Assembly: GCA_020161505.1 (NCBI GenBank)
Contig: JAIUNY010000006.1
Span: forward strand, 62,001 to 126,000
From: Armatimonadota bacterium
Lineage (GTDB): Bacteria; Armatimonadota; Fimbriimonadia; Fimbriimonadales; Fimbriimonadaceae
Reading direction: 5' to 3'
DNA length: 64,000 bases
Shown: positions 1-64,000 of the stretch, piece by piece
Layout: every line of letters begins with the position of its first letter
Position numbering within the stretch: the stretch's first letter is position 1
The notes under the pieces: model-generated
Database searches by the model: none
What the model was told of the DNA's origin: nothing
The model's input: the letters and a program-made list of their open reading frames with translations, nothing else
Position numbers and translations under genes: made by a program

Positions 1-532
1 AGCGGAAGTTTGCCGCCGTCACACCGTTCGTTCCGATGTAGTTCGGTTGTCGCTTTTCACCAAACATCACCGTGCGGCTAACTTCCGGTGCAGAAGTACC
101 CGAGAGGGGAGCCCAACCGTTGTTGCTGCTGTGCTGCACGCCTCGGAAGTAGTTGCCCGCAGGAGCGAAGCCGCGGCGATATTGACCAACGCCCGGAACA
201 TCAGCCTTGGCACGGGTATCGGCACCGGAGGTCATGATCGTCCAGTTCTTCGTGTACGGCTGAACGATGTCATCCCAGGTCATGGCAAAGTAAGGATCTC
301 CGCCACCTTGAGCAGGGCCGAAGCCAAATCGAACCTTCGGCGGGGTCATGTCATCGTAGTCCGTCATGTAGATCAGGACTGAGGTACCCACTTGCTTCAT
401 TTGCGCGAGAGCTTGGGTCTTCTTGGCAGCTTGCTTCGCTTGAGCGAAGACAGGGAAGAGGATCGCGGCGAGGATCGCGATGATCGCGATCACGACGAGC
501 AGTTCGATAAGCGTGAATGCCTTGTTTTTCAT
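1..532 (-). CDS. Prepilin-like (pseudopilin) protein, C-terminus cut by window edge
   Basis: The reading frame starts with ATG at 532 and stays open to the window edge (177 codons seen), so the C-terminus is missing. The start has the type IV prepilin/type II pseudopilin leader: a short basic MKNKA stretch, then FTLIELLVVIAIIAI and ILFPVFAQAK. The cleavage site is expected before the F. The rest looks like the globular domain of the DUF1559-like surface proteins common in Armatimonadota. The ATG overlaps the amylase stop as ATGA, so it is very probably translated with that gene and controlled by the LacI-type repressor. It is probably exported and may assemble into, or be displayed by, a type II secretion or pilus-like machine. 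The substrate is unknown. Confidence 0.88.
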   Translation of the reverse strand, partial: MKNKAFTLIELLVVIAIIAILAAILFPVFAQAKQAAKKTQALAQMKQVGTSVLIYMTDYDDMTPPKVRFGFGPAQGGGDPYFAMTWDDIVQPYTKNWTIMTSGADTRAKADVPGVGQYRRGFAPAGNYFRGVQHSSNNGWAPLSGTSAPEVSRTVMFGEKRQPNYIGTNGVTAANFR

Positions 533-2661
533 TGTAGAGTCACCAATGACTTTTGAGAATTGCGTGTGAGTAAAGTCGGGTCCGCGTGCGGTCGCAAAAG
601 CGCGGCCGACTTTGGCGGAAGAGTGATGCGAAGAGTGTCGCCCTGAGGAGCAGTGATTGTTCCGTTAACGACATCGTGAAAAGCGTTGACCTTCGGGAGC
701 CCTTTCAGGTTCACAGAGAGGGTGGCGGGTGCATCGGCTCGATTAAAAAGAACCAAAGCAAGATCGTTGCCAAGGACACGACCGAAACCAGAAGTTTGGG
801 TGGTTCCTTGGATGCTCAGCCGAACCGGGTCGCCGGATTGGAGAGCCTGGCTGGCATTCCGCGCGGAAATCAGCCGCTGGTAGAGCCCGAGCAGCTTGTT
901 GGAGTCGGTGGCGCGCTCCCATTCCATGCCGCGACGATTCATCGGATCGGCGCCGCCGGTCATGCCGAGTTCATCGCCGTAATAGATGCAGGGCGTTCCG
1001 ACCCAGCTCATCAGAGCCACCGCGCCCATCGCGGCGAGCGCAGAATCATCGCCGCACTCGTGCATGAACCGAGGGACATCGTGGGAGCTAATCAGGTTCA
1101 GCATATTGCGGCTGACCTGAGGCGGATACCAGGCGTAGACCGTGAACAGTTGATCCAAGAACTGATCGCCCGAGGCAGTGCCTTTGGCGATGTATTCGAG
1201 GGTTGCGGTTCGGAACGGGTAGTTCATCGCACTATCCCACTGGTCACCTTGGAGCCATTCGGAGCTGTTGGTCCAGTTCTCGCCGATGATCCATGTATTC
1301 GTATTCTTGGACTTAAGATGCGAGCGAAATGTTCGCCAAAACGGCTTGGGCACTTCGTTGGCGACATCGAGTCGCCACCCATCGATTTGAGCTTCGTTGT
1401 CCCAGAAGTCCGTGACACCGAGGAGGAACCGCGTGACATCCGGGTTCATCACGTTCAGCTTGGGCATCGACTGGAATCCGAACCAGGCTTCGTAGCTCGG
1501 CTTCTCGTTCGCCGGGAGATTCACACGCACCGGGAATTGATTCACGAAGTACCAATTCTTGAATCCGCTGGTCTCGCCATCGCGGCGCACGCCTTGGAAG
1601 GCGGGGAAGTCGATGCTGGTGTGGTTGAAAACGCCATCGAGCACCGTGCGGATGCCTCGCTTTTTGAGGTCACCCACCAGGGATTTGAACTCCTCGTTCG
1701 ATCCCAATCGCCAGTCGATGGTTGTGTACGACGTGGTTTCGTAGCGGTGGTTGCTCGGCCCGTAGAACACGGGATTGAAGTAGATGCCGGTGATTCCCAG
1801 CTTGCTCAGGTAGTTGAGGTTCTGGCTCATCCCGGCGAGATCACCCCCGTGGAAGCTCCAGTAATCCGGGCGAGCATCCCACGGGCGAACGTCCATCGGA
1901 TCGTTGGTGGCATCGCCGTTGGCGAATCGATCGGGGAAGATTTGATAGAAAACGGTCTGTTCGACCCACTTCGGTACTTCGAAGGGTTGGAAGGTTTGGG
2001 CATCGACCTTCAGGAGATCGGCGCTGCTGTTGGCGTCGAGCCCGTTGGCCCCGTAGCTCCAGGTTTTGCCGCCATCGCGGATCAGGAATCGATAGGCCAG
2101 GGATTCGGTGCGATTCCACGGACGCTTGTATTCGTAGAGCGAGGTGATCTCATCGCCGCTGATGCGAGTGAGGGGGAAATCTTGGTTGCCGATTTGAATC
2201 CGAACGGTTTCGGCGTCGTTCGGTCGGAGCCGGAGGCGGAAGGTGAGCTGGCCTCGGTCGTAGTTGAGATCCGGGATCCCAGCTTTGTGAGAAATCGTGC
2301 TGGTCGCCAGGGTGCCATCGCCCAGCTTCGCGGGCTTGGCATAGTCTGCGGGGAGGTGGATCAGCACCGTATTGGTGTGTCCGCCGCCATCGGTTTCGGT
2401 GGTCTTGACGAGGGGATCGACGATCCATGTTTCGCCATTGATGACGAACTTGTAAAGGTGCTTGCCCCAGCTTAGGTCTCGGCGCAGCTTCCAGGTGCGA
2501 CCGTCGGCTTGCTTCACCATCGGATCTGCGCTGGCACTCCAGCCATTGAAAGTGCCAGCCACAGAAACCGATTTCGTGCCCTCAGGAGCCGTGAATACGA
2601 ACTCACGAGCTTGGTCAGCGACGTGAATGGCGTATGCAGGGAGGAGGGCGAGGGACATCAT
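529..2661 (-). CDS. GH13 alpha-amylase, neopullulanase/cyclomaltodextrinase-like
   Basis: The 710-residue enzyme hydrolyses alpha-glucan or maltodextrin bonds. The start at 2661 is chosen because ATGATG overlaps the lacI stop; a longer reading to 2712 would run into lacI. A short hydrophobic N-terminus (MMSLALLPAYA) may be a signal peptide. Next comes a starch-binding beta-sandwich of CBM48/AMPK type (VAGTFNGW, KFVINGE), a neopullulanase-type N domain, and the TIM barrel. Catalytic GH13 motifs are present: GWRLDVANE (nucleophile Asp about residue 432), IIGENW (acid/base Glu) and SSHDVPR. A C-terminal beta domain follows. Middle gene of a lacI-amylase-pseudopilin operon. GH13_20-like by motif; exact substrate is inferred. 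Confidence 0.93.
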   Translation of the reverse strand: MMSLALLPAYAIHVADQAREFVFTAPEGTKSVSVAGTFNGWSASADPMVKQADGRTWKLRRDLSWGKHLYKFVINGETWIVDPLVKTTETDGGGHTNTVLIHLPADYAKPAKLGDGTLATSTISHKAGIPDLNYDRGQLTFRLRLRPNDAETVRIQIGNQDFPLTRISGDEITSLYEYKRPWNRTESLAYRFLIRDGGKTWSYGANGLDANSSADLLKVDAQTFQPFEVPKWVEQTVFYQIFPDRFANGDATNDPMDVRPWDARPDYWSFHGGDLAGMSQNLNYLSKLGITGIYFNPVFYGPSNHRYETTSYTTIDWRLGSNEEFKSLVGDLKKRGIRTVLDGVFNHTSIDFPAFQGVRRDGETSGFKNWYFVNQFPVRVNLPANEKPSYEAWFGFQSMPKLNVMNPDVTRFLLGVTDFWDNEAQIDGWRLDVANEVPKPFWRTFRSHLKSKNTNTWIIGENWTNSSEWLQGDQWDSAMNYPFRTATLEYIAKGTASGDQFLDQLFTVYAWYPPQVSRNMLNLISSHDVPRFMHECGDDSALAAMGAVALMSWVGTPCIYYGDELGMTGGADPMNRRGMEWERATDSNKLLGLYQRLISARNASQALQSGDPVRLSIQGTTQTSGFGRVLGNDLALVLFNRADAPATLSVNLKGLPKVNAFHDVVNGTITAPQGDTLRITLPPKSAALLRPHADPTLLTRNSQKSLVTLQ

Positions 2662-3680
2662 TGAAGTGTGGCCCCGTGGGGAAGTGCGGATCCCCGCACC
2701 TTGAGTTCGCAAGGAACGACTTGTCGGCTCGGCTCCACCTCGCCGGGGCGGTCAATCAGAGCCACGAGCTTTTCGATGGCTTGTTTGACAAGTACCGACA
2801 GATTCATATTCACCGACGTCAGTCCGCCGGGAACCAGGTGGCAGAGCACCGAATCATTGAAACTGACGATTGCGAGATCCTCAGGAACCTGAAGATTCGC
2901 CCGGTGAGCCGACTTGATCACTCCCGTCGCCATGAAGTCATCCATCACGACGAGAGCGCGGGGGCGCTTACGCTCCGAGAGAATTTGGAGCGCGACATTC
3001 GCGGCGTCTTCGTGACCGAAAGCGCTGTGCCAGATGCGCGGCGTGAGTCCGCGTTCTCGAATCGCCATTTCGTACCCCGTGATGCGGTCGTCGCTCACTG
3101 CCACATTCTTCGGGCCGGCGAGGAAGCCGATATCGTGGAATCCTTGATCGAGGAGGTGCACGGTTGCCATGCGCCCGGCCATCACGTTGTCGTTGTCCAC
3201 GCTGTGAAGCAGAGTGCCTCGGGGATTGCCAATGACGACGAACGGGAACCTGTCGCGTTGGAGTCGCTGCAGGCGCACGTCGTGCATTTCTGGCTCCACA
3301 AGCAAGAGTCCGTCGATCCGGCGCGTGCGAAGGAGTTCGTCGTAGACGCTGCTTTGATGCTTCGCGTCCTTGGCGATGTCGATGCAGAGGTGGAAATCGG
3401 TATCGGTGAGGGCCGTGGTGATCTCACTGACAAGGGCCGCGATGAATGGATCGTCCTTGGCTCCGTCTTCGTTGGCGCGCAGGACAATGCCGATCAGATC
3501 GGTGCGGCGCTTGCGGAGGGATTGCGCTCGAACATCGGGCCGATAGTTGGCCTGCTCCATGGCGGAGAGGACTCGGTCGCGCTTGTCGTTCTCGACTCGA
3601 GAATCACCCGCGAGCACACGGCTGACCGTGGCTTGCGATACGTTCGCTATTCGGGCGATGTCTTGTTGAGTGACCCTCAT
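2658..3680 (-). CDS. LacI/GalR-family transcriptional repressor
   Basis: 340 residues, the usual length of the family. The N-terminal helix-turn-helix reads VTQQDIARIANVSQATVSRV (residues 3-22), followed by the hinge helix region around NYRPDVRAQSL and a periplasmic-binding-protein-like sugar-sensing domain (IGIVL, GLLLVEPE, VVMDDFMA). It heads an operon with the amylase, whose ATG overlaps its stop. A 17-base palindrome 36 bases upstream of its start (3717-3733) is a strong candidate operator, so the gene probably represses itself and the amylase until a maltodextrin-type effector binds. The effector is inference from the neighbour gene. Confidence 0.95.
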   Translation of the reverse strand: MRVTQQDIARIANVSQATVSRVLAGDSRVENDKRDRVLSAMEQANYRPDVRAQSLRKRRTDLIGIVLRANEDGAKDDPFIAALVSEITTALTDTDFHLCIDIAKDAKHQSSVYDELLRTRRIDGLLLVEPEMHDVRLQRLQRDRFPFVVIGNPRGTLLHSVDNDNVMAGRMATVHLLDQGFHDIGFLAGPKNVAVSDDRITGYEMAIRERGLTPRIWHSAFGHEDAANVALQILSERKRPRALVVMDDFMATGVIKSAHRANLQVPEDLAIVSFNDSVLCHLVPGGLTSVNMNLSVLVKQAIEKLVALIDRPGEVEPSRQVVPCELKVRGSALPHGATLQ

Positions 3681-3696
3681 TGGTCGCAGTTCCTCA

Positions 3697-3789
3697 GTGA
3701 ATTGCGCGTGATTACGTATTCACGCTGTGAATAGTCTAACACAACTCAGGCCAGAATGGAGCAATTCACGAAAAAATAAAGATTCACAG
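3697..3789. promoter_or_regulatory. LacI-type operator region with repeated GTGAAT half-sites
   Basis: At 3717-3733 lies TATTCAC-GCT-GTGAATA, a perfect inverted repeat with 7-base arms and a 3-base centre, in the upstream region of the repressor gene. The half-site recurs as GTGAATTGC at 3697-3705 and, inverted, as GCAATTCAC at 3761-3769, with GATTCACAG at 3781-3789. Odd-centred palindromes of this size are typical LacI-family sites, and the multiple copies would allow looping or cooperative binding. The assignment to the adjacent repressor is inference. Confidence 0.72.
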
Positions 3790-3814
3790 CCCGGAGTTAG
3801 ATTCAAAACAAGAC

Positions 3815-3857
3815 GAAAAAAGTCGTCCCCGGGGGATAACTCCACCCGAGGACGACC
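3815..3857 (-). terminator. Rho-independent terminator of the 3882-4238 gene
   Basis: On the minus strand an 11-12 base stem (arms at 3822-3833 and 3845-3856, one mismatch; core GTCGTCC/GGACGAC) is followed directly by six T residues (A-run 3816-3821 on the plus strand). It lies 25 bases past the stop of the small membrane protein gene and just before the lacI control region. Confidence 0.9.
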
Positions 3858-3881
3858 TATTCCAAGGCCTCCTTGGCCCCT

Positions 3882-4238
3882 TTACAGAGATTGATCGCGG
3901 AATCCGCCGCTGATCCGATCGAAGACCACAAGGCCAATCCCCGTGAGAATCGGGACGATCAGCATTCCCCAGTAAAGCGCGGTGGTCATGGTGCCGAAGT
4001 CGTTCATCGAGGTGTAGAGAACATCACGAAGCAGGCGCTGACCCTGAAGCCCGAGCAGCAGCCCGACGATCAGCGGGGCAAAGCTTGCCCAGCGAGCTCG
4101 CGAATCGGGCAGGAGTCGAAGGCCAAAGTAGAGAATGAGGGCGATCACCGACGGCCCCAGAGCAAAAATCGCGGGGGTCGCCCGACCAAACATCTGGAAG
4201 AGGCCGATGAAGTTGGGGAAGATTGCGAGCAGTTCCAT
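3882..4238 (-). CDS. Small hydrophobic membrane protein of unknown function
   Basis: 118 residues from ATG at 4238 (MELLAIFPNF); a GTG at 4271 would add 11 residues, and neither start has a clear ribosome site. Roughly three or four hydrophobic segments are visible (about residues 20-40, 55-70 and 90-108), so it is an inner-membrane protein. I do not recognise a family. It stands alone between the response regulator, which has its own terminator, and the lacI operon, and ends at a strong terminator. Confidence 0.65.
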   Translation of the reverse strand: MELLAIFPNFIGLFQMFGRATPAIFALGPSVIALILYFGLRLLPDSRARWASFAPLIVGLLLGLQGQRLLRDVLYTSMNDFGTMTTALYWGMLIVPILTGIGLVVFDRISGGFRDQSL

Positions 4239-4330
4239 TGCTGTTAAAAATACCGTGTCTCCATTGTGCACGGTTTCTGTGTTGGTTGGATGAAAACAAG
4301 CGGCGTGCCAAAGTGCGCCTGCTGAACGAA

Positions 4331-4362
4331 ATCAGGTGCCGACCGCCTGGCCGACACCTGAT
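4331..4362 (-). terminator. Rho-independent terminator of the response regulator gene
   Basis: ATCAGGTG (4331-4338) and CACCTGAT (4355-4362) form a perfect outer stem, extended inside by CGACC/GGCCG pairing around a small loop. On the minus strand the stem is followed by TTTCGTT. It lies about 22 bases past the stop of the gene ending at 4384. Confidence 0.78.
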
Positions 4363-4383
4363 CCATGGGTACGGAGACCGAAA

Positions 4384-4791
4384 TTACAGCTCGAATCGCT
4401 TCGGGCCGCCATCATCGCTGCCGCCCTGGGCAATCCGCTTGACAAAGCTGATGAGCTCCATCGGGTTAAAGGGCTTGGTCAGGTACATGTCGGCACCATA
4501 GTGATAGCCCTCGAAAACGTCCTTATCTTGGGCCTTGGCGGTGAGCATGATGACCGGCAGAGCTTCGGTTGCCGGATCGCGGCGCAGAGCCTTCAGGACT
4601 TCAAATCCGTCCATGTACGGCATCATCACGTCCAGAACCATCATGTCCGGCTTTTCGGCCTTGACCTTCTCCAGTCCTTCTTTGCCATCAAAAGCCGTCA
4701 CCACTGTGTAGCCCTGGCGCTCCAGGTTCACCTGGATCAGTCGGACGATATGGCGCTCGTCATCACATACAAGAATCTTCAGCGGGGGCAT
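4384..4791 (-). CDS. Stand-alone response regulator receiver protein
   Basis: 135 residues from ATG at 4791 (MPPLKILVCDDE). The frame is open further upstream, but that extension has no domain character. A single CheY-like receiver domain fills the protein: acidic pair CDDE near residues 9-12, phosphoacceptor Asp in MVLDVMMP (about residue 55), conserved Thr in IMLTAKA, and Lys in YLTKPFN. There is no output domain, so it should act by protein contact. No partner kinase is adjacent; CheA at 12788 is the only histidine kinase in the window. The tail GGSDDGGPKRFEL is uncharacterised. Confidence 0.92.
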   Translation of the reverse strand: MPPLKILVCDDERHIVRLIQVNLERQGYTVVTAFDGKEGLEKVKAEKPDMMVLDVMMPYMDGFEVLKALRRDPATEALPVIMLTAKAQDKDVFEGYHYGADMYLTKPFNPMELISFVKRIAQGGSDDGGPKRFEL

Positions 4792-4962
4792 AGATGTGTC
4801 ACCAGTCTCGCTCGCGAGTCGTGGGTCAGATGCTACCACAAGCCTTGCCCCGACGACATCACTCGAACGATTCTCCGACGAAAGAACGGTCCTTTTGGTT
4901 CGGTCACCCGGACTTTGTTGGCCTTTGCCGAGGAAACCACGGATTTTCGTTAGGCATGGCCC

Positions 4963-4991
4963 TTGACAAAGAAAGTAGACAGGCATATACT
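4963..4991 (+). promoter_or_regulatory. Consensus sigma70-type promoter for the SnoaL-like gene
   Basis: TTGACA at 4963-4968 and TATACT at 4986-4991 are separated by exactly 17 bases, a near-perfect housekeeping promoter. Transcription would begin near 4998, giving a leader of about 26 bases with a GGAG ribosome site at 5010-5013 before the ATG at 5024. Confidence 0.9.
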
Positions 4992-5023
4992 CAATTCACC
5001 GGAGAGCACGGAGACAAAACAGA

Positions 5024-5386
5024 ATGAATGCACAAGAAGTTGGCACCAAGCTCGTTGAGCTGTTTAACAAGGGCGATTTCGCCACGATTTATGGAGAGCT
5101 TTATTCACCCGAGATCGAGAGCATCGAAGCAAGCGGTGATGACCGGGTCGCCAAGGGCATGGAGGCCATCAACGCCAAGAACGAATGGTGGGAATCGGCA
5201 ATGGAAGTCCATTCTTCCACCATGGAGGGCCCGTTCCCGCACGGCGAGGACGAGTTCGCGGTGACGATTGAGATGGATGTCACGGACAAGGCCGGTGGTT
5301 TCCGATTCCAAATGAAGGAAGTCGGTGTCTATCGGGTCAACGACGGCAAGGTCGTTCAAGAGAAGTTCTACTACAGCAAGGGCTAA
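5024..5386 (+). CDS. SnoaL/NTF2-like fold small protein
   Basis: 120 residues, the usual length of an NTF2-like alpha+beta barrel. The opening helix (VELFNKGDFATIYGELYSPE), the short turn around IEASGDDRVAKGMEAI and the C-terminal strands ending in VYRVNDGKVVQEKFYY fit the SnoaL-like pattern. Members of this family are small hydrolases, isomerases or binding proteins, so the function is not predictable. It is preceded by one of the best promoters in the window, suggesting strong constitutive expression. The next gene (aminotransferase) follows after about 60 bases and could be co-transcribed. Confidence 0.82.
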   Translation: MNAQEVGTKLVELFNKGDFATIYGELYSPEIESIEASGDDRVAKGMEAINAKNEWWESAMEVHSSTMEGPFPHGEDEFAVTIEMDVTDKAGGFRFQMKEVGVYRVNDGKVVQEKFYYSKG

Positions 5387-5447
5387 GCAACCTTTCGGGC
5401 GGCGGCGAAGCGGAGAGGGCTTCGTCGCCGTATAATCCCGATAAGCT

Positions 5448-6701
5448 ATGACGCCAGATCAACTGCAGACCGAAGTCGTTCGCAAGTACACCGAGTTCGT
5501 CAACCCGTACCTTGCCAAGCTCATGAACTTCGCCGGGTTTGGCGTCGAGATGGAGGCCAGCGGCTGCATCATCCGCGATCAGGATGGGACGGAGTACCTC
5601 GACTTCCTGGGAGGGTACGGAGTGTTCAGCCTCGGGCACCGGCATCCGGTCGTGATCCAGGCGGTAAAGGATCAGCTTGAGAGGATGCCCCTGAGTGGCA
5701 AGACTTTCTTCAACAAGAATCAAGCGGATTTGGCGGAGGCTCTCGCACAGGTCACCCCGGAGGGACTGCAGTTCACGTTCTTCAGCAACAGCGGTGCAGA
5801 AGCGGTTGAAGCGGCTCTGAAGTTCGTGAAGGGAAGTACGGGGCGGAGCAAAATTGTCAGCACTCATGGGGGATATCACGGCAAGACCCTCGGCGCCTTG
5901 GCCACCACGGGAAGGGAGAAGTACCGCAAGCAGTTTGAGCCCCTGATGCCGGGTGTCGAGTTCGTGGAGTACGGAGACCTGGACGCAGCCAGGGCCGCGA
6001 TTGACGAGCACACAGCCGCGTTTATCGTCGAGACTCTGCAGGGCGAGGGGGGCATTCATGTGCCACCCCACGGCTATCTCAGCGGCCTGCGCGAGCGCAC
6101 GCGCGAAGTGGGAGCCCTTCTCATTGCAGACGAGGTTCAGACGGGCCTCGGGCGAACGGGCAAGATGTTTGGCTGCGACCACGAGGGCGTGTCGCCGGAT
6201 ATCCTCACCATGGCAAAGGCTCTTGGTGGCGGCGTTATGCCGATTGGGGCGACGAGCTTTACGGCAGAAATCGGTGAGAAGATCTACAAGCAGAACCCGC
6301 TGATGCACACCTCCACCTTTGGCGGGAATCCGCTCGCCTGCGCCGCAGGTCTGGCCACGATTCGGGTAGTCCAGGACGAAGGCCTGGTGGAGCGCTCGGC
6401 CGAGATGGGAGAGAAGATGATGCTCGGCTTGCGGGAAATCCAGGCCAGGCACGATCTGCTCTCGGAGGTTCGTGGGCAAGGGCTGATGATCGGTGTGGAA
6501 TTCGCGATGGATGAGGTGGGTGAGCTCGCGATTGCTCAGATGGTGAAGCGAGGAATGATTGCAGCGTACACGCTCAACAATCCTCGCGTGATCCGGCTTG
6601 AGCCGCCTTTGATCGTGACGGAAGCCCAAATTGATCGGGCACTCGGCATTCTGGATGAGGCGGTCACGGAGACCGAAGAGATCCTGGCCGCCTTCGCCTG
6701 A
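5448..6701 (+). CDS. PLP-dependent class III aminotransferase, putrescine/acetylornithine type
   Basis: 417 residues, normal for class III (omega) aminotransferases. It should transfer an amino group from a diamine or omega-amino acid to 2-oxoglutarate using pyridoxal phosphate. Visible motifs: FLGGYGVFSLGHRHP near the N-terminus, SNSGAEAVEAALK (phosphate binding), THGGYHGKTLGAL, LIADEVQTGLGRTG with the cofactor Asp, the Schiff-base Lys about 257 in TMAKALGGG, and HTSTFGGNPL. The N-terminal GGYG-F-GHR pattern resembles PatA-type putrescine aminotransferases, but substrate cannot be fixed from sequence alone. It ends at the bidirectional terminator at 6725. Confidence 0.9.
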   Translation: MTPDQLQTEVVRKYTEFVNPYLAKLMNFAGFGVEMEASGCIIRDQDGTEYLDFLGGYGVFSLGHRHPVVIQAVKDQLERMPLSGKTFFNKNQADLAEALAQVTPEGLQFTFFSNSGAEAVEAALKFVKGSTGRSKIVSTHGGYHGKTLGALATTGREKYRKQFEPLMPGVEFVEYGDLDAARAAIDEHTAAFIVETLQGEGGIHVPPHGYLSGLRERTREVGALLIADEVQTGLGRTGKMFGCDHEGVSPDILTMAKALGGGVMPIGATSFTAEIGEKIYKQNPLMHTSTFGGNPLACAAGLATIRVVQDEGLVERSAEMGEKMMLGLREIQARHDLLSEVRGQGLMIGVEFAMDEVGELAIAQMVKRGMIAAYTLNNPRVIRLEPPLIVTEAQIDRALGILDEAVTETEEILAAFA

Positions 6702-6724
6702 ACGGGGCATCCCCTGATGAAGGC

Positions 6725-6755
6725 AAAAAGCCGAACGCTTAGGCGTTCGGCTTTT
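6725..6755. terminator. Bidirectional terminator overlapping the end of the 6739 gene
   Basis: GCCGAACGC (6730-6738) and GCGTTCGGC (6743-6751) form a perfect 9-base stem, extended by flanking A and T runs to about 13 pairs, with a 4-base loop. It has a T-run on both strands and serves the convergent aminotransferase and the HhH-like gene. The TAA stop of the minus-strand gene (6739-6741) sits in the hairpin loop. Confidence 0.93.
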
Positions 6756-7632
6756 GCATGAGCTCGATCATGAGGTTCTTCATCTCATCTTGGAATCGAT
6801 CCGGTTCCTTCACTATTTTTTGACCAAAGTAGGTGACGCCCATGTTGAATCGGATGCTGCTGACCCTGGCGCGGCGGGCGTACTTGCTGATCTTGCCCGC
6901 GACAATCCAGTCGGCGGCATCTTCCATGTTGGGCTCAGGTACCGCGTACTTCACGATCGCACGGAGCCATCGATCCACCGGTTGGACATAGATTTTGTCC
7001 GCAGGCTCCACGCTGTCCTCGACGTCAAACAGAAACACCACGTCTCGAATGAAGGTCGAGGTGCTCTTCGGACCGACCCCTCGGATGTCGACAATCCGTA
7101 AAAACTGGGGCTCGAGGTGGCCTGTTTGCTCGATGCCGTTGCACACCCAGCTTGCAATCGACCCCACCTTGTCGATGGAGTAAATCTCTTGCGCGAGCTC
7201 TAGCATTCCTTGAAGCATCCCCCGATTTTGGTTTTCGTTGGGCTTCCGCTTGCGACTCTCGCATTCCTTGAGGAAACTCTCCCACACCGCGACGCCATCT
7301 TCCATTTGCAGGACATCGGAGAATTCGTGGTCGCCCTGAACTTTGTCGAGGGAACTCAGCGCGGCTGCGGCGAGATCGTCTCGGTCTTTGCCTCTTCGGG
7401 CGAAGGCATAGTGGCCGAAGAATGCCTTGAGGCAGAGCCGGGGATCCTCCAGAGCATCGCGCAGATCGTCGAGTTCCTCGCTCTCCACCTTCATCGCTTT
7501 GCGAAGGTGAGCCACCATATAGTCTTCGATGTACCGATCCGCAAAGTCGCCCGCGAACTTGCGGTACATGGCGACAACTCGAGGGTCGAGGGGTTGGACG
7601 GGGGTTCTGGGTTTGGGGTTGCCTGATTCCAT
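6739..7632 (-). CDS. Divergent helix-hairpin-helix (HhH-GPD-like) protein, possible DNA glycosylase
   Basis: 297 residues, not a family I can name. Residues 182-222 contain a helix-hairpin-helix signature, DIRGVGPKSTSTFIRD, followed by YVQPVDRWLR. This matches the layout of endonuclease III-type enzymes, where the Lys in GVGRKTA and the Asp in VDTHxxR are catalytic; here they would be Lys189 and Asp220, with about a dozen extra residues between them. No C-terminal iron-sulfur Cys cluster is seen. The N-terminal part is helical and charged. It is transcribed alone between two strong terminators. A role in base excision repair is inference; it could also be a non-enzymatic DNA-binding relative. 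Confidence 0.78.
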   Translation of the reverse strand: MESGNPKPRTPVQPLDPRVVAMYRKFAGDFADRYIEDYMVAHLRKAMKVESEELDDLRDALEDPRLCLKAFFGHYAFARRGKDRDDLAAAALSSLDKVQGDHEFSDVLQMEDGVAVWESFLKECESRKRKPNENQNRGMLQGMLELAQEIYSIDKVGSIASWVCNGIEQTGHLEPQFLRIVDIRGVGPKSTSTFIRDVVFLFDVEDSVEPADKIYVQPVDRWLRAIVKYAVPEPNMEDAADWIVAGKISKYARRARVSSIRFNMGVTYFGQKIVKEPDRFQDEMKNLMIELMQKPNA

Positions 7633-7640
7633 CTTGGATC

Positions 7641-7675
7641 AAAAACTCACCGGGCTCGTGCAGGAGCCCGGTGAG
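7641..7675 (-). terminator. Rho-independent terminator of the 12191-7694 operon
   Basis: CTCACCGGGCTC (7646-7657) and GAGCCCGGTGAG (7664-7675) form a perfect 12-base stem with a 6-base loop. On the minus strand it is followed by TTTTT (7645-7641). It closes the HAD/Ig/PorV/caspase-like operon and lies just upstream of the next minus-strand gene, which must have its own promoter. Confidence 0.95.
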
Positions 7676-7693
7676 AGAAAGGATTTTTTCGAG

Positions 7694-9046
7694 TTAGAAA
7701 CCGCTCTTTTCGTCGATGTTCAAGAGGGTGGGGAGAGTCGGGGTTTGAGTCGTACCGCCTCCTCCGCTGCCTCCGAACGAGGTGCCTTGGCGCACCGCGT
7801 AGAAGACGCTCCAGCTGAATTCGCCAATGGGGACATCGTTGGTGAAGAATCGCTTGAGCACGTTTCGGTAAGCCAGGGTATAGATCCCGACGTTCTTGCC
7901 ATCTTCGACCAGGCTTCCGATGGATTGCCCAGCGATCGTCGCGTGGCTTTCTGCAAGACGTCCGATGAGGATCCGCTCCTTGCCGAAGAAGTCACCCGCC
8001 ACGATCTTTCGGTTCATCTGGTTGAAAAGATAGACCCGCGCTCCCTTGTCGAAGAACGGGCGAAGGATCGCAAGCTTCTCGACCATCTTGGTCGTGTCGG
8101 TGTTGAACTCAGCGTCGCTCCCCACATAGTAGTCGCGACCGCCGAGGTGGGCACCCACGCCGGTGTAGAAAATCGTGACCACGGCTCCGTTCGGGAGCTT
8201 TTCCGCCATGAGCTGGGAGGCCGCCAGGAATTGGGCCGCCGATGCATTGGCAAGCACGACGATGTTCTCTTCCTTGTAGCCCGCGTGAGTTTTAAGGGCT
8301 TCGGCGACGACCGAGGCGTCATCGGTGGCGAAGGGGATATTCTCGCCCGCGATCTTGCTCTCGCTGTTGCCAACGATCAGGGCAAATTTGTCCTCGCGAG
8401 GAGAAACAGTGGCTCCGATGATCGATTCGTAACGCTCTTCTTCACCCGCATTGACCTTGAAGAGATTGGCACCGTCGTTGGTTTTGGTCGGTTGCTGACC
8501 ACCTTGCTGCGGACGACCATTGCCTTGTTGAGGGGCTGCTGATCCAGCGGGACGATCCTCAGCAAGAAGGAACGAGGAGTCAACTTTCCATTTGGCCTCG
8601 ACGCTTCCGAGAGACTCTTTGGAGGCGGCGTCGCCCAGGTGGTCGTAGACCTTTCCAAGCACGAATACTGTCTCAGGAGCGGCTTGACCCTTGTCGATGA
8701 GGGTCTTCAGCTCCATCGCAACGGTGGCGAGGAGAGCCGTCTTTTCATCGCCCGACAAGCCGGTTGCCACGCGGAAACCGGAATAGGCAGCCCCGAAGTT
8801 TGCCGAGTAAAGCGATCCACCTGCCCACATCACGGGTTCCGTGACAGGCCCAGGCAGTCGAGTGGCTTGATTCGAATCAGCCGCCCGTGCGACGGCTGCC
8901 TTCTGGAAAGCCTCGCGAGCTTCTGCCCACTTGCCATCCTTCGCGGCAGCGAGGGCTGTGGCATAAGAGCCTTGCCAATCCGCCCAGCTAACCGTTGCGG
9001 CCAAGATAACCGCAAGCACCGTGAGCGTCCGTTTTCCCTTCATCAT
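7694..9046 (-). CDS. Exported degenerate caspase-fold (peptidase C14-like) protein
   Basis: 450 residues with a clear signal peptide (MMKGKRTLTVLAVILAATVSWA). Residues 25-165 are alpha-helical and TPR-like, then comes a Gln/Gly/Pro-rich linker (about 168-190). Residues 219-350 resemble the caspase p20 fold: KFALIVGNSES, FATDDASVVAEAL, NIVVLANASA, AVVTIFYTGVGAHLGGRDYYV. In active members the second-last motif reads YSGHG with the catalytic His, and a DxCRS motif supplies the Cys. Here the first is YTGVGAH and the second position reads YLFNQMNRK, with no Cys, so it is probably catalytically dead or altered. Last gene of an operon with a PorV-like barrel; it may be a surface binding or scaffold protein. 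Confidence 0.78.
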   Translation of the reverse strand: MMKGKRTLTVLAVILAATVSWADWQGSYATALAAAKDGKWAEAREAFQKAAVARAADSNQATRLPGPVTEPVMWAGGSLYSANFGAAYSGFRVATGLSGDEKTALLATVAMELKTLIDKGQAAPETVFVLGKVYDHLGDAASKESLGSVEAKWKVDSSFLLAEDRPAGSAAPQQGNGRPQQGGQQPTKTNDGANLFKVNAGEEERYESIIGATVSPREDKFALIVGNSESKIAGENIPFATDDASVVAEALKTHAGYKEENIVVLANASAAQFLAASQLMAEKLPNGAVVTIFYTGVGAHLGGRDYYVGSDAEFNTDTTKMVEKLAILRPFFDKGARVYLFNQMNRKIVAGDFFGKERILIGRLAESHATIAGQSIGSLVEDGKNVGIYTLAYRNVLKRFFTNDVPIGEFSWSVFYAVRQGTSFGGSGGGGTTQTPTLPTLLNIDEKSGF

Positions 9047-9067
9047 CAGAATCCTTTCCTTGTGTCC

Positions 9068-10231
9068 TTATTTCGTTGGTCGGTAAGTTACGCCAAGCGC
9101 GAAATCGAACCGGCTGCCCATGCTGGGCCGAGCAAAGCTCAGGTCTACCGAGTATGGTCGGTTCGCCGGGCGGTATCCAAGACCGAAAGTCAATGCATTT
9201 CGGTCACTGAACCCATCGCCGCCGGACGGGGAATACTGGTATCCGAGTCGGATGGGGAAGCGATCATCCCCGCGATGGTAGCTGTATTCCACACCGAGAC
9301 CGAATCCGAAGTAGTTGTCCCGGGCAAAGACCTTGTTGCCTTGACCGCCAAAGTAGTAGTCCACTTCGGCGCCCCAGACCAGGAAGTCGCTTCCTCGGGC
9401 AAATTGGTCGAGGCGTCCTGCCGTTCCGACGCTTAGCTTGCCTGGAATCTGGTCGTAGATTCCTGCGGTGTCGGTGTTGTTTTGGATGTTGATCGGCGTT
9501 CGGACGCTGGCCCCCCAGGTCTGAGAGCCTCCATTGCCGACCGAGCCTTGCGCCCCGACGACGAGTCCAACTCCGATTCCGTTGTCGCTTGCCGTTGTGT
9601 TGGTGGAACCGACTTGCTGGTTGCCCGCATCAAAAACTTGATACTGCTGGCTGAACTTGGTGTATTGATTGGCGACAACGATTCCAAAACCGTAGTTGAC
9701 CGATCCGCGCGATTCGCCGTACGAGAAGGTAAAGAAGTCGGTTTGCGCCTTTCGCTCTTCGCGCAGGTTTCGGATGGAAGTAGCGCCGTTGGGGAGGTTC
9801 GCTGCGCCGGAAAGATCGTCAATGAATCCACCGATCGTGTAGCTGAAACCAAGCGTGCCCTTTCGGTAAGGCATCGCGTATCCAAAGTGGCTGAGGGCGG
9901 TTCGGCCCGATCCTGCTCGGGTGCTGAGTGACCGGTCGGTGAATGTTCCTCCGATGGTGGTCGTCGACTTCGGAAGATTGCGCAGCACCAAGGTGGTGGT
10001 GGGGCTCTTCACATAGGCAAGTCCGGCTGGGTTGTCGAGCGCCGATTGCGGGGATGCATCGGTCGTACTCGTTGCTCCACCCACGCCCATTGCTCGCCCG
10101 CCCGTGTCCAGGGCGTTGAGCAGGTCGGGCACTTGCGCGGTCGCGAGTTGCACCACGAACATGCCGCTCAGCAGGGCGGTTCCTTTCAGCATCCGTGCAG
10201 TCATTGTCTTCTTCACTCCAAACGTGTTCAT
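9068..10231 (-). CDS. PorV/PorQ-like outer-membrane beta-barrel protein
   Basis: 387 residues with a signal peptide (GTALLSGMFVVQLATAQ) and long alternating strands through to the C-terminal GVTYRPTK. The start of the mature part, GGRAMGVGGATSTTDASPQSALDNPAGLAY, has the PorV/FadL-family pattern GxRxxGMGGA...DA....NPAGLA. These proteins are outer-membrane barrels that act as shuttles, pores or surface anchors. ATG at 10231 has a GAAGGA ribosome site; an internal ATG at 10204 is possible. It sits between an Ig-like exported protein and a caspase-fold protein in one operon, which suggests joint export or surface assembly. Confidence 0.8.
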   Translation of the reverse strand: MNTFGVKKTMTARMLKGTALLSGMFVVQLATAQVPDLLNALDTGGRAMGVGGATSTTDASPQSALDNPAGLAYVKSPTTTLVLRNLPKSTTTIGGTFTDRSLSTRAGSGRTALSHFGYAMPYRKGTLGFSYTIGGFIDDLSGAANLPNGATSIRNLREERKAQTDFFTFSYGESRGSVNYGFGIVVANQYTKFSQQYQVFDAGNQQVGSTNTTASDNGIGVGLVVGAQGSVGNGGSQTWGASVRTPINIQNNTDTAGIYDQIPGKLSVGTAGRLDQFARGSDFLVWGAEVDYYFGGQGNKVFARDNYFGFGLGVEYSYHRGDDRFPIRLGYQYSPSGGDGFSDRNALTFGLGYRPANRPYSVDLSFARPSMGSRFDFALGVTYRPTK

Positions 10232-10248
10232 GTTCCTTCAGGGGACTC

Positions 10249-11376
10249 TTAGCTCTTTTTGCCGCCTGCTCCGGAGGCGCGCTTACGGATGTTCGAGGCC
10301 TTGCTTTGGGCTCCGCTCACCACTTCGCCGAGCGTCTCGCTGGAACCTTCTTCCTCACGGACGTTTAAGGCCCGCAAGATGTCGCTCTTACTTCGAGATC
10401 CTCCCACTTTTAGGCGTAAGCGCTGGGTGGTCGCCCGGTTGCCTGCCTTATCACCCGCCGTGATGACGAGATCAAATTCGCTCGGGAGCTTGCTTGCATC
10501 CCGAATTCGACCCGCCCAGGTGAGGCTGTTGCCATTGTTGCGGATGGTCCGACGCGCGACGCGCATCACAAAATTGCCATTGATGTCTTCGATGGTCACG
10601 TCCACCGTGCGCTCGTCCACCGAGTTCGAGAATTGATCGTCGATCACCGCAACCACCGCGAGTCGGCTGCCGGGAAGAATGACCTCGGCACCCGTCGGCG
10701 CGAGAATCGTCGAGGTTGGGGCGATTCGGTCGATGGTTACCGAAATGGATTGAGAAGCGGTGTTGCCAGCCTGATCTTCCGCCGTGATCGTGATCGTTTT
10801 GGCTCCATCGTTGGTCTCCAGGGCGCTATCCCAGAGCACATTCAGCAAAGTGGTGCTGCCCGTGTTGTTGGGGATGTCTGCGCTGTTGACCTGAACCCGC
10901 CACTCCTTCATGTTCTCTTCATTGAACAGAGCGGAGATCGGCACCAGACCGCGGACGAAGTTGCCCGGAATGGGGTTGAACTGGATGAAACGGGGATCCT
11001 TGACGTCGACTTCGACCGGGATAGCTGGGACGACGTTGTAGGAAGCATTCGGCTCGGTAGCGGCGACCGTGAGAGTGTAGTCGCCATTGGCGAGGCCAGA
11101 CGAGAGGTTCAGGGGAATCGATCCACTGATCTCGCCATCGATATTAGGCGTGAATTCGCGCTGAGTGGAAACACGGACGGTTGGGTCGGCCACCTGGGTT
11201 GCGGTCACAGTGACCGTGACCTTAGCTACAGCGTTGCGGATATTGAAGCTCACGGTGTTCGACTTTCCGAGGAACTCGCCGGAAGTCGGGGACGTGACGC
11301 TGATCGTGCCGGCAGATACCAAGCTGGCGACCGCCGCGCATGCGGCAGCCGTGATAAGACGTATCCAAACTCTCAC
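10249..11376 (-). CDS. Exported Ig-like domain protein
   Basis: 375 residues starting with GTG at 11376, overlapping the HAD stop as GTGA. The signal peptide ends near residue 22 (AAACAAVASLVSAG). The body is built of three or so beta-sandwich repeats: ITVTSPTSGEFLG-type start, a middle unit ending in TITAEDQAGNTASQSISVTID, and a third ending in LVITAGDKAGNRATTQRLRL. The GN-A pattern before the last strand is typical of bacterial Ig/cadherin-like modules. The C-terminus is basic and Ser/Gly-rich (KRASGAGGKKS). Probably a periplasmic or surface adhesion or scaffold protein working with the neighbouring barrel. Confidence 0.78.
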   Translation of the reverse strand: MRVWIRLITAAACAAVASLVSAGTISVTSPTSGEFLGKSNTVSFNIRNAVAKVTVTVTATQVADPTVRVSTQREFTPNIDGEISGSIPLNLSSGLANGDYTLTVAATEPNASYNVVPAIPVEVDVKDPRFIQFNPIPGNFVRGLVPISALFNEENMKEWRVQVNSADIPNNTGSTTLLNVLWDSALETNDGAKTITITAEDQAGNTASQSISVTIDRIAPTSTILAPTGAEVILPGSRLAVVAVIDDQFSNSVDERTVDVTIEDINGNFVMRVARRTIRNNGNSLTWAGRIRDASKLPSEFDLVITAGDKAGNRATTQRLRLKVGGSRSKSDILRALNVREEEGSSETLGEVVSGAQSKASNIRKRASGAGGKKS

Positions 11377-12191
11377 GGGAGAACTATACCTGCCTCGCTC
11401 TCTGCGAGGATACGGGACAGGAAGGTTGCGACTCCTGCCTCATCGTTCGAACCCACGACAAGGTCAGCCGCTGCTTTGACATCGGGGTGAGCGTTTTCCA
11501 TCGCAGCGCCCAGGCCTGCCCATTGGATCATTTCCAGGTCGTTGAGCCAATCCCCGATCGCCGCGACATGGGAGCTCTGGAGCCCCATCGATTCCGCAAG
11601 TGCTTGCAAACCGGCTCCCTTGGTGATGCCCGCGGGAAGAAACTCAATGTAATCAGGCTCGGAAATCACCACGCTGACCCCTTGCGCCTCCATGATGGGT
11701 CGCAGGATCGCGTCCTGCTCCAGAATCACTTCGGGATGAGCAATGTAGAGGAGCTTGGTCGCCGGCGCGCCACGCATCTCGCTCAATGGCTTCATCACCG
11801 GATAGAAGCCCAGTCGTCCGGCGTAGAGATCCGCGAACTCGCCTTCTTTCGAGAACCAGATCTCATCGAGATCATAGTGGTTCGTGTGAAGATCGTGGTT
11901 CTCGGCGTGATCGATGAGGAACTCGAGAATCTCCGGCTGGAGACGGCGGTGTTGCACCAGCTCGCCCTCTGGCCCCAGGACATAGGCTCCATTTGTCGAG
12001 ACGACCGGGCCGGTCAGGCCGAGTTCTGCCATCAAGGGCCGCATCGTCTTGATGGATCGTCCGCTGGCGAGGCAGAACGTGAATCCAGCCTGAATCAGCT
12101 CTCGGGCCGCGCGCATGTTCTCGGGATGAGGCTGGCGGTCGGAGGTCAAAAATGTCCCATCCATGTCCGCTGCGACCAGTCGAATCTCCAT
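11373..12191 (-). CDS. HAD-superfamily phosphatase, Cof/IIB type
   Basis: 272 residues from ATG at 12191, chosen because GGAGG lies just upstream; a GTG at 12203 would contain that ribosome site. It has HAD motif I AADMDGTFLTSDRQ with the nucleophile Asp and its partner two residues on, motif II LASGRSIKTM, motif III Lys in ITKGAGLQAL, and motif IV IGDWLNDLEMI. The cap region (about 85-190) fits Cof-type IIB hydrolases that dephosphorylate sugar phosphates or FMN. It overlaps the Ig-like gene by 4 bases. The functional link to the surface genes behind it is not obvious. Confidence 0.92.
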   Translation of the reverse strand: MEIRLVAADMDGTFLTSDRQPHPENMRAARELIQAGFTFCLASGRSIKTMRPLMAELGLTGPVVSTNGAYVLGPEGELVQHRRLQPEILEFLIDHAENHDLHTNHYDLDEIWFSKEGEFADLYAGRLGFYPVMKPLSEMRGAPATKLLYIAHPEVILEQDAILRPIMEAQGVSVVISEPDYIEFLPAGITKGAGLQALAESMGLQSSHVAAIGDWLNDLEMIQWAGLGAAMENAHPDVKAAADLVVGSNDEAGVATFLSRILAESEAGIVLP

Positions 12192-12239
12192 CTTGCCCTC
12201 CACTCTGACGCATTTTTTTGCCCGACCCTCCGACCACCG

Positions 12240-12267
12240 TAAAGTTGCGGGCGCGGAGGGCCGATTC
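12240..12267 (+). promoter_or_regulatory. Sigma28 (FliA)-like promoter in front of cheW
   Basis: TAAAGTTG at 12240-12247 and GCCGATTC at 12260-12267 match the flagellar sigma28 consensus TAAAGTTT / GCCGATAA at 13 of 16 positions. The spacing is 12 bases instead of the usual 11, and the implied leader is only about 8 bases. It fits a chemotaxis operon, but the spacing and short leader keep confidence low. Confidence 0.4.
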
Positions 12268-12281
12268 TTTATTCAGGCACC

Positions 12282-12746
12282 ATGAATCAAGACGCTTTGG
12301 AACTTGACACCACCCATGCAGTCATCGATGACCAGCAAACCGTCGTCTTCCGACTCGCCGACGAGTCGTACGGAATTGACATCTTCCGCGTGAACGAAAT
12401 CATTCGTCTGCGCGAAATCACGCCGGTTCCTCGGACGGAGAACCATATTCGAGGTCTAGTCAATCTTCGCGGCAAGACGATCCCCGTCGTGGATCTCCGG
12501 GCTCGATTCTCGCTTCCCGTTGAGGAAGAAACCGACTCGTGCCGGATCATCGTCGTCGATGCCGAGCATGGTCAGGTGGGAGTCATTGTGGATGCTGTGA
12601 CCGAGGTGATGACCCTGGGTTCAGATCAGATCGAGGACACTCCGCCCCTGGTCACGGATGTCTCAACCGACTTCGTGAAGGGCGTGGCCAAGCATCACGA
12701 CCACCTCATCACTCTCCTCGACCTTGACAAGGCGCTTGCCGCCTAA
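12282..12746 (+). CDS. cheW: Chemotaxis coupling protein CheW
   Basis: 154 residues, normal CheW length. It bridges chemoreceptors to the CheA kinase. The SH3-like double barrel is visible: QTVVFRLADESYGIDIFRVNEIIRL, ITPVPRTENHIRGLVNLRGKTIPVVDLR, IIVVDAEHGQVGVIVDAV, and GVAKHHDHLITLLDLDK. It is followed after 41 bases by cheA, forming the start of a cheW-cheA-HDOD operon. No chemoreceptor gene is in the window. Confidence 0.96.
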   Translation: MNQDALELDTTHAVIDDQQTVVFRLADESYGIDIFRVNEIIRLREITPVPRTENHIRGLVNLRGKTIPVVDLRARFSLPVEEETDSCRIIVVDAEHGQVGVIVDAVTEVMTLGSDQIEDTPPLVTDVSTDFVKGVAKHHDHLITLLDLDKALAA

Positions 12747-12787
12747 CATCGACCCCCTAATTTGATTACCAAAACTGAGCAAATCCC

Positions 12788-14896
12788 ATGAGTGCCGAAC
12801 TTGATATGTCGCAATACATCGATCTGTTCCTCCAGGAGGCGGAGGAGCAGATCGAGGTGTTGGAACAAGAGACTTTGGGTCTGGAACAAGACCCGACCGA
12901 CGATCGCTTGCAGGTGATTTTCCGCGCCGCCCATACGTTGAAGGGAAGTTCCCGGGCGATGGGATTCAGCCAATTCGCAGAAGTCACCCACGAGATGGAA
13001 AACATTCTCGACCGACTTCGCAACCACACGCTTTCCGTCACCACAGAAATCGCAGATTCAATCCTGGCTTGCATCGACACCCTGGCTCAGATGGTGGATT
13101 CGATTGGGCAGGGGAACGGCGATCAAATTGAGTGCGCGGCTCTCGTCGCCCGCCTGAGGAAAGTTCAAGAGGGTGGAAACGAGGCTCCGAGACCGGCAGC
13201 AGGACCGACGCAAGTCATTGAGCTTCCGAGCGCATCAGGCTGGCCGTTCCGCACGCATGTCTCCTCAGATCTCTTCTCCGCGCTGGAGGAAGCTGCCGCC
13301 GCAGGCCCGGTGTTCCACGCCAAGGTTCGCTTGGCCTCGGACTGCGTGATGAAGTTTGTACGCGCTTTTATGGCGGTGAGCATCGCCCAAGAAGCAGGCG
13401 AGCTGCTGGCGTGCCATCCCGATCAGGAGAAGCTGGAAGAAGAAGAATTCGACACCGACTTTGAGCTGATCTTCACCTCGAGCCTGACTCAGGAGGAGAT
13501 CGACACCAAGTTCAAGGGCATCAGCGAAGTAGAGAACTACTGGCTCGGCGGATGGCAAACCCCCACCGATGAGGCTCCCGAGGTCGTGGCAGAACCGGTG
13601 GGTTCGGTAGCTCAACAAGAGGTGCCCGAGTCCGCTGTCGTCACTCCGGCCGCGCCGAGCGCTCCGAGCACGCCCGCGACTCAAGGTGCCGCGCGAAAAG
13701 GCGATACCGGTCAAACCGTTCGCGTGGATGTGGCCCGGCTCGACAACTTAATGAATCTCGTTGGAGAGTTGGTCATCGACCGAACCCGCATCAGTCAGAT
13801 CGGGAACGATCTCTCCAACCGGTTCCAGGATCCGAATATTGACGCGCTCGCTGAGACGGTGAGCCACATCGCCCGTATCACCAGCGACCTCCAGGATCAG
13901 ATCATGAAGGCGCGGATGATGCCGATTGAAACGGTCTTCAACCGCTTCCCGCGCGTCGTTCGTGACCTTGCGCAGAAGCTCGGCAAGGATGTGAAACTCG
14001 AGTTGCTCGGCGGCGAAACCGAATTGGACCGCAGCGTGATCGAAGTCATCGGCGATCCGTTGCTGCACATTCTTCGGAACAGCATTGACCACGGCCTGGA
14101 AGATCCTGCGGATCGCGTGAAGGCAGGCAAGCCGGCACAAGGCACGGTGGTCGTTAGTGCGCGCCACCAGGAAAACCACATCGTCATCGAGATCGTGGAT
14201 GATGGGAAGGGCATTGATGTCGAGCGCGTGAAGCGTAAGGCCGTCGAAACCGGGTTCATGACCCAAGATGCCGTGGATCGACTGAGCGACAAGGAAGCCC
14301 TCCAGCTCATCTTCCAAAGTGGACTGAGCACGGCGAAAGAGGTCAGCGAAGTCAGCGGACGCGGCGTTGGGATGGACATTGTTCGATCCAACATCCAAAA
14401 GCTCGGCGGCTTGATTGATCTGGAGACAACGGTCGGTGTAGGCACCAAAACCAGCCTTCGGCTCCCTCTGACCCTGGCGATCATTCGCGGACTCTTGGTG
14501 GAGGTTCAGGGCGAAATCTTTGTCGTACCGCTCGGAAGCGTCATCGAAACCTTGCTGATTTCGCCGAAGGATATCCAGCGAATCAACCAGCGCGAGGTCA
14601 TCGTGATTCGCGGAATGACCACTCCGCTGGTGCGCCTGGAAACCGTGTATGGATCAAACCTAAACCCGGAGGCAAATACAACCGATGACATGTATGGAGT
14701 CATCGTTGGATTGGCGGAGCAAAGACTTGGGCTCATCGTCGACCGCTTGATTGGGGAACAAGAGGTCGTCATCAAGTCGCTTAGCCGATTCTGCGGTGAT
14801 GTGCCAGGAGTCAGCGGCGCAACCATCCTTGGGGATGGCAATGTCGCTCTGATTATGGACGTGAACGGAATCGTTGCAACCAACGAACGGGGATAG
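12788..14896 (+). CDS. cheA: Chemotaxis histidine kinase CheA
   Basis: 702 residues. Domains in order: P1 Hpt with the phosphorylated His49 in RAAHTLKGSSRAMGF; a middle region (about 150-250) with an acidic FTSSLTQEEID stretch and a Pro/Ala linker; P3 dimerisation (VDVARLDNLMNLVGELVIDRTRI); P4 ATPase with N box HILRNSIDHGLE, G1 VDDGKGID and G2 SGRGVGMDIV; and P5 CheW-like domain at the C-terminus (IIRGLLVEVQGEIFVVPLGSV). All kinase motifs look intact. Phosphoryl acceptors would be CheY-type regulators such as the receiver at 4384-4791, though no cheY is adjacent. Confidence 0.97.
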   Translation: MSAELDMSQYIDLFLQEAEEQIEVLEQETLGLEQDPTDDRLQVIFRAAHTLKGSSRAMGFSQFAEVTHEMENILDRLRNHTLSVTTEIADSILACIDTLAQMVDSIGQGNGDQIECAALVARLRKVQEGGNEAPRPAAGPTQVIELPSASGWPFRTHVSSDLFSALEEAAAAGPVFHAKVRLASDCVMKFVRAFMAVSIAQEAGELLACHPDQEKLEEEEFDTDFELIFTSSLTQEEIDTKFKGISEVENYWLGGWQTPTDEAPEVVAEPVGSVAQQEVPESAVVTPAAPSAPSTPATQGAARKGDTGQTVRVDVARLDNLMNLVGELVIDRTRISQIGNDLSNRFQDPNIDALAETVSHIARITSDLQDQIMKARMMPIETVFNRFPRVVRDLAQKLGKDVKLELLGGETELDRSVIEVIGDPLLHILRNSIDHGLEDPADRVKAGKPAQGTVVVSARHQENHIVIEIVDDGKGIDVERVKRKAVETGFMTQDAVDRLSDKEALQLIFQSGLSTAKEVSEVSGRGVGMDIVRSNIQKLGGLIDLETTVGVGTKTSLRLPLTLAIIRGLLVEVQGEIFVVPLGSVIETLLISPKDIQRINQREVIVIRGMTTPLVRLETVYGSNLNPEANTTDDMYGVIVGLAEQRLGLIVDRLIGEQEVVIKSLSRFCGDVPGVSGATILGDGNVALIMDVNGIVATNERG

Positions 14897-14905
14897 GCAG
14901 AACAC

Positions 14906-15775
14906 ATGGCTCTGAGATCAGAAAATTTCTTGCTGAGACGATACGTCGAAAAGGCAATGGTCGACCTTCCGGCCCTGCCGACCGTTGTGATGCAGGTCGT
15001 GCAGGCGACCGAAAAGGACACCGCCACCACGACAGAGATTGAAGGTCTGCTAAGCGCGGACGCCGCGATCACGACCAAGCTGCTCAAAGTGGTGAACAGT
15101 GCCTACTTTGGCCTACCCCGACAGATCGTCAACGTCAATCAGACCATTGCGATTCTCGGAATGCATCAGGTGCGGAACTTGGTGATGTCGATCGGCGTCC
15201 TCAACGCGCTGAATTCACCCAGTCCGCGAGTTGTGGAAGTGCAGAAGGCGTTTTGGCAGCACAGCTTCGCATCCGCCAGTTGCGCGGAGCAAATTGCCAA
15301 GGCAAAGGGTCTGCCCAAGAAAGACATGGAGATGATCTTCGTCGGCGGACTGCTCCATGATGTCGGTCGACTGTTCCTGTTCACACTATTCAACTTGCCG
15401 TATCAAGAAGTTCTGAAGGAATCGGTTGCTCGAAACGAGCCGCTCGGCAGCGTCGAAGCCCGAATTCTCGGAACAACCCACGGTGAGCTCGGAGGAATCC
15501 TCGGTGAGAAGTGGAACTTCCCTGAACCCCTGATCGACATGATCCGGTACCACGACAATCTTCCGGCTGGGCCCGTGGCGGAGGGCGTATTCTGCGCTCA
15601 CATCGCGGACGCCATCGCCAACGAACTTGCCCCGAAGGAAGTCGTGGGAACCTCGGCACCGGCTGATCCGCGAGCGCTGGAATGGCTGGCGTTCAGCCCG
15701 GATCAGTGGAAGGATCTCCAAACCAAGACCGAAGAGCAGGTCGCCCTGGCCAAAGACATGCTCGGCGTGATGTAG
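14906..15775 (+). CDS. HDOD-domain signalling protein
   Basis: 289 residues starting 9 bases after cheA, so in the same operon. An HDOD domain covers about residues 15-210: LPALPTVVMQVV, LSADAAITTKLLKVVNSAYFGLPR, IAILGMHQVRNLVMS, and GGLLHDVGRLFLF, in which the HD pair of metal phosphohydrolases is kept. HDOD proteins usually act as non-catalytic signalling scaffolds in motility, cell cycle or stress circuits; the location behind cheA points to motility or chemotaxis control. Confidence 0.93.
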   Translation: MALRSENFLLRRYVEKAMVDLPALPTVVMQVVQATEKDTATTTEIEGLLSADAAITTKLLKVVNSAYFGLPRQIVNVNQTIAILGMHQVRNLVMSIGVLNALNSPSPRVVEVQKAFWQHSFASASCAEQIAKAKGLPKKDMEMIFVGGLLHDVGRLFLFTLFNLPYQEVLKESVARNEPLGSVEARILGTTHGELGGILGEKWNFPEPLIDMIRYHDNLPAGPVAEGVFCAHIADAIANELAPKEVVGTSAPADPRALEWLAFSPDQWKDLQTKTEEQVALAKDMLGVM

Positions 15776-15804
15776 AGGTTTGGCGGAGCAAGAACTCGTA
15801 TTTC

Positions 15805-15831
15805 GCCCAGGGGATCGCTGATTCCCTGGGC
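15805..15831 (+). terminator. Hairpin between HDOD gene and fliD
   Basis: GCCCAGGG (15805-15812) and CCCTGGGC (15824-15831) form a perfect 8-base stem. There is no T-run after it, so it may be a weak or rho-dependent terminator for the che operon or a structured leader for fliD, whose ATG is at 15870. Confidence 0.45.
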
Positions 15832-15869
15832 CAAGAATCATAGAAGGCATGCCTTAGCGGAGCACAACA

Positions 15870-18107
15870 ATGAGCGTCAGTGGACCACTCTCGGGAATTC
15901 GGTTTACCGGATTGGGATCAGGACTGGATGTCGAAAGTATCGTCACCCAGCTGATTCGACTTGAACAGATTCCGATCCAGAGGTTCCAAGCTCAGCAAGC
16001 TCAGCTTCAAGCGCGCCAGACCGTCTTCGGCGAATTCAAGAGCAAACTCAATGCCCTGAACAGCGCGGCGAGTAGCCTCTCGTTTGCCAACACTTTCAAT
16101 CCATCTAAGGCAACGGCCGCCGATTCGACGATCCTCGGGGTCTCGGCTTCCGATTCAGCCGCGGCAGGAACCTATTCGGTCAACGTGACGCGGCTTGCCA
16201 AAGCGCACAAAGTCGCGACCACGGCACAAGCATCGACCACCGACGCTCTCGGGCAGACCGGATCCTTCATGATCAACGGGAAAGCGGTCACCGTGGAATC
16301 GACCGACACCCTGACCACCTTGGCGAGCAAGATCAACTCGACAAACAGCGGTGTCACGGCCACTCTTCTCAACGGAGGAGCAGGCCAAGCATTTCTCGTT
16401 GTTAACGCCAACAAGACCGGAGCCGCCAACTCGGTCGCGATCTCCGATATCAGCGGCGGCGTAATGGGTTCTCTTGGGCTGCTCAACGGATCCACGAGCT
16501 TCTCGAACTTGGTCGATGCCGACACGGCTCGATCGCGAAAGTTTTCTTCCGGAACCTCAACATTGCAGAGCCTCACGGGATCCGCGATGTCCGGAACCTT
16601 CAGCCTCGGCGGCACGAACATCGCCGTGGACTTCGCTGCGGACTCCTTGCAGACAATTGCAGACAAGATCAACTTGGCGGGAGGCGGCAATGCGGCACGC
16701 ATTGTCACGGAAACCAAAGATTCGGTCACGACCTCACGATTGGAGATCGACTCAGCCTCGATTCCCGCAAGCGTGACAGACTCGGATGGCATCCTGAAGG
16801 CTCTCGGCGTGATGCAGAACGGCTTCGGGAATCAGCTCGTGGGCGCGCAAGATGCTCAGGCCACCATCGATTCCGTCACGGTGACGAGTGAGACGAACTC
16901 CCTCGGTTCGGTGGTTCAGGGCCTCACGGTCAACCTCCTCAAAGAGGGTGCCACGGAAATCACGGTCACTCGAGACACGAGCAAGGTCAAAGACTCGATC
17001 AAGAACCTGATGACCGCCTACAACGGCGTGGTGGATTACATCCGCACCAATTCCTCGCTCGATAGCGAAACCTTCCGGAGCGGTCCGCTGTTCGGCGACC
17101 AAACGGTCGCGCAAGTCGAGAACACCCTTTCGAGCTTGATCTTCCAATCCGTTGGCACAGGCGCGGTGAAGAATCTTGCCGATCTTGGGTTCAGTTTTGA
17201 TGACCAGAGCAAGCTCACGCTCGACGAAGCGAAGCTGGATTCCAGGCTTGCCACGGATCTCGATGCCGTGAAGAACATGATGCTGGCCACCGGATCAAGC
17301 GCGAGTTCAAGCTTGCGCTATGTCAGCAGCAACAACAAGACGGTTGCGAGTGGTGGAACGGGATACAGCGTTGACATCACCCAAGTCGCGACCAAAACCA
17401 CGTTCAGCGGGACGGTCGCGCAAACTCTTCCGAACGTCGGCGGGGAAGTCCTGAGCTTTACGGGATCGCTTTTTGGCGGCACGACGATTGATCTCAGCGT
17501 CGGGGCCGGTGCATCGCTCACCGATCTGATCAGCTCGATCAACTCGGACAGTCGTTTGAAAGATTTGGTGACCGCGAGCAACGACGGCGGCACGTTGAAG
17601 CTGGAGTCCAAGAGATTTGGCACCGCGGGTCGCTTTAGCGTCGCCAGTAACTTGACGGCGGGCGCGGATAACTCCGGCATTGGATCGGCGGGCGTCGCGG
17701 TGAATGGCGTGGATGTCGCGGGGACGATCAACGGCGAAGCGGCGACCGGGAGCGGACAGTTCTTGATGGGCAACACCGGGAACTCCTCCACCGAAGGCCT
17801 CCAGATTCAATACACGGGAACGACCACCGGCGCGATTGGCACCGTTTCGTTCAGCCGGGGCATCGCGTCGCTGCTGAACTACCGAATGGAGTCGTTTACC
17901 GACTCGGTGAATGGTCTGCTGACCACAGTTGACAAGGCCCTTACCGACCAGATCGAAGACCTCAACGACCGAATCACCTCGACCCAAGAGCGACTGGTGA
18001 TCCGCGAAGAGACCTTGCGCAAGCGATTCACGGCGATGGAAGAAGCCATCGGCCGGCTGAACGCCCAGAGCAGTCAGTTCGGTGCGGTTTTTGGTGGCGG
18101 CCGCTAA
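15870..18107 (+). CDS. fliD: Flagellar filament cap protein FliD (HAP2)
   Basis: 745 residues, longer than the common 450-660 range. The N-terminal FliD_N signature is clear: IRFTGLGSGLDVESIVTQLIRLEQIPI followed by a coiled-coil QAQQAQLQARQTVFGEFKSKL. The middle contains two or more Ser/Thr/Gly-rich beta domains, and the C-terminal FliD_C coiled coil reads VDKALTDQIEDLNDRITSTQERLVIREETLRKRF. It caps the growing flagellar filament and promotes flagellin polymerisation after export. No flagellin or fliS gene is adjacent. It ends 3 bases before the stop of the convergent ABC permease gene. Confidence 0.94.
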   Translation: MSVSGPLSGIRFTGLGSGLDVESIVTQLIRLEQIPIQRFQAQQAQLQARQTVFGEFKSKLNALNSAASSLSFANTFNPSKATAADSTILGVSASDSAAAGTYSVNVTRLAKAHKVATTAQASTTDALGQTGSFMINGKAVTVESTDTLTTLASKINSTNSGVTATLLNGGAGQAFLVVNANKTGAANSVAISDISGGVMGSLGLLNGSTSFSNLVDADTARSRKFSSGTSTLQSLTGSAMSGTFSLGGTNIAVDFAADSLQTIADKINLAGGGNAARIVTETKDSVTTSRLEIDSASIPASVTDSDGILKALGVMQNGFGNQLVGAQDAQATIDSVTVTSETNSLGSVVQGLTVNLLKEGATEITVTRDTSKVKDSIKNLMTAYNGVVDYIRTNSSLDSETFRSGPLFGDQTVAQVENTLSSLIFQSVGTGAVKNLADLGFSFDDQSKLTLDEAKLDSRLATDLDAVKNMMLATGSSASSSLRYVSSNNKTVASGGTGYSVDITQVATKTTFSGTVAQTLPNVGGEVLSFTGSLFGGTTIDLSVGAGASLTDLISSINSDSRLKDLVTASNDGGTLKLESKRFGTAGRFSVASNLTAGADNSGIGSAGVAVNGVDVAGTINGEAATGSGQFLMGNTGNSSTEGLQIQYTGTTTGAIGTVSFSRGIASLLNYRMESFTDSVNGLLTTVDKALTDQIEDLNDRITSTQERLVIREETLRKRFTAMEEAIGRLNAQSSQFGAVFGGGR

Positions 18108-18110
18108 TCG

Positions 18111-19298
18111 CTAGACTCGGAGCACGATCTCTTCTCGACGGAAGAGCTGCATGGCGATCCTGAGGAAGAGAAACGCCAGGACGAGGCTCGAAACCACTGA
18201 TCCCGTGACCAGCATCAGATCGGGTTCGCCTTTGATGACCCCTCGCAGTCCGACGGCGGTGTTCAAGATGGGTGTCCAGGCCACCCACTTCGCATTCTCC
18301 GCCCCGGTGAATCCGATGACTTGGCTGAACACGGCCGGGAGTAGCACCAAGAAACTCAGCGCCCCCAAGTAGGTTTGTGCTTCCCGGATATTGCGTGCGT
18401 AGGCACTCACCGCAACCATCAGAGCACTGAAGAACGCGACCAACGCAATCAGCATGCCGAGGGCGATGACGACGTTGGCGAAAGAGATCGAGAGTCCGCT
18501 AGGGAAGAGGTTTTTCGTGATCTCCAGCTTCAAGAGCCCCAGGCTGAACACCCCGATGAGAGTGGTCATCGCGCTGACAAAGCAGACGACCATCAAAGCG
18601 AGGATCTTGCCAAGAGCTACCGCGGCCCGGCGAACCGGTGAGATCAGGAGGGTTTCCATCGTCCCTCGTTCCTTTTCGCCCGCCACCAGGTCGGCGACAA
18701 TGCTCATGCCGCCATAAAACGCCCACAGCACGATCAAATAGGGCAGAAGATCGACAATTTGGGATCCTCCGAGGCCCTCTTTCACCGAGAGGTCGGTCTC
18801 CTTGATGCGAATCGGCTCCGCCAATTCCTTGTTGATCCCTTGGGATTCCAGCATCATCCCCACGGCAACCTTGTTGTTGGCGTCGATGATCGCCCGCACC
18901 CGGGCGGCGTCGATGGCCGAAAGCGGTTCATCCTTGCGGAGGGCGAGCTCGGCGGTGAGGGGTTCCATACTCCCGGGAGCCGATGCGGGGGGAAGCTTGA
19001 GCCCGACGTTCACGGCCTTTTCGCGAACCAAGGCTTCGGCTTGACTCATGCTCTCGACCCAGGTGATTTCAAACTCCTTTGCGGCGCTGAGTTGCTCTCG
19101 AAGTTCTTGGTTATCTGTCTCCACGAGCGCCAGGCTGACCGGACGGCTCTCTGTGATACTCGAGGAGATCACGCCCATGAGGAGAACAAACAGCGCGATG
19201 ATGAACACTGGCATCACCAAAGCGCCCTGAAGAACGCGCTTATCGCGCGCCATTTCGCGGAGCTCTTTCAAGAAAACCTGTTGGACGCCGAGTTTCAC
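18111..19298 (-). CDS. natB: ABC-2 type exporter permease, NatB-like
   Basis: 395 residues. An N-terminal cytoplasmic anchor (LKELREMARDKRVLQGALVMPVFIIALFVLL) leads into TM1, a large extracytoplasmic loop (about 50-170), then five or so membrane segments in the C-terminal half with the GEKERGTMETLLISPV motif typical of ABC-2 permeases. It pairs with the ATPase gene whose stop overlaps its start by 4 bases. NatAB of Bacillus exports sodium, but this permease class also moves other solutes, so substrate is uncertain. Confidence 0.85.
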   Translation of the reverse strand: MKLGVQQVFLKELREMARDKRVLQGALVMPVFIIALFVLLMGVISSSITESRPVSLALVETDNQELREQLSAAKEFEITWVESMSQAEALVREKAVNVGLKLPPASAPGSMEPLTAELALRKDEPLSAIDAARVRAIIDANNKVAVGMMLESQGINKELAEPIRIKETDLSVKEGLGGSQIVDLLPYLIVLWAFYGGMSIVADLVAGEKERGTMETLLISPVRRAAVALGKILALMVVCFVSAMTTLIGVFSLGLLKLEITKNLFPSGLSISFANVVIALGMLIALVAFFSALMVAVSAYARNIREAQTYLGALSFLVLLPAVFSQVIGFTGAENAKWVAWTPILNTAVGLRGVIKGEPDLMLVTGSVVSSLVLAFLFLRIAMQLFRREEIVLRV

Positions 19299-20041
19299 AG
19301 CGCGACCCCTTCTGGAGCAACGATGCTGAGGAATGCTTTCTCCAGCGTTTCCTGACCGGTTTGGCTCTTTAACTGGTCAATGGTTCCTTCCCCCATGATT
19401 CGACCGTGGTGGATGATCGTGATTTCCTCACAGAGCCGTTCCACTTCGCTCATGATGTGGGTGCTCAACAGGACGGTTTTGCCCAAATCGCGCATTTGCT
19501 CAATAAAGCCAATGATGGTTTGGGCGGCCAGGATATCGAGACCAGCGGTGGGCTCATCAAAGAAAAGAACTTGGGGATCGTGGATGGTGGCTCGTCCGAT
19601 ACTGATTCGTTGCTTTTGCCCGGTGCTGAGTTTGTCGCAGAGTTGATCGGCAAAGGCTTCCGCGTTCGTGCGTGCGATGGCGGCGTCCACCCGTTGCTTG
19701 AGCTCAACCCCGGAAAACCCATAGAGTCCGGCGAAGTATTCGAGCATCTCACGCCCGGTTAGTCGCCCGTAGAGCGCGGTCGTGGTGCTGAGGAATCCGA
19801 TGCTGTTGCGCACTTCGGGCCCTTGGTTGACCACGTCGAATCCGCAGACCTTGGCTGTCCCTTCCGTCGGCCGAATCACGGTCGAGAGGATTCGCATCAG
19901 GGTGGTTTTGCCCGCCCCGTTCACCCCAAGAAGACCATGGATCTTCCCGGGGTGGGCGCGAAAGGTGACGCCATCGACGGCCCGAATGTCCCCGCGTTTG
20001 GGATCGCGGAAGATCTTGACGACGTTCTCGGTTTCAACCAT
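19295..20041 (-). CDS. natA: ABC transporter ATP-binding protein, NatA-like
   Basis: 248 residues from ATG at 20041; an ATG at 20053 is also possible and would overlap the TerC gene more. Walker A GVNGAGKTT (about residues 38-46), the ABC signature LSTGQKQR (slightly degenerate), Walker B VLFFDEPTAGLD and H-loop STHIM are all present. The N-terminus VKIFRDPKRGDIRAVDGV and overall fit match NatA-type ATPases. It overlaps the TerC gene by 8 bases and the permease by 4 bases, so terC, natA and natB are one translationally coupled unit. Confidence 0.92.
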   Translation of the reverse strand: MVETENVVKIFRDPKRGDIRAVDGVTFRAHPGKIHGLLGVNGAGKTTLMRILSTVIRPTEGTAKVCGFDVVNQGPEVRNSIGFLSTTTALYGRLTGREMLEYFAGLYGFSGVELKQRVDAAIARTNAEAFADQLCDKLSTGQKQRISIGRATIHDPQVLFFDEPTAGLDILAAQTIIGFIEQMRDLGKTVLLSTHIMSEVERLCEEITIIHHGRIMGEGTIDQLKSQTGQETLEKAFLSIVAPEGVAL

Positions 20042-20828
20042 GCGAAGGCGCATCCCCTGAGGCGGCGGTCGCTTCTGCTTCTGCCGCAGGGCCAGATTTT
20101 TTGAGATGAACCGGTTTGCCCTTGGAGGTTCGGATGTTCAGCACTTCGACCAGCGTCGAGAAAGCCATTGCGAAGTAGGTGTATTCCTTCGGAATCTTGT
20201 GGCCCATTCCTTCGGCGATGAGGTTCACGCCGATCAGCACGAGGAAGGCAAGAGCCAACATCTTGACCGTCGGGTGCTTTTCCACGAATTCGCCAATCGC
20301 GTCGGCGGAGAAGACCATCACCATGACCGCGATCAGAACCGCTGCCACCATGATCTCGATGTGCTTGACCATGCCGACTGCCGTGATCACCGAGTCAATG
20401 GAGAACACAACGTCGAGAAGGAGAACCTGCGCGATCACCTGGCCGAACGTGACATTGGCGATCGCCTTGCCATGAGAAGCCTCCTCGGCACCTTCGAGTT
20501 TGTGGTGGATCTCTTTCGTCGCCTTCCAGATCAGGAAAAGGCCGCCGAGCAGGAGGATGAGACTTTTCCCTGTCACAACCGTCGATCCGATCGTGAAAAG
20601 AGGGTTCTTGAGCGTCATCACCCAGCCGATGGAGAGAAGGAACAGAATCCGGCTGACCACGGCGAGCATCAAGCCGATCCGTCGCGCCTTTGATCGCTGC
20701 TCCGGTGGGAGCTTTGAACTCAAAATCGAGATGAAAATGATGTTATCGACCCCGAGAACGATCTCGAGGATGATCAGGGTAATGAGCGCTACCCAAGTCT
20801 CAGGCGTGTTTATCCAGCTGAAATCCAT
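20034..20828 (-). CDS. TerC-family integral membrane protein
   Basis: 264 residues with about seven membrane helices. TerC hallmarks are the acidic motif ILEIVLGVDNIIFISIL in the first helix and VLLLDVVFSIDSVITAVG in the middle, each supplying intramembrane Asp or Glu residues. TerC proteins are implicated in manganese export or metal loading of exported proteins and in tellurite resistance. First gene of the terC-natA-natB unit, which could therefore handle cations. The C-terminal tail after residue 240 is Ala/Glu-rich and poorly conserved. I see no yybP-ykoY-like structure in the 130-base upstream gap. Confidence 0.92.
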   Translation of the reverse strand: MDFSWINTPETWVALITLIILEIVLGVDNIIFISILSSKLPPEQRSKARRIGLMLAVVSRILFLLSIGWVMTLKNPLFTIGSTVVTGKSLILLLGGLFLIWKATKEIHHKLEGAEEASHGKAIANVTFGQVIAQVLLLDVVFSIDSVITAVGMVKHIEIMVAAVLIAVMVMVFSADAIGEFVEKHPTVKMLALAFLVLIGVNLIAEGMGHKIPKEYTYFAMAFSTLVEVLNIRTSKGKPVHLKKSGPAAEAEATAASGDAPSHG

Positions 20829-20958
20829 ACGACCAATGGGAGAGGACGGATCACTGCCGGATTAGGCTGCATTTTCCGCCGAGAGGATCCCAAAAATTGA
20901 CGGAAGCATCAGTCCCATCACTGGATGTTTCTCCAGAAAGCTGGCCTATCATAAGGTT

Positions 20959-22218
20959 ATGGCGCGCATCATTACGCTCGTCATCCTGCTCATCTCCCTG
21001 ATGGGCATCACGGCGAGTTTTCCGCAAACACCTAGCTCGGATACCACGATCCGATACATCGCGCGATCCCTCGATCGCTTTGGCGAAAAAGCTGTCGCGC
21101 AACGACTTCTCAAAGACTACTTCTTGGAAAACCGGGTCTCGCTTCAGCCCCTGGATTCCAACGAGGAAAATGCCTACGTGACTCAAGATGACAGCGGTCA
21201 AAACGTGATGGTCATCACCGACAACGCTCTGGAGATTGCCCGATCCGAGAAGCTGATCGCGAAACGCCCGTATCACAGCGGTTCGTCGCTTCTCACGTGG
21301 ACCCTCACGGTTTTCCACGAGTACATCCACATGGATCAGATCGAGCCCGAGACGATCCCTAAGTTCGAGGATCCCGCCTGGCAAGCCACGGACAAGGCCA
21401 TCGAGCGGTGGACGAAGATTCTCGATACCGAACTCGCGGCCGCCCTTGCCAAGCCGATTTCTGCTACTCGAAAGGAGGAAGTTCAGCAGATTCTGGACGC
21501 AATCGTCGCCCTGAAATCGGAACTCGGAACGTTCGACAACGACGTCCTCAATGGTGTCAAGAACGGCATCCTCTCGCCTGGGCAAAAGTGGACCTATCTC
21601 AAGTCGCTGGCGAACCTCCGGGACCTGGAGAAGAAGGCGAAGGCAGGAATGACCGCCACAGCTCCGCCCGCAACCACGACGACGACCTCCACACCTCCGC
21701 TGAAGCCGGGCGAGAAGGCATGGGTTCGGGTCTCGGTAAAGGAGTACAACGATCAGCCCTCAGGGGGCAACTATTCTTACACGGTGGCAGATGGAAATGC
21801 CCAGATGCGCTGGAGCATGGGGACGGACACCTGGCACTTCACCTGCACCTGGGATAAACCTCCGCGAGTGATCCGCAAGACGGACAAGATTCCGATCACG
21901 ATGTCGATCAAAGTCGACAAGAATGTCGGAGAGTCGTACAGCGCAAACGGCGCGTTTGTGCTCGTCTGGGATCGACCGGAGGTTGAGCCGGGAGTGACGA
22001 TCGACGGCAGCCTTCTGCGGGGGGCCAAGGGTGAGAAGTCGGTGCTGAATGTCACCCATCGCATGGGGGTTGCTCCAGAGGGGCCGGTCACCGTCTTTAT
22101 CGACGGCTCCACTCTGCCGAATGGCATGGATGGCGCCCAAATCGCCCTCCTCGCCGATGTCTACAACGGACGAAGCTCGGGGGTGAAATACATCTACGAG
22201 TGGAAGGTTCCCGACTAG
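20959..22218 (+). CDS. Exported protein with HExxH zinc-peptidase motif
   Basis: 419 residues with a signal peptide (IITLVILLISLMGITAS). Residues 110-130 read LLTWTLTVFHEYIHMDQIE, giving the HExxH metal motif at His120, Glu121 and His124 within a helix. A coiled region (about 135-230) follows, then a Thr/Pro linker (ATTTTTSTPP) and a C-terminal beta-rich domain (about 240-419) with several Trp residues (RWSMGTDTWHFTCTWDKPP). I do not recognise the family. A secreted metallopeptidase or peptidoglycan-related protein is possible; the third zinc ligand is not identified. Confidence 0.72.
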   Translation: MARIITLVILLISLMGITASFPQTPSSDTTIRYIARSLDRFGEKAVAQRLLKDYFLENRVSLQPLDSNEENAYVTQDDSGQNVMVITDNALEIARSEKLIAKRPYHSGSSLLTWTLTVFHEYIHMDQIEPETIPKFEDPAWQATDKAIERWTKILDTELAAALAKPISATRKEEVQQILDAIVALKSELGTFDNDVLNGVKNGILSPGQKWTYLKSLANLRDLEKKAKAGMTATAPPATTTTTSTPPLKPGEKAWVRVSVKEYNDQPSGGNYSYTVADGNAQMRWSMGTDTWHFTCTWDKPPRVIRKTDKIPITMSIKVDKNVGESYSANGAFVLVWDRPEVEPGVTIDGSLLRGAKGEKSVLNVTHRMGVAPEGPVTVFIDGSTLPNGMDGAQIALLADVYNGRSSGVKYIYEWKVPD

Positions 22219-22283
22219 GCTCTTGCGAATCTGGCAATCACCGGCACGCGCCTTTTCTACGCTTTGCGCGATAGAATGGGCGC

Positions 22284-23489
22284 GTGCCTCTTCGCCCTGG
22301 TCTGATTCGCCCACCCCTGCTGAGATTCCAGCAAGACGGTTCGGAGCGACACGCCACGTGGCTGGAGCTCTTTTTTGATCTTGCCTTCGTTGCGGTGATT
22401 GGGCAAGTTTCCGCTCAGCTCGTGAAGAGCCATGCGTGGGGAGAGTTCACTTGGTTCTTTCTCTTGTTCATCCCTCTGTGGTGGGCATGGGTCGGACAGG
22501 CGTTCTATCTGTCTCGGTTTGATGCCGACGACCTCTCGCATCGGGTGACCACTTTCTTCCAGATCGTGGTGCTCGCGATCATGGGCACGACGATTGACGA
22601 TGCCTTTGCTGGCAATCCCACAGGATTCATCTTGGGTTACGTGACCCTCCGGTGCGTTTTGGTGGGGCAATACATCTATGCGGGCAGGTTCCTCCCCGAA
22701 GCTCGACGACTGACCAACCGATACGCGGCGGGTTTTTCGTTCGCGATCGCGTGCTGGTTGATTTCGCTGGCGCTGCCTTCGCATCTGGCGCCATGGCTGT
22801 GGATGCTCGGGATCCTCATCGACTTCGCCACCCCCTTTACCGCGAACGAGGAGAACGTCAAGATCCCGCCCCACGCCGCTCACATTCCCGAGAGATTTGG
22901 TCTGTTCACGATCATCGTTCTAGGCGAATCGATCATCGCGGGGGTGATTTCCCTCGGTCAGGCGAAGTTCACGCCGCTTGGAATTGCTGCAGGAATATGC
23001 GGATTGCTCCTTGCTTGCGGCACGTGGTGGATCTACTTTGAAGGGGTCGGCGGAGCGAATGAGCGGGCGCCGAGTTCGGTGGACGATGTCGGAAAGTACC
23101 GCGTGTGGCTGTATGGTCACTTGCCGCTTCATGGGGCGATGATTCTGGGGGCGCTCGCGGTGGAGAGGGCGGTTTTGCATCCGCTTGACCGTTTCGAGAA
23201 CCACGAGGCGTGGGTGTTCCCGCTCGGATTCACCGTGGCGATGCTGTTCATGCACGTGATCTACAACACGTCGGTTCCACGGGACATGCGCCGGAAGCAT
23301 TGGAAATTCACGATGCCTCACAATGTGTTTACCGTAATTGGCCTCGCGATGATCCCGGTCTCCACGCTGATGTCATCGGCGTACGTGGTGATGGTGTACC
23401 TGGCCCTCATGCTGGGGCATGTTGCTCTGACGTTACGCGGGTATCCGGAAGAAGTTAACGCCACCCCGTACGCGTCGCACTCAACCTAG
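22284..23489 (+). CDS. ltrA: Low temperature requirement protein A (LtrA) family membrane protein
   Basis: 401 residues starting with GTG. The LtrA signature is at the N-terminus: ATWLELFFDLAFVAVIGQVS, followed by LWWAWVGQAFYLSRFD, and later PERFGLFTIIVLGESI. About ten to twelve membrane helices. First described as needed for cold growth of Listeria; its biochemical role is unknown. It converges on pnuC, and the two stop codons share the four bases CTAG at 23486-23489. Confidence 0.93.
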   Translation: MPLRPGLIRPPLLRFQQDGSERHATWLELFFDLAFVAVIGQVSAQLVKSHAWGEFTWFFLLFIPLWWAWVGQAFYLSRFDADDLSHRVTTFFQIVVLAIMGTTIDDAFAGNPTGFILGYVTLRCVLVGQYIYAGRFLPEARRLTNRYAAGFSFAIACWLISLALPSHLAPWLWMLGILIDFATPFTANEENVKIPPHAAHIPERFGLFTIIVLGESIIAGVISLGQAKFTPLGIAAGICGLLLACGTWWIYFEGVGGANERAPSSVDDVGKYRVWLYGHLPLHGAMILGALAVERAVLHPLDRFENHEAWVFPLGFTVAMLFMHVIYNTSVPRDMRRKHWKFTMPHNVFTVIGLAMIPVSTLMSSAYVVMVYLALMLGHVALTLRGYPEEVNATPYASHST

Positions 23490-24178
23490 GCAGCTGCGGA
23501 AGACTTTTCCAAACGCCGCCAGAGGATGAGCCCGCGTAGCGCCAGGAAGAAGAAAATCACCGAGAGGAGCATGGTCGCGTACCAACCCCGGGTGGCATAC
23601 ATACCCACGTACAGGATATTTACAAACATCCATATCGGCCAGCATTCCAGAACTCGACGGTTTTGGAGGAATTGGGCAGCGAGCGAGATGCCGGTGGTCG
23701 CGGCATCCAGAAACGGCAGCTTTCCTCCTGCCTGCACCAGGGCGGCATACGCGACGGGAGTGAGAAGAATAAACGTGCCCGCCGAGATGAGACCCTGCCG
23801 CTTGGTGATTCTCGAGACGATGAATTCAGCTGATTCAGATTGCTTTTTCCAATTCCACCACCCGTCAAACATGTAGTAGAGCCAGACGAGTTGGAGGAGG
23901 CCGTTTCCATAATGTTGGAGTTCGGCAAAGAACAGGTAGGCGTATGTCGCGACGTTTACTACTCCGACCAGATAGCCAACCCGGAGAGGAATCGTGTAGA
24001 GAAAGACGGCAACGACTCCGGAGACGAATCCAATAAGTTCGATGATTGAGCCAGTGTCTTGCGGGAACCAGAGGAAGGGTTTCCCGGCACTCCAGAGGGG
24101 GTAGCCCTGGGCGAGGATGCATCCCAGGTAGGACGCAAGGCCTAGGAGAATGCATATCACCCAGACAGGAGTCTTCAT
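23486..24178 (-). CDS. pnuC: Nicotinamide riboside/mononucleotide transporter PnuC
   Basis: 230 residues with about seven membrane helices, normal for the family. PnuC features include the aromatic-rich FFAELQHYGNGLLQLVWLYYMFDGWWNW and NRRVLECWPIWMFVNILYVGMYATRGWY, the latter matching the WxxWxxxN-Y motif of the substrate-binding core. It takes up an NAD precursor by facilitated diffusion, usually coupled to a kinase (NadR/NrtR) not seen here. It is divergent from rpoC. On its mRNA a GGCC-UUCG-GGCC hairpin lies 18-29 bases upstream of the start (24196-24207). Confidence 0.92.
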   Translation of the reverse strand: MKTPVWVICILLGLASYLGCILAQGYPLWSAGKPFLWFPQDTGSIIELIGFVSGVVAVFLYTIPLRVGYLVGVVNVATYAYLFFAELQHYGNGLLQLVWLYYMFDGWWNWKKQSESAEFIVSRITKRQGLISAGTFILLTPVAYAALVQAGGKLPFLDAATTGISLAAQFLQNRRVLECWPIWMFVNILYVGMYATRGWYATMLLSVIFFFLALRGLILWRRLEKSSAAA

Positions 24179-24416
24179 CGTCCCTGGTTGTACCCGGCCC
24201 GAAGGCCCAGTTCCTGGTCACATCCCGCGACCCCTGGTAGGACTTTTGGGTACGTACGGCCCGAGACATCCCGGGATCAATCCGGGGGCGCGAAGGGAAG
24301 AAGCTATACTGACGGACTGCTCCACGCCCCCTTTCGCGGGCCTTCCTGTTTGTTCTAGACACCGTCAGGAATGTTGCTGCGCTTCATCGGGTGTGCCAGG
24401 GGCAACTTTAATAGCC
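24179..24416. promoter_or_regulatory. Divergent pnuC/rpoC intergenic region with rpoC leader
   Basis: This 238-base gap holds the control regions of both genes. On the plus strand TATACT at 24305-24310 is the best -10 candidate, without a good -35. Just behind it CTGACGG (24309-24315) and CCGTCAG (24362-24368) can pair, enclosing about 46 bases of leader, and rpoC starts at 24417. On the minus strand a UUCG-loop hairpin (24196-24207) precedes pnuC. No known riboswitch class is evident. Confidence 0.45.
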
Positions 24417-27400
24417 ATGGCTGATAGCAACCTCTTCGACAAGATCCGTATTGGTGTGGCCTCCCCCGAAGACATTCGAGGCTGGTCGCACGGTGAAGTC
24501 AAAAAGCCGGAAACCATTAACTACCGTACCTTCAAGCCCGAGCGAGATGGTCTTTTCTGCGAGAAGATCTTTGGCCCCGTGAAGGATTACGAGTGCGCCT
24601 GCGGACGATACAAGAAGATCAAGTACAAGGGGATCATCTGCGAACGCTGCGGCGTCGAAGTCACCCGAAGCAAAGTCCGACGCGAGCGCATGGGCCACGT
24701 GGAACTCGCCGCTCCGGTCTGCCACATTTGGTACCTCAAGGGTGTTCCGTCCCCGCTCGCGCTGATCCTCGACATCAGCCCGCGACAGCTTGAGAAGGTC
24801 ATCTATTTCGCCAGCTTTATCCTGATCGACATCGAGAAGGAGCAGATCGACGAGTTTCTGCCGGAAATCCTTGCCCTCGTCGAGCAAGAGAAGATTGCCA
24901 TCCAGACGCAAATGCGCGATCTGGAAGTGGAGAGCCTGCAACGGCTCGCCACCGAAATGCAAAACAACCCGGACGAGTACTTCGACGAATCCTACGTGAA
25001 GGATCGGATGAAGGCCAACTACGACCGGATCCGAGCCGAGTACCGCGACGCCGATGAGCGACTGAAGGATCTCGATATCGCCGCGAACCTCCTGGGTCAA
25101 CTGGAGCGAAACCAGCTGATCGACGAAGACAAGTGGCGCGCGATCAGCAAGATGCTCGATAGCGTGGGTCGCCGCATGAAGAAGGATCTGAGCGGCTTAG
25201 TTCACGCCAACATCGGCGCGGACGCCTGCAAGGAACTCCTGAAGCGCGTCGACCTGGAGCGCATGGCCCGCGAGCTTCGCCACGAAATCGTCGTGACGAC
25301 CAGCCAACGCCGAGCCCGCGCGATCAAGCGACTCGAACTCTGCGAAGCCCTCATCTCCTCCAAGGCCAAGCCGGAGTGGATGGTGCTCGAAGTCGTGCCT
25401 GTCATCAGCCCGGAACTGCGACCGATGGTTCAGCTCGATGGTGGACGATTCGCAACCAGCGATCTCAACGATCTTTATCGCCGGATCATCAACCGCAACA
25501 ATCGCCTCAAGAAGATTATCGAAATCCAAGCTCCGGAATCGATCATCAACCACGAAAAGCGATTGCTGCAAGAATCCGTGGACGCCCTGATCGACAACGG
25601 TCGCCGCTCGCGACCGGTCGTCGGCAGCAACCAACGCCCGCTCAAGTCGCTCAGCGACATGCTCAAGGGTAAAGAAGGTCGCTTCCGAAAGAACCTTCTC
25701 GGTAAGCGGGTTGACTACTCCGGTCGTTCGGTTATCGTTGTCGGGCCTCACCTCAAGCTTCACCAATGCGGTCTGCCGAAGGAGATGGCCCTGGAACTCT
25801 TCAAGCCGTTCGTCATGAAGGTGCTTGTTGAGCGCAAGATCACGCAGAACATCAAGACGGCCAAGCGGATGATCGAACGGATGCACCCGCTGGTGTGGGA
25901 TGGTCTGGAGGACGTGATTAAGGAGCACCCGGTTCTTCTCAACCGCGCTCCGACGCTGCACCGCCTCGGTATCCAAGCGTTCGAGCCGATCCTTGTCGAA
26001 GGGAAGGCGATCCAGCTTCACCCGCTCGTTTGTCACGCCTATAACGCTGACTTTGACGGTGACCAGATGGCCGTTCACGTGCCGCTCAGCCTGCAAGCGC
26101 AAGCCGAAGCGCGTGTTCTCATGCTCTCGACCCAGAACCTCTTCAGCCCGGCTGACGGAAAGCCCGTCATGGCGCCGGTTCAAGACCCGGTTCTTGGGAT
26201 GTACGCTCTGACCTTCACCAACAAGGCAGCAGCGAAGCGACTCGAGGAAGCGGAAGCGGCTCACGCGGCGGATCCGAAGAATGTTCCTGCGCCTCCGATC
26301 TTCGGTGGCCCGGAAGAAGTCTTCTACCTGCTGGAGAACCAAGGTGATCGCCTCCAACTCAACGAGATGATCAAGGTTCGCCTGCGCGTGCCGATGCTCC
26401 GGCCGAGCGAAGAGATCGACTACCGCGATCCGCAAACGGGTCAAGAATACAAGTATTCGATCACCGAGAACGATCTCGGTGAGGAAGTGAAGGTTCTTGA
26501 GCCGCTGGAGATGGGGTACGAAAGCAAGATCGTCAAGACGACCCCAGGTCGCCTGATCTTCAACGAAGTTCTGCCTTATCCTCTGCGATACAGCCAAAAG
26601 CACCTTGACCTGGAAATGGGCAAGAAGGCGATTCCGGAGGTCATCAACTTGGTCAACCTCTCGGCTGGTACCGAGGCGACAATCAAGTTCCTTGATGACA
26701 TTAAGGCGATCGGCTTCAAATGGGCGACCAAGTACGGCATCTCCATTGCTCTCACCGACATGGACCCGCCGCGACGCCGAACCGAAATGCTCGACGAAGC
26801 GGACACCAAGGCGAACAAGGTTCTTGAGAACTACCGCCGAGGCCTGATCTCGTTCCGTGAAATGCAGGACAACCTCACCCGGTTGTGGACGAGCACCTAC
26901 GACGAGATCGGTCAGGCCATCGTTGACAGCATGGAGCAGGAGAACCCGCTTTCGATCATCACCGTCTCCGGTGCCCGTGGATCGATCAAGCAGCTCGCGC
27001 AGCTCTCCGGAATGCGCGGACTCATGTTCAACCAGTTCAACGAAGTTATCTATGAGCTTCCGGTCAAGAACTCGTTCCAAAAGGGTCTCTCGATGCTTGA
27101 GTTCTTCGTCACCACCCACGGTGCTCGAAAGGGTCTGGCCGACACCGCTCTCCGAACGGCTGACGCGGGTTACCTCACCCGGCGTCTCGTGGATGTTGCT
27201 CAGGATGTCATCATTCGATCCCCAGACTGCGGCACAACCGACGGAATCCTCGCCTTCCGCCTCATCAGCGAAGGCAAGGTGATCGAAACCATGGGCGAGC
27301 GTGCCATTGGTCGCGTGAACCTGGTGAATCTCTATGATCCCAACGGCGGCGACCTAGTGGTAGCCGGCGATGAGATCGTGACGAAGTCGATTAGCGATCA

Positions 27401-29084
27401 CCTCGACCGCGTGGAAGAGACCTACTTCCAAGAGTATGAAGCTGGCGATTTCGACGCCCGCGAAAAACTCACCGTGAAATACAGCGCGGCTGGATTCGAG
27501 TTTGACGACCACGGACGCCTCGGTGCCAAGGTTCGAAGCCCGATCACCTGCCAAATGGACGTTGGAATCTGCGCCAAGTGCTACGGAATCGACCTCTCGA
27601 CCAAAAAGGTGGTCGAGAACGGTGTCGCGGTCGGAATCATTGCCGCCCAGTCGATCGGTGAACCTGGAACGCAGCTCACGATGCGTACGTTCCACACAGG
27701 TGGTGTTGCCGGATCCAAGACGATCGCCCGAACGAACCAGTACAAGACTGGTAAGTTCATCCGACAGTTCCAAGAGGACTTCCAATCGGCGACCCAAACC
27801 ACCGCGAACGAGTTCGACGCGACCAAGCTCCTTGAAAACCAAGAAGATGTCGTCCGAAGTCTCTTCCGCGATGGCAAGAACCTGGTGACCCCCGCCGCGA
27901 CAAAGAAGACAGAAAAGACGGTGAAGAAAGCCCAAGAGAAAATGGAAGGCGATTCCAAGAAACTCTGGGAACGAAGCCGAAAAACCTTCTTCTACTCCTG
28001 GACAGGTGAATCCAGCGGTATCGTCCGCGTCGAGGAAATCTTTGAGGCTCGAAAGCAGCCTCGGGGTAAGGCGATCATCTGCCCGGTCACGGGCCTGGTC
28101 GAAGATATTCAGCGATCCAGCTTCGGGCGATGGATCGTCATCGGCGCCGAAATTGATGTCACTGGCCCCGTCAAGGATGCCTACATCAGTGATGAGCAAA
28201 CGTGGGGCGACAAGGTTCCTGCTCCGGTTGAGCGTTTGATCGGCCAGAAGGTTTCGACCCAAGCAGTCGCGACCCTACGCAAGCACGAAATCAGCCGAAT
28301 CAGGATTTTCTATCCGGTACTCGTGCCACCCCTCGGTAACCTTCCGGTCGAAAAGGGCCAGAAGATCATCAAGGGCGACCCGCTCACCGAAGGCCCGCTC
28401 GACCCGCACGAGGTTCTTGACCTTGCCGGTGCGAAGGCCGTTCACGAATACTTCATCGAAAACCTGCAATCGGTCTATAAGGATCAAGGCGTTGATATCA
28501 ACGACAAGCACCTTGAAGTGATCGTGCGGCAGATGCTCCGCAAGCGACAAGTTCGCGAACCGGGCGACACGCCGTTCCTGCCTGGTCAAATCGTTGACCG
28601 CAACCGGTTCAATCGAGAGAACGAGCGCGTGGCGCAGCGGATCGCCGAAGGCAAGAAGATCAAGTACACCGACCCGATTACGGGCGAGAGCAAGGAGCGC
28701 GAGCCGAAGGAAGCCACCGCTTCTTGGATCCTCCTTGGTATCACCGAGGCGTCGCTTGCCACCGAGTCGTTCCTCTCCGCCGCGTCGTTCCAGAAGACGA
28801 CTCGCGTTCTCACCGAGGCCGCCGTGCGGGGCAAGACCGATCCTCTGGTCGGCCTGAAGGAGAACGTCATCATCGGTCGCCTCATCCCGGCTGGTACGGG
28901 TGTGAAGGCTCACCGCGAACTCGCGGTGGACGTGGATCGCACGCAGCCGAGCTGGGCACAGCAATCGCTCACCGCTCTGGTGGCGGAGGATCAGGAGAGC
29001 GCGGTCACCGACAGCGACATCTTCGGCGGTCTCTCGCTGGCCGATCTTGCCGCGCAAGAAGACGAACCGGCCTTCGAAGACTGA
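24417..29084 (+). CDS. rpoC: DNA-directed RNA polymerase subunit beta' (RpoC)
   Basis: 1555 residues from ATG at 24417 ([13 protein letters not shown], matching RpoC N-termini); the open frame upstream is not coding-like. It forms the active centre of RNA polymerase with RpoB. The first zinc site is Cys60, 62, 75 and 78; the catalytic NADFDGDQ has its magnesium-binding Asp residues at 545, 547 and 549; the second zinc site is near residues 939 and 1045-1055. After [11 protein letters not shown] the trigger loop carries about 90 extra residues (1100-1201) rich in Lys, Glu and Gln before VEEIFEAR resumes. Unusually, rpoB is not upstream: the neighbour is divergent pnuC. Confidence 0.98.
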
Positions 29085-29108
29085 TCTCTTCGGGGAAGGT
29101 GATTCGCC

Positions 29109-29145
29109 GGGGTGGGCTCAACCGAGCCCACCCCAGTTACTTTTT
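29109..29145 (+). terminator. Rho-independent terminator of rpoC
   Basis: GGGGTGGGCTC (29109-29119) and GAGCCCACCCC (29124-29134) form a perfect 11-base stem with an AACC loop, followed by AGTTACTTTTT. It lies 25 bases after the rpoC stop. Confidence 0.93.
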
Positions 29146-29233
29146 AGGGAACCTGCCCAGCAGGACGCTTGTTGCAACTCATAGTGTGGGCGAAGCGACA
29201 TTCTTGTTCCAGCCGCCCGAATGAAGGATAACT

Positions 29234-30094
29234 GTGATCCTATCGCTGCTCGCATCTATCATTGCTCCCGAGGTTTTGCACTCGAAAACTACACCTGTCT
29301 TCGCATGGGCGAGTAACACAGGTCATCAGGTCTCCTTTTGGCGACCGGGCGAGATTGAGCCCACCCGAGTTGAACACGAAGCATCTTTCGTGGCTCTCCG
29401 CGGTCAACGGCTGCTCTCAGACGACGAATTGGCTGAGGAGATCGTCGGCGAACTTGCTGCCCAAAAAGTGGACTCTGTTGCCGGGGTGGACCCGAGCATG
29501 ATGTGGTACGCCGAGGCACCAGCCACACGGCTGGCGTTGCTGCATTTAGGTGAAGACCTCCAGGTGATTGTCCGGGATAAAGACGCGCGATGGCGAGAAT
29601 TTAGTATCCAAAAGTTGAGGCGCGCGGGCGATCCACGAATCATTATCGATGGTTTGAAATACGAGCCTGAGATTTCTTACAACGAACCCTACGGTCGTTG
29701 GGTGGTGCGATGGGTGGAATTCGAGCGAGGCTGGAGGAGCGCTTGGTTCACGCCCGACCGTAGCCAGTACGGCATGATGTCGGGCCATGTGATGGGTTGG
29801 ATCGATGATGATCCCCTAGTTCTCGCTAACAGCAGCGGCTTGAGGTGGAGAGGAAAGCGTTACGCCGTCGAGAATGAGGACGACCCGGAGAACGTGGACA
29901 GGATCGGCTTCCAAGTTGGGCCCGATATCGTGTTTGCGGGCACTAAGGAGAATTGGTATCGGGCGAGTTCCGCGCAGGGCAGGCTGATGATGCGCCGGGA
30001 AGGACGAATCACATTCCAAAGGTACAGCGCGAGGACGTACTCCAGCTTGCCATTTCGCTTGAACACCCCCCGAAGCCCGAAAGACGAACGATGA
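29234..30094 (+). CDS. Hypothetical protein with hydrophobic N-terminus
   Basis: 286 residues from GTG at 29234. The first 15 residues (MILSLLASIIAPEVL) are hydrophobic and could be a short signal peptide. The body is beta-strand-like with many Trp and Arg residues: WASNTGHQVSFWRPGE, YGRWVVRWVEFERGWRSAWF, GHVMGWIDDDPLVLA, NSSGLRWRGKRYAV, spaced like the blades of a propeller. I do not recognise the family. It follows the rpoC terminator by about 90 bases, so it has its own promoter. Confidence 0.6.
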   Translation: MILSLLASIIAPEVLHSKTTPVFAWASNTGHQVSFWRPGEIEPTRVEHEASFVALRGQRLLSDDELAEEIVGELAAQKVDSVAGVDPSMMWYAEAPATRLALLHLGEDLQVIVRDKDARWREFSIQKLRRAGDPRIIIDGLKYEPEISYNEPYGRWVVRWVEFERGWRSAWFTPDRSQYGMMSGHVMGWIDDDPLVLANSSGLRWRGKRYAVENEDDPENVDRIGFQVGPDIVFAGTKENWYRASSAQGRLMMRREGRITFQRYSARTYSSLPFRLNTPRSPKDER

Positions 30095-30197
30095 TCGCCG
30101 CCCCGTCTCAGATTTTCGGTGGGGAAGGTCCCCGCCGCTTGCCGCCTTGGCTTTGTAGTTGGGCACGTTCTAGCTAAGATGATCCCTGGGAACCTCC

Positions 30198-30767
30198 GTG
30201 TCGTCAGAGGAGTTGAAAACAGCAGTGGGAAGAATGTTGGAAACGGCACCTGATCGGAGCCTGGCGCTGGGCGCGAAGCTCGTCGGATTGAGCGGGGGGA
30301 TCATCTTGGGGATGGTGCTGGCATACTTCTTGGGCCGCTCTTCGCATGCAGGGGAAATAGCCATGCTGCCGCCACCGCCCTACCGCGTGGATTTCCGGCA
30401 AGAGGTTTTCTCACCCAACGGAAAGCTCGCCTTTCGGGTTTATCCCGAGGCCTCCTCGACCCTCTATGATGAGAAGGCTTACTATGCCATCTGGAGCGAG
30501 AAACGAAGCTCTGACCTCGTGATCATCCCCAAAATCAAGATCGTCTCCGGGAGGCATCCCGGGCAAACCCAGGTTTTTTGGGAAGGGAATTCCGCCGTTC
30601 ACGTCTTAGTTCCAGATGGAGGGCTTGGAGAAGTGCAAGCCAGTCCACCGATGAAGAAGGCAGGGGTGATGGTTCATTTTTACCGGGGTCACCCGGATGT
30701 TCTGAACCCGTTCCGGGAGGAACTTCTGGCAAAAATCCACGGATCCGAATCGAGGAAAGCCGACTAG
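30198..30767 (+). CDS. Single-pass membrane protein of unknown function
   Basis: 189 residues from GTG at 30198. A short cytoplasmic N-terminus is followed by one membrane helix (about 30-47, GLSGGIILGMVLAYFLG), then an extracytoplasmic domain with beta-strand character (FSPNGKLAFRVYPEASSTLYDEKAYYAIW). The phrase SPNGKLAFRVY echoes beta-propeller strand motifs, but only one copy is present. No family recognised. It lies about 100 bases after the 29234 gene in the same direction and may share its transcript. Confidence 0.6.
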   Translation: MSSEELKTAVGRMLETAPDRSLALGAKLVGLSGGIILGMVLAYFLGRSSHAGEIAMLPPPPYRVDFRQEVFSPNGKLAFRVYPEASSTLYDEKAYYAIWSEKRSSDLVIIPKIKIVSGRHPGQTQVFWEGNSAVHVLVPDGGLGEVQASPPMKKAGVMVHFYRGHPDVLNPFREELLAKIHGSESRKAD

Positions 30768-30875
30768 AGCGGTTCCGTAAGCATCGGTTCGCACGGAATT
30801 GCGGCGGGACGAAACGAGTACTCCGCGCATAAGAAGGGTGCAACCCCAAGAGGTCGGATTTCCGTTACCCTTTGC

Positions 30876-31889
30876 ATGATCCCCTCGATCCTTGCGACGA
30901 TCCTCCTCACTCAAAGCCCCGTCGAATCCGCCGCCGCGAGACTGATCGCCGACAACAAAACCCCTGGGATCGTGGTGTACGCGAAGATCAAGGGGAAGGA
31001 AACTGTGTCAATCGCCCTGGGTGATGCCGACCGCGAAGCCGGGCGCAAGATGGCGATGAACAGCGTGCACGAGCTTGCGAGCGTGAGCAAGCAGTTCACG
31101 GCCGCCGCCATCATGAAGCTGGTCGATCAGAAGAAGCTGAGCCTGGATTCGACCCTCGCCAGCTTTGTTCCAGATGCCCCGGAGGCTTGGAAGAAGGTGA
31201 CGATTCGGCACCTCATCCATCACACCTCGGGCCTTCCCGACTACCTTGCCCCGACGGTGGATATCAAGAAGGACACGACGGTCGAGGAGCTTGTTTTCGG
31301 CCTGCGGGGGCTCAAAATGGACGCGGAACCGGGCAAGGAGTTCGCCTACAGCAACAGCGGCTACATGGCGCTTGGCTACATCATTGAAAAGGTGAGCAAG
31401 CGGTCTCTTACGGATTTTGTCGCCCGAGAGATCTTTCGACCCGCGGGAATGAAGACCGCAGCCGGGGCGCACCCCGACACCAAGATTGCGAATCGGGCAG
31501 TTGGCTATTCCCGTGACTCTGGCAAGTGGGTTCCAGAAATCAGGGTGTCACCTGGCTTCAGCGCGCTGGGCGATGGTTTCGTGATGGCATCCGCCCCCGA
31601 TCTGCTCGCTTGGCACGATGCGATGCGCGCGGGCAAGGTGCTCTCAAAGTCCAGCTGGGAGTTTATGACGACTCCGAATCCTGATATCAAGGACGCTCCG
31701 TACGGTGGAGGCCTCGCGATCGGTCGTCCGTGGCCCGAGCCTCAAGTGAGTCACTCGGGCGGGTGGATCGGCACAAGCACCTTCCTGATGAGCGACTTTC
31801 GGGACAACTCTGTGCTGATTGTGCTCTGCAACGCGGAAGGAGTGGACTTCCGGCCGGTTGTCGACGAGCTCTTCAAGCTGATGAAGTAA
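30876..31889 (+). CDS. Exported serine beta-lactamase-like hydrolase (class C/PBP4* family)
   Basis: 337 residues, short signal peptide (IPSILATILLTQS). The beta-lactamase/DD-peptidase fold is marked by the nucleophile in ELASVSKQFTAAA (SxxK at about residues 69-72), YSNSGYMALGY (YxN), and VSHSGGWIGTST (HxG in place of KTG). Also typical is HLIHHTSGLPDYL. Such enzymes act as esterases, D-amino acid peptidases or beta-lactamases; antibiotic resistance should not be assumed. Stands alone upstream of smc. Confidence 0.92.
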   Translation: MIPSILATILLTQSPVESAAARLIADNKTPGIVVYAKIKGKETVSIALGDADREAGRKMAMNSVHELASVSKQFTAAAIMKLVDQKKLSLDSTLASFVPDAPEAWKKVTIRHLIHHTSGLPDYLAPTVDIKKDTTVEELVFGLRGLKMDAEPGKEFAYSNSGYMALGYIIEKVSKRSLTDFVAREIFRPAGMKTAAGAHPDTKIANRAVGYSRDSGKWVPEIRVSPGFSALGDGFVMASAPDLLAWHDAMRAGKVLSKSSWEFMTTPNPDIKDAPYGGGLAIGRPWPEPQVSHSGGWIGTSTFLMSDFRDNSVLIVLCNAEGVDFRPVVDELFKLMK

Positions 31890-31977
31890 CCCAAAGCGAC
31901 TTGCCACGGGAACAACCTGTGGAAAAGAATCCGGGATTCCCCCGGCGCGCGGGCGATACTTCTCGTCTGGAATCCAA

Positions 31978-32000
31978 GGCATCGCCTGCGTGGCGATGCC
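31978..32000 (+). promoter_or_regulatory. Perfect 9-base hairpin in the smc leader
   Basis: GGCATCGCC (31978-31986) and GGCGATGCC (31992-32000) pair perfectly around TGCGT, ending 15 bases before the smc ATG. There is no T-run, so it is not a standard terminator for the preceding gene. Its position next to the ribosome site suggests a translational control element or a fold that protects the transcript 5' end. Confidence 0.5.
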
Positions 32001-32015
32001 CTCCAGCACCCGACG

Positions 32016-35000
32016 ATGAACCTGAAGCGAGTCAAAATATACGGCTTCAAAACTTTTGCCGACAAAACCGAGTTCGAGATCGATGGCAACATCATCTCGA
32101 TCATCGGGCCGAATGGTTGCGGCAAGTCGAACATCGTCGATGCGATCCTCTGGGGTCTCGGAGAGACCAACGCACGGAATCTTCGCGCCCAAACCGCGAA
32201 AGATGTAATCTTCAACGGCAGCGGCACCCGTAAGGCCGTGGGCTACGCGGAGGTCACCCTGGTCTTCGACAATGAAGACGGAACCCTCCCGATTGAAGGA
32301 GCCGAGGTCAGCGTCACCCGTCGTCTCACGCGAAGTGGCGAGAGTGACTATTTCATCAACAAGCGTCCCTGCCGATTGCGTGATGTCAGCGACCTTCTCG
32401 CCGACTCTGGCCTCGGGCGAGCGGGCTACGCTATTGTCAGCCAAAGTGATATCGACCAAGCTCTCAGCGCATCTGCGGTGCAGCGCCGGGCATGGATCGA
32501 CGAAGCGGCGGGAGTGCAGCGATATCGCGTCCGCCGAACCGAGGCCTTGCGCCGACTGGAATCGACCGAGGAGCACCTCCAGCGCGTCCACGACATCATC
32601 ACCGAGATTGAAACCCAGCGGGCACCGCTCGCGGAAGAGGCTGAAATCGCCAAGCGGTACAAGGCCGCTCTCGGGGGATTGCGCGAGGTCGAGAGTAGCC
32701 TTCTGCGCCGCGAACTTGCGGACTCCATCAAAGAAGTTGAAGAACTGGAAACCCGGATCGACTCGGTGATGAAGCTGAGCGAGGATGACGCGCTCAAAGC
32801 CGATCGCCTTGAGCGACTCGCTGCTGAAACTTTCACCAAAGCCAACGATCTCGACATCAAGATCGAAGGTCTTCGCGAGCAACAGCAAGCTGCGCAATCT
32901 CGGTGGGAGCAAGCGAGCGCGGCGGCTCAGATCGCCCAGCACAAGCTGGAAAGCCTGGACAACCTGCAAAGCACTCTGAGCGAGGAGGTCAAGCACTCGG
33001 GCGAGCAGCTCGCGGAGGCCGAAAAGGCGGTCGCAGAGACATCGGCGGAGGAAGCGCGGGAGCGAGAAAATCTGCAACGACTCGAAACCGAGCTGAGCGG
33101 CGCGGATGGGGAAGCGAAGCAACTCGCCGCCGCTCTCAAAGACCTCGAACGCCAGGTCGAAGCGGCACGAAAAATCGTGGCGGAGCGGCAGAAGTGGGAA
33201 GTCGAGCTTGCCCACCGTGAATCCCGCATCAAGCAACTGCGCAAAGAGATCGCAGGAATCGTCAACACCCTGCCGGATCTGGCAGAAGGAATCGCTGAAG
33301 CAGAAAAACTTCACGGCGAAGCCGACGCCAAGGTCAACGAGGCAAAGTCGGCGATGGAAGCCCTCGAACGCGAGGAGCAAGACGAGCGCAAAGCCCGCGA
33401 GACCTTTGATCAAAGCAACCGCAAGCTCTTGGCGCAGATCGCGGCGCTCGATGGTAAACGTCGGGGAATTGAGGCCACGATCGACGCCCACGAAGGGCTG
33501 GCGCAGGGAGCGCGGGCCGTCATGCTCGCGGCGAATCAGGGGCGACTTGAGCCGGTTTACACCCCCGTCGGCGAGAGCATTGTCGTCGATTCTGACCTTG
33601 CGTTGGCCTTCGATACCGCCTTGGGGGGGGCGGCCAACGACCTCATCGTCCCTGATGATCGATTTGCCAAGAAGGCGATTGATTTTCTCAAGCAAAATCG
33701 CCTCGGCCGCGCGACTTTCCAACCGCTCAACTTCATGCGGCCGAACGTCGTCACGCAGGATTTGCGGGATCTGCTTCGCAAGCCAGGAGTTGTTGGTCTG
33801 GCGAGCGAACTCGTGGATTGCGATCCCCAGAATCGCCCGGTGATCGATTCGCTGCTTGGGCGTGTGGTCATCACCGAAGACCTCGATTCAGCTCTGGCTC
33901 TCGCGAAAACCCGAGGCTGGAGCCGCATGGTCACGATGGATGGTGAGCTTCTGCACTCCTCCGGTGCGGTCACGGGGGGCGCGACCACAAAGCAGGGAAC
34001 CGGTTTGGTTCAGCGCAAAGCAGAGCTCGCGGAGATCGAGGAAGAGCTTCTTGATCTGCAGAAGGAACTGGAAAAGCTCCAGAAGGCAAGCTCGGGCGAT
34101 GAATCGCGCGTTTTGAATCGGCAAGCGAAGCGAGAACAGCTTCGGGCCGCCCTGGTTGAGGCCCGCACCGAGCGTGACGATCACCACACCTGGCTGATGG
34201 GTCTCCGGCACGAGCAGGTCACCACGGTCAACTCACAGAAGCGTCTGGAGGATGAACTGGCGAAGCTGAGCACGGCTCCGACCGTCCAAGCCGATGAGGT
34301 GGATCTTCCTGCACTGGAGGCGGCGCGCGATCAAGCGCTGCGGCGTCTCGCCGAGAAATCGACGGATGCCAACGGAGCCCAGGCCCGCCTTCAAGAGGCG
34401 AGCGAGCGGCTCCAACAAGCGGTTCACCGTGCAAAGGAGGCCGCGCGCAGACTCAGCAACCTGCAGGAAGCCGAGAACAATCGATCTCGTCGGGTCGAGA
34501 ATCTGGAGCCGGAGCGCGAGAAGTACCGCGCTCAGATTACCGAGGCCACCGCCCTTCTGGAGCAAACGGCCGCCGAAGTGCAGAGCCTCCGCGAGAAGAT
34601 CATGGCGGAGATTGTGACGCGCAAGAACCTGACGGAGGAAGCGCAAAAACTCGCCGAAGAAGCCCGGGCCGCCCAGAAGGCCGCGAGCGGCAACGCTGAG
34701 ATTCTCCACCAGGCCGAGATCAAGCGGGCGCGGGCGGACAGCAAGCGCAGCGTCGCGCTGGAGCGCCTGCTGGAAGAGTACGGGATCGACTTGGAAGCCG
34801 CGCTGGACGGCGTGGATGACCTCGAGATCCCCGAAGATGCGGCGGCTCTTGTCGCCAAACTCCGTCGCGATCTCAAGCAGATGGGCGATGTGAATCTGGG
34901 CGCGATCGAAGCCTATGAGCGACTCACCGAGCGTTACGACGAGCTCCATGGGCAAACCGAGGATATTGAGGCGGGAATTCGCGAATTGCGTAGCACGGTG

Positions 35001-35522
35001 AGGTCGCTCGACCAACTCACGAGAGAGCGCTTCATGGCGACCTTCAGTCAGCTCCAGGTTGCGTTTGCCGAGGTGTTCGTGCGACTCCTCGGTGGCGGGG
35101 AAGCGAGCCTGGAACTCACGGAAGCAGAAAACGTGCTGGATTCGGGCGTGGAAATCTCGGTCACGATCCCTGGCAAGCGTCGGCAAAGGCTGGAGCTCCT
35201 CAGCGGAGGCGAGCGGGCGATGAGCGCGTTGGCGTTCTTGTTTAGCCTCTTGCAAGTCAAGCCCTCGCCGCTCGTGATTCTCGATGAAGTCGATGCCCCG
35301 CTCGATGGCCGCAATGTCGAGCGGTTCATCAGCATGATGCGCGCGTTCAACGATCAGAGCCAGTTCATCCTCATCACCCACAACCCGGTGACGATCGAAT
35401 CAGCAGACATCTGGTTCGGGGTCACGATGCAGGAGCCAGGAGTCTCGACGCTCGTGCCGTTCAAGGCCCCGACGAAATCGGTTGATCCGGCGGTCGCGGC
35501 GAATGTTTCTCTTAAGGGTTAA
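32016..35522 (+). CDS. smc: Chromosome segregation ATPase SMC
   Basis: 1168 residues, full length for bacterial SMC. Walker A GPNGCGKSN at residues 31-39, then AILWGLGETNARNLRA; two long coiled-coil arms (about 165-490 and 670-1010) rich in Glu, Ala, Gln and Arg; the hinge around 495-665 (GARAVMLAANQGRLEPVY to SGAVTGGATTKQG); C-terminal signature LSGGERAMSALAFLF and Walker B LVILDEVDAPLD. It compacts and resolves the chromosome with ScpA and ScpB, which are not nearby. The last codon and stop overlap the convergent 35519 gene in a shared TTAA. Confidence 0.98.
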   Translation: MNLKRVKIYGFKTFADKTEFEIDGNIISIIGPNGCGKSNIVDAILWGLGETNARNLRAQTAKDVIFNGSGTRKAVGYAEVTLVFDNEDGTLPIEGAEVSVTRRLTRSGESDYFINKRPCRLRDVSDLLADSGLGRAGYAIVSQSDIDQALSASAVQRRAWIDEAAGVQRYRVRRTEALRRLESTEEHLQRVHDIITEIETQRAPLAEEAEIAKRYKAALGGLREVESSLLRRELADSIKEVEELETRIDSVMKLSEDDALKADRLERLAAETFTKANDLDIKIEGLREQQQAAQSRWEQASAAAQIAQHKLESLDNLQSTLSEEVKHSGEQLAEAEKAVAETSAEEARERENLQRLETELSGADGEAKQLAAALKDLERQVEAARKIVAERQKWEVELAHRESRIKQLRKEIAGIVNTLPDLAEGIAEAEKLHGEADAKVNEAKSAMEALEREEQDERKARETFDQSNRKLLAQIAALDGKRRGIEATIDAHEGLAQGARAVMLAANQGRLEPVYTPVGESIVVDSDLALAFDTALGGAANDLIVPDDRFAKKAIDFLKQNRLGRATFQPLNFMRPNVVTQDLRDLLRKPGVVGLASELVDCDPQNRPVIDSLLGRVVITEDLDSALALAKTRGWSRMVTMDGELLHSSGAVTGGATTKQGTGLVQRKAELAEIEEELLDLQKELEKLQKASSGDESRVLNRQAKREQLRAALVEARTERDDHHTWLMGLRHEQVTTVNSQKRLEDELAKLSTAPTVQADEVDLPALEAARDQALRRLAEKSTDANGAQARLQEASERLQQAVHRAKEAARRLSNLQEAENNRSRRVENLEPEREKYRAQITEATALLEQTAAEVQSLREKIMAEIVTRKNLTEEAQKLAEEARAAQKAASGNAEILHQAEIKRARADSKRSVALERLLEEYGIDLEAALDGVDDLEIPEDAAALVAKLRRDLKQMGDVNLGAIEAYERLTERYDELHGQTEDIEAGIRELRSTVRSLDQLTRERFMATFSQLQVAFAEVFVRLLGGGEASLELTEAENVLDSGVEISVTIPGKRRQRLELLSGGERAMSALAFLFSLLQVKPSPLVILDEVDAPLDGRNVERFISMMRAFNDQSQFILITHNPVTIESADIWFGVTMQEPGVSTLVPFKAPTKSVDPAVAANVSLKG

Positions 35523-36145
35523 CTGAACAGCATCGGGATCATGAGTTCGGCCTTGAACAACCAGGTGCGCAACTCCTCTTCCCGATCCTCCGTGAGGCTG
35601 GCTCCGGCGGCTTTCAGATCCGTGATCGTTGCTTGGATTTGCTTCAGGAATCCGGCTTGATTCGACTCCCAAGATGTCACGACAAAATAGAGCACGATGT
35701 CGAACTCTTTGAGCCGTCGCACCGATTCCTGTTGATCTTTATCAAGCGAGTGCCAGAGGCTCATCGCAAAATCGACACCACGCCAACAGAATGCGTCCAT
35801 GTCGCTTGGGCGGAACTTTTCGAGGGCAAGTTCAACCTCCGGCGTCGGGGCCGTCGTGGCGGCCAGCACGAACTCTGCTTTCATCCGGAGATTCCGCACG
35901 GATGCTTCGTGGAAGTCGATAAAGGCGAGGCAGGAAAGCAGGCAGCACCGGCACTGAGCCGGAGACATGCCGTGGTCGGGTCGGGTCAGACGAGTCAGAA
36001 CGAACAGAATCTCCTTCTCAGAGGAGCCCTTGATTTTCGCCCGGTCGGAAGCGAGCATCGAAAGGATCGTGGAGGCGGGGTACTTGACCGCCTCTGGGAA
36101 GCGTCCCTCCGGATCGGGCTCGGGGCTCGCGATGGCGATTCTCAA
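35519..36145 (-). CDS. Unknown protein A of a four-gene overlapping paralog cluster
   Basis: 208 residues from TTG at 36145, overlapping the upstream stop as TTGA. The N-terminus MRIAIASPEPDPEG matches the starts of the next three genes. A following helical segment (EKEILFVLTRLTRPDHGMSP, then a Cys-rich CRCCLLSCLAF) resembles the body of the smaller paralogs; the second half (about 110-208, DFAMSLWHSLDKDQQESVRRL to EEELRTWLFKAE) may be a second copy. No known family. Last gene of the operon; its stop shares TTAA with the smc stop. Soluble, no signal peptide. Confidence 0.7.
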   Translation of the reverse strand: MRIAIASPEPDPEGRFPEAVKYPASTILSMLASDRAKIKGSSEKEILFVLTRLTRPDHGMSPAQCRCCLLSCLAFIDFHEASVRNLRMKAEFVLAATTAPTPEVELALEKFRPSDMDAFCWRGVDFAMSLWHSLDKDQQESVRRLKEFDIVLYFVVTSWESNQAGFLKQIQATITDLKAAGASLTEDREEELRTWLFKAELMIPMLFS

Positions 36146-36447
36146 TTGGAACTCACACGCTGGCGGTCATTCCAATCCTTGGTCTCGCTCAACCACTCTC
36201 TCACGAGCCTCAACTTCTCCTCATCTTGGCAACGGGGGTCGCCTTCGCTCAGCGAGAGCTTGACGAACTGATAGGTGAACGCCTTCGCATCGAATCGGCT
36301 GTTTGTGCTCCAGACTCGCCAAAAGGTCTCCTCGTGGGTCGATTTCCCGTTCTCAAAACCCGCCAGATCCCAAGCGGTCATCCACACGTCCCATGCCCGC
36401 GGGATCTCGCGGTCGCCAGGTTCCGGGCACCCAATCTGAGTCCTCAT
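36142..36447 (-). CDS. Unknown protein B of the paralog cluster
   Basis: 101 residues from ATG at 36447, which overlaps the stop of gene C as ATGA; an upstream in-frame ATG at 36498 lies inside gene C and is less likely. It starts MRTQIGCPEP and continues with paired Trp residues (AWDVWMTAWDLAG), then EETFWRVWSTNSRFDAKAFTYQFV and REWLSETKDW. These blocks align with gene C (EVFWGLWEQTTRVDSRRALFRYM, NEWMRETRD) and gene D (LFDALWTKNARPTARRKTYRFL, RWVNETED). Small, helical, Trp-rich and charged. Function unknown. Confidence 0.72.
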   Translation of the reverse strand: MRTQIGCPEPGDREIPRAWDVWMTAWDLAGFENGKSTHEETFWRVWSTNSRFDAKAFTYQFVKLSLSEGDPRCQDEEKLRLVREWLSETKDWNDRQRVSSN

Positions 36448-36761
36448 CGATTCCGCGCCTCCTCGATGTCCAGAATGTCCCGCGTTTCGCGCATCCATTC
36501 ATTCACGATGTGCCACTTGGGATACTGATCACGCGAGAGGTTCAAATTGTAGAACCAGAGCCCCATGTACCGGAACAATGCTCGGCGGGAATCCACTCGC
36601 GTTGTCTGCTCCCAAAGCCCCCAGAACACCTCTTGGCAGTGCGAAGTTGGCATCGCGGGACAAGCGAATTCGGAAAGCGTCTTCCACGCTTCGTAGGCTC
36701 CGAGAGTCTCCGGATCCCAAGGATCGGGATGAGGTTCGGGACTCGCAATCGCGGTTCTCAC
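36444..36761 (-). CDS. Unknown protein C of the paralog cluster
   Basis: 105 residues from GTG at 36761, overlapping gene D's stop as GTGA. N-terminus MRTAIASPEPHPDPWDPETLGAYEAW gives the fullest form of the shared leader: SPEP, an acidic Pro-rich turn, then a helix with a Trp. Later blocks FWGLWEQTTRVDSRRALFRY and VNEWMRETRDI align with B and D. A Cys sits in ACPAMPTSHCQ. No signal peptide or membrane helix. No known family; perhaps a small adaptor, toxin, antitoxin or immunity-type protein, which is speculation. Confidence 0.74.
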   Translation of the reverse strand: MRTAIASPEPHPDPWDPETLGAYEAWKTLSEFACPAMPTSHCQEVFWGLWEQTTRVDSRRALFRYMGLWFYNLNLSRDQYPKWHIVNEWMRETRDILDIEEARNR

Positions 36762-37086
36762 AGACCCTCCGGATCATCGAGCAACACGGAGAGGAGTTGA
36801 TCCTCTGTCTCGTTGACCCATCTTCCTAAGGTGATGAGCTCCGGAGTGGTCTTTACTCCCTGTTTCTCCAGGCTTCGCACTTTGCCACTCAGAAATCGAT
36901 ATGTCTTCCTGCGGGCAGTGGGCCGGGCGTTCTTCGTCCAAAGGGCGTCGAAGAGCATTTCAAAGGTCACGGGTTGCTTGGTCGCGATGTCGGAGAGCTG
37001 CATCATGGCTCGCCACGCTTCCCAGGCCCGCTGAGTCTCCGGATCCGGGTGGCGCCAGGCTCCGGGGAGCTGATCGTGGTGCGCAT
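36758..37086 (-). pseudogene. Frameshifted fourth member (D) of the paralog cluster
   Basis: ATG at 37086 opens MRTTISSPEPG, the family start, but this frame stops at 37003. The family sequence continues one frame over as WRHPDPETQRAWEAWRAMMQLSD, which aligns with PHPDPWDPETLGAYEAW of gene C, and then runs to the stop at 36758 (LFDALWTKNARPTARRK, GRWVNETEDQL). The shift falls near 37056-37060 in GAGCCTGGCGCC. The second frame has no start codon between the preceding stop and the shift; its first internal ATG is at 37006. It is either a real first-gene frameshift, a programmed shift, or an assembly error. Confidence 0.75.
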
Positions 37087-37110
37087 CTCCCTTGGTCTTC
37101 CTCCGGATTC

Positions 37111-37139
37111 AGTATAAGACACACGTCGTTCAAAATCAA
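37111..37139 (-). promoter_or_regulatory. Sigma70-type promoter of the four-gene paralog cluster
   Basis: On the minus strand TTGATT (37139-37134) and TATACT (37116-37111) are separated by exactly 17 bases. Transcription would begin near 37104, about 18 bases before the gene D ATG at 37086. No other promoter is needed for the four overlapping genes. Confidence 0.82.
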
Positions 37140-37172
37140 ACTCGCCCTCGCGAAAGTGCCAAACTGAACCCG

Positions 37173-37769
37173 ATGGACGAAAAGCTGGCGGCGATTTTGG
37201 ATCGGGCGTGGGGTCTGCTGGAGCACGCTGTGGGCCACCGAAAAACCCCCATGCACCTGGGCCTCCTCGCAACCGAGAGCGAATCCGGGCCGCAAGCTCG
37301 CCTTGTCGTCCTGCGGGAAGCCAATCGAGATGCCGCTTTCCTGCGCTTCCACACCGATATCCGGAGCCCCAAGTTCGCAGAACTTCAGTGTGATCCCCGC
37401 GTCGCTTGGGTCTTCTATGATCCGAGTGAGAAAGTTCAGATCCGGCTTCTCGGGCGGGCAGAGATCCATACATCCGGGGCCATCGCCGATGAGGCCTGGG
37501 TCAACACCGTCCCCTTCTCCCGGCGATGCTACATGGCGACAATCGCGCCGGGATCTGCCAGCGACGTCGAAACCAGCGGCCTCCCCGCCGAACTCGAATC
37601 CCGCGAACCAACGCTGGAGGAGAGCGAAACAGGGCGAGGTCAATTCTGCGCCGTGGTCACTCGCGTCACGGAAGTCGATGTCTACACCCTGGCCGTGACC
37701 GGGCACCGACGCGCTCATTTTTGGATTGAGAATGGGGAAGTCGTCAAGGCCGAGTGGCGCGCGCCCTGA
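37173..37769 (+). CDS. Pyridoxamine 5'-phosphate oxidase-like FMN-binding protein
   Basis: 198 residues from ATG at 37173; the frame is open further upstream, but that part overlaps the divergent promoter. The split-barrel flavoprotein fold shows as MHLGLLATESESGPQARLVVLREANRDAAFLRFHTDIRSPK, then VAWVFYDPSEKVQIRLLGRAEIH, and the dimer-forming C-terminus VDVYTLAVTGHRRAHFW. PNPOx relatives oxidise or bind FMN and pyridoxine-type ligands; this one lacks a full PdxH C-terminal domain, so it may be a general flavin reductase-like protein rather than true PdxH. Confidence 0.85.
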   Translation: MDEKLAAILDRAWGLLEHAVGHRKTPMHLGLLATESESGPQARLVVLREANRDAAFLRFHTDIRSPKFAELQCDPRVAWVFYDPSEKVQIRLLGRAEIHTSGAIADEAWVNTVPFSRRCYMATIAPGSASDVETSGLPAELESREPTLEESETGRGQFCAVVTRVTEVDVYTLAVTGHRRAHFWIENGEVVKAEWRAP

Positions 37770-37770
37770 A

Positions 37771-38703
37771 CTACTCGCCGCCAGTCAATCGGGTGAGGAA
37801 CTCCGCATCTGAGTAGCGACCGCTCCCCGCCACGGGTGCCAAGCGCGCTACCGTGAGCCCTTTCTCGCGCATCACATAGAGCCTCTGCTTGCCCGCTCCG
37901 GCGGCCATCACCATGCCAGGAATGCTCTTTGAACCAGCTTCGCCCCCCAGCCACCAGCTGAGCCCGTAAGCTCTGCTCGCCATCGGCTTGAACAGCTCGG
38001 CAACGCTTTCTGGCTTCAAGATCACCTTGTCTCCGACCTTGCCCTCCAAGCGAAGCATTTCGCCGAACTTCACCCACTCGCGAACCGTGAAAAAGGCCCC
38101 CGACGGCACCGAGGGCTCGTTCCCGCGACGGATCGTCCAGCGTCCCCACGAGCAGTCAATCGGCGCGAGGATTCGGCGTTTGAGATAGTCGAGATATCCT
38201 TCTGACTTCAGTTTCCGGCGCATCAACTCGCCGAAGACCTGGAATGGATTCGGGCCATATTGGAACTCCTCGCCCGGATCTGCGAATGTTTCGTCGGCAA
38301 TCGACGCGGCGTAGCTCTGAGGCGAGCCAGTTGGACCTCCCACGAGCCCGGAGCTGAGACTCAGCAACTGTCGAATCGTGATCTGGCTTTTGCGTGGATC
38401 CTCTTTCCATTCGGTGATGGTTTCGCAGACTTTCTCGTCCAGGCGCAGAAGTCCGTCTTCCTGCGCGGCAACCGCGACTACCCCGGCGAAGCTCTTGGTT
38501 CCGCTGGCGAGTTGGCTGGCTTGGTCGGTATCGCGCCCCTCCGCGTACTCTTGATGGATCACCTTTCCCTCGTGGAGCACGATCAAGGCAAAACCGCCGT
38601 AGGCTCTGTGGTATTCCGCCGCCGAGGCGATTTGCGCTTTCGTCGGAGCCTCGGAGATCGGGGCGAGGAAGGCAGCAGCAGCGAGAAGAGAAACGAGCGC
38701 CAT
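37771..38703 (-). CDS. Beta-lactamase-like serine hydrolase
   Basis: 310 residues with a possible signal peptide (ALVSLLAAAAFLAPIS). SxxK is at residues 67-70 (LASGTKSFAG), with the typical ITIRQLLSLSSGL downstream. The YxN position reads QYGPNPFQVFG, so the Asn is displaced by one. The C-terminal third motif appears around GMVMAAGAGKQRLYV, in which a small GAGKQ replaces KTG or HxG. Substrate not predictable. It converges on the PNPOx-like gene with one base between stops, and sits downstream of the pseudopilin genes. Confidence 0.87.
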   Translation of the reverse strand: MALVSLLAAAAFLAPISEAPTKAQIASAAEYHRAYGGFALIVLHEGKVIHQEYAEGRDTDQASQLASGTKSFAGVVAVAAQEDGLLRLDEKVCETITEWKEDPRKSQITIRQLLSLSSGLVGGPTGSPQSYAASIADETFADPGEEFQYGPNPFQVFGELMRRKLKSEGYLDYLKRRILAPIDCSWGRWTIRRGNEPSVPSGAFFTVREWVKFGEMLRLEGKVGDKVILKPESVAELFKPMASRAYGLSWWLGGEAGSKSIPGMVMAAGAGKQRLYVMREKGLTVARLAPVAGSGRYSDAEFLTRLTGGE

Positions 38704-38753
38704 GGAAGCCCATGACGCTCGATCCGCTCAGGAGTTCGGGAACTCAGGCCGAA

Positions 38754-39572
38754 TTACCGGAATCGCCAAATGATCCCACTCGCGCCGGATTGGATGGCGG
38801 AAGCCTTGTAGGATTTCGTGTGACCATCAGCAAACACGACCGGGGTTCGACCGTCGGATCCTTGACGCAGATATCGACCGATGATCGGCTTGAGGGCGCC
38901 AGGGCTGAGGTTAGAGGGGGCACCGCCGAGCTTTGCTACCAGGTCTTCGCCGCTCGCAAGGGGAACGGCTTGCTTCAGATCGGTGAGGGTGGTGAAGCCT
39001 GGCTTGAACGTGGTTCCGTTATCTGCCCCAAAAACAAAGCCTCGGTACTTGCCTCCCGCGCCGTGAGGAGTGTTGGCAAACATCCCTGTGCCCGCCGGCT
39101 CCTCCATCTGACTTGTGTTTGCCGCACTCGTGTAGGCGGAGCATCCTAAGACAAGTTGACCGTTGGTGCACACCAAGTCAGCGGTGGTTGCTTGAGAGAA
39201 CGCGAACGCGGTGGTGTCGTTGTAGCCGATGCTTTGTCGGTGCCTGGTGCTCCAATCCGTCGCAAACTCGCTGCCTTGCGCACCAGGAGCAATGAAGATC
39301 TGACGATCCTTTACATAGGGGTACACGTTGGTCGTCCAGATGCGTGTGGGATCCGCCGTTGGAGTGTCGTAGTTCGTGCTTGGCACGAAAGTCTCGTCGT
39401 TGTCGGACGTATAGATCATCACGCCCATGCTGAGTTGACGCATCTGGGCGAGGCCGGCTGTGGCTTTAGCCGACTCTTTTGCTGCCGCGAAGACGGGGAA
39501 GAGGATCGCGGCAAGGATCGCAATGATCGCGATCACGACAAGCAGTTCGATGAGTGTGAAAGCGCGGCGCAT
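38754..39572 (-). CDS. Prepilin-like (pseudopilin) protein, tandem copy 1
   Basis: 272 residues. Leader MRRA then FTLIELLVVIAIIAI and ILFPVFAAAKESAK, the type IV prepilin/pseudopilin signature with cleavage before the F. The globular part contains MIYTSDNDETFVPSTNYDTP, GANPHG-like TPHGAGGKYRGFVFGADNGT and, at the end, TPVVFADGHTKSYKASAIQSGASGIIWRF, the H-X9-DG-type tail of DUF1559-like proteins. It is the same length as the copy at 39670 and clearly a duplicate of it. Last gene of the sigma/anti-sigma/pilin operon, or separately transcribed from the 97-base gap. Confidence 0.93.
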   Translation of the reverse strand: MRRAFTLIELLVVIAIIAILAAILFPVFAAAKESAKATAGLAQMRQLSMGVMIYTSDNDETFVPSTNYDTPTADPTRIWTTNVYPYVKDRQIFIAPGAQGSEFATDWSTRHRQSIGYNDTTAFAFSQATTADLVCTNGQLVLGCSAYTSAANTSQMEEPAGTGMFANTPHGAGGKYRGFVFGADNGTTFKPGFTTLTDLKQAVPLASGEDLVAKLGGAPSNLSPGALKPIIGRYLRQGSDGRTPVVFADGHTKSYKASAIQSGASGIIWRFR

Positions 39573-39669
39573 AAGGATAAGATAAGAGAATAGCCTAACT
39601 TAGTTCAAAACTGTATGGATTGGTGACTCTTTTTCTTAGTTTCCTGCCACGATTGCGATTCTGGGAGCA

Positions 39670-40488
39670 CTACCGGAATCGCCAAATGATCCCGCTCGCG
39701 CCGGATTGGATCGCGGAAGCCTTGACTGATTTTGTGTGACCGTCGGCAAACACCACCGGAGTCCGGCCGTCTTTCCCTTGACGCAGATAGCGCCCCTGAA
39801 TCGGCTTGAGCAACCCCGGATCGACGCTCGCATCGGCGGAAGCGATGAGATCCTCGCCACTTGCTAGGGGAACAGCTTGCTTCAGGTCTGTAAAGGTGGT
39901 GAATCCTGGCACGAGAGCCGTTCCATTGTCAGCGCCGAACACGAATCCCCGATACTTGCCACCCGGGCCATGAGGGGTATTCGCGAAAAGTCCGGTGCTC
40001 GCGACCTCCTCCATTTGGCTGGTTGTGGCGACTGCATTGAATGCCGAACAACCAAGGATCAGCGCGCCTGGCTGGCATGTTGGAATGGTGATGATGACGG
40101 TGGGGCCGACACCGGAGACGGCCGTGACATCGTTGTAGCCCACGCTCTGGTTTTGGCGCGTGCTCCAGTTTCGAGCATAGGTGCTTCCGTTCGCGCCGGG
40201 AGCCACGAAGATCTGCTCATTCTTCACGTACGGAAACACGGCGGCGGTCCAAATACGATTTGGGTCGGTCGTGGGAGTGTCGTAGTTCGTGCTGGGGACA
40301 AGGGTTTCGTCGTAATCCGACGTGTACATCATCACACTCAGACTCAGTTGGCGCATCTGCGAGAGACCCGCGGAAGCTTTCGCGGCTTCTTTGGCAGAGG
40401 CAAAGACGGGGAAGAGAATCGCCGCCAGAATCGCGATGATGGCAATTACCACCAGGAGTTCAATGAGCGTAAATGCGCGTCGCACCAT
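39670..40488 (-). CDS. Prepilin-like (pseudopilin) protein, tandem copy 2
   Basis: 272 residues from ATG at 40488 (MVRRAFTLIELLVV); an ATG two codons upstream is also possible. Leader, then ILFPVFASAKEAAK. The body aligns with copy 1 throughout, including SDYDETLVPSTNYDTP, SQMEEVASTGLFANTPHGPGGKYRG, GFTTFTDLKQAVPLASGEDL and DGRTPVVFADGHTKSVKA. The largest difference is a region around residues 125-145. It starts 48 bases after the stop of the anti-sigma-like gene, in the same direction, so regulation by the ECF factor is likely. Confidence 0.93.
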   Translation of the reverse strand: MVRRAFTLIELLVVIAIIAILAAILFPVFASAKEAAKASAGLSQMRQLSLSVMMYTSDYDETLVPSTNYDTPTTDPNRIWTAAVFPYVKNEQIFVAPGANGSTYARNWSTRQNQSVGYNDVTAVSGVGPTVIITIPTCQPGALILGCSAFNAVATTSQMEEVASTGLFANTPHGPGGKYRGFVFGADNGTALVPGFTTFTDLKQAVPLASGEDLIASADASVDPGLLKPIQGRYLRQGKDGRTPVVFADGHTKSVKASAIQSGASGIIWRFR

Positions 40489-40536
40489 AAGCATGAAGAC
40501 GTGACCTTACCGCAGGATTGTTCTGGCGTCCCGGGT

Positions 40537-41358
40537 TTAGGTACCGGAACCGCCAGGAGTGGGGAGCACGGGACTCAATCCACCATTCTCGGTGCCACCA
40601 GTTGGTGCAGGGGACGTGCCATTTCCGGGAATCCCGCCGACATTGCTTCGCGGATCTGTTGCCGGAACCAACAAACCGGTATTCGTCGTTTGTTGCAAGC
40701 AGGTGAAGCCATACACCCGACCGAGATCTTGGATGACCTTGATGGCGGGGACGTCACGGTAGTCCAACTCAATTTCGACATCGCGCATCCCCGGGGCCGA
40801 TTCGAGGGTGATGCCTGCCTGAACCGCCACATCGTTCAGGGCACTCATCAAAGTTGTGCGGCGAGAGACGACGGTCACGGGCTTTTCAAACGGCAGAATC
40901 AGGGCGGTCTGGTCACCCGGTTGGGCCGTCCCGGGAGTCGTCGGAGGCGTGGAGTTGTCTTGAGAGAGCCCCGCAACCCCTTGGTCGCCCGAGGGTACTT
41001 CTTGGATCGCTTGCGGGTTGATCGTGGTCGGAGCCGCAACAGGAACCGGTTGACGAGATTCGAGGAACCGGAGAGTTCCCAAAGTCGCCATCACGACCCC
41101 CGCCATCAGCAACACCGTCACGCCAAGCACCTGTAGTCGGGGAGGGCTGGATTCTCCGCCCGGACTCGGCATGAAGTTCTCACGCGGAGTTTTGGCCTTG
41201 ATCGGCTTGGCGACCTTGAGCCCGACCACCATCTCGCGTCGCTTCATCAACTCCGCACGATGCTCGGGATAGCGACCAAAGAACTCCTCGAAGGCCTCGT
41301 CGGGGCCTGATTCGGCCAGCTGCCACATCAACTCATCGACATCTGGCGGCGGCTTCAT
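40537..41358 (-). CDS. Membrane anti-sigma-like protein with STN/secretin-like C-terminal domain
   Basis: 273 residues, overlapping the ECF sigma stop by 4 bases. The cytoplasmic N-terminus (DVDELMWQLAESGPDEAFEEFFGRYPEHRAEL) resembles the zinc-less anti-sigma helical bundle. One membrane helix lies at about 76-97, then a Pro/Thr linker. Residues 155-240 (ILPFEKPVTVVSRRTTLMSALNDVAVQAGITLESAP, then VEIELDYRDVPAIKVIQDLGRVYGFTCLQQ) have the beta-alpha-beta pattern of secretin/TonB short N-terminal domains. A Gly/Pro-rich tail follows. It probably holds the sigma factor until a signal from the secretion apparatus arrives. Confidence 0.8.
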   Translation of the reverse strand: MKPPPDVDELMWQLAESGPDEAFEEFFGRYPEHRAELMKRREMVVGLKVAKPIKAKTPRENFMPSPGGESSPPRLQVLGVTVLLMAGVVMATLGTLRFLESRQPVPVAAPTTINPQAIQEVPSGDQGVAGLSQDNSTPPTTPGTAQPGDQTALILPFEKPVTVVSRRTTLMSALNDVAVQAGITLESAPGMRDVEIELDYRDVPAIKVIQDLGRVYGFTCLQQTTNTGLLVPATDPRSNVGGIPGNGTSPAPTGGTENGGLSPVLPTPGGSGT

Positions 41359-41930
41359 GCTCCTCCTCCCAGCTCTTCGAAGAGTTGGCGGAATCGTTCG
41401 CGGGCGCGGAACAATCGGGTTTTGGCCGCATTGCTACTGCAGCCAAGGCTCTCCGCGATTTCGAGAAGCGAGAGCTCGTCCCAGTAGAACAGAGTGAGAA
41501 TCGCCCGATCGTTGGGGTGCATTTTGGCCATCGCGGCTTCGATGCGGGGATCTTCGTGTTCGATGACCGGCTCAGATTCGGGGATCGCCTCGACCGATTC
41601 GCCCATCGGGGCTTGCAGCCGTTTCCACTTGAGCCTCCGCGCCTGCTGAATGCTTCGATTCACGGCAATCCGGAAGAGCCAGGTGCTGAACCTGCTGCGC
41701 CGGTCAAACCGGCCAAGGTTCCGGTAGACCAGGGTGAAAATCTCCTGGACGGCGTCCATCGCTTCGTCGCCATCGAGCAGGATGCCTCGGGCGATCGCGT
41801 AGACGCGGTCGTAATACTTGGCGTAGAGGGTTTGGAAAGCGTGGTGGTCTTCACGCAAAATCCGATCGACGAGAAGAAGATCCTCATCGAAGCTATCGGT
41901 TTTTACGTGTTGGTACAGCTTTGACACCAC
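41355..41930 (-). CDS. ECF-family RNA polymerase sigma factor
   Basis: 191 residues from GTG at 41930. Region 2 is visible as FQTLYAKYYDRVYAIARGILLDGDEAMDAVQEIFTLVYRNLGRF then STWLFRIAVNRSIQQAR; region 4 as HPNDRAILTLFYWDELSLLEIAESLGCSSNAAKTRLFRARERFRQL. No extra domain. It directs transcription of a small regulon, and it is followed with 4-base overlap by its likely anti-sigma factor and then two pseudopilin genes, which are probable targets. Confidence 0.95.
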   Translation of the reverse strand: MVSKLYQHVKTDSFDEDLLLVDRILREDHHAFQTLYAKYYDRVYAIARGILLDGDEAMDAVQEIFTLVYRNLGRFDRRSRFSTWLFRIAVNRSIQQARRLKWKRLQAPMGESVEAIPESEPVIEHEDPRIEAAMAKMHPNDRAILTLFYWDELSLLEIAESLGCSSNAAKTRLFRARERFRQLFEELGGGA

Positions 41931-42037
41931 GTCACCTCACTTGGACGCACCAGAAGGGAAAACACGTTACCGTGTCCCATCTGCTCACACTAGACGAAAG
42001 AGTCGCCCCGAATCGTGCGCCTCGCGGAGCATGAGGC

Positions 42038-43408
42038 CTATCCACTCGTGCGCACCGCAAATCCATCGGTGATGGTCATCAGCGAGACAGCATCGAGCAC
42101 CAGCATGAGAACTAGCGTCGCGAGCCAAGCGTATTCGCGTCGCTCCCCCATGATCCTGACCATTCCCATCGCAAAAAGGAATCCAAATGAGGCGAGAGCG
42201 GGGAAGATGTACCGCGCTTGGCCCTGGAAGAAGTCCATGTTGAATCGCACAAGGCTCGCTACCGCGAGAAAAAGCAGGAGCAGATGGAGAATCTGGAACC
42301 AACTGACGCGTGGCAGGGCGTTCTTCTCCGCATATTCGCGAAACTCGCGGAGTCCCATCATTCCGAGCAAGGCAACGGCACCCAGCACCACGAGAATCGC
42401 GAGGTAGATCAGGCCACTTCGCTCCATGCCCATGCGCTCGAACAGGAAGATGTCCATGTAGCCGAACACGCCAACAAAGCTGCGCACGGTCCACCACATC
42501 ACAAAGTTGCCCCAGTAGGTCACCGGACCGAGGCCCTCGATGAACATTGCGGCCTGAGGCGATCCCGTAAAGCCTTCCTTGAATGTCTTGAGAACAAACG
42601 GCTCGCCATAGAGCGACATATTGCGAGCGATCCACGGAGCCGCCATCGCCAGAGGGAGGGCGAGTCCAGCCACCCACTCTTTGATTCCCGGTCGAGCCGC
42701 GTCGCCGTGCTCCCGATTGCTCATGAAGAAGGCGACGAACGCCAAGGGCAGCAGGATCAGAGCGGAGGTCTTGGTGAGCATCCCCAATCCGATCAGGGCG
42801 CCGACGCCGAGCGCCAGCTTCGTGCTCCACCCGAGTTGAACACCTCTCACCAAAAGGGCCAGCACCCAGGTGCAGAGACAGAAGAGCAAGGGGTCGTTGC
42901 TGACCGCCGCATGCAGCGCGACGGACATCGGAAGGAATCCCGCAAAAGCGGCGGCGGCGAGCCCAACATCCTCTCGACCGAGCCCCCATTTGGCAGCAAA
43001 AAAGACTCCCACAAGGGTGAGGCAACCGATGAGGGTGTTCAGAAATCGCAATTTGACGCCGGAATCGGGCGATGTCGGATCGCTACCCGTTACGACGCTC
43101 CAGGCGGTTGCCATTAGGTAGTAGAGGGGCGGTTGGTGACTCTGATAGGTTTCACCCAAGTCGGGCGATCCTTTCTCGAAGACCGGGAAGCCCTTGCCCT
43201 CCTTCAGATGCTGGATATAGTTGGCATGTTGCCGCTCATCCGGCGCGCCGATATCGGGGATGGTGAGCGGCTGGCCCGTCGTGGGGTCCTTCTGGAAGAT
43301 CAGGATGCCCGGCTCCCGATAGGGAGTATTGACGTTAAAGACTGTACAGACCACAACAAAGAGTCCAAGGATCACCCAGAGAGGGGTCGGCAGTCGCATA
43401 GGGATCAT
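42038..43408 (-). CDS. Multi-pass membrane protein, GT-C glycosyltransferase/DUF2142-like
   Basis: 456 residues with about 11 membrane helices. After TM1 an extracytoplasmic loop contains DIGAPDERQHANYIQHL and SHQPPLYYLMATAW, the acidic DE and HQPP motifs of GT-C and DUF2142-type enzymes that use lipid-linked sugars. FLPMSVALHAAVSNDPLLFCLC and GLGMLTKTSALILLPLAF match GT39-like membrane cores. Probably a mannosyl-type or other glycosyltransferase acting on the periplasmic side; donor and acceptor unknown. Stands alone, divergent from the thioredoxin fusion gene. Confidence 0.82.
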   Translation of the reverse strand: MIPMRLPTPLWVILGLFVVVCTVFNVNTPYREPGILIFQKDPTTGQPLTIPDIGAPDERQHANYIQHLKEGKGFPVFEKGSPDLGETYQSHQPPLYYLMATAWSVVTGSDPTSPDSGVKLRFLNTLIGCLTLVGVFFAAKWGLGREDVGLAAAAFAGFLPMSVALHAAVSNDPLLFCLCTWVLALLVRGVQLGWSTKLALGVGALIGLGMLTKTSALILLPLAFVAFFMSNREHGDAARPGIKEWVAGLALPLAMAAPWIARNMSLYGEPFVLKTFKEGFTGSPQAAMFIEGLGPVTYWGNFVMWWTVRSFVGVFGYMDIFLFERMGMERSGLIYLAILVVLGAVALLGMMGLREFREYAEKNALPRVSWFQILHLLLLFLAVASLVRFNMDFFQGQARYIFPALASFGFLFAMGMVRIMGERREYAWLATLVLMLVLDAVSLMTITDGFAVRTSG

Positions 43409-43498
43409 TTTAATCTGTTTCGCATATCAAGCACCAAGCCGTCTATAATATGGTTAGTGATTCCCCAGCGGGATCCGGTTAGGAGATTCTGGAAATCC

Positions 43499-44497
43499 AT
43501 GAAAGCCAAAGCCATCCTCACGCTGACCCTTGCGGCGACGGCAGCTCTGATGTCGACCGCCGTCTTCAAGGCAAACGCCCTCGACAACTACGTCTCCACC
43601 CTCGGCAAGGCCGACGGCTTGGTTGCCACCTATACGGTGACCACGCTTGATGGAGGCACCGAAGAATTCTCTGTTAGCCTGGCGAAGCCCAACTTGGCGC
43701 GGATCGAAACCGCCAAGCGGGTGATCGTGGCCGACGGCACCGACATCACCACGTTCGAGAAGTCGAAGAACCAGTACTACAAGGTTCCTCAAACCGCTGC
43801 CTCACTGGGCGAGCTCTTCTCTCCGGTCGAGTTCCAAGCTTGGACTCCGTTCTTCGACAGCAAGGCCTTTGCCAAGGTCGCCAAGATCGAGGACAAGGGC
43901 AGCCGCAAGCGCGGTGGAAAGACCATGAACATGGTTCAAATCAGCGCGGACGCCAAGGGCGATACCGTGATGACCTTCCACATTGACGAGTCGGACAACC
44001 TGACCAAGCAAGCCACTTTTGACATCAAAACCCTCACCGGCATGCGCCAAATGGTGATGAACGCGGAGAAGGTGAGCCTGACCCGATCGGCCGCTGACAC
44101 CTTTGCATTCAAGGCTCCGGAAGGTGCTCAGTTTGTAGATATCGCGAGCCTCAAGACAGGCAAGTGGCTTTACGACTTCGACGAGGCCATGAAGGCGGCG
44201 CAAGCCACAAACTCCATCGTCATGGTGGACTTCATGGCAACCTGGTGCGGACCTTGCAAGATGATGGATGCGGAAGTCTTCCAAACTTCTGAGTTCAAGG
44301 AACTGACCAAGGACATCGTCCTGGTGAAAGTGGACGTCGACATTCAGCAAGCTCTCGCGGCCCGATATGGCATCGAAGCCATGCCGACGGTGAAGTTCCT
44401 CGACAAGAGCGGTGCGGTGATTCACGAGTTCGTGGGCTACGGCGGATTCCAGCAAGTCATGGGCGAGGTCCGAAAGGCCAAGTCCAAGAAGCCGTAA
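43499..44497 (+). CDS. Exported LolA/DUF2092-like domain fused to thioredoxin
   Basis: 332 residues from ATG at 43499 with AGGAG upstream; the frame is open further upstream without coding character. Signal peptide MKAKAILTLTLAATAALMSTAVFKANA. Residues 30-225 match the beta-sheet half-barrel of LolA/DUF2092-type proteins: SVSLAKPNLARIETAKRVIVADGTDITTFEKSKNQYYKV and TFHIDESDNLTKQATFD. Residues 226-332 are a thioredoxin domain with WCGPC at 249-253 and the cis-Pro in GIEAMPTVKFLD. The pair suggests a periplasmic redox protein with a lipid- or lipoprotein-binding module. A TATAAT at 43444-43449 is the likely -10. Confidence 0.88.
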   Translation: MKAKAILTLTLAATAALMSTAVFKANALDNYVSTLGKADGLVATYTVTTLDGGTEEFSVSLAKPNLARIETAKRVIVADGTDITTFEKSKNQYYKVPQTAASLGELFSPVEFQAWTPFFDSKAFAKVAKIEDKGSRKRGGKTMNMVQISADAKGDTVMTFHIDESDNLTKQATFDIKTLTGMRQMVMNAEKVSLTRSAADTFAFKAPEGAQFVDIASLKTGKWLYDFDEAMKAAQATNSIVMVDFMATWCGPCKMMDAEVFQTSEFKELTKDIVLVKVDVDIQQALAARYGIEAMPTVKFLDKSGAVIHEFVGYGGFQQVMGEVRKAKSKKP

Positions 44498-44531
44498 GCA
44501 GACAGTTCGGACGAAATCTGTCGGAAAAGGA

Positions 44532-44560
44532 CCCCGGCGAGGCACCTCGCCGGGGTTCGT
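44532..44560 (+). terminator. Probable terminator after the thioredoxin fusion gene
   Basis: CCCCGGCGAG (44532-44541) and CTCGCCGGGG (44546-44555) form a perfect 10-base stem with a GCAC loop, followed by TTCGTTG. The T-run is broken but the stem is very strong. Confidence 0.72.
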
Positions 44561-44677
44561 TGCGTCCGAACCTTTACCCCGCCGGATGAGGGCAGTTTCG
44601 TCCCGGTCTTTTCAGGCCGAAAGGGGTACGATTTGAGGACTTTTCCACAGCCTCACTGAGGAGGAAACTGAGCAGAC

Positions 44678-45805
44678 GTGGCAACTACCAAGACCGATCC
44701 TGATCAGCGGCACAACGAGGGCCGTGAACCTGCGAAGCTCGCGAGTGACTTGCTCACCGCCGATGACTACCATGAGCTTCTGAAACAGCTTTATATGGCG
44801 CGCTATTTCGACGTGCGTCTCATCAAAGAGAAGAAGCGCGGCCGCCTGCGCGGCACCTTGTATTCCTCTCACAACCAAGAAGGAATCATCGTGGGCGCCC
44901 TCTACGGCCTGCGTCCAACCGACTGGATCAGCCCGATTCACCGAGACATGCCCGCCTTCTTTATGAAGGATTTCCGCAGCGGATGGGACAACCCCGAGCG
45001 CGTGGGCATGACGATCGAAGAAGTTTGTGGTCAGGTGTGGGGCAAGGTCACGTCCCCGGGACGAGCCCGAGACAACTGGAGCCACATCGGCAGCCGCGCC
45101 AAAAAGATTATCCACTCCACCTCGATGCTGGCGGGAACGATCCCCGCAGCGGTCGGTGTCACGTTGGCGGATCGACTGAACGGACTTGATTCCGTCGCGG
45201 TCACCTTCAACGGAGAAGGTTCGACGGCTCAAGGCGTCTTCCACGAAGCGATTAACTTCGCTGCCGTCGAAAAGCTCCCGGTGATCACGATCATCGAGAA
45301 CAACCAATGGGCGTACGGCACGCCGACTCACTACGAATATTCGCTCGAAGACTTTGCGCGCCGCGCTGATGGATTTGGCATCCCGGGTCTCGTCGCCGAT
45401 GGCCAGGACGTCCTGGATGTCTATAACAAGGTCTGCCAAGCCGTCGAGTTTTCGCGAGCCGGAAACGGCCCGAGCATCGTGGAGTGCAAGACGTTCCGAT
45501 CCTACGGGCACGGCGACCACGACGACGACCGAGCCGAGAAGTATCGTCCCGAAGAGGAAGTCGAAGAGGGCCGCAAGCGCGACCCGATCGCGATCATGAA
45601 GAAGATCATGGTTGAAAAGGGCTTCTTGAGCCCGGCAGAAGCGGCCAAGTTCCCGGCTGAAGGCAAGGGCGCTTCCGAAGTCACCGATGAAGACTTCCCG
45701 CCCGAAGTCGTCGCCTACCTCAACCGAGGAGTCGAGAGTGCGGTTAACGCCCCGGTTCCTGAGGCGCACGAAGGCGGAATGTGGGTCTTCCGGGAGGAGA
45801 ACTAA
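44678..45805 (+). CDS. pdhA: 2-oxoacid dehydrogenase E1 component, alpha subunit (PDH-like)
   Basis: 375 residues from GTG at 44678, with GAGGAGG about 14 bases upstream. Thiamine-diphosphate dependent decarboxylating subunit: SSHNQEGIIVGALYGL, MLAGTIPAAVGVTLAD, the cofactor motif FNGEGSTAQGVFHEAINFA to ITIIENNQWAYGT (G-E-G in place of the common G-D-G), and the phosphorylation-loop-like FRSYGHGDHDD. Pyruvate, branched-chain or acetoin dehydrogenase are all possible. Followed 2 bases later by the beta subunit; no E2 or E3 gene is in the window. Confidence 0.9.
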   Translation: MATTKTDPDQRHNEGREPAKLASDLLTADDYHELLKQLYMARYFDVRLIKEKKRGRLRGTLYSSHNQEGIIVGALYGLRPTDWISPIHRDMPAFFMKDFRSGWDNPERVGMTIEEVCGQVWGKVTSPGRARDNWSHIGSRAKKIIHSTSMLAGTIPAAVGVTLADRLNGLDSVAVTFNGEGSTAQGVFHEAINFAAVEKLPVITIIENNQWAYGTPTHYEYSLEDFARRADGFGIPGLVADGQDVLDVYNKVCQAVEFSRAGNGPSIVECKTFRSYGHGDHDDDRAEKYRPEEEVEEGRKRDPIAIMKKIMVEKGFLSPAEAAKFPAEGKGASEVTDEDFPPEVVAYLNRGVESAVNAPVPEAHEGGMWVFREEN

Positions 45806-45807
45806 TC

Positions 45808-46815
45808 ATGGCAACCGCAACTGAAACGGGAGTGAAGAAGAATTTCCTCACTGGTCTCAAGGAGGCCATTGCGGAAGAAATGGAGTCGAATCCGAACCTC
45901 ATCTGCATGGGTGAGGATATCGGAGCCCTTGGCGGCGCGTTTGGTGTCACCGATGGATTGATCGCACGATGGGGTCGTGAGCGTGTCATCGACATGCCGA
46001 TCTCCGAGGCCGCGATTGTCGGTGTGGCCGCCGGTCTTTGTCTCAACGGCAAAAGCGTGATGGTGGAGATGCAGTTCATCGACTTCATCTCGTGCGGTTT
46101 TGACCAGATTGTCAACATGACCGCGACCTACCACTATCGCACCGCCGGCGAAGTCAACATGCCGATGGTCATCCGTGGCCCGGCGGGAGCCTATGGCGGA
46201 GGCGCGCTCTACCACAGTCAGATGAACGAGGCTTGGTTCGCCAACTCTCCGGGCATCAAGATCATTGTGCCGAGCACCCCTTATGATGCCAAAGGCATGA
46301 TGAAAGCCGCGTTGCGAAATCCGGATCCCGTGCTCGTGTACGAAATCAAGGATCTCTACCGCCGACGCGATCTGGAAGAGGTTCTTCCTGAAGAGGACTA
46401 CATTGTCCCGCTTGGAAAGGCCAGCGTTCGACGAGAAGGCGACGATCTCACCATTGTCACCTACGGTCAGAACGTCTATCACTGCCTTGAAGCCGCGAAG
46501 AACTTGGAGAAAGAAGGCTATCACGTCGAGGTTATTGACCTGCGAAGCCTGGTGCCTTTGGACGAAGCCACGATTATCGAGTCGCTGAAGAAGACGAATC
46601 GATTGCTCGTCGTGAACGAAGCGCCGATGACCTGCGGTTTCGCGGGCGAGGTTCTCAGCCGAATGAGCGAGAAAGCGTTCGAGTATCTCGATGCTCCGCC
46701 GGCCCGGATCACCCGCCTCGACACCCCGGTGCCCTGGGTCAAGCCGCTGGAACTCTTTGTTCTGCCAAGCGTCGAGCAAATCACCGAGAAAGCTCTCAAG
46801 CTGATCAAGTACTGA
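45808..46815 (+). CDS. pdhB: 2-oxoacid dehydrogenase E1 component, beta subunit (PDH-like)
   Basis: 335 residues from ATG at 45808, with GGGAGGAG upstream inside the end of the alpha gene. The transketolase-like fold shows as LICMGEDIGALGGAFGVTDGL, IDMPISEAAIVGVAAGL, VEMQFIDFISCGFDQIVN and PMVIRGPAGAYGGGALYHSQ; the C-terminal transketolase domain has VEVIDLRSLVPLDEATI and LLVVNEAP. The residues that bind thiamine from the beta side (Glu in GEDI and in SEAAIVG) are kept. Forms the alpha2beta2 E1 enzyme with the preceding gene. Ends at a strong terminator. Confidence 0.92.
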   Translation: MATATETGVKKNFLTGLKEAIAEEMESNPNLICMGEDIGALGGAFGVTDGLIARWGRERVIDMPISEAAIVGVAAGLCLNGKSVMVEMQFIDFISCGFDQIVNMTATYHYRTAGEVNMPMVIRGPAGAYGGGALYHSQMNEAWFANSPGIKIIVPSTPYDAKGMMKAALRNPDPVLVYEIKDLYRRRDLEEVLPEEDYIVPLGKASVRREGDDLTIVTYGQNVYHCLEAAKNLEKEGYHVEVIDLRSLVPLDEATIIESLKKTNRLLVVNEAPMTCGFAGEVLSRMSEKAFEYLDAPPARITRLDTPVPWVKPLELFVLPSVEQITEKALKLIKY

Positions 46816-46840
46816 TCCCTGCTTGAGATTGTACAAGGGA

Positions 46841-46878
46841 AGTCGGGCTCTCCTCTCTAGAGAGCCCGACTCTTTTTT
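46841..46878 (+). terminator. Rho-independent terminator of the E1 operon
   Basis: AGTCGGGCTCTC (46841-46852) and GAGAGCCCGACT (46860-46871) form a perfect 12-base stem with a 7-base loop, then CTTTTTTC. It lies 25 bases past the E1 beta stop. Confidence 0.96.
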
Positions 46879-47023
46879 CGATGCGCGCCGGTGCCGTTGC
46901 CTCAACCCTTACGAGGAAGGTGAGTTTGGATGCTGATCGGCCTGGGATCACACCGTTCCGGCCTATCTGAACGTCAAGAAGAGTTGTGAGGCGGGGCATA
47001 ATCACCTGCGCCTTCGCGCTTTT

Positions 47024-47710
47024 ATGATCGGACAAAACGCAAACAAATCCTCGCGCAAGCGAGCCGAGTTCGTGGTGATCGGACTCGGACGATTCGGAAC
47101 CAGCCTGGCTCGCACCTTGGTTCAGAACGGTCACACGGTTTTGGGGGTGGACTCGGACATGAACCTCGTCCAGCGCCACTCCCACGAGATCACTCAAACG
47201 ATCCAGCTGGATTCGACCGACGAGCAAGCGCTTAAGGAAATCGACATCACCAGCTTTGACACCGTGGTTGTCGCGATTGGGACGCATTTCGAGGCGAGTT
47301 TGCTGACGACGGTGGCTCTGAAGTCTCTCGGCGTGAAGCACGTTCTGTGCAAGGCGACCAACGAACGTCAGCGGGATATTCTCCTCAAGGTTGGGGCGGA
47401 TAAGGTCGTTTTGCCGGAGTTCGAGGCAGGCGAGCGACTCGCGACCATGATCATCGCTCCGAGCGTTGTTTCTCAGATGACCCTTTGTCCGAACGTGGGA
47501 ATCAGTGAACTCGTAGTCCCCGATTCTTTGGTGGGTCGGAGTCTGGAGGAAGCGGATCTTCAGGCTCGATACGGGCTCTCGGTGGTGGCGATTCAGCGCG
47601 GGACCAATGTGCAGACCAACCTCAAACGCGGAATTGTGTTCCGTCAGGGCGACATGTTGGTGGTGATCGGCCCGACCGATGCGGTTCATCGCCTCAGTTC
47701 GCACGTGTGA
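47024..47710 (+). CDS. ktrA: Potassium uptake regulatory subunit KtrA (TrkA-like RCK protein)
   Basis: 228 residues. RCK_N Rossmann domain with VVIGLGRFGTSLARTL (GxGxxG) and the acidic end of strand 2 in GVDSDMNLVQ; RCK_C domain in the last 80 residues (ISELVVPDSLVGRSLEEADLQARYGLSVVAIQRG, FRQGDMLVVIGPTDAV). It forms an octameric ring that gates the KtrB channel in response to ATP/ADP or c-di-AMP. KtrB follows after 10 bases. The 145-base leader shows a small CGTTC/GAACG hairpin but no recognised riboswitch. Confidence 0.95.
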   Translation: MIGQNANKSSRKRAEFVVIGLGRFGTSLARTLVQNGHTVLGVDSDMNLVQRHSHEITQTIQLDSTDEQALKEIDITSFDTVVVAIGTHFEASLLTTVALKSLGVKHVLCKATNERQRDILLKVGADKVVLPEFEAGERLATMIIAPSVVSQMTLCPNVGISELVVPDSLVGRSLEEADLQARYGLSVVAIQRGTNVQTNLKRGIVFRQGDMLVVIGPTDAVHRLSSHV

Positions 47711-47720
47711 GCCTTAGTCT

Positions 47721-49094
47721 ATGAAGGCCAAGCCCACGCGCACCCCATTCTCCCTGCGAGAGAAGATCAATCAGCTCCCGACGGCGGTGCGATTGATCGG
47801 GGGATTGCTGCTGATGGTGTGGCTCGGGACATCTGCGTTGATGCTCCCCATGATGAGCAAAGGCGACCCGCTCAGCTTCCGAGAGGCCATTTTCACGGCG
47901 GTTTCGGCATTGACGGTTACCGGTCTGAGCATCATCACCCCGGCGGCTGATCTCACTTGGGCAGGGAAGTTCACCTTGCTGGCCCTGATCCAGTTTGGGG
48001 GCGTCGGCTACATGGTTCTCGCGATTCTGGTGTTCCGGTTGCTTGGCCGAGACATCAACTTCACCGATCGGATGGCTTTGCAGGATGCCCTTGGCCTCAT
48101 CAACTCTGCGGGGATCGTGAAGCTGACCTTCAAGGTTTTGGCGACCGTCTTTGCGCTCGAAGGACTTGGGGCAACTGCGCTGTTAGTTCATTGGAATCTT
48201 AGCGGCGTGATGTCGGATCGTCCGTTTGGGGTGCAGCTGGGCTACGCGATTTTCCATGCTACATCGAGTTTCTGTAACGCGGGATTTGATCTCTTCGCGG
48301 GCTACAAGGACTTTCCAACCGATCCGGTGACGTTCTTCATCCTCGGAACCATGATCTTTTTCGGAGGGCTTGGCATCCCGGTCTTGAGTGATCTGTTCAC
48401 TCTGCGTAGGCAGAGGAAACTCTCACTCCACACTCGATTGACCCTGATCGCGACGATCTCCTTGATGATTGGCGGGGCGGTGCTGCTCTTTGTCAGCGAG
48501 ACGCGTCCGGGGAACGTTTTGCATGGCCTGAGTGTCGCGGAGCAGATCAAGTACTCCTGGTTCCAAAGTGTCTCAAGTCGTACGGCGGGGTTTGTCGGGC
48601 TCCCTGATTTTGACCAGATGGGGGGCGGTGCGCGCCTGGTCATCATGAGTTTGATGTTCGTGGGTTGTGCCCCGGCCTCGATGGGCGGCGGGATGACCAC
48701 AGGCACGTTGATCGTCATGGCTCTGGCCCTGATTGCCTACATCAAACGTCAGAGCACGCCGATTGTCGCGGGCAAGGCCATCCCCGGCGAGATGGTGCGG
48801 AAAGCGGCGGCGATTCTCGCGATCTCGTTGTTCGCCGTCTCCTCCGCGACGTTTGCGATTTTGGTGACCCACGACACGACGCTCGATAAAGCCGCCTTCG
48901 AGGTGATTTCCGCCTTTGCAACGTGTGGTCTGACCCTGGCCTTTACCTCGGAGCTCAACGATTTCGGGCTCTTTGTCATCATGACGATGATGTTCTGGGG
49001 TCGGCTCGGGGCGCTCAGTATCTTGTTTGCGCTCACCCGCCCGAAGGATTCGACCCGGGTGAAGTATCCCGAAGAAAAAATCCTGATCGGCTGA
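47721..49094 (+). CDS. ktrB: Potassium uptake channel subunit KtrB (TrkH family)
   Basis: 457 residues with four membrane-pore-membrane repeats. The four selectivity-filter segments are seen as ALTVTGLSII, SFCNAGFDLF, SSRTAGFVGL and ATCGLTLAF. It forms the dimeric potassium or sodium-coupled potassium pore that KtrA gates. The stop codon falls in the loop of a terminator-like hairpin at 49080-49107. Confidence 0.96.
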   Translation: MKAKPTRTPFSLREKINQLPTAVRLIGGLLLMVWLGTSALMLPMMSKGDPLSFREAIFTAVSALTVTGLSIITPAADLTWAGKFTLLALIQFGGVGYMVLAILVFRLLGRDINFTDRMALQDALGLINSAGIVKLTFKVLATVFALEGLGATALLVHWNLSGVMSDRPFGVQLGYAIFHATSSFCNAGFDLFAGYKDFPTDPVTFFILGTMIFFGGLGIPVLSDLFTLRRQRKLSLHTRLTLIATISLMIGGAVLLFVSETRPGNVLHGLSVAEQIKYSWFQSVSSRTAGFVGLPDFDQMGGGARLVIMSLMFVGCAPASMGGGMTTGTLIVMALALIAYIKRQSTPIVAGKAIPGEMVRKAAAILAISLFAVSSATFAILVTHDTTLDKAAFEVISAFATCGLTLAFTSELNDFGLFVIMTMMFWGRLGALSILFALTRPKDSTRVKYPEEKILIG

Positions 49095-49118
49095 GGCCGA
49101 CCAGGATCGCTGAGTTTT
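49075..49118. terminator. Bidirectional terminator overlapping the ktrB end
   Basis: ATCCTGATCGGC (49080-49091) and GCCGACCAGGAT (49096-49107) pair over 12 bases with one mismatch around a TGAG loop that contains the ktrB stop TGA. The minus strand has a 5-6 base T-run (A-run 49075-49080), serving the convergent 49133 gene; the plus side has TTTT only after four more bases. Confidence 0.85.
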
Positions 49119-49132
49119 GGGAACCTGAAAGC

Positions 49133-49636
49133 TTACAGATCGTAAGTGGTCTTCTTCGAGGTGGCAGGGACTCCGCCGTCTTTCTTCCTTTGCAGCGTCA
49201 TTTCGAGCTTGTCGAAGTGCTTGTTGATGTTTGGAATCAGAATCAGGAAGACGACGACTGAGATCGCAGCCATGCCAAAGGCATAGAGGTACCAGAGGTC
49301 ACTGAGGAGCCAGCCGACAAAGCCGAGGAGCATCGGTGTTTCGGCAAGGGCACCCACGGTGAGGATCTTGCCCTGAACGAGTTGCGTCTCCTGCGGCTCA
49401 CGCTCATCCAGCATTTTGGTGAGGGGCTTGACGCCGAGCGGCACCATGGCGGCCAGGCACGCCAGGGAGATCACGGAGAGGATTCCGATGAGGGGCAGTC
49501 CGCCATCTTTGCTCAGAGTGGGGATGACGGTGGCCTTGGCGACGCCCAGAATGGCGCCGAGGATGATGAACCACACGACAATCAGGGTCAGGTTCTTGCG
49601 AGGTTGCGCGTAAGGGGAATTGACTTTGATGCCCAT
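49133..49636 (-). CDS. Small multi-pass membrane protein of unknown function
   Basis: 167 residues with about four hydrophobic helices (residues 17-35, 47-66, 93-112 and 117-133). After MGIKVNSPYAQPRKN the first helix LTLIVVWFIILGAILG starts. The C-terminal tail is charged (HFDKLEMTLQRKKDGG) and cytoplasmic. No family recognised. It lies 9 bases after the stop of the HTH_42 gene in the same direction, so the M28 peptidase, HTH_42 and this gene form one leftward operon that ends at the shared terminator. Confidence 0.68.
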   Translation of the reverse strand: MGIKVNSPYAQPRKNLTLIVVWFIILGAILGVAKATVIPTLSKDGGLPLIGILSVISLACLAAMVPLGVKPLTKMLDEREPQETQLVQGKILTVGALAETPMLLGFVGWLLSDLWYLYAFGMAAISVVVFLILIPNINKHFDKLEMTLQRKKDGGVPATSKKTTYDL

Positions 49637-49645
49637 CGGTGTTTC

Positions 49646-50836
49646 CTATTGTGACTTCATCTGCTCGCGGAGTGCTTGGAGCACGGCCTGTCGACTCTTG
49701 GTGGAATCGAGACTGTAGATACGGACGTCACCGAGATCCATTTCGATGGCGGCCTGCATGGCATCGACGGCCTTCCGCACGCCAGTTGGTTCAGACGCCC
49801 AATGGGTGAATAGAACTTCTTTTGACTCTGGGTCGTAGTGCCAGAGACCGACGAGATCTCCGCCTTCGATGATCGCGTGGGTGGCGAGGTCAGCGAGAGA
49901 ATCTTGGGCGGTGAGGGCGGAGGGGAGTTTCTGCCAGCGGTCTTGGTGCTCCGGGCGAATGGAGACACGGAGGTTTTTGGTGTAAAGGAAGTAGGGGTCG
50001 ATGGAGCCGAGGAGATGGATTGGCTTCTCGGCGGGGGCTTGGAAGGCTTGGAGCTCTGCCCAAGTTTCAGGATGAGCCCAGAGATCGGAGCCTTGATCGA
50101 TGATCCCAGTGAGGGCGAAAGCGGCTTTTGCGGCCCGTGCGCTGAGGCCGCTGAACCATTGGAACTCGGCAAGGGTGATCGGCCCGAGCCAGGATTCATA
50201 GCGGCGGGCGAGTTGGGCAAAAGTTTCCTCCCGGGAGAGCGTGAAGCTTTGGAGAGGGTTGTCGGGCCAGAGAGTGTAAGCGTAGCGCTCGACGTCGATG
50301 CGACCGTTGACGGGGATGCGGCGGATCTTTCCTTTGTTTTGGAGCCGTCCCAATGCGCCAGGGAGATCGGTGGTGATACCGCGCTTTTTGCCTTCGTCGC
50401 CGAATCGTCGGACCTTATCGCCCAGTTCGTCGCGGAGTTGCTGAGGATCGCGTGGGCCGGGTTCGAGGGCGATCAGGACGGCCTCCATGAGTGCTTCGAT
50501 CTCCACGCCGGTGATGCCCAGCTTCCGTTCCGGAGATGACGGGGTAATCGGTGCGGAGGGGTCTTCGGCACAGGCGAGTCCGAGCGCGAAGTCCGATTTG
50601 GGGAGGAGGTAGGCGCAGCCTCGCGCACTCGGCAGTTCGTGGATCGTGCAGTCGGCGAGGGCTTGGTCGATGGTCGGGCGGGTCAGCCCGGCGCGGGCCA
50701 TCAGGGCGAGATACGGCGAAGTTGCCCCTACGGTTCGGCACCAGCCGATCTGAGTGAGGATCTCCTCGGGGGTTCCGGTGAGAGGGGAGAGGAGTCCCTG
50801 TTTGTGGGCGCGGAAGGCTCGAAGCTGGTCGATCAT
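49646..50836 (-). CDS. HTH_42 winged-helix protein, AlkZ/YcaQ-like
   Basis: 396 residues with the build of the HTH_42 (AlkZ) family: N-terminal winged helix LRAFRAHKQGLL, a middle wing-helix region (GVEIEALMEAVLIALEPGPRDPQQLRDEL) and the C-terminal beta barrel with LLGSIDPYFLYTKN and AIIEGGDLVGLWHYDPESKEV. Family members unhook interstrand crosslinks or remove alkylated bases, using a Gln-x-Gln/Asp motif after the first helix; here that position reads RTVGATSPYLALMAR, without the Gln pair. It may be an inactive or differently working relative. Overlaps the M28 gene by 4 bases. Confidence 0.85.
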   Translation of the reverse strand: MIDQLRAFRAHKQGLLSPLTGTPEEILTQIGWCRTVGATSPYLALMARAGLTRPTIDQALADCTIHELPSARGCAYLLPKSDFALGLACAEDPSAPITPSSPERKLGITGVEIEALMEAVLIALEPGPRDPQQLRDELGDKVRRFGDEGKKRGITTDLPGALGRLQNKGKIRRIPVNGRIDVERYAYTLWPDNPLQSFTLSREETFAQLARRYESWLGPITLAEFQWFSGLSARAAKAAFALTGIIDQGSDLWAHPETWAELQAFQAPAEKPIHLLGSIDPYFLYTKNLRVSIRPEHQDRWQKLPSALTAQDSLADLATHAIIEGGDLVGLWHYDPESKEVLFTHWASEPTGVRKAVDAMQAAIEMDLGDVRIYSLDSTKSRQAVLQALREQMKSQ

Positions 50837-51945
50837 TGGGCGGGCTGAGGGATGCCGCCCAGGCTGGCGACGGCAAAGAAGTGGTCGTCCTTATTGACCC
50901 GGTCGATGGTGGTTTGGAGGGTGAACGCGTCGCCCTCGGGGGTGATTTCGCGGCAGCCTCGCCAGGTGGCGGAGGCCGTGTCGCGCCAATAGATGGCGTA
51001 CTTCTGGCCGGAGTTGCCTTGCCACCGGAGAGTGGTGGAGTGGCTTTGGTCGCGGACGATTCTCACGAAACTCGGGGCGGGTTCGGACTGGGCGAGCGAT
51101 GCGGCGCAGAGGGCATTGATCTGGGTGACATGGGCGAGGTAGTCGAAATCCATATGTTCGATGAGGTCATCGGGGGTGTGTTGGCGGGAGTATTCCTCGT
51201 GGACTTCGGTCAGGCGGACGGCAGAGAATCCGCGCATCGTGAAGGGCGTGTGGTCGCCGCCTCGTCCGAATCGGTCGCGGCGGAGGACAAGCTTGACCCT
51301 GAAATCCGACAGGTGTTGGCGCGTTTGCCACTCCATCCATCGGGCGAGTTCTCGGGCGTTGTGGCGGGGGGATTCTTCGCTGAAGACTCGGATCGCGGTG
51401 GGGTCAGAAAGACCGAGGAGGTTACCGCTGGAGCCGATCGTGTCGTTGTTGAGGACTGCTTCGAGATTCCAGTGCTCTCGCTGGGCGCGTTGGGCAAGGG
51501 CGTGAGCACCCAGAAGACCTTGCTCTTCGCCGCTGAGCAGGGCGAAGTGGATGGTGCACTCAGGCTGGATTGCGGCGAGGAGTCGGGCGACTTCGAGGAC
51601 GGCCGCGACCCCGCTGGCGTCATCGTTCGCGCCAGGGGCTCCGGGCTCGTGGGGTCGGACGCTGAGGTTGAGGCTATCGAAGTGGGCGGACAGAACGATG
51701 CGGCGGTCGGTGCGTCCGGGGAGGGTCCCGATCACGTTGGGAGCGAATCGGGGCTCGGGCACGCGGCGGCCTTTGGGCATCACGTAGCGCATGGTTTCGA
51801 CTTCGATCCCAGGGATTTGGGCGAGGTGAGCGGCGATCCACTCGGCGGCTTGGGCGCATCCGTCGCTGAGGGTGTTGCGCGTCGAAAGAGCGCTCAGGGC
51901 CTCAACGGTGGATCGGAGGCGGGTCGAATCCGGCATAAAGCTCAT
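50833..51945 (-). CDS. M28-family zinc aminopeptidase-like protein
   Basis: 370 residues without a clear signal peptide. The co-catalytic zinc site is intact: His88 and Asp in SAHFDS, Asp108 in GANDDASG, catalytic Glu140 and ligand Glu141 in SGEEQG, Asp168 in NNDTIG, and a His in the EEYSRQHTPDD segment near 256. The C-terminal 80 residues form a beta-sandwich add-on (STTLRWQGNSGQKYAIYW). Probably releases N-terminal residues from peptides. Divergent from the PhyH gene with 48 bases between starts. Confidence 0.93.
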   Translation of the reverse strand: MSFMPDSTRLRSTVEALSALSTRNTLSDGCAQAAEWIAAHLAQIPGIEVETMRYVMPKGRRVPEPRFAPNVIGTLPGRTDRRIVLSAHFDSLNLSVRPHEPGAPGANDDASGVAAVLEVARLLAAIQPECTIHFALLSGEEQGLLGAHALAQRAQREHWNLEAVLNNDTIGSSGNLLGLSDPTAIRVFSEESPRHNARELARWMEWQTRQHLSDFRVKLVLRRDRFGRGGDHTPFTMRGFSAVRLTEVHEEYSRQHTPDDLIEHMDFDYLAHVTQINALCAASLAQSEPAPSFVRIVRDQSHSTTLRWQGNSGQKYAIYWRDTASATWRGCREITPEGDAFTLQTTIDRVNKDDHFFAVASLGGIPQPAQ

Positions 51946-51977
51946 GACAATCTCTGTACGATACCTGCGCGATTGTC
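51946..51977. promoter_or_regulatory. Inverted repeat between divergent M28 and PhyH genes
   Basis: GACAATC (51946-51952) and GATTGTC (51971-51977) are perfect 7-base inverted repeats 18 bases apart, filling most of the 48-base gap. They could be one operator that controls both divergent promoters, or a site for a dimeric regulator. No regulator gene is adjacent. Confidence 0.5.
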
Positions 51978-51993
51978 GTAAGATTGAAGTGAG

Positions 51994-52818
51994 ATGTCAC
52001 GGCGCGAGGAGTTCGATTCGACGGGGTTTATCATTGCTCGGGGGCTGTTTTCCGAACAAGAAACGTCGGCCCTGCGGGATCACATGATGGAGGTCCGCAA
52101 GGACGAGCGTCCGGGGGATTTCTCCGGGGTGGATCTGACGAGCAATGATCCGCTGAAAAAGTATCCACGGATGATCCACATGCATCGCTGGGATGAGGCA
52201 AGTCTGCGGTGGATGATTGACGGGCGTCTGAATCAATGGATGACGGAGCTCACGGGCGGGTCGCCGATTGCCGTACAGACGATGCTCTACTTCAAGCCGC
52301 CGGGGGCTCGCGGGCAAGCGCTCCATCAGGATAACTACTATCTGAAGGCTCAGCCGGGAACCTGCATCGCGGCGTGGATGGCCCTGGATGACTGCGACGA
52401 AGAGAACGGCTGCATGATGGTGGTGCCGGGGTCTCAGGATTTGCCGATGCTCTGCACGATCCAGGCGGACACGACTCAGAGCTTCACGGACGTCACGGTG
52501 CCGATTCCGCCGGGCATGGAAGCCGTCCCGGTTCGGATGAAAGCCGGGGATGTTCTTTTCTTCAACGGATCACTGATCCACGGGTCGTATCCGAATGTGA
52601 GCGAAACGCGATTCCGTCGAGCGATGATCGGACACTACATCACGGCGGAGGCGAGCAAGGTTTCCGAATTCTACCATCCGTGCTTGCGGATGGATGGCAC
52701 GGAAGTCGAGCGGGACATCGCGGAAGGCGGCGGGTCGTGTGGCCAGTTCGTTGATCGCGATGGCGAGAAGGTTCTGGAGATGGTCGCCGCCACCCACTCC
52801 GGCCCCGCGCATGAGTGA
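51994..52818 (+). CDS. Phytanoyl-CoA dioxygenase (PhyH)-family 2-oxoglutarate/iron enzyme
   Basis: 274 residues. The double-stranded beta-helix iron site is intact: HxD at His111 and Asp113 (ALHQDNYYLK), distal His196 in NGSLIHGSYPN, and an Arg about ten residues later for 2-oxoglutarate (TRFRRA). AWMALDDCDEENGCMMVVPGSQ is the standard PhyH core. Such enzymes hydroxylate or oxidise small molecules. Head of a PhyH-GH4 pair on the plus strand, so its substrate may be sugar-derived; that is inference. Confidence 0.93.
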   Translation: MSRREEFDSTGFIIARGLFSEQETSALRDHMMEVRKDERPGDFSGVDLTSNDPLKKYPRMIHMHRWDEASLRWMIDGRLNQWMTELTGGSPIAVQTMLYFKPPGARGQALHQDNYYLKAQPGTCIAAWMALDDCDEENGCMMVVPGSQDLPMLCTIQADTTQSFTDVTVPIPPGMEAVPVRMKAGDVLFFNGSLIHGSYPNVSETRFRRAMIGHYITAEASKVSEFYHPCLRMDGTEVERDIAEGGGSCGQFVDRDGEKVLEMVAATHSGPAHE

Positions 52819-52881
52819 GTTTCTACGGTACAGGGAAGCTCCCATCGATGAATTCTGGTGAGATAGGTCTCGGGTGACTGA

Positions 52882-54378
52882 ATGAAAATCGCGATTATTG
52901 GTGCCGGGAGTGTGGGGTTTACGCGGACTTTGGTGCGCGATATCTTGACCGTCCCGGAGCTCCGGGAGACCCAGTTTGCATTGATGGACATCAACTTGCG
53001 CAATGCGGAGATGGTCGCGCAGCTGCTGGACAAGGACATTAGCGCGGCAGGTTTCCCCGCCGAGCTTCATCTAACCACAGATCAACGGGAGGCGATTTCC
53101 GGCGCGAACTACGTGATCTGCTGCATCCGTCATGGAGGCCTCGAAGCCTTCGCCACCGACGTGGAGATCCCGCTCGCGTATGGGGTGGATCAATGCGTCG
53201 GCGATACGCTCGGCCCTGGGGGAATCATGTACGGTCAGCGGCACATTCCTGTGATCCTCAGCATCTGCAAGGACATCCGCGAGGTTGCCGAACCCGGCTG
53301 CTTGTTCCTCAACTACAGCAATCCGATGGCGATGCTGACCTGGGCGGCGGCAAAACATGGCGGGGTGGATGTCGTCGGGCTCTGCCATGGGGTTCAGGGC
53401 GGGCACCATCTCATCGCTTCCGCCTTCGGGCTCAAGAAACAGGAGGTCGATGTCATCTGTGCAGGGATCAATCACCAGACGTGGTACGTGCAGATTCGGC
53501 ACCAAGGCAAGGATTTGACCGGCGAGCTTCTGGCGGCGATGGAGGCTCATCCGACGATCTCCCAGACCGAAAAGGTGCGGATCGACATGCTCCGGCGGTT
53601 CGGCTACTTCAGCACCGAGAGCAATGGCCACTTGAGTGAATATGTGCCGTGGTACCGCAAGAGACCCGAGGACATCCCGCAATGGATCGACACCAGTTCC
53701 TGGATCAATGGCGAAACGGGGGGGTATTTGCGGGTGTGCACCGAGGGGCGGAACTGGTTTGAACATGACTTCCCGAACTGGCTTGCAGAAGTTCCCTACG
53801 ACTTTGCGCCAGAAAAGCGAAGCGAGGAGCATGGCTCCTTCATCATCGAAGGGCGCGAGACGGGCCGGGTCTACCGGGGCCACTTCAACCGAGTGAACTG
53901 CGGCACGATTAGCAATCTGCCGAGCGACTGCATCATCGAGGCACCTGGCTATGTGGATGGGAATGGCATTCAGATGACGGTCGTGGGAGACTTGCCTCTC
54001 GGTTGCGCGGCGGTGTGCTCCGCCTCTGTTTCAGTGCAGCGACTCGCAGTCGAGGCGGCGATGCACGGCGATGTGGATCTGCTGAAGCAGGCGATGATGC
54101 TCGATCCTCTCACTGGGGCGGTGTGCGATCCCCGCCAGATTTGGCAGATGGCCGACGAGTTGCTTGTCGCTCAGGCCGAATGGCTGCCTCAGTATGCCGC
54201 CGAGATCCCGAATGCGAAGGCTCGGCTCGATCGGGGGCCTCTTGTTCCGACGAACCGGGAGAACCGCGGTGCGGTGAGAATCCACACGAAAACGGTGGAG
54301 GAAATGGAGCAAGGCCATTCCGCCGGGAAGGAGACAGCCGGGAAGTCCGACAAAGCAGGAATGACCTCGCCGAGCTAA
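52882..54378 (+). CDS. GH4-family NAD/metal-dependent glycosidase (alpha-galactosidase/glucosidase type)
   Basis: 498 residues, slightly longer than usual. The N-terminal Rossmann fold starts IAIIGAGSVGFTRTLVRDIL; the metal- and NAD-binding motifs are NYSNPMAMLTWA, GLCHGVQGGHH (Cys and His ligand region) and ICAGINHQTWY. GH4 enzymes oxidise C3 of the sugar, eliminate the aglycone and reduce again, and need manganese. The NYSNPM and LCHG forms fit MelA-type alpha-galactosidases. C-terminal 40 residues are variable. Follows PhyH by 63 bases. Confidence 0.93.
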   Translation: MKIAIIGAGSVGFTRTLVRDILTVPELRETQFALMDINLRNAEMVAQLLDKDISAAGFPAELHLTTDQREAISGANYVICCIRHGGLEAFATDVEIPLAYGVDQCVGDTLGPGGIMYGQRHIPVILSICKDIREVAEPGCLFLNYSNPMAMLTWAAAKHGGVDVVGLCHGVQGGHHLIASAFGLKKQEVDVICAGINHQTWYVQIRHQGKDLTGELLAAMEAHPTISQTEKVRIDMLRRFGYFSTESNGHLSEYVPWYRKRPEDIPQWIDTSSWINGETGGYLRVCTEGRNWFEHDFPNWLAEVPYDFAPEKRSEEHGSFIIEGRETGRVYRGHFNRVNCGTISNLPSDCIIEAPGYVDGNGIQMTVVGDLPLGCAAVCSASVSVQRLAVEAAMHGDVDLLKQAMMLDPLTGAVCDPRQIWQMADELLVAQAEWLPQYAAEIPNAKARLDRGPLVPTNRENRGAVRIHTKTVEEMEQGHSAGKETAGKSDKAGMTSPS

Positions 54379-54382
54379 CTCC

Positions 54383-55468
54383 TTAGCTTTGAAGCAAGGC
54401 GTAGAGTTCGGCGAGAGTGTAGTCGCCCCCGTGGCGTTCGGATTGCCGAATGCCGAGGCGCGAAGTCTTGGTCGGGAGTTCAGCCGTCGATCCCTTTGAC
54501 GCGAGCCAGGCCTTGGCTTCTTCGGCGGTGAACTTGGCGAACTCAATATTCGCCAGGCATCGTCCCGGACGCACCGCGGCTTCGTTTAGCTTCTCAATGC
54601 CCATGTTGGCGGTGAACACAAACATGATGTTCAGACCTTGGCCGATCATCCCATCGAGAAGGTTGAGGAGGCGTCCGGTTTCCTGGCCGATCTTGCTCTT
54701 GGCGTCAGCGGCGAGGAATTCGTCAGCATCATCGAACAGGAAGACGGTGTAGCGCTTGTCGTTCGGTTCTTTATCGGGCGGAACCATATCCGGCTCTTCG
54801 GGAAGCAGGCCCATCATGTATTTGGGGGTGCGGAAAAACTCGTGGGGGTCGATGACGTAGATCGCGTGGCTCCACTCGTTCCAGCTTCGGATGAGAGATC
54901 GCAAGGCGTGGGTTTTGCCGGTTCCTGGAGGGCCGTTGAAGACGACGAGTCGCCCCGAGGCTCCGGGTCGGAGGCTCATCAGCCGCGCGAGTTCGGCCCG
55001 GGTCGGCTCGGGATAATTGGCGGCAAGATCGCTCCATTCGCCCGCTTCAATATCTCGGGTTCGGGTGCTCGGGTAGCCGCGCTCTTCGTGGGCAAAGGTG
55101 ACCTTGATATGGTCCTGCTTGGCCTCTTTGCTGACAAAGAACTTCTCAAACGCGATTCCGAGTTCTTGAGTGAGCTCGGGGTCTTGGGTGGCGACGGTGT
55201 AGCGGCTCCCGTTCAGGATCAGGCTGGCGTCGTCTCGCTCGGCAAAGAAGAGAATGTCCTTGCGGTAATGGTGCGTGTAAACGACCTCAAAGTTTTGCTC
55301 CGCAAGCCAGGCGAGGGCGTCGAGGCGTTGGAACTCTCCGGTCATGTAGTCTTCACGCTCGACGATGACGTCGAAGCGCTCGAGTGACGTGAAATAGAGC
55401 CCGTTTCCGATATCGGATCCGGTGCTGGTTTGGCTGAGATCAAAGTGCTTGGGAATCCCCTTCGGCAT
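54383..55468 (-). CDS. AAA-family ATPase (DUF5925-like)
   Basis: 361 residues. An N-terminal domain (about 1-160) of mixed structure (FDVIVEREDYMTGEFQRLDAL, then YPSTRTRDIEAGEWSDLAANYP) is followed by an AAA core: Walker A NGPPGTGKTHALR at about 179-190, Walker B TVFLFDDADEF at 241-250, a sensor-1-like MFVFTANMG, and an Arg-finger region AAVRPGRCLANIEF. It resembles BCS1/DUF5925-type ATPases. The client is unknown. It converges with the GH4 gene with 4 bases between stops. Confidence 0.87.
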   Translation of the reverse strand: MPKGIPKHFDLSQTSTGSDIGNGLYFTSLERFDVIVEREDYMTGEFQRLDALAWLAEQNFEVVYTHHYRKDILFFAERDDASLILNGSRYTVATQDPELTQELGIAFEKFFVSKEAKQDHIKVTFAHEERGYPSTRTRDIEAGEWSDLAANYPEPTRAELARLMSLRPGASGRLVVFNGPPGTGKTHALRSLIRSWNEWSHAIYVIDPHEFFRTPKYMMGLLPEEPDMVPPDKEPNDKRYTVFLFDDADEFLAADAKSKIGQETGRLLNLLDGMIGQGLNIMFVFTANMGIEKLNEAAVRPGRCLANIEFAKFTAEEAKAWLASKGSTAELPTKTSRLGIRQSERHGGDYTLAELYALLQS

Positions 55469-55590
55469 AGGATCTAGTTTACGGGGAAGTTTCGCGGCGC
55501 GTTGCAGGGGCCCGGTGAATCTTGGGGGAGAAGTTGGGGAGGCCCAATTTTCAATGAAAAGTGAAAACTCGATTCGGGCGAGCGAGTAGA

Positions 55591-56691
55591 ATGGCAGTAG
55601 CGATGGCTTCCACGCTCACCCCCGATATCACGATTGAGACGATTGCCGACAAGGTCTATTCCGGCGAGCGGATCACGCCCGAGGACGCGATGTTCCTCTA
55701 CCACCACCCGAATCTGATCGATCTGGCGACTCTGGCGAACTATCGCCGGGAGCAGGCGACCGATCCGAACACGGTGACGTACATCATCGGGCGGATTCTG
55801 AATTACACCAACGTTTGCTGGGTTCGGTGTAAGTTCTGCGCGTTTTATCGAGTGCCGAACCACACCGAAGGGTACACGCTGACGGATGAGGAGATTCTCG
55901 ATAAGGTTCGCGACACGGTGGAGAAGGGCGGGGTTGAGATTCTGTTCCAGGGCGGACTGAATCCAAAGCTCAAGATTGATTACTACGAGCGCGTTTTCGG
56001 CCTGATCAAGGACAAGTATCCGGAGGTCATTCTGCATGCGCTGAGCCCGGCGGAGATCATCTACATTGCCCACATCAGCAAGCTGACACTGCGCGATTGT
56101 CTGGCGCGGCTCAAGGCGGTTGGTCTGCACTCGATTCCTGGTGCGGGCGGCGAGATTTTGGTCGACCGGGTGCGCAAGATCATTGCTCCGTACAAGGACA
56201 CCACCGATGAATGGCTGGAGTGCATGCGCACAGCGGCGAGTCTGGGGATTCGGAGCACGGCGAGCATGATGTTTGGCCACGTGGAGACGCTGGAGGATCG
56301 GGTGGAGCACTTGGGCCGGATCCGGGATTTGCAGGATGAATGCCAGCCCTTCCGCGCGTTCGTAACGTGGAACTTCCAGCCGGAAGAAACGAACCTGCCC
56401 ATCGACAAGAAGGCGAGTGCGTTTGATTATCTTCGGACGGTCGCGGTGAGTCGTATCTTTCTCGATAACTTTGATAACTTGCAGCTTTCGATCTTGACCC
56501 AAGGGCCGAAGATCGCCCAGCTCGCTCTGCGGTATGGGGCGAACGATTTCGGTTCCACGATGATCGAGGAGAACGTCGTGAGCGCGGCGGGCAACAAGTT
56601 CATCCTGAGCAGCACGGAGTTCGAGCGGTTGATCGAGGATGCGGGATATCAGGCCCGGCGTCGGAATACTCGGTACGAGCTGCTGGGTTGA
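55591..56691 (+). CDS. mqnC: Cyclic dehypoxanthinyl futalosine synthase MqnC (radical SAM)
   Basis: 366 residues from ATG at 55591; ATG at 55603 or GTG at 55561 are alternatives. The 4Fe-4S cluster motif is CWVRCKFC at Cys76, 80 and 83, within NYTNVCWVRCKFCAFYR, the hallmark of the MqnC/CofH/MqnE group. GGVEILFQGGLNPKLKIDYYE, LHALSPAEI, SIPGAGGEILVDRVR and TASMMFGHVE are typical of MqnC. It closes the spiro ring of futalosine in the menaquinone pathway that replaces the classic MenF-MenA route. No other mqn gene is nearby. Confidence 0.93.
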   Translation: MAVAMASTLTPDITIETIADKVYSGERITPEDAMFLYHHPNLIDLATLANYRREQATDPNTVTYIIGRILNYTNVCWVRCKFCAFYRVPNHTEGYTLTDEEILDKVRDTVEKGGVEILFQGGLNPKLKIDYYERVFGLIKDKYPEVILHALSPAEIIYIAHISKLTLRDCLARLKAVGLHSIPGAGGEILVDRVRKIIAPYKDTTDEWLECMRTAASLGIRSTASMMFGHVETLEDRVEHLGRIRDLQDECQPFRAFVTWNFQPEETNLPIDKKASAFDYLRTVAVSRIFLDNFDNLQLSILTQGPKIAQLALRYGANDFGSTMIEENVVSAAGNKFILSSTEFERLIEDAGYQARRRNTRYELLG

Positions 56692-56714
56692 TCAATTTAG
56701 GGAATCGCTACGAG

Positions 56715-56744
56715 GACGCCGCACCCTTTTCTGGGCGCGGCGTC
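56715..56744 (+). terminator. Hairpin after mqnC
   Basis: GACGCCGC (56715-56722) and GCGGCGTC (56737-56744) form a perfect 8-base stem 24 bases past the mqnC stop. The following TCTCTG has no real T-run, so it is a weak or assisted terminator, or a leader hairpin of the next gene. Confidence 0.5.
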
Positions 56745-56786
56745 TCTGCATGAGTAGGAGGCTCTCGATGATGAGAGCGTACGAAC

Positions 56787-57269
56787 ATGATCGGAACCCT
56801 TAGTTTGGCGATGGTTCTGCTCACGCCTCCGGAATTTCCGAAGACGGTGGAGCAGGCGATTTTGGCGGCTTATGATGACGAATGCCGGGCGGAGCAGACT
56901 TACCTGGCGATCATGGCGGAGTTCGGCGAACGGAACCCGTTCAAGAACATCCGCCAAGCGGAAATTCGGCACCAGCAAAGCCTGATTCCGCACTTCAAGA
57001 CTTACAAGCTCACTGTCCCCGAGAATCGTTATGCCCGTAAAGAAAAGGAATCGGAGGACTCCTGGCAAGCTCGTCTGGGAGTGCCGAAGACCTTCAAGGA
57101 GGCCCTGGCGGCGGGTCTTCAGGCGGAAAAGGATAACGTGAAGCTCTACGACGCGATCTTCAAGATCGACCTCACGCCGGAGTTGGAAGACACGTTCGAG
57201 CATCTCCGCTGGGCAAGCCAGGAGCGACATCTCCCGGCCTTCGAGCGGGCGTATCGAAACCAGAAATAG
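56787..57269 (+). CDS. Ferritin-like DUF2202-type protein
   Basis: 160 residues. Hydrophobic N-terminus (MIGTLSLAMVLLTPPEF) may be a signal peptide. Four helices with paired Glu/His metal-type residues: AYDDECRAEQTYLAIMAEFGE, FKNIRQAEIRHQQSLIPHF, ALAAGLQAEKDNVKLYDAIF, and LRWASQERHLPAFERA. The pattern ExxH in helices 2 and 4 fits a ferritin-like di-metal fold and the DUF2202 group. Role in metal handling or oxidative stress is inferred; family function is not established. Confidence 0.85.
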   Translation: MIGTLSLAMVLLTPPEFPKTVEQAILAAYDDECRAEQTYLAIMAEFGERNPFKNIRQAEIRHQQSLIPHFKTYKLTVPENRYARKEKESEDSWQARLGVPKTFKEALAAGLQAEKDNVKLYDAIFKIDLTPELEDTFEHLRWASQERHLPAFERAYRNQK

Positions 57270-57326
57270 GGTACGTTTTTGGTGGCATGGTTTCCTCCGG
57301 GGTGAGCTTCCCCGGAGGAAGCTTGA

Positions 57327-57782
57327 GTGGGGGCGACGGTGACTGTGGCAAGTTTGGGAGCATGGTTTTCGGAGGATGCGAGGCGCGATCGGTTCCGCCG
57401 GGCCAGATTCGTGTTTTTGGGGCTTGGTGTTGCCTTCTTTCTCCTCGGCTTTTCGTACGCGGGATTTTTCTTCACGAACCGCAGAGTGCCGTTGGCGGAA
57501 TGCGCGGTTTCCGCGCGGGGCACGGTGTTTGAGGTCTCTTGCCCGGGAGCAAAGGTGATGGGAATCTCGGCGGACAAGCTGGCTCAGGTGAGGCGTGGGG
57601 ATCCGGTGATCTACGTCGATGGCTCGGGCCAGGGAAGAGTGCTGGTTCGACAAGTCGCGGTGAGCATCTTGCTGATTTCAGGGGTGCTGTTCGTCTTGTA
57701 CTACAACGGACAAAGATTGCAAAGAGACTTAGGCACCTGGCAGGAAGCAACTTACGGGGTCTCTGGTGATGAAGTCAGATGA
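57327..57782 (+). CDS. Small two-helix membrane protein, cluster gene 1
   Basis: 151 residues from GTG at 57327 with GGAGGAAGC upstream. Two membrane helices: about 30-47 (FLGLGVAFFLLGFSYAGFFF) and about 111-125 (VSILLISGVLFVLYY). The segment between (residues 52-105) is outside and contains a Cys pair (ECAVSARGTVFEVSCPG), possibly a disulfide. C-terminus cytoplasmic. No family recognised. First of six small membrane-protein genes in a row. Confidence 0.66.
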   Translation: MGATVTVASLGAWFSEDARRDRFRRARFVFLGLGVAFFLLGFSYAGFFFTNRRVPLAECAVSARGTVFEVSCPGAKVMGISADKLAQVRRGDPVIYVDGSGQGRVLVRQVAVSILLISGVLFVLYYNGQRLQRDLGTWQEATYGVSGDEVR

Positions 57783-57822
57783 ATCCACGAGCGTTTGTCG
57801 GCCACGCTGAGGACAGTCTTCG

Positions 57823-58062
57823 GTGAAGCATTGGCGAAAGGGTAGGCGGAGGATCGGGTCTCTGAGGTTCGGGACGAAGCTGGAGCGGGCGGAGAGGTGG
57901 CTGACAGGCGGCCTCATGCTCCCGATGCTGTGGGGGCTTTTCCCCGTGAAGCCTCCGCTGTGGCTTGCGGTCATTCTTCTCATCATCTGGGTGATTCTGT
58001 TCGTGGCTTGGATCGTCGTGGCCATCAAGAGCCATTACGAAGTGCCCAAGGGGTGGTCGTGA
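57823..58062 (+). CDS. Small membrane protein, cluster gene 2
   Basis: 79 residues from GTG at 57823 with TGAGGAC upstream. Basic N-terminus (KHWRKGRRRIGSLR) and two hydrophobic stretches: about 29-44 (GGLMLPMLWGLFPVKPPLW) and 45-65 (LAVILLIIWVILFVAWIVVAI). Its stop overlaps the next start as GTGA. Unknown function. Confidence 0.6.
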   Translation: MKHWRKGRRRIGSLRFGTKLERAERWLTGGLMLPMLWGLFPVKPPLWLAVILLIIWVILFVAWIVVAIKSHYEVPKGWS

Positions 58063-58424
58063 TCTGGGTGGCAATCCTGGTTCTCTCGGGCTACCTCGGG
58101 GTCATGCTGGCGCTGAATCACGCCGTTGGACGGTTGATTTTCGCCAGCGACTCGCCGGGGCGGACGGCGTTGATTTGGGCTGGGGTCGTCTTCGTGCCTC
58201 TGGACGCTGTGCCGTTCTTGATCCTGGCCATCCTTCGACCAGTGAACTGGGTGGGCGTCGCTTTCGGACTGGTCGTTTTGCTTTTCGCCAGGGTCACGCT
58301 CTACTGGCCCTGGGAGGAAAGGGCGGCGATCTGGGCAAGTCGGATCGGGCAGGGTGCGGCGTTTTACTTCCTCATCTTTGTGCGATTTGCTCTGGTCATC
58401 CGGGAGGTAGAAGGCCTTGGGTGA
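58059..58424 (+). CDS. Small multi-pass membrane protein, cluster gene 3
   Basis: 121 residues from GTG at 58059, which overlaps the stop of gene 2 as GTGA. Four hydrophobic helices (about residues 2-20, 36-55, 58-74 and 95-112): IWVAILVLSGYLGVMLAL, ALIWAGVVFVPLDAVPFLIL, WVGVAFGLVVLLFARV and GAAFYFLIFVRFALV. Unknown function; overlaps the next gene by 8 bases. Confidence 0.62.
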   Translation: MIWVAILVLSGYLGVMLALNHAVGRLIFASDSPGRTALIWAGVVFVPLDAVPFLILAILRPVNWVGVAFGLVVLLFARVTLYWPWEERAAIWASRIGQGAAFYFLIFVRFALVIREVEGLG

Positions 58425-58671
58425 CAGTCTTTGGCTTGCGGTGAGCTTGCTTTTGAATATCCTTGCGTTGCTCGGGCTTCGCGGGGCGCCGCCTTCGATT
58501 TGGAGAGTCGTCGGTTTCGGCTCTGTAGCATCGTGGGGATTGTTTGTCTTGATGGGGCAGCCGCTTTGGGCCGGACTGGCCACGCTGGTTACGTGCGCGA
58601 TTGCGGTGGTAACTTTGTCATCGGCTGAGAGGGAAGCATGGGAAAGTGGAGGCAGTCAGCATTGGGAATAG
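58417..58671 (+). CDS. Small membrane protein, cluster gene 4
   Basis: 84 residues from TTG at 58417, with GGGAGG ten bases upstream. Two or three hydrophobic segments: LWLAVSLLLNILALLGL, VGFGSVASWGLFVLMG and LWAGLATLVTCAIAVVTL, then a hydrophilic end. Start codon is the least certain; GTG choices nearby are out of frame. It overlaps gene 3 by 8 bases and gene 5 by 34 bases. Confidence 0.52.
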   Translation: MGDSLWLAVSLLLNILALLGLRGAPPSIWRVVGFGSVASWGLFVLMGQPLWAGLATLVTCAIAVVTLSSAEREAWESGGSQHWE

Positions 58672-58934
58672 TTGTCGCGATTGTGTTTGCCGTCCTGGTG
58701 GGCATCGCGTCCTTTGCAGAGAGGGATTTGGTGAACGGGGCCCTGATCGCAGGGGTGATTGGGATCAACTTACTCCCGCTCGCCATCAAGAAAACGAGTG
58801 TGGGCAAGACACTCCTCCGCATTTTGCTGGCGATGGGGCTCGCCATTGTGATCCTCCTCCCGTTCTCCCATCCGGTCGTGCTGGCAATGAAAGTCTGCGC
58901 AGTTGAGGGGCTGGTGCGTGCGGTCGGAACTTGA
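58638..58934 (+). CDS. Small membrane protein, cluster gene 5
   Basis: 98 residues from ATG at 58638 with GAGAGGGAAGC directly upstream. Three hydrophobic helices: ALGIVVAIVFAVLVGIASF, VNGALIAGVIGINLLPLAI and ILLAMGLAIVILLPFSHPVVLAM. Unknown function. It lies out of frame over the tail of gene 4. Confidence 0.6.
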   Translation: MGKWRQSALGIVVAIVFAVLVGIASFAERDLVNGALIAGVIGINLLPLAIKKTSVGKTLLRILLAMGLAIVILLPFSHPVVLAMKVCAVEGLVRAVGT

Positions 58935-58988
58935 GCCAATTGTTCTGCCTTGCTGTCCGGGGGATACAGTTGATCGGATGAGGCGGGC

Positions 58989-59201
58989 ATGACGCAAAGC
59001 CAATTCTTGATGTGCTGGATTCTGACCATCGCGCTGGTTCCCGTTGCGGCGATTCACATGAAGCGGTCGATTGGGCACTATCGCGATCAAGCAGGCATGA
59101 GAACCACCGAGCAGTTGCTCTACATTTGGATGCTTGGCGTCCAGCTCTTACTGATGCTCGCGACGATTGGACTGCTCATACCCCGCGTCTTCCCGCGATG
59201 A
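58989..59201 (+). CDS. Small membrane protein, cluster gene 6
   Basis: 70 residues from ATG at 58989 with GAGGCGGG upstream. Two helices: FLMCWILTIALVPVAAI and LYIWMLGVQLLLMLATIGLLI, separated by a basic loop (HMKRSIGHYRDQAGMRT). Last of the six-gene run; 66 bases separate it from the phosphoesterase gene. Confidence 0.58.
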   Translation: MTQSQFLMCWILTIALVPVAAIHMKRSIGHYRDQAGMRTTEQLLYIWMLGVQLLLMLATIGLLIPRVFPR

Positions 59202-59267
59202 TCCGTCCTCATCGGGAGGAATATTCTTCATCCCCTCTTAACACCCCAGGAGAATCGCTGGGGTAGC

Positions 59268-60839
59268 GTGGAGGGGATGATTTCGGCGGTCGTGCTGAGT
59301 AGCGTTTTGACTCCCGTCGCGTGGACGGGGACGGTTCTGGGTGGGCAGGTTCGAACGGCCCGGGGTGTGGTGTTTGAGGACAAGAATCGCAACGGAAAAC
59401 GAGATTCCGGCGAAAAAGGAATCCCCAACATTCGGGTGAGCGATCAACTTTATGTGGTGAAGACCAACGCCAATGGCGAGTGGTCGATGCCGCTCCGATC
59501 CGAAGATATCGCATTCTTCGTGGTCAAACCCCGCGACTGGATGACCCCGGTGGATGAGGACATGCTGCCTCAGTTCAGCTACATCCATAAACCAGCGGGA
59601 TCGCCGCAGACCCGATTCCCAGGTGTCGCCCCGACCGGCCCACTTCCGGCGAGCATTGACTTTCCGCTCCACCGGAGTCGAGAGCCCAAGAAGTTTGAGG
59701 CCCTGTTCTTCGGCGACACCCAGCCCCGAAACGTCACCGAGGTGGACTACATCCGCCGAGACATCATTGAGCCGATTGTGGGGAAGACCAACGCCCGATT
59801 CGGCGTCACGCTCGGCGATGTCGTGTTCGATGATCTGAACGTTTTCAAGCCGCTGAATCAGGCCGTGGCTCTGCTGGGGATGCCTTGGTACAACGTGCTC
59901 GGCAACCACGATATCAACATGGATGTCGAGCACGATCATCATTCGGATGAGACGTGGGAGGCTGTGTACGGTCCGAACTACTATTCGTTCGAGCACGGGC
60001 CGGTGCATTTCATCGCCCTCGACAACGTTCACTGGAATCGCCCGAATCCGTCGGAGCGAGGGGGATACACGGCTCGGTTTGGGGTTCAACAACTGACCTG
60101 GCTCAAAAATGAACTGGCGCACATTCCTCAGGACAAGCTCATCGTGTTCTGCATGCACATCCCGCTCATCAGCACGCAAGATCGAGCGGAGCTCTACCGA
60201 CTGATCGAAAACCGCCCCTACACGCTGAGTGTCGCGGCGCATACGCACTATCAAGAGCACCACTTCTTAGGGAAGGAGCAAGGGTGGAATGGCAAGGAAA
60301 AGCACCATCACGTCGTGAATGTGACAACGAGCGGGTCCTGGTGGAGCGGATTGCCGGATGAACTCGGAATCCCTCACACCACCATGCGCGATGGTGCCCC
60401 CAACGGGTACTCGATTTTTAGCTTTGACGGCAACCAGTATTCGATTCAGTTCCGAGCGGCAAGACGACCCGAAAGCTACCAAATGCTGATCCAAGTGCCC
60501 GACCAGTTGGCCACGATGCAACTCGCGACGACGCAGTGCTACGTCAACGTTTTCGGGGGCAACGAGAGAAGCAAGGTCGAGATTCGGTTCGGAAAGAACG
60601 GCAAGTGGATGCCGATGACGAAAACGAACGAACCCGATCCGAGCTATGTGGAGATGAAGAAGGCGGACGAAACCATCATCGCCCCGTTCCGAAAGCTGCC
60701 CGGGATCATCAATTCGCCCCACCTCTGGAAGGTTCCTCTGCCGACGGATGCCAAGCCAGGCCTGCTCATGATCGAAGTTCGAACGACAGATATGTTCGGT
60801 CAAACCTACCTGGCGACCAAAGGCGTGCGGATTCTGTGA
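59268..60839 (+). CDS. Secreted calcineurin-like metallophosphoesterase
   Basis: 523 residues from GTG at 59268 (ATG at 59277 also possible). Signal peptide near VVLSSVLTPVAWTG. An N-terminal Ig-like/SdrD-B-type module with the calcium-binding-like DKNRNGKRDSGEKGI (about 39-53) is followed by the metallophosphoesterase core: FFGDTQPRN, TLGDVVFDD, LGNHDINMD, CMHIPLIS and VAAHTHYQEHH supply the two-metal site. The C-terminal domain (about 400-523) matches the calcineurin-like C-terminal beta domain. It hydrolyses phosphate esters outside the cytoplasm; substrate unknown. Confidence 0.93.
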   Translation: MEGMISAVVLSSVLTPVAWTGTVLGGQVRTARGVVFEDKNRNGKRDSGEKGIPNIRVSDQLYVVKTNANGEWSMPLRSEDIAFFVVKPRDWMTPVDEDMLPQFSYIHKPAGSPQTRFPGVAPTGPLPASIDFPLHRSREPKKFEALFFGDTQPRNVTEVDYIRRDIIEPIVGKTNARFGVTLGDVVFDDLNVFKPLNQAVALLGMPWYNVLGNHDINMDVEHDHHSDETWEAVYGPNYYSFEHGPVHFIALDNVHWNRPNPSERGGYTARFGVQQLTWLKNELAHIPQDKLIVFCMHIPLISTQDRAELYRLIENRPYTLSVAAHTHYQEHHFLGKEQGWNGKEKHHHVVNVTTSGSWWSGLPDELGIPHTTMRDGAPNGYSIFSFDGNQYSIQFRAARRPESYQMLIQVPDQLATMQLATTQCYVNVFGGNERSKVEIRFGKNGKWMPMTKTNEPDPSYVEMKKADETIIAPFRKLPGIINSPHLWKVPLPTDAKPGLLMIEVRTTDMFGQTYLATKGVRIL

Positions 60840-60889
60840 TCTGAAAAGTGGTATCCCTTTCTCTGCGCAACTCTGGCGCGGAGGAAGGG

Positions 60890-61417
60890 ATGCTGAACAA
60901 GTTGCTGCAGGACTCGATCGATCGGAGGGAGCTCGTTGAGCTCTATGTCAGCCGCGAGGACTTCGACAAGTTTGAGCTCGTGGCCCCCGTTGCGATGGGC
61001 ACGGAGCTGTTGCTGTCGCACGATCACACAACCGCCGGCGTCGCGGATGGGTTCGTGGTGCATCTTCTGGATGATGTGCTCGCGGTTGGTCGCGGAACGC
61101 GCCACATTGCGGATCGGGTCGAACGCTCGGTGGATCGCGCCGTAACCTCGCCGATCTTTGCCAAAGCACTCGGAAGTTGGGAGTCTCTCGCCCAAGCTCT
61201 AATCGGGGCCAAAGAGATTGTCACCATCGACTTTGGCGATTCCTGGCTGATCGGACAGATGGTTCGTGCGGATTCCGAATGGGTCTGCGCGCGGCAATTC
61301 AAGTTTTCTCAACGGGAGTTTGATGGAGAAATGCTCCTTCGCTGGCGAGATGTGGAGAAGATCACCTTTGGTTCGCGGGATGAGCAAGCGGTCGCGGCGA
61401 CGATTCTGGGGCTATGA
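60890..61417 (+). CDS. Unknown soluble protein
   Basis: 175 residues from ATG at 60890 with GGAGGAAGGG upstream; an earlier in-frame GTG at 60848 lacks a ribosome site. Beta-rich with charged surface: MLNKLLQDSIDRRELVELYVSRED, KFELVAPVAMGTELLLSHD, VVHLLDDVLAVGRGTRHIADRV, VTIDFGDSWLIGQMVR. The ELLLSHDHTTAGVADGFVVHLLDDVL part is reminiscent of Sm/LSm-like or PRC-barrel-like strands but I do not assign a family. Overlaps the next gene by 4 bases. Confidence 0.66.
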   Translation: MLNKLLQDSIDRRELVELYVSREDFDKFELVAPVAMGTELLLSHDHTTAGVADGFVVHLLDDVLAVGRGTRHIADRVERSVDRAVTSPIFAKALGSWESLAQALIGAKEIVTIDFGDSWLIGQMVRADSEWVCARQFKFSQREFDGEMLLRWRDVEKITFGSRDEQAVAATILGL

Positions 61418-62025
61418 CTTCGGACAACATCGCAACGGCTATCTTTGTGGCGATTGTCGTCCTCTGGACTGCGTCAGAGCCGAGCACGCTCCGGAGTTTG
61501 AGCACGGTGGGCCGAACTCGAGGAGAACTCGTGCGCCAATCGTCTTGGCTCCGGTCGATCTTCGGGACGGTTGTGGCAGGCGTCGCGTTTTTCTTGCAGC
61601 CCCATTGGTTTGTCTTGGAAAACCGCTGGACGTTTCTTGCTGTGATCACGCTGATGCCCTTTGTGCTTTTTCGGATCAATCGGGCGATCTACAGCTTGTG
61701 GCTGATGCAGCCGGACACCGAACAAGATGCTTTGGAAAACGCGGAAGCACTGCGTCGAACCGGGGCGGTTGGGGAGAATATTCTCTGGCCGGTGTTTATC
61801 CGAGAAGCGAGGAAGCCGAAGGACAAGGCCATTCGGGCGGAGACTCGCAGTGAGGTCGGACAGGTTTTGGTTGACTGGAACCACAAAGGCGCGCCTGTCG
61901 GCAAGGAATGGGAGCTCCGCGACGCGGCGAATCGTCTGCTGGTGGGAGAAGTGGTGAAGGGAAGAGTGATTTACTTGATGCTGGCTCGATCGGCCCAGGT
62001 CCAAGCAAAGGAGCCGCCTCCCTAA
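61414..62025 (+). CDS. Membrane-anchored protein of unknown function
   Basis: 203 residues, ATGA overlap with the preceding gene. Three hydrophobic segments in the first 100 residues (IATAIFVAIVVLWTA, IFGTVVAGVAFFLQP, FLAVITLMPFVLFRI), then a soluble C-terminal half (DTEQDALENAEALRRTGAVGENILWPVFIREARKP to RLLVGEVVKGRVIYLMLARSAQ). Family not recognised. With the previous gene it forms a two-gene unit ending in a hairpin that contains its own stop. Confidence 0.64.
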   Translation: MTSDNIATAIFVAIVVLWTASEPSTLRSLSTVGRTRGELVRQSSWLRSIFGTVVAGVAFFLQPHWFVLENRWTFLAVITLMPFVLFRINRAIYSLWLMQPDTEQDALENAEALRRTGAVGENILWPVFIREARKPKDKAIRAETRSEVGQVLVDWNHKGAPVGKEWELRDAANRLLVGEVVKGRVIYLMLARSAQVQAKEPPP

Positions 62026-62042
62026 GGGAAACGGCTCCTTTT
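62007..62042. terminator. Bidirectional terminator overlapping the 61414-62025 gene end
   Basis: AAAGGAGCCG (62007-62016) and CGGCTCCTTT (62032-62041) form a perfect 10-base stem; inside, TCCC and GGGA pair around TAA, the stop codon of the plus-strand gene. TTTT follows on the plus strand. It separates this gene from the convergent GH13 gene, whose stop is at 62058. Confidence 0.92.
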
Positions 62043-62057
62043 AGGCGACTGGCGAAC

Positions 62058-64000
62058 TCAGCGCTCCCGTGCGCCGATGCGTCCGCCGAAGGCGTTCGAC
62101 GATCCTGGCTCCGTAGCGACATTCGGTCGATTGCTAGCCGGGCGTTGCACCAGAACCACGGCCGAATAGGGGCCTAGGTTGAATCCAGCACTGAATCCGA
62201 GCCCATCGCGCGGGACATTGCTGGCACTCGCGTCTGCGGTGAACGTGTTGTTGTAGTCGGCGCCGTAGCCGTTCCAGTCGCTATTGAAGACGACGTTCCA
62301 GGTGCCGCCTCGCGGAAGGCCAATTTGGTAGTTGTTGAAGGTGGAGTTACTCCAGTTCATCAGCACGACGACATCATCGCCAACGCCCCCGTTCTTCCAA
62401 CGGTGGAACGCGACGACCTTTCCGCTGTTGTTGACGTGGTGAACGTTCACATTCGGGCCAGAGAGGCCGGCAGAGAGGCCAGATCGGTTCCGCCGCAGGC
62501 CAATCGCATCCTTGTAGAGCTGACGGATACCCGCAAACGTGGTTGCCTTATTCCAGTCAATGGGATCCGTATCTCGGAACCACTCGTCTTCCAGGATCTC
62601 CTGGCCTTGGAAAATCATCGGGAGCCCGGGGGCGGTGAGGGCGAGAATGCCGCCGAGGCTGGATCGCTTGCGCGCCCAGTAGCTCCCCGGATTGCTCGGG
62701 TCGATTTCCTGCGGCACCCGCGAGCGGCCGTTCGCAACTTCGTCGTGCGACTCGGTGTAGATCACTCGCTGGAGCCACTGACCGTTGTAGTTGTTCAGGA
62801 TCGCATCGCGGACGCTGAACATGTTTCGGTCGGCATCCCACGGGGTGGTCATGGCGGTGCGCATGGGGTGGACAAAATCGGGAGTCCACTGGGCATCAAA
62901 TCCTGCTCCGCCGGCGCCGGTGGTTTTGGTGATCCACTCGTTTCCTCGCAGGTCTTCCGCGATATTGATCTTCCACGGCTGAGAGCTATTAATCTCGTCG
63001 TTGATCCATTGCATCAAGCTCCAGCCGTCGGGATTGTCGCCCTGATCGGTTTGTCGGATGTAAGCCGTGGCATCCCAACGGAAGCCATCAATGCGGAAAT
63101 CTTGCAGCCAATACAGGGCGTTGTCGCGGATGTATTGCCGCACCGGGCCGCGACCGTAGTCCGGTCTCGTCGCGCCCCAAGGGGTGTTGGATCGTGCGTC
63201 TTGATAGAAGTAGATGCCGCCGAACACGCCTTGGCTCCAGCCATCGAACCGCCAAAGATCGAGGTCGCTGGGGCCGTAGTGGTTATGGACCATATCGAGG
63301 AGAACCGCGATCCCGCGCTTGTGAGCTTCGTCGACAAACTTTTGCAGCATTGCCGGGCCTCCGTAGGCTGTTTCGACCGAGAATGGCTGCGAAGGGTTGT
63401 ATCCCCAACTGAAGTCGCCAGGGAACTCATTGATCGGCATCAATTTGATGGCGTTGACGCCGAGATCTTGGAGATAGTCGAGTCGGTTGATCGCACTCGC
63501 AAAGTTGCCGGGGCTTCCCCCTGGGACATCATTGAAGGTGCCGATGTGCATTTGGTAAACGACCATGTCGTTCCAATTCGGCGTGGAGAAGTTTGTCGAC
63601 GTCCATGCAAAGGCCTGGGGATCGAAGATTTGGCTGTTGCCGACTGAGTTCGTCACTCTGCGCGAATAAGGATCCTGCCGCCACAAGGTGTTGGTTCCGT
63701 TGCGAATGACGTACTTGTACTGCTGGTTCGGCAAAGCACTTCGATGGAACACCGAGAAGTACCCGTTGCCTTCTGGCACCATGCGGGCATTGGAGTCGTT
63801 CCAGCCGTTGAAGTCACCGGCGACGGTGACACTCGTGGCATTGGGAGCCCAAACCCGGAAGCTGGTCCCGTTGGGGCGTACGAGCGATCCCATTCCGCTG
63901 ACATGGGAAGCCACCGAATCGCGCACCACTTGGCCGGAGAAGGTCAGGCCGGTGGGTGTATAGAATCCGATGAACCACTGTCCGCTGCTGAGGAGGAGGC
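62058..64000 (-). CDS. GH13 glucan-active enzyme, branching-enzyme-like, N-terminus beyond window
   Basis: The frame is open from the stop at 62058 through the right edge (about 647 codons), so the first listed in-frame start (GTG 63929) is internal and the real start lies outside. A CBM48-like domain (SFRVWAPNATSVTVAGDFNGW, YKYVIRNG) precedes the TIM barrel. Catalytic GH13 motifs are MVHNHYGP, GFRWDATAYIR (nucleophile Asp), NIAEDLRG (acid/base Glu) and TESHDEVANG. The C-terminal domain has VVAFHRWKNGGVGDDVVVLMNWSN and ends in a low-complexity Arg/Gly tail. Fits GH13_9/10-type branching or trehalohydrolase-like enzymes; glycogen or maltodextrin metabolism. Confidence 0.9.
   Translation of the reverse strand, partial: LLLSSGQWFIGFYTPTGLTFSGQVVRDSVASHVSGMGSLVRPNGTSFRVWAPNATSVTVAGDFNGWNDSNARMVPEGNGYFSVFHRSALPNQQYKYVIRNGTNTLWRQDPYSRRVTNSVGNSQIFDPQAFAWTSTNFSTPNWNDMVVYQMHIGTFNDVPGGSPGNFASAINRLDYLQDLGVNAIKLMPINEFPGDFSWGYNPSQPFSVETAYGGPAMLQKFVDEAHKRGIAVLLDMVHNHYGPSDLDLWRFDGWSQGVFGGIYFYQDARSNTPWGATRPDYGRGPVRQYIRDNALYWLQDFRIDGFRWDATAYIRQTDQGDNPDGWSLMQWINDEINSSQPWKINIAEDLRGNEWITKTTGAGGAGFDAQWTPDFVHPMRTAMTTPWDADRNMFSVRDAILNNYNGQWLQRVIYTESHDEVANGRSRVPQEIDPSNPGSYWARKRSSLGGILALTAPGLPMIFQGQEILEDEWFRDTDPIDWNKATTFAGIRQLYKDAIGLRRNRSGLSAGLSGPNVNVHHVNNSGKVVAFHRWKNGGVGDDVVVLMNWSNSTFNNYQIGLPRGGTWNVVFNSDWNGYGADYNNTFTADASASNVPRDGLGFSAGFNLGPYSAVVLVQRPASNRPNVATEPGSSNAFGGRIGARER

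Follow-up and report, generated by a model that had tools for sequence, protein, structure and literature searches.

A putative four-gene orphan operon with a common N-terminal peptide in an Armatimonadota bacterium

Short N-terminal targeting peptides are found on otherwise unrelated cargo, as exemplified by the encapsulation peptides of microcompartments. In translationally coupled operons for heteromeric complexes, successive genes are linked by serial four-base overlaps of stop and start codons (PMC10666635, PMC6728339), and subunits of complexes are overrepresented among overlapping gene pairs in E. coli (30.4% vs 6.8%; PMC10666635). Homogeneous polyimmunity loci, which belong to polymorphic toxin systems, are tandem arrays of distantly related immunity paralogs with no toxin gene among them; certain immunity families are mostly alpha and have conserved arginine and acidic residues (PMC3482391).

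The locus described here lies at positions 35519-37086 of the window, a stretch of 64,000 nucleotides from an Armatimonadota bacterium, and resembles each of these systems in part. Like the polyimmunity loci, it holds tandem, small and distant paralogs in one operon with no toxin gene, and Rhs-type polymorphic-toxin loci are present elsewhere in the genome. Unlike them, it has no immunity family match and no recombinase seen alongside, it carries a common N-terminal tag, and it belongs to a phylum without reported long arrays, since the extended loci have been reported only from other phyla (PMC3482391). Its serial four-base overlaps are those of coupled complex operons, whereas its products, A-D, are orphan proteins that match no known complex. 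As with targeting peptides, A-D carry one short peptide on different bodies, and this peptide is disordered in the model of C. To our knowledge, the tag sequence is not among the targeting peptides described so far. The common tag is the unusual feature of the operon. We tentatively favor, with somewhat less than even confidence, the view that the locus is an orphan operon restricted to one species and that its coupled products associate with each other, or on a common partner, through the flexible tag. The suggestion of a conflict, immunity or multi-subunit system, made in the initial annotation, is compatible with the observations. The features are as follows, in the direction of transcription.

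37111-37139, minus strand: sigma-70-like promoter match TTGATT-17-TATACT, with 9 of 12 consensus matches
37003-37086, minus strand: D, tag frame; ATG open reading frame of 27 aa, MRTTISSPEPGATRIRRLSGPGKRGEP, closed by TGA
36758-37006, minus strand: D, body frame, shifted by -1 from the tag frame; ATG at 37006 as its first start, 82 aa; paralogous to B and C
36444-36761, minus strand: C; GTG start, 105 aa, tag VRTAIASPEP; predicted four-helix protein
36142-36447, minus strand: B; ATG start, 101 aa, tag MRTQIGCPEP; homologous to C
35519-36145, minus strand: A; TTG start, 208 aa, tag LRIAIASPEP; body unrelated to B, C or D by sequence

The four chained minus-strand frames of the initial annotation are present as reading frames, apart from the break in D that is discussed below, and the codon use of A-D is coding-like in these frames, with the scores of B and C weak next to those of housekeeping genes. 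The successive four-base overlaps were likewise found as described: GTGA at the C/D junction, where C starts within the stop of the D body frame, ATGA between C and B, and TTGA between B and A, the starts of B and A each lying inside the stop codon of the preceding gene. Coupled translation is what we infer most firmly. An overlap of this length is ordinary here, because 7 of 39 co-directional pairs in a crude gene call of the window have one. The promoter match lies upstream of D, but it is plausible rather than decisive, because the scan found one such site against 0.6 expected from shuffles. At its 3′ end, A is convergent on smc, the two having four bases in common (smc stop at 35522), and the divergent neighbor on the other side is a pyridoxamine-oxidase-like (pdx-like) gene (37176-37769, plus strand). 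The operon lies among housekeeping genes (smc, the pdx-like gene, rpoC and pdh), with no recombinase seen next to it.

MRxxIxxPEP is present at each of the four starts, which bears out the common start pattern noticed earlier. The pattern MR-x-x-I-x-x-PEP after any start codon has 4 matches in the 3.14-Mb genome, exactly these starts, and none in the reversed control. It is scattered over 65 of the 291 phylum genomes, and outside the present genome it occurs there as isolated singles or pairs on different contigs, never clustered. Over tag codons 2-10, the pooled pS is 0.74 and the pN is 0.25, in a small sample of only nine codons and for a pattern picked from the sequences themselves; between A and C, the tag has 5 synonymous differences and 1 non-synonymous difference. 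The synonymous differences thus far exceed the amino-acid changes over these nine codons, which argues for selection on the tag peptide. Since the same disordered peptide sits on two unrelated kinds of body, docking to each other or to a common partner is suggested. It is quite improbable, in our estimate, that MRxxIxxPEP represents a new portable assembly or targeting tag on helical paralogs and an unrelated longer protein, with the operon building an undescribed multi-subunit device limited to one species. Encapsulin cargo was also considered and was rejected: PF04454 is absent from the operon's own genome, while the control genomes gave matches.

The alignment of B, C and D survives the shuffle test that the initial annotation had set as its refuter. 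The three proteins have pairwise identities of about 27-30%, and the shuffle tail p values for all three pairs are about 5e-7 to 1e-6 for the bodies without the N-terminus, and about 1e-9 for the full-length proteins, with D joined by hand across its frameshift. With C as the query against the real frames of the genome, B was retrieved at E = 4e-7 (27% identity) and the D body at E = 2e-5 (30% identity). B, C and D are rightly described as divergent small paralogs whose translation is coupled. The confident AlphaFold2 model of C (pLDDT 83.0), a single-chain prediction from an alignment of the three paralogs, contains helices at residues 17-33, 39-50, 55-70 and 83-104, while residues 1-12, which form the tag, are disordered with pLDDT below 50. 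Foldseek searches with this model against the PDB and BFVD gave no fold match better than E 1.

Protein A is different. Its interpretation as a duplicated form did not hold, as the two halves of the protein show no match to one another (p 0.49 by shuffles). The body of A has no detectable similarity to B, C or D in pairwise comparisons (p 0.50-0.80), and hmmsearch and hhalign were also negative; its match to the others is confined to the first ~13 residues, so that the full-length comparison of A with C gives p 7e-5 and the signal is gone without the N-terminus. An alignment of helices by eye made A attractive as a diverged form of B, C or D, but this was ruled out by the shuffles, hmmsearch and hhalign. 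Since body similarity was undetected, A is tied to B, C and D only by the N-terminus, the location and the coupling, and A and the tag could have come to their common start via a duplication accident and not through function. The model of A, from one sequence, was unusable (pLDDT 39).

How is D encoded? As assembled, it is not the single open gene from 37086 that had been assumed. The frame of the ATG at 37086 reads MRTTISSPEPGATRIRRLSGPGKRGEP and closes after 27 codons, with its stop at 37003, and it is the -1 frame that encodes the segment of D alignable with B and C (HPDPETQRAWEAWRAMMQLSD...VNETED...). The tag and the body are offset by one base, roughly at codons 11-14. The body frame has no ATG, GTG or TTG before 37006, and paralogous sequence, with no start codon in it, can be followed upstream as far as about 37051. 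No canonical slippery heptamer is visible, as read by eye, where the frames cross; the break is more likely a recent mutation or an assembly error than programmed frameshifting. The tag reading frame has a stop that overlaps the ATG at 37006 in the form ATGA. This overlap follows the operon's own rule and would suit a D that functions as a split product, with the 27-aa tag peptide and the 82-aa body coupled through this ATGA or joined by frameshifting. We consider such a split D very improbable: a body starting at 37006 would be without the first part of helix 1, the missing heptamer argues against frameshifting, and the ATGA coincidence, without independent support, is given little weight.

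The frameshift in D is odd for a required subunit. The break favors a decaying or nearly neutral orphan locus, in which a family that arose or was acquired in the lineage is in the course of being lost and D is the first member to be already broken. The presence of the cluster in one species only, within the collections searched, points in the same direction, as does the predominance of species-specific clusters in catalogs of unknown genes (PMC10849945). However, the genes for A, B and C are unbroken and their coupling is exact, there is no further stop in the D body frame, which keeps coding-like codons, and the tag has few amino-acid changes for its synonymous changes. We regard decay as rather unlikely.

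The absence of a recognizable family, stated in the initial annotation, was borne out: nothing exceeded any cut-off in Pfam, NCBIfam and PADLOC, and no relatives of A-D were found in PHROGs or the PDB. Beyond the operon's own genome, relatives were absent from the 7 same-genus genomes, from the 41 genomes of relatives (own genome included), from the 85 family genomes and from the 291 phylum genomes, as well as from plasmids and phages by tblastn. GTDB r220 and IMG/VR gave none either, in scans with short peptide patterns that mainly reach close relatives and that distant homologs outside the phylum could escape. The cluster is also absent beside the smc and pdx-like genes of close relatives, where other genes are located. 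Since the neighborhood of the pdx-like gene differs in same-genus relatives, the junction at this gene is rearranged in the lineage. A-D show native values of GC content, GC3 and codon usage, which implies either an origin of the family here or a residence long enough for amelioration; a recent foreign origin is unsupported by the native GC and GC3. The operon thus has the look of a protein family that is young, unnamed and confined to a single species within the collections searched.

Several weaker matches were discarded. Those in genomes (G097, G006 and others) were attributed to chance, and the two inspected are alternate frames of, or run across, conserved genes. The matches of PF16811 to A (E 0.006, below cut-off), of HTH_TANC1 and PADLOC E1-E2 to D, and of acyl-CoA-binding chains in the PDB are sub-threshold and not common to the paralogs.

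The main rival explanation, which we consider unlikely, is a polyimmunity-like or other conflict array, in which B, C and D (and A) would be diverged immunity or antitoxin-like proteins, forming a reservoir against the toxins of neighbors. An arms race would explain both the fast divergence and the loss in relatives, the cluster being absent from 7 of 7 same-genus genomes. B, C and D are indeed several tandem, distantly related paralogs, as in the described loci without a toxin gene; the mostly alpha immunity families mentioned above also fit, and seven Rhs core matches exceed the cut-off in the operon's own genome. Nevertheless, Pfam, NCBIfam and PADLOC yielded no Imm match, no other family and no recognized immunity superfamily. 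No relative of A-D lies beside the genome's own Rhs loci, in the stretches read, and the search of the 291 phylum genomes gave no relatives, beside toxin genes or elsewhere. The housekeeping surroundings, with no recombinase seen alongside, and the phylum itself also argue against such an array, and the polyimmunity arrangement does not include a common N-terminal tag.

The seven Rhs core matches are located in genome G000 at contigs C17:32725, C4:60568 and 61947, C6:320887, C19:248830 and 250196, and C1:65118 (loci L081-L093). Several are in tandem, with small orphan genes between them. All of the matches lie close to the end of a contig, an indication that repeated Rhs cores interrupt the assembly.

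For the orphan operon with tag-mediated assembly, which we prefer, we propose the following course. An ancestral helical protein of ~100 aa with a flexible N-terminal MRxxIxxPEP would have given rise to D, C and B by tandem duplication, and A, longer and unrelated in sequence, would bear the same peptide and close the operon. One promoter upstream of D would allow the transcription of all four genes, which would then be translated serially by termination-reinitiation at the four-base overlaps. In this scheme, the products would all dock through the disordered tag, and the variation would lie in their helical bodies. If this is true, the operon represents a young gene family with visible assembly logic, in which one short peptide was kept while the bodies diverged beyond recognition. 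The retention of the peptide even on an unrelated protein would make it a clean test case for the origin of multi-protein operons. If the locus is only a decaying orphan array, it is ordinary.

Two further observations concern duplicated sequences in the window. The adjacent genes at 38754-39572 and 39670-40494 (minus strand) are a tandem duplication, and the prepilin-type proteins that they encode (MRRAFTLIELLVVIAIIAILAAILFPVFA...) closely resemble each other. Within the operon, the 14-base stretch GGATCCGGAGACTC is identical in C (36704-36717) and D (37033-37046) on the minus strand, despite the ~30% protein identity; in D it adjoins the frameshift, and GATCCGGAG is found again close to where A starts.
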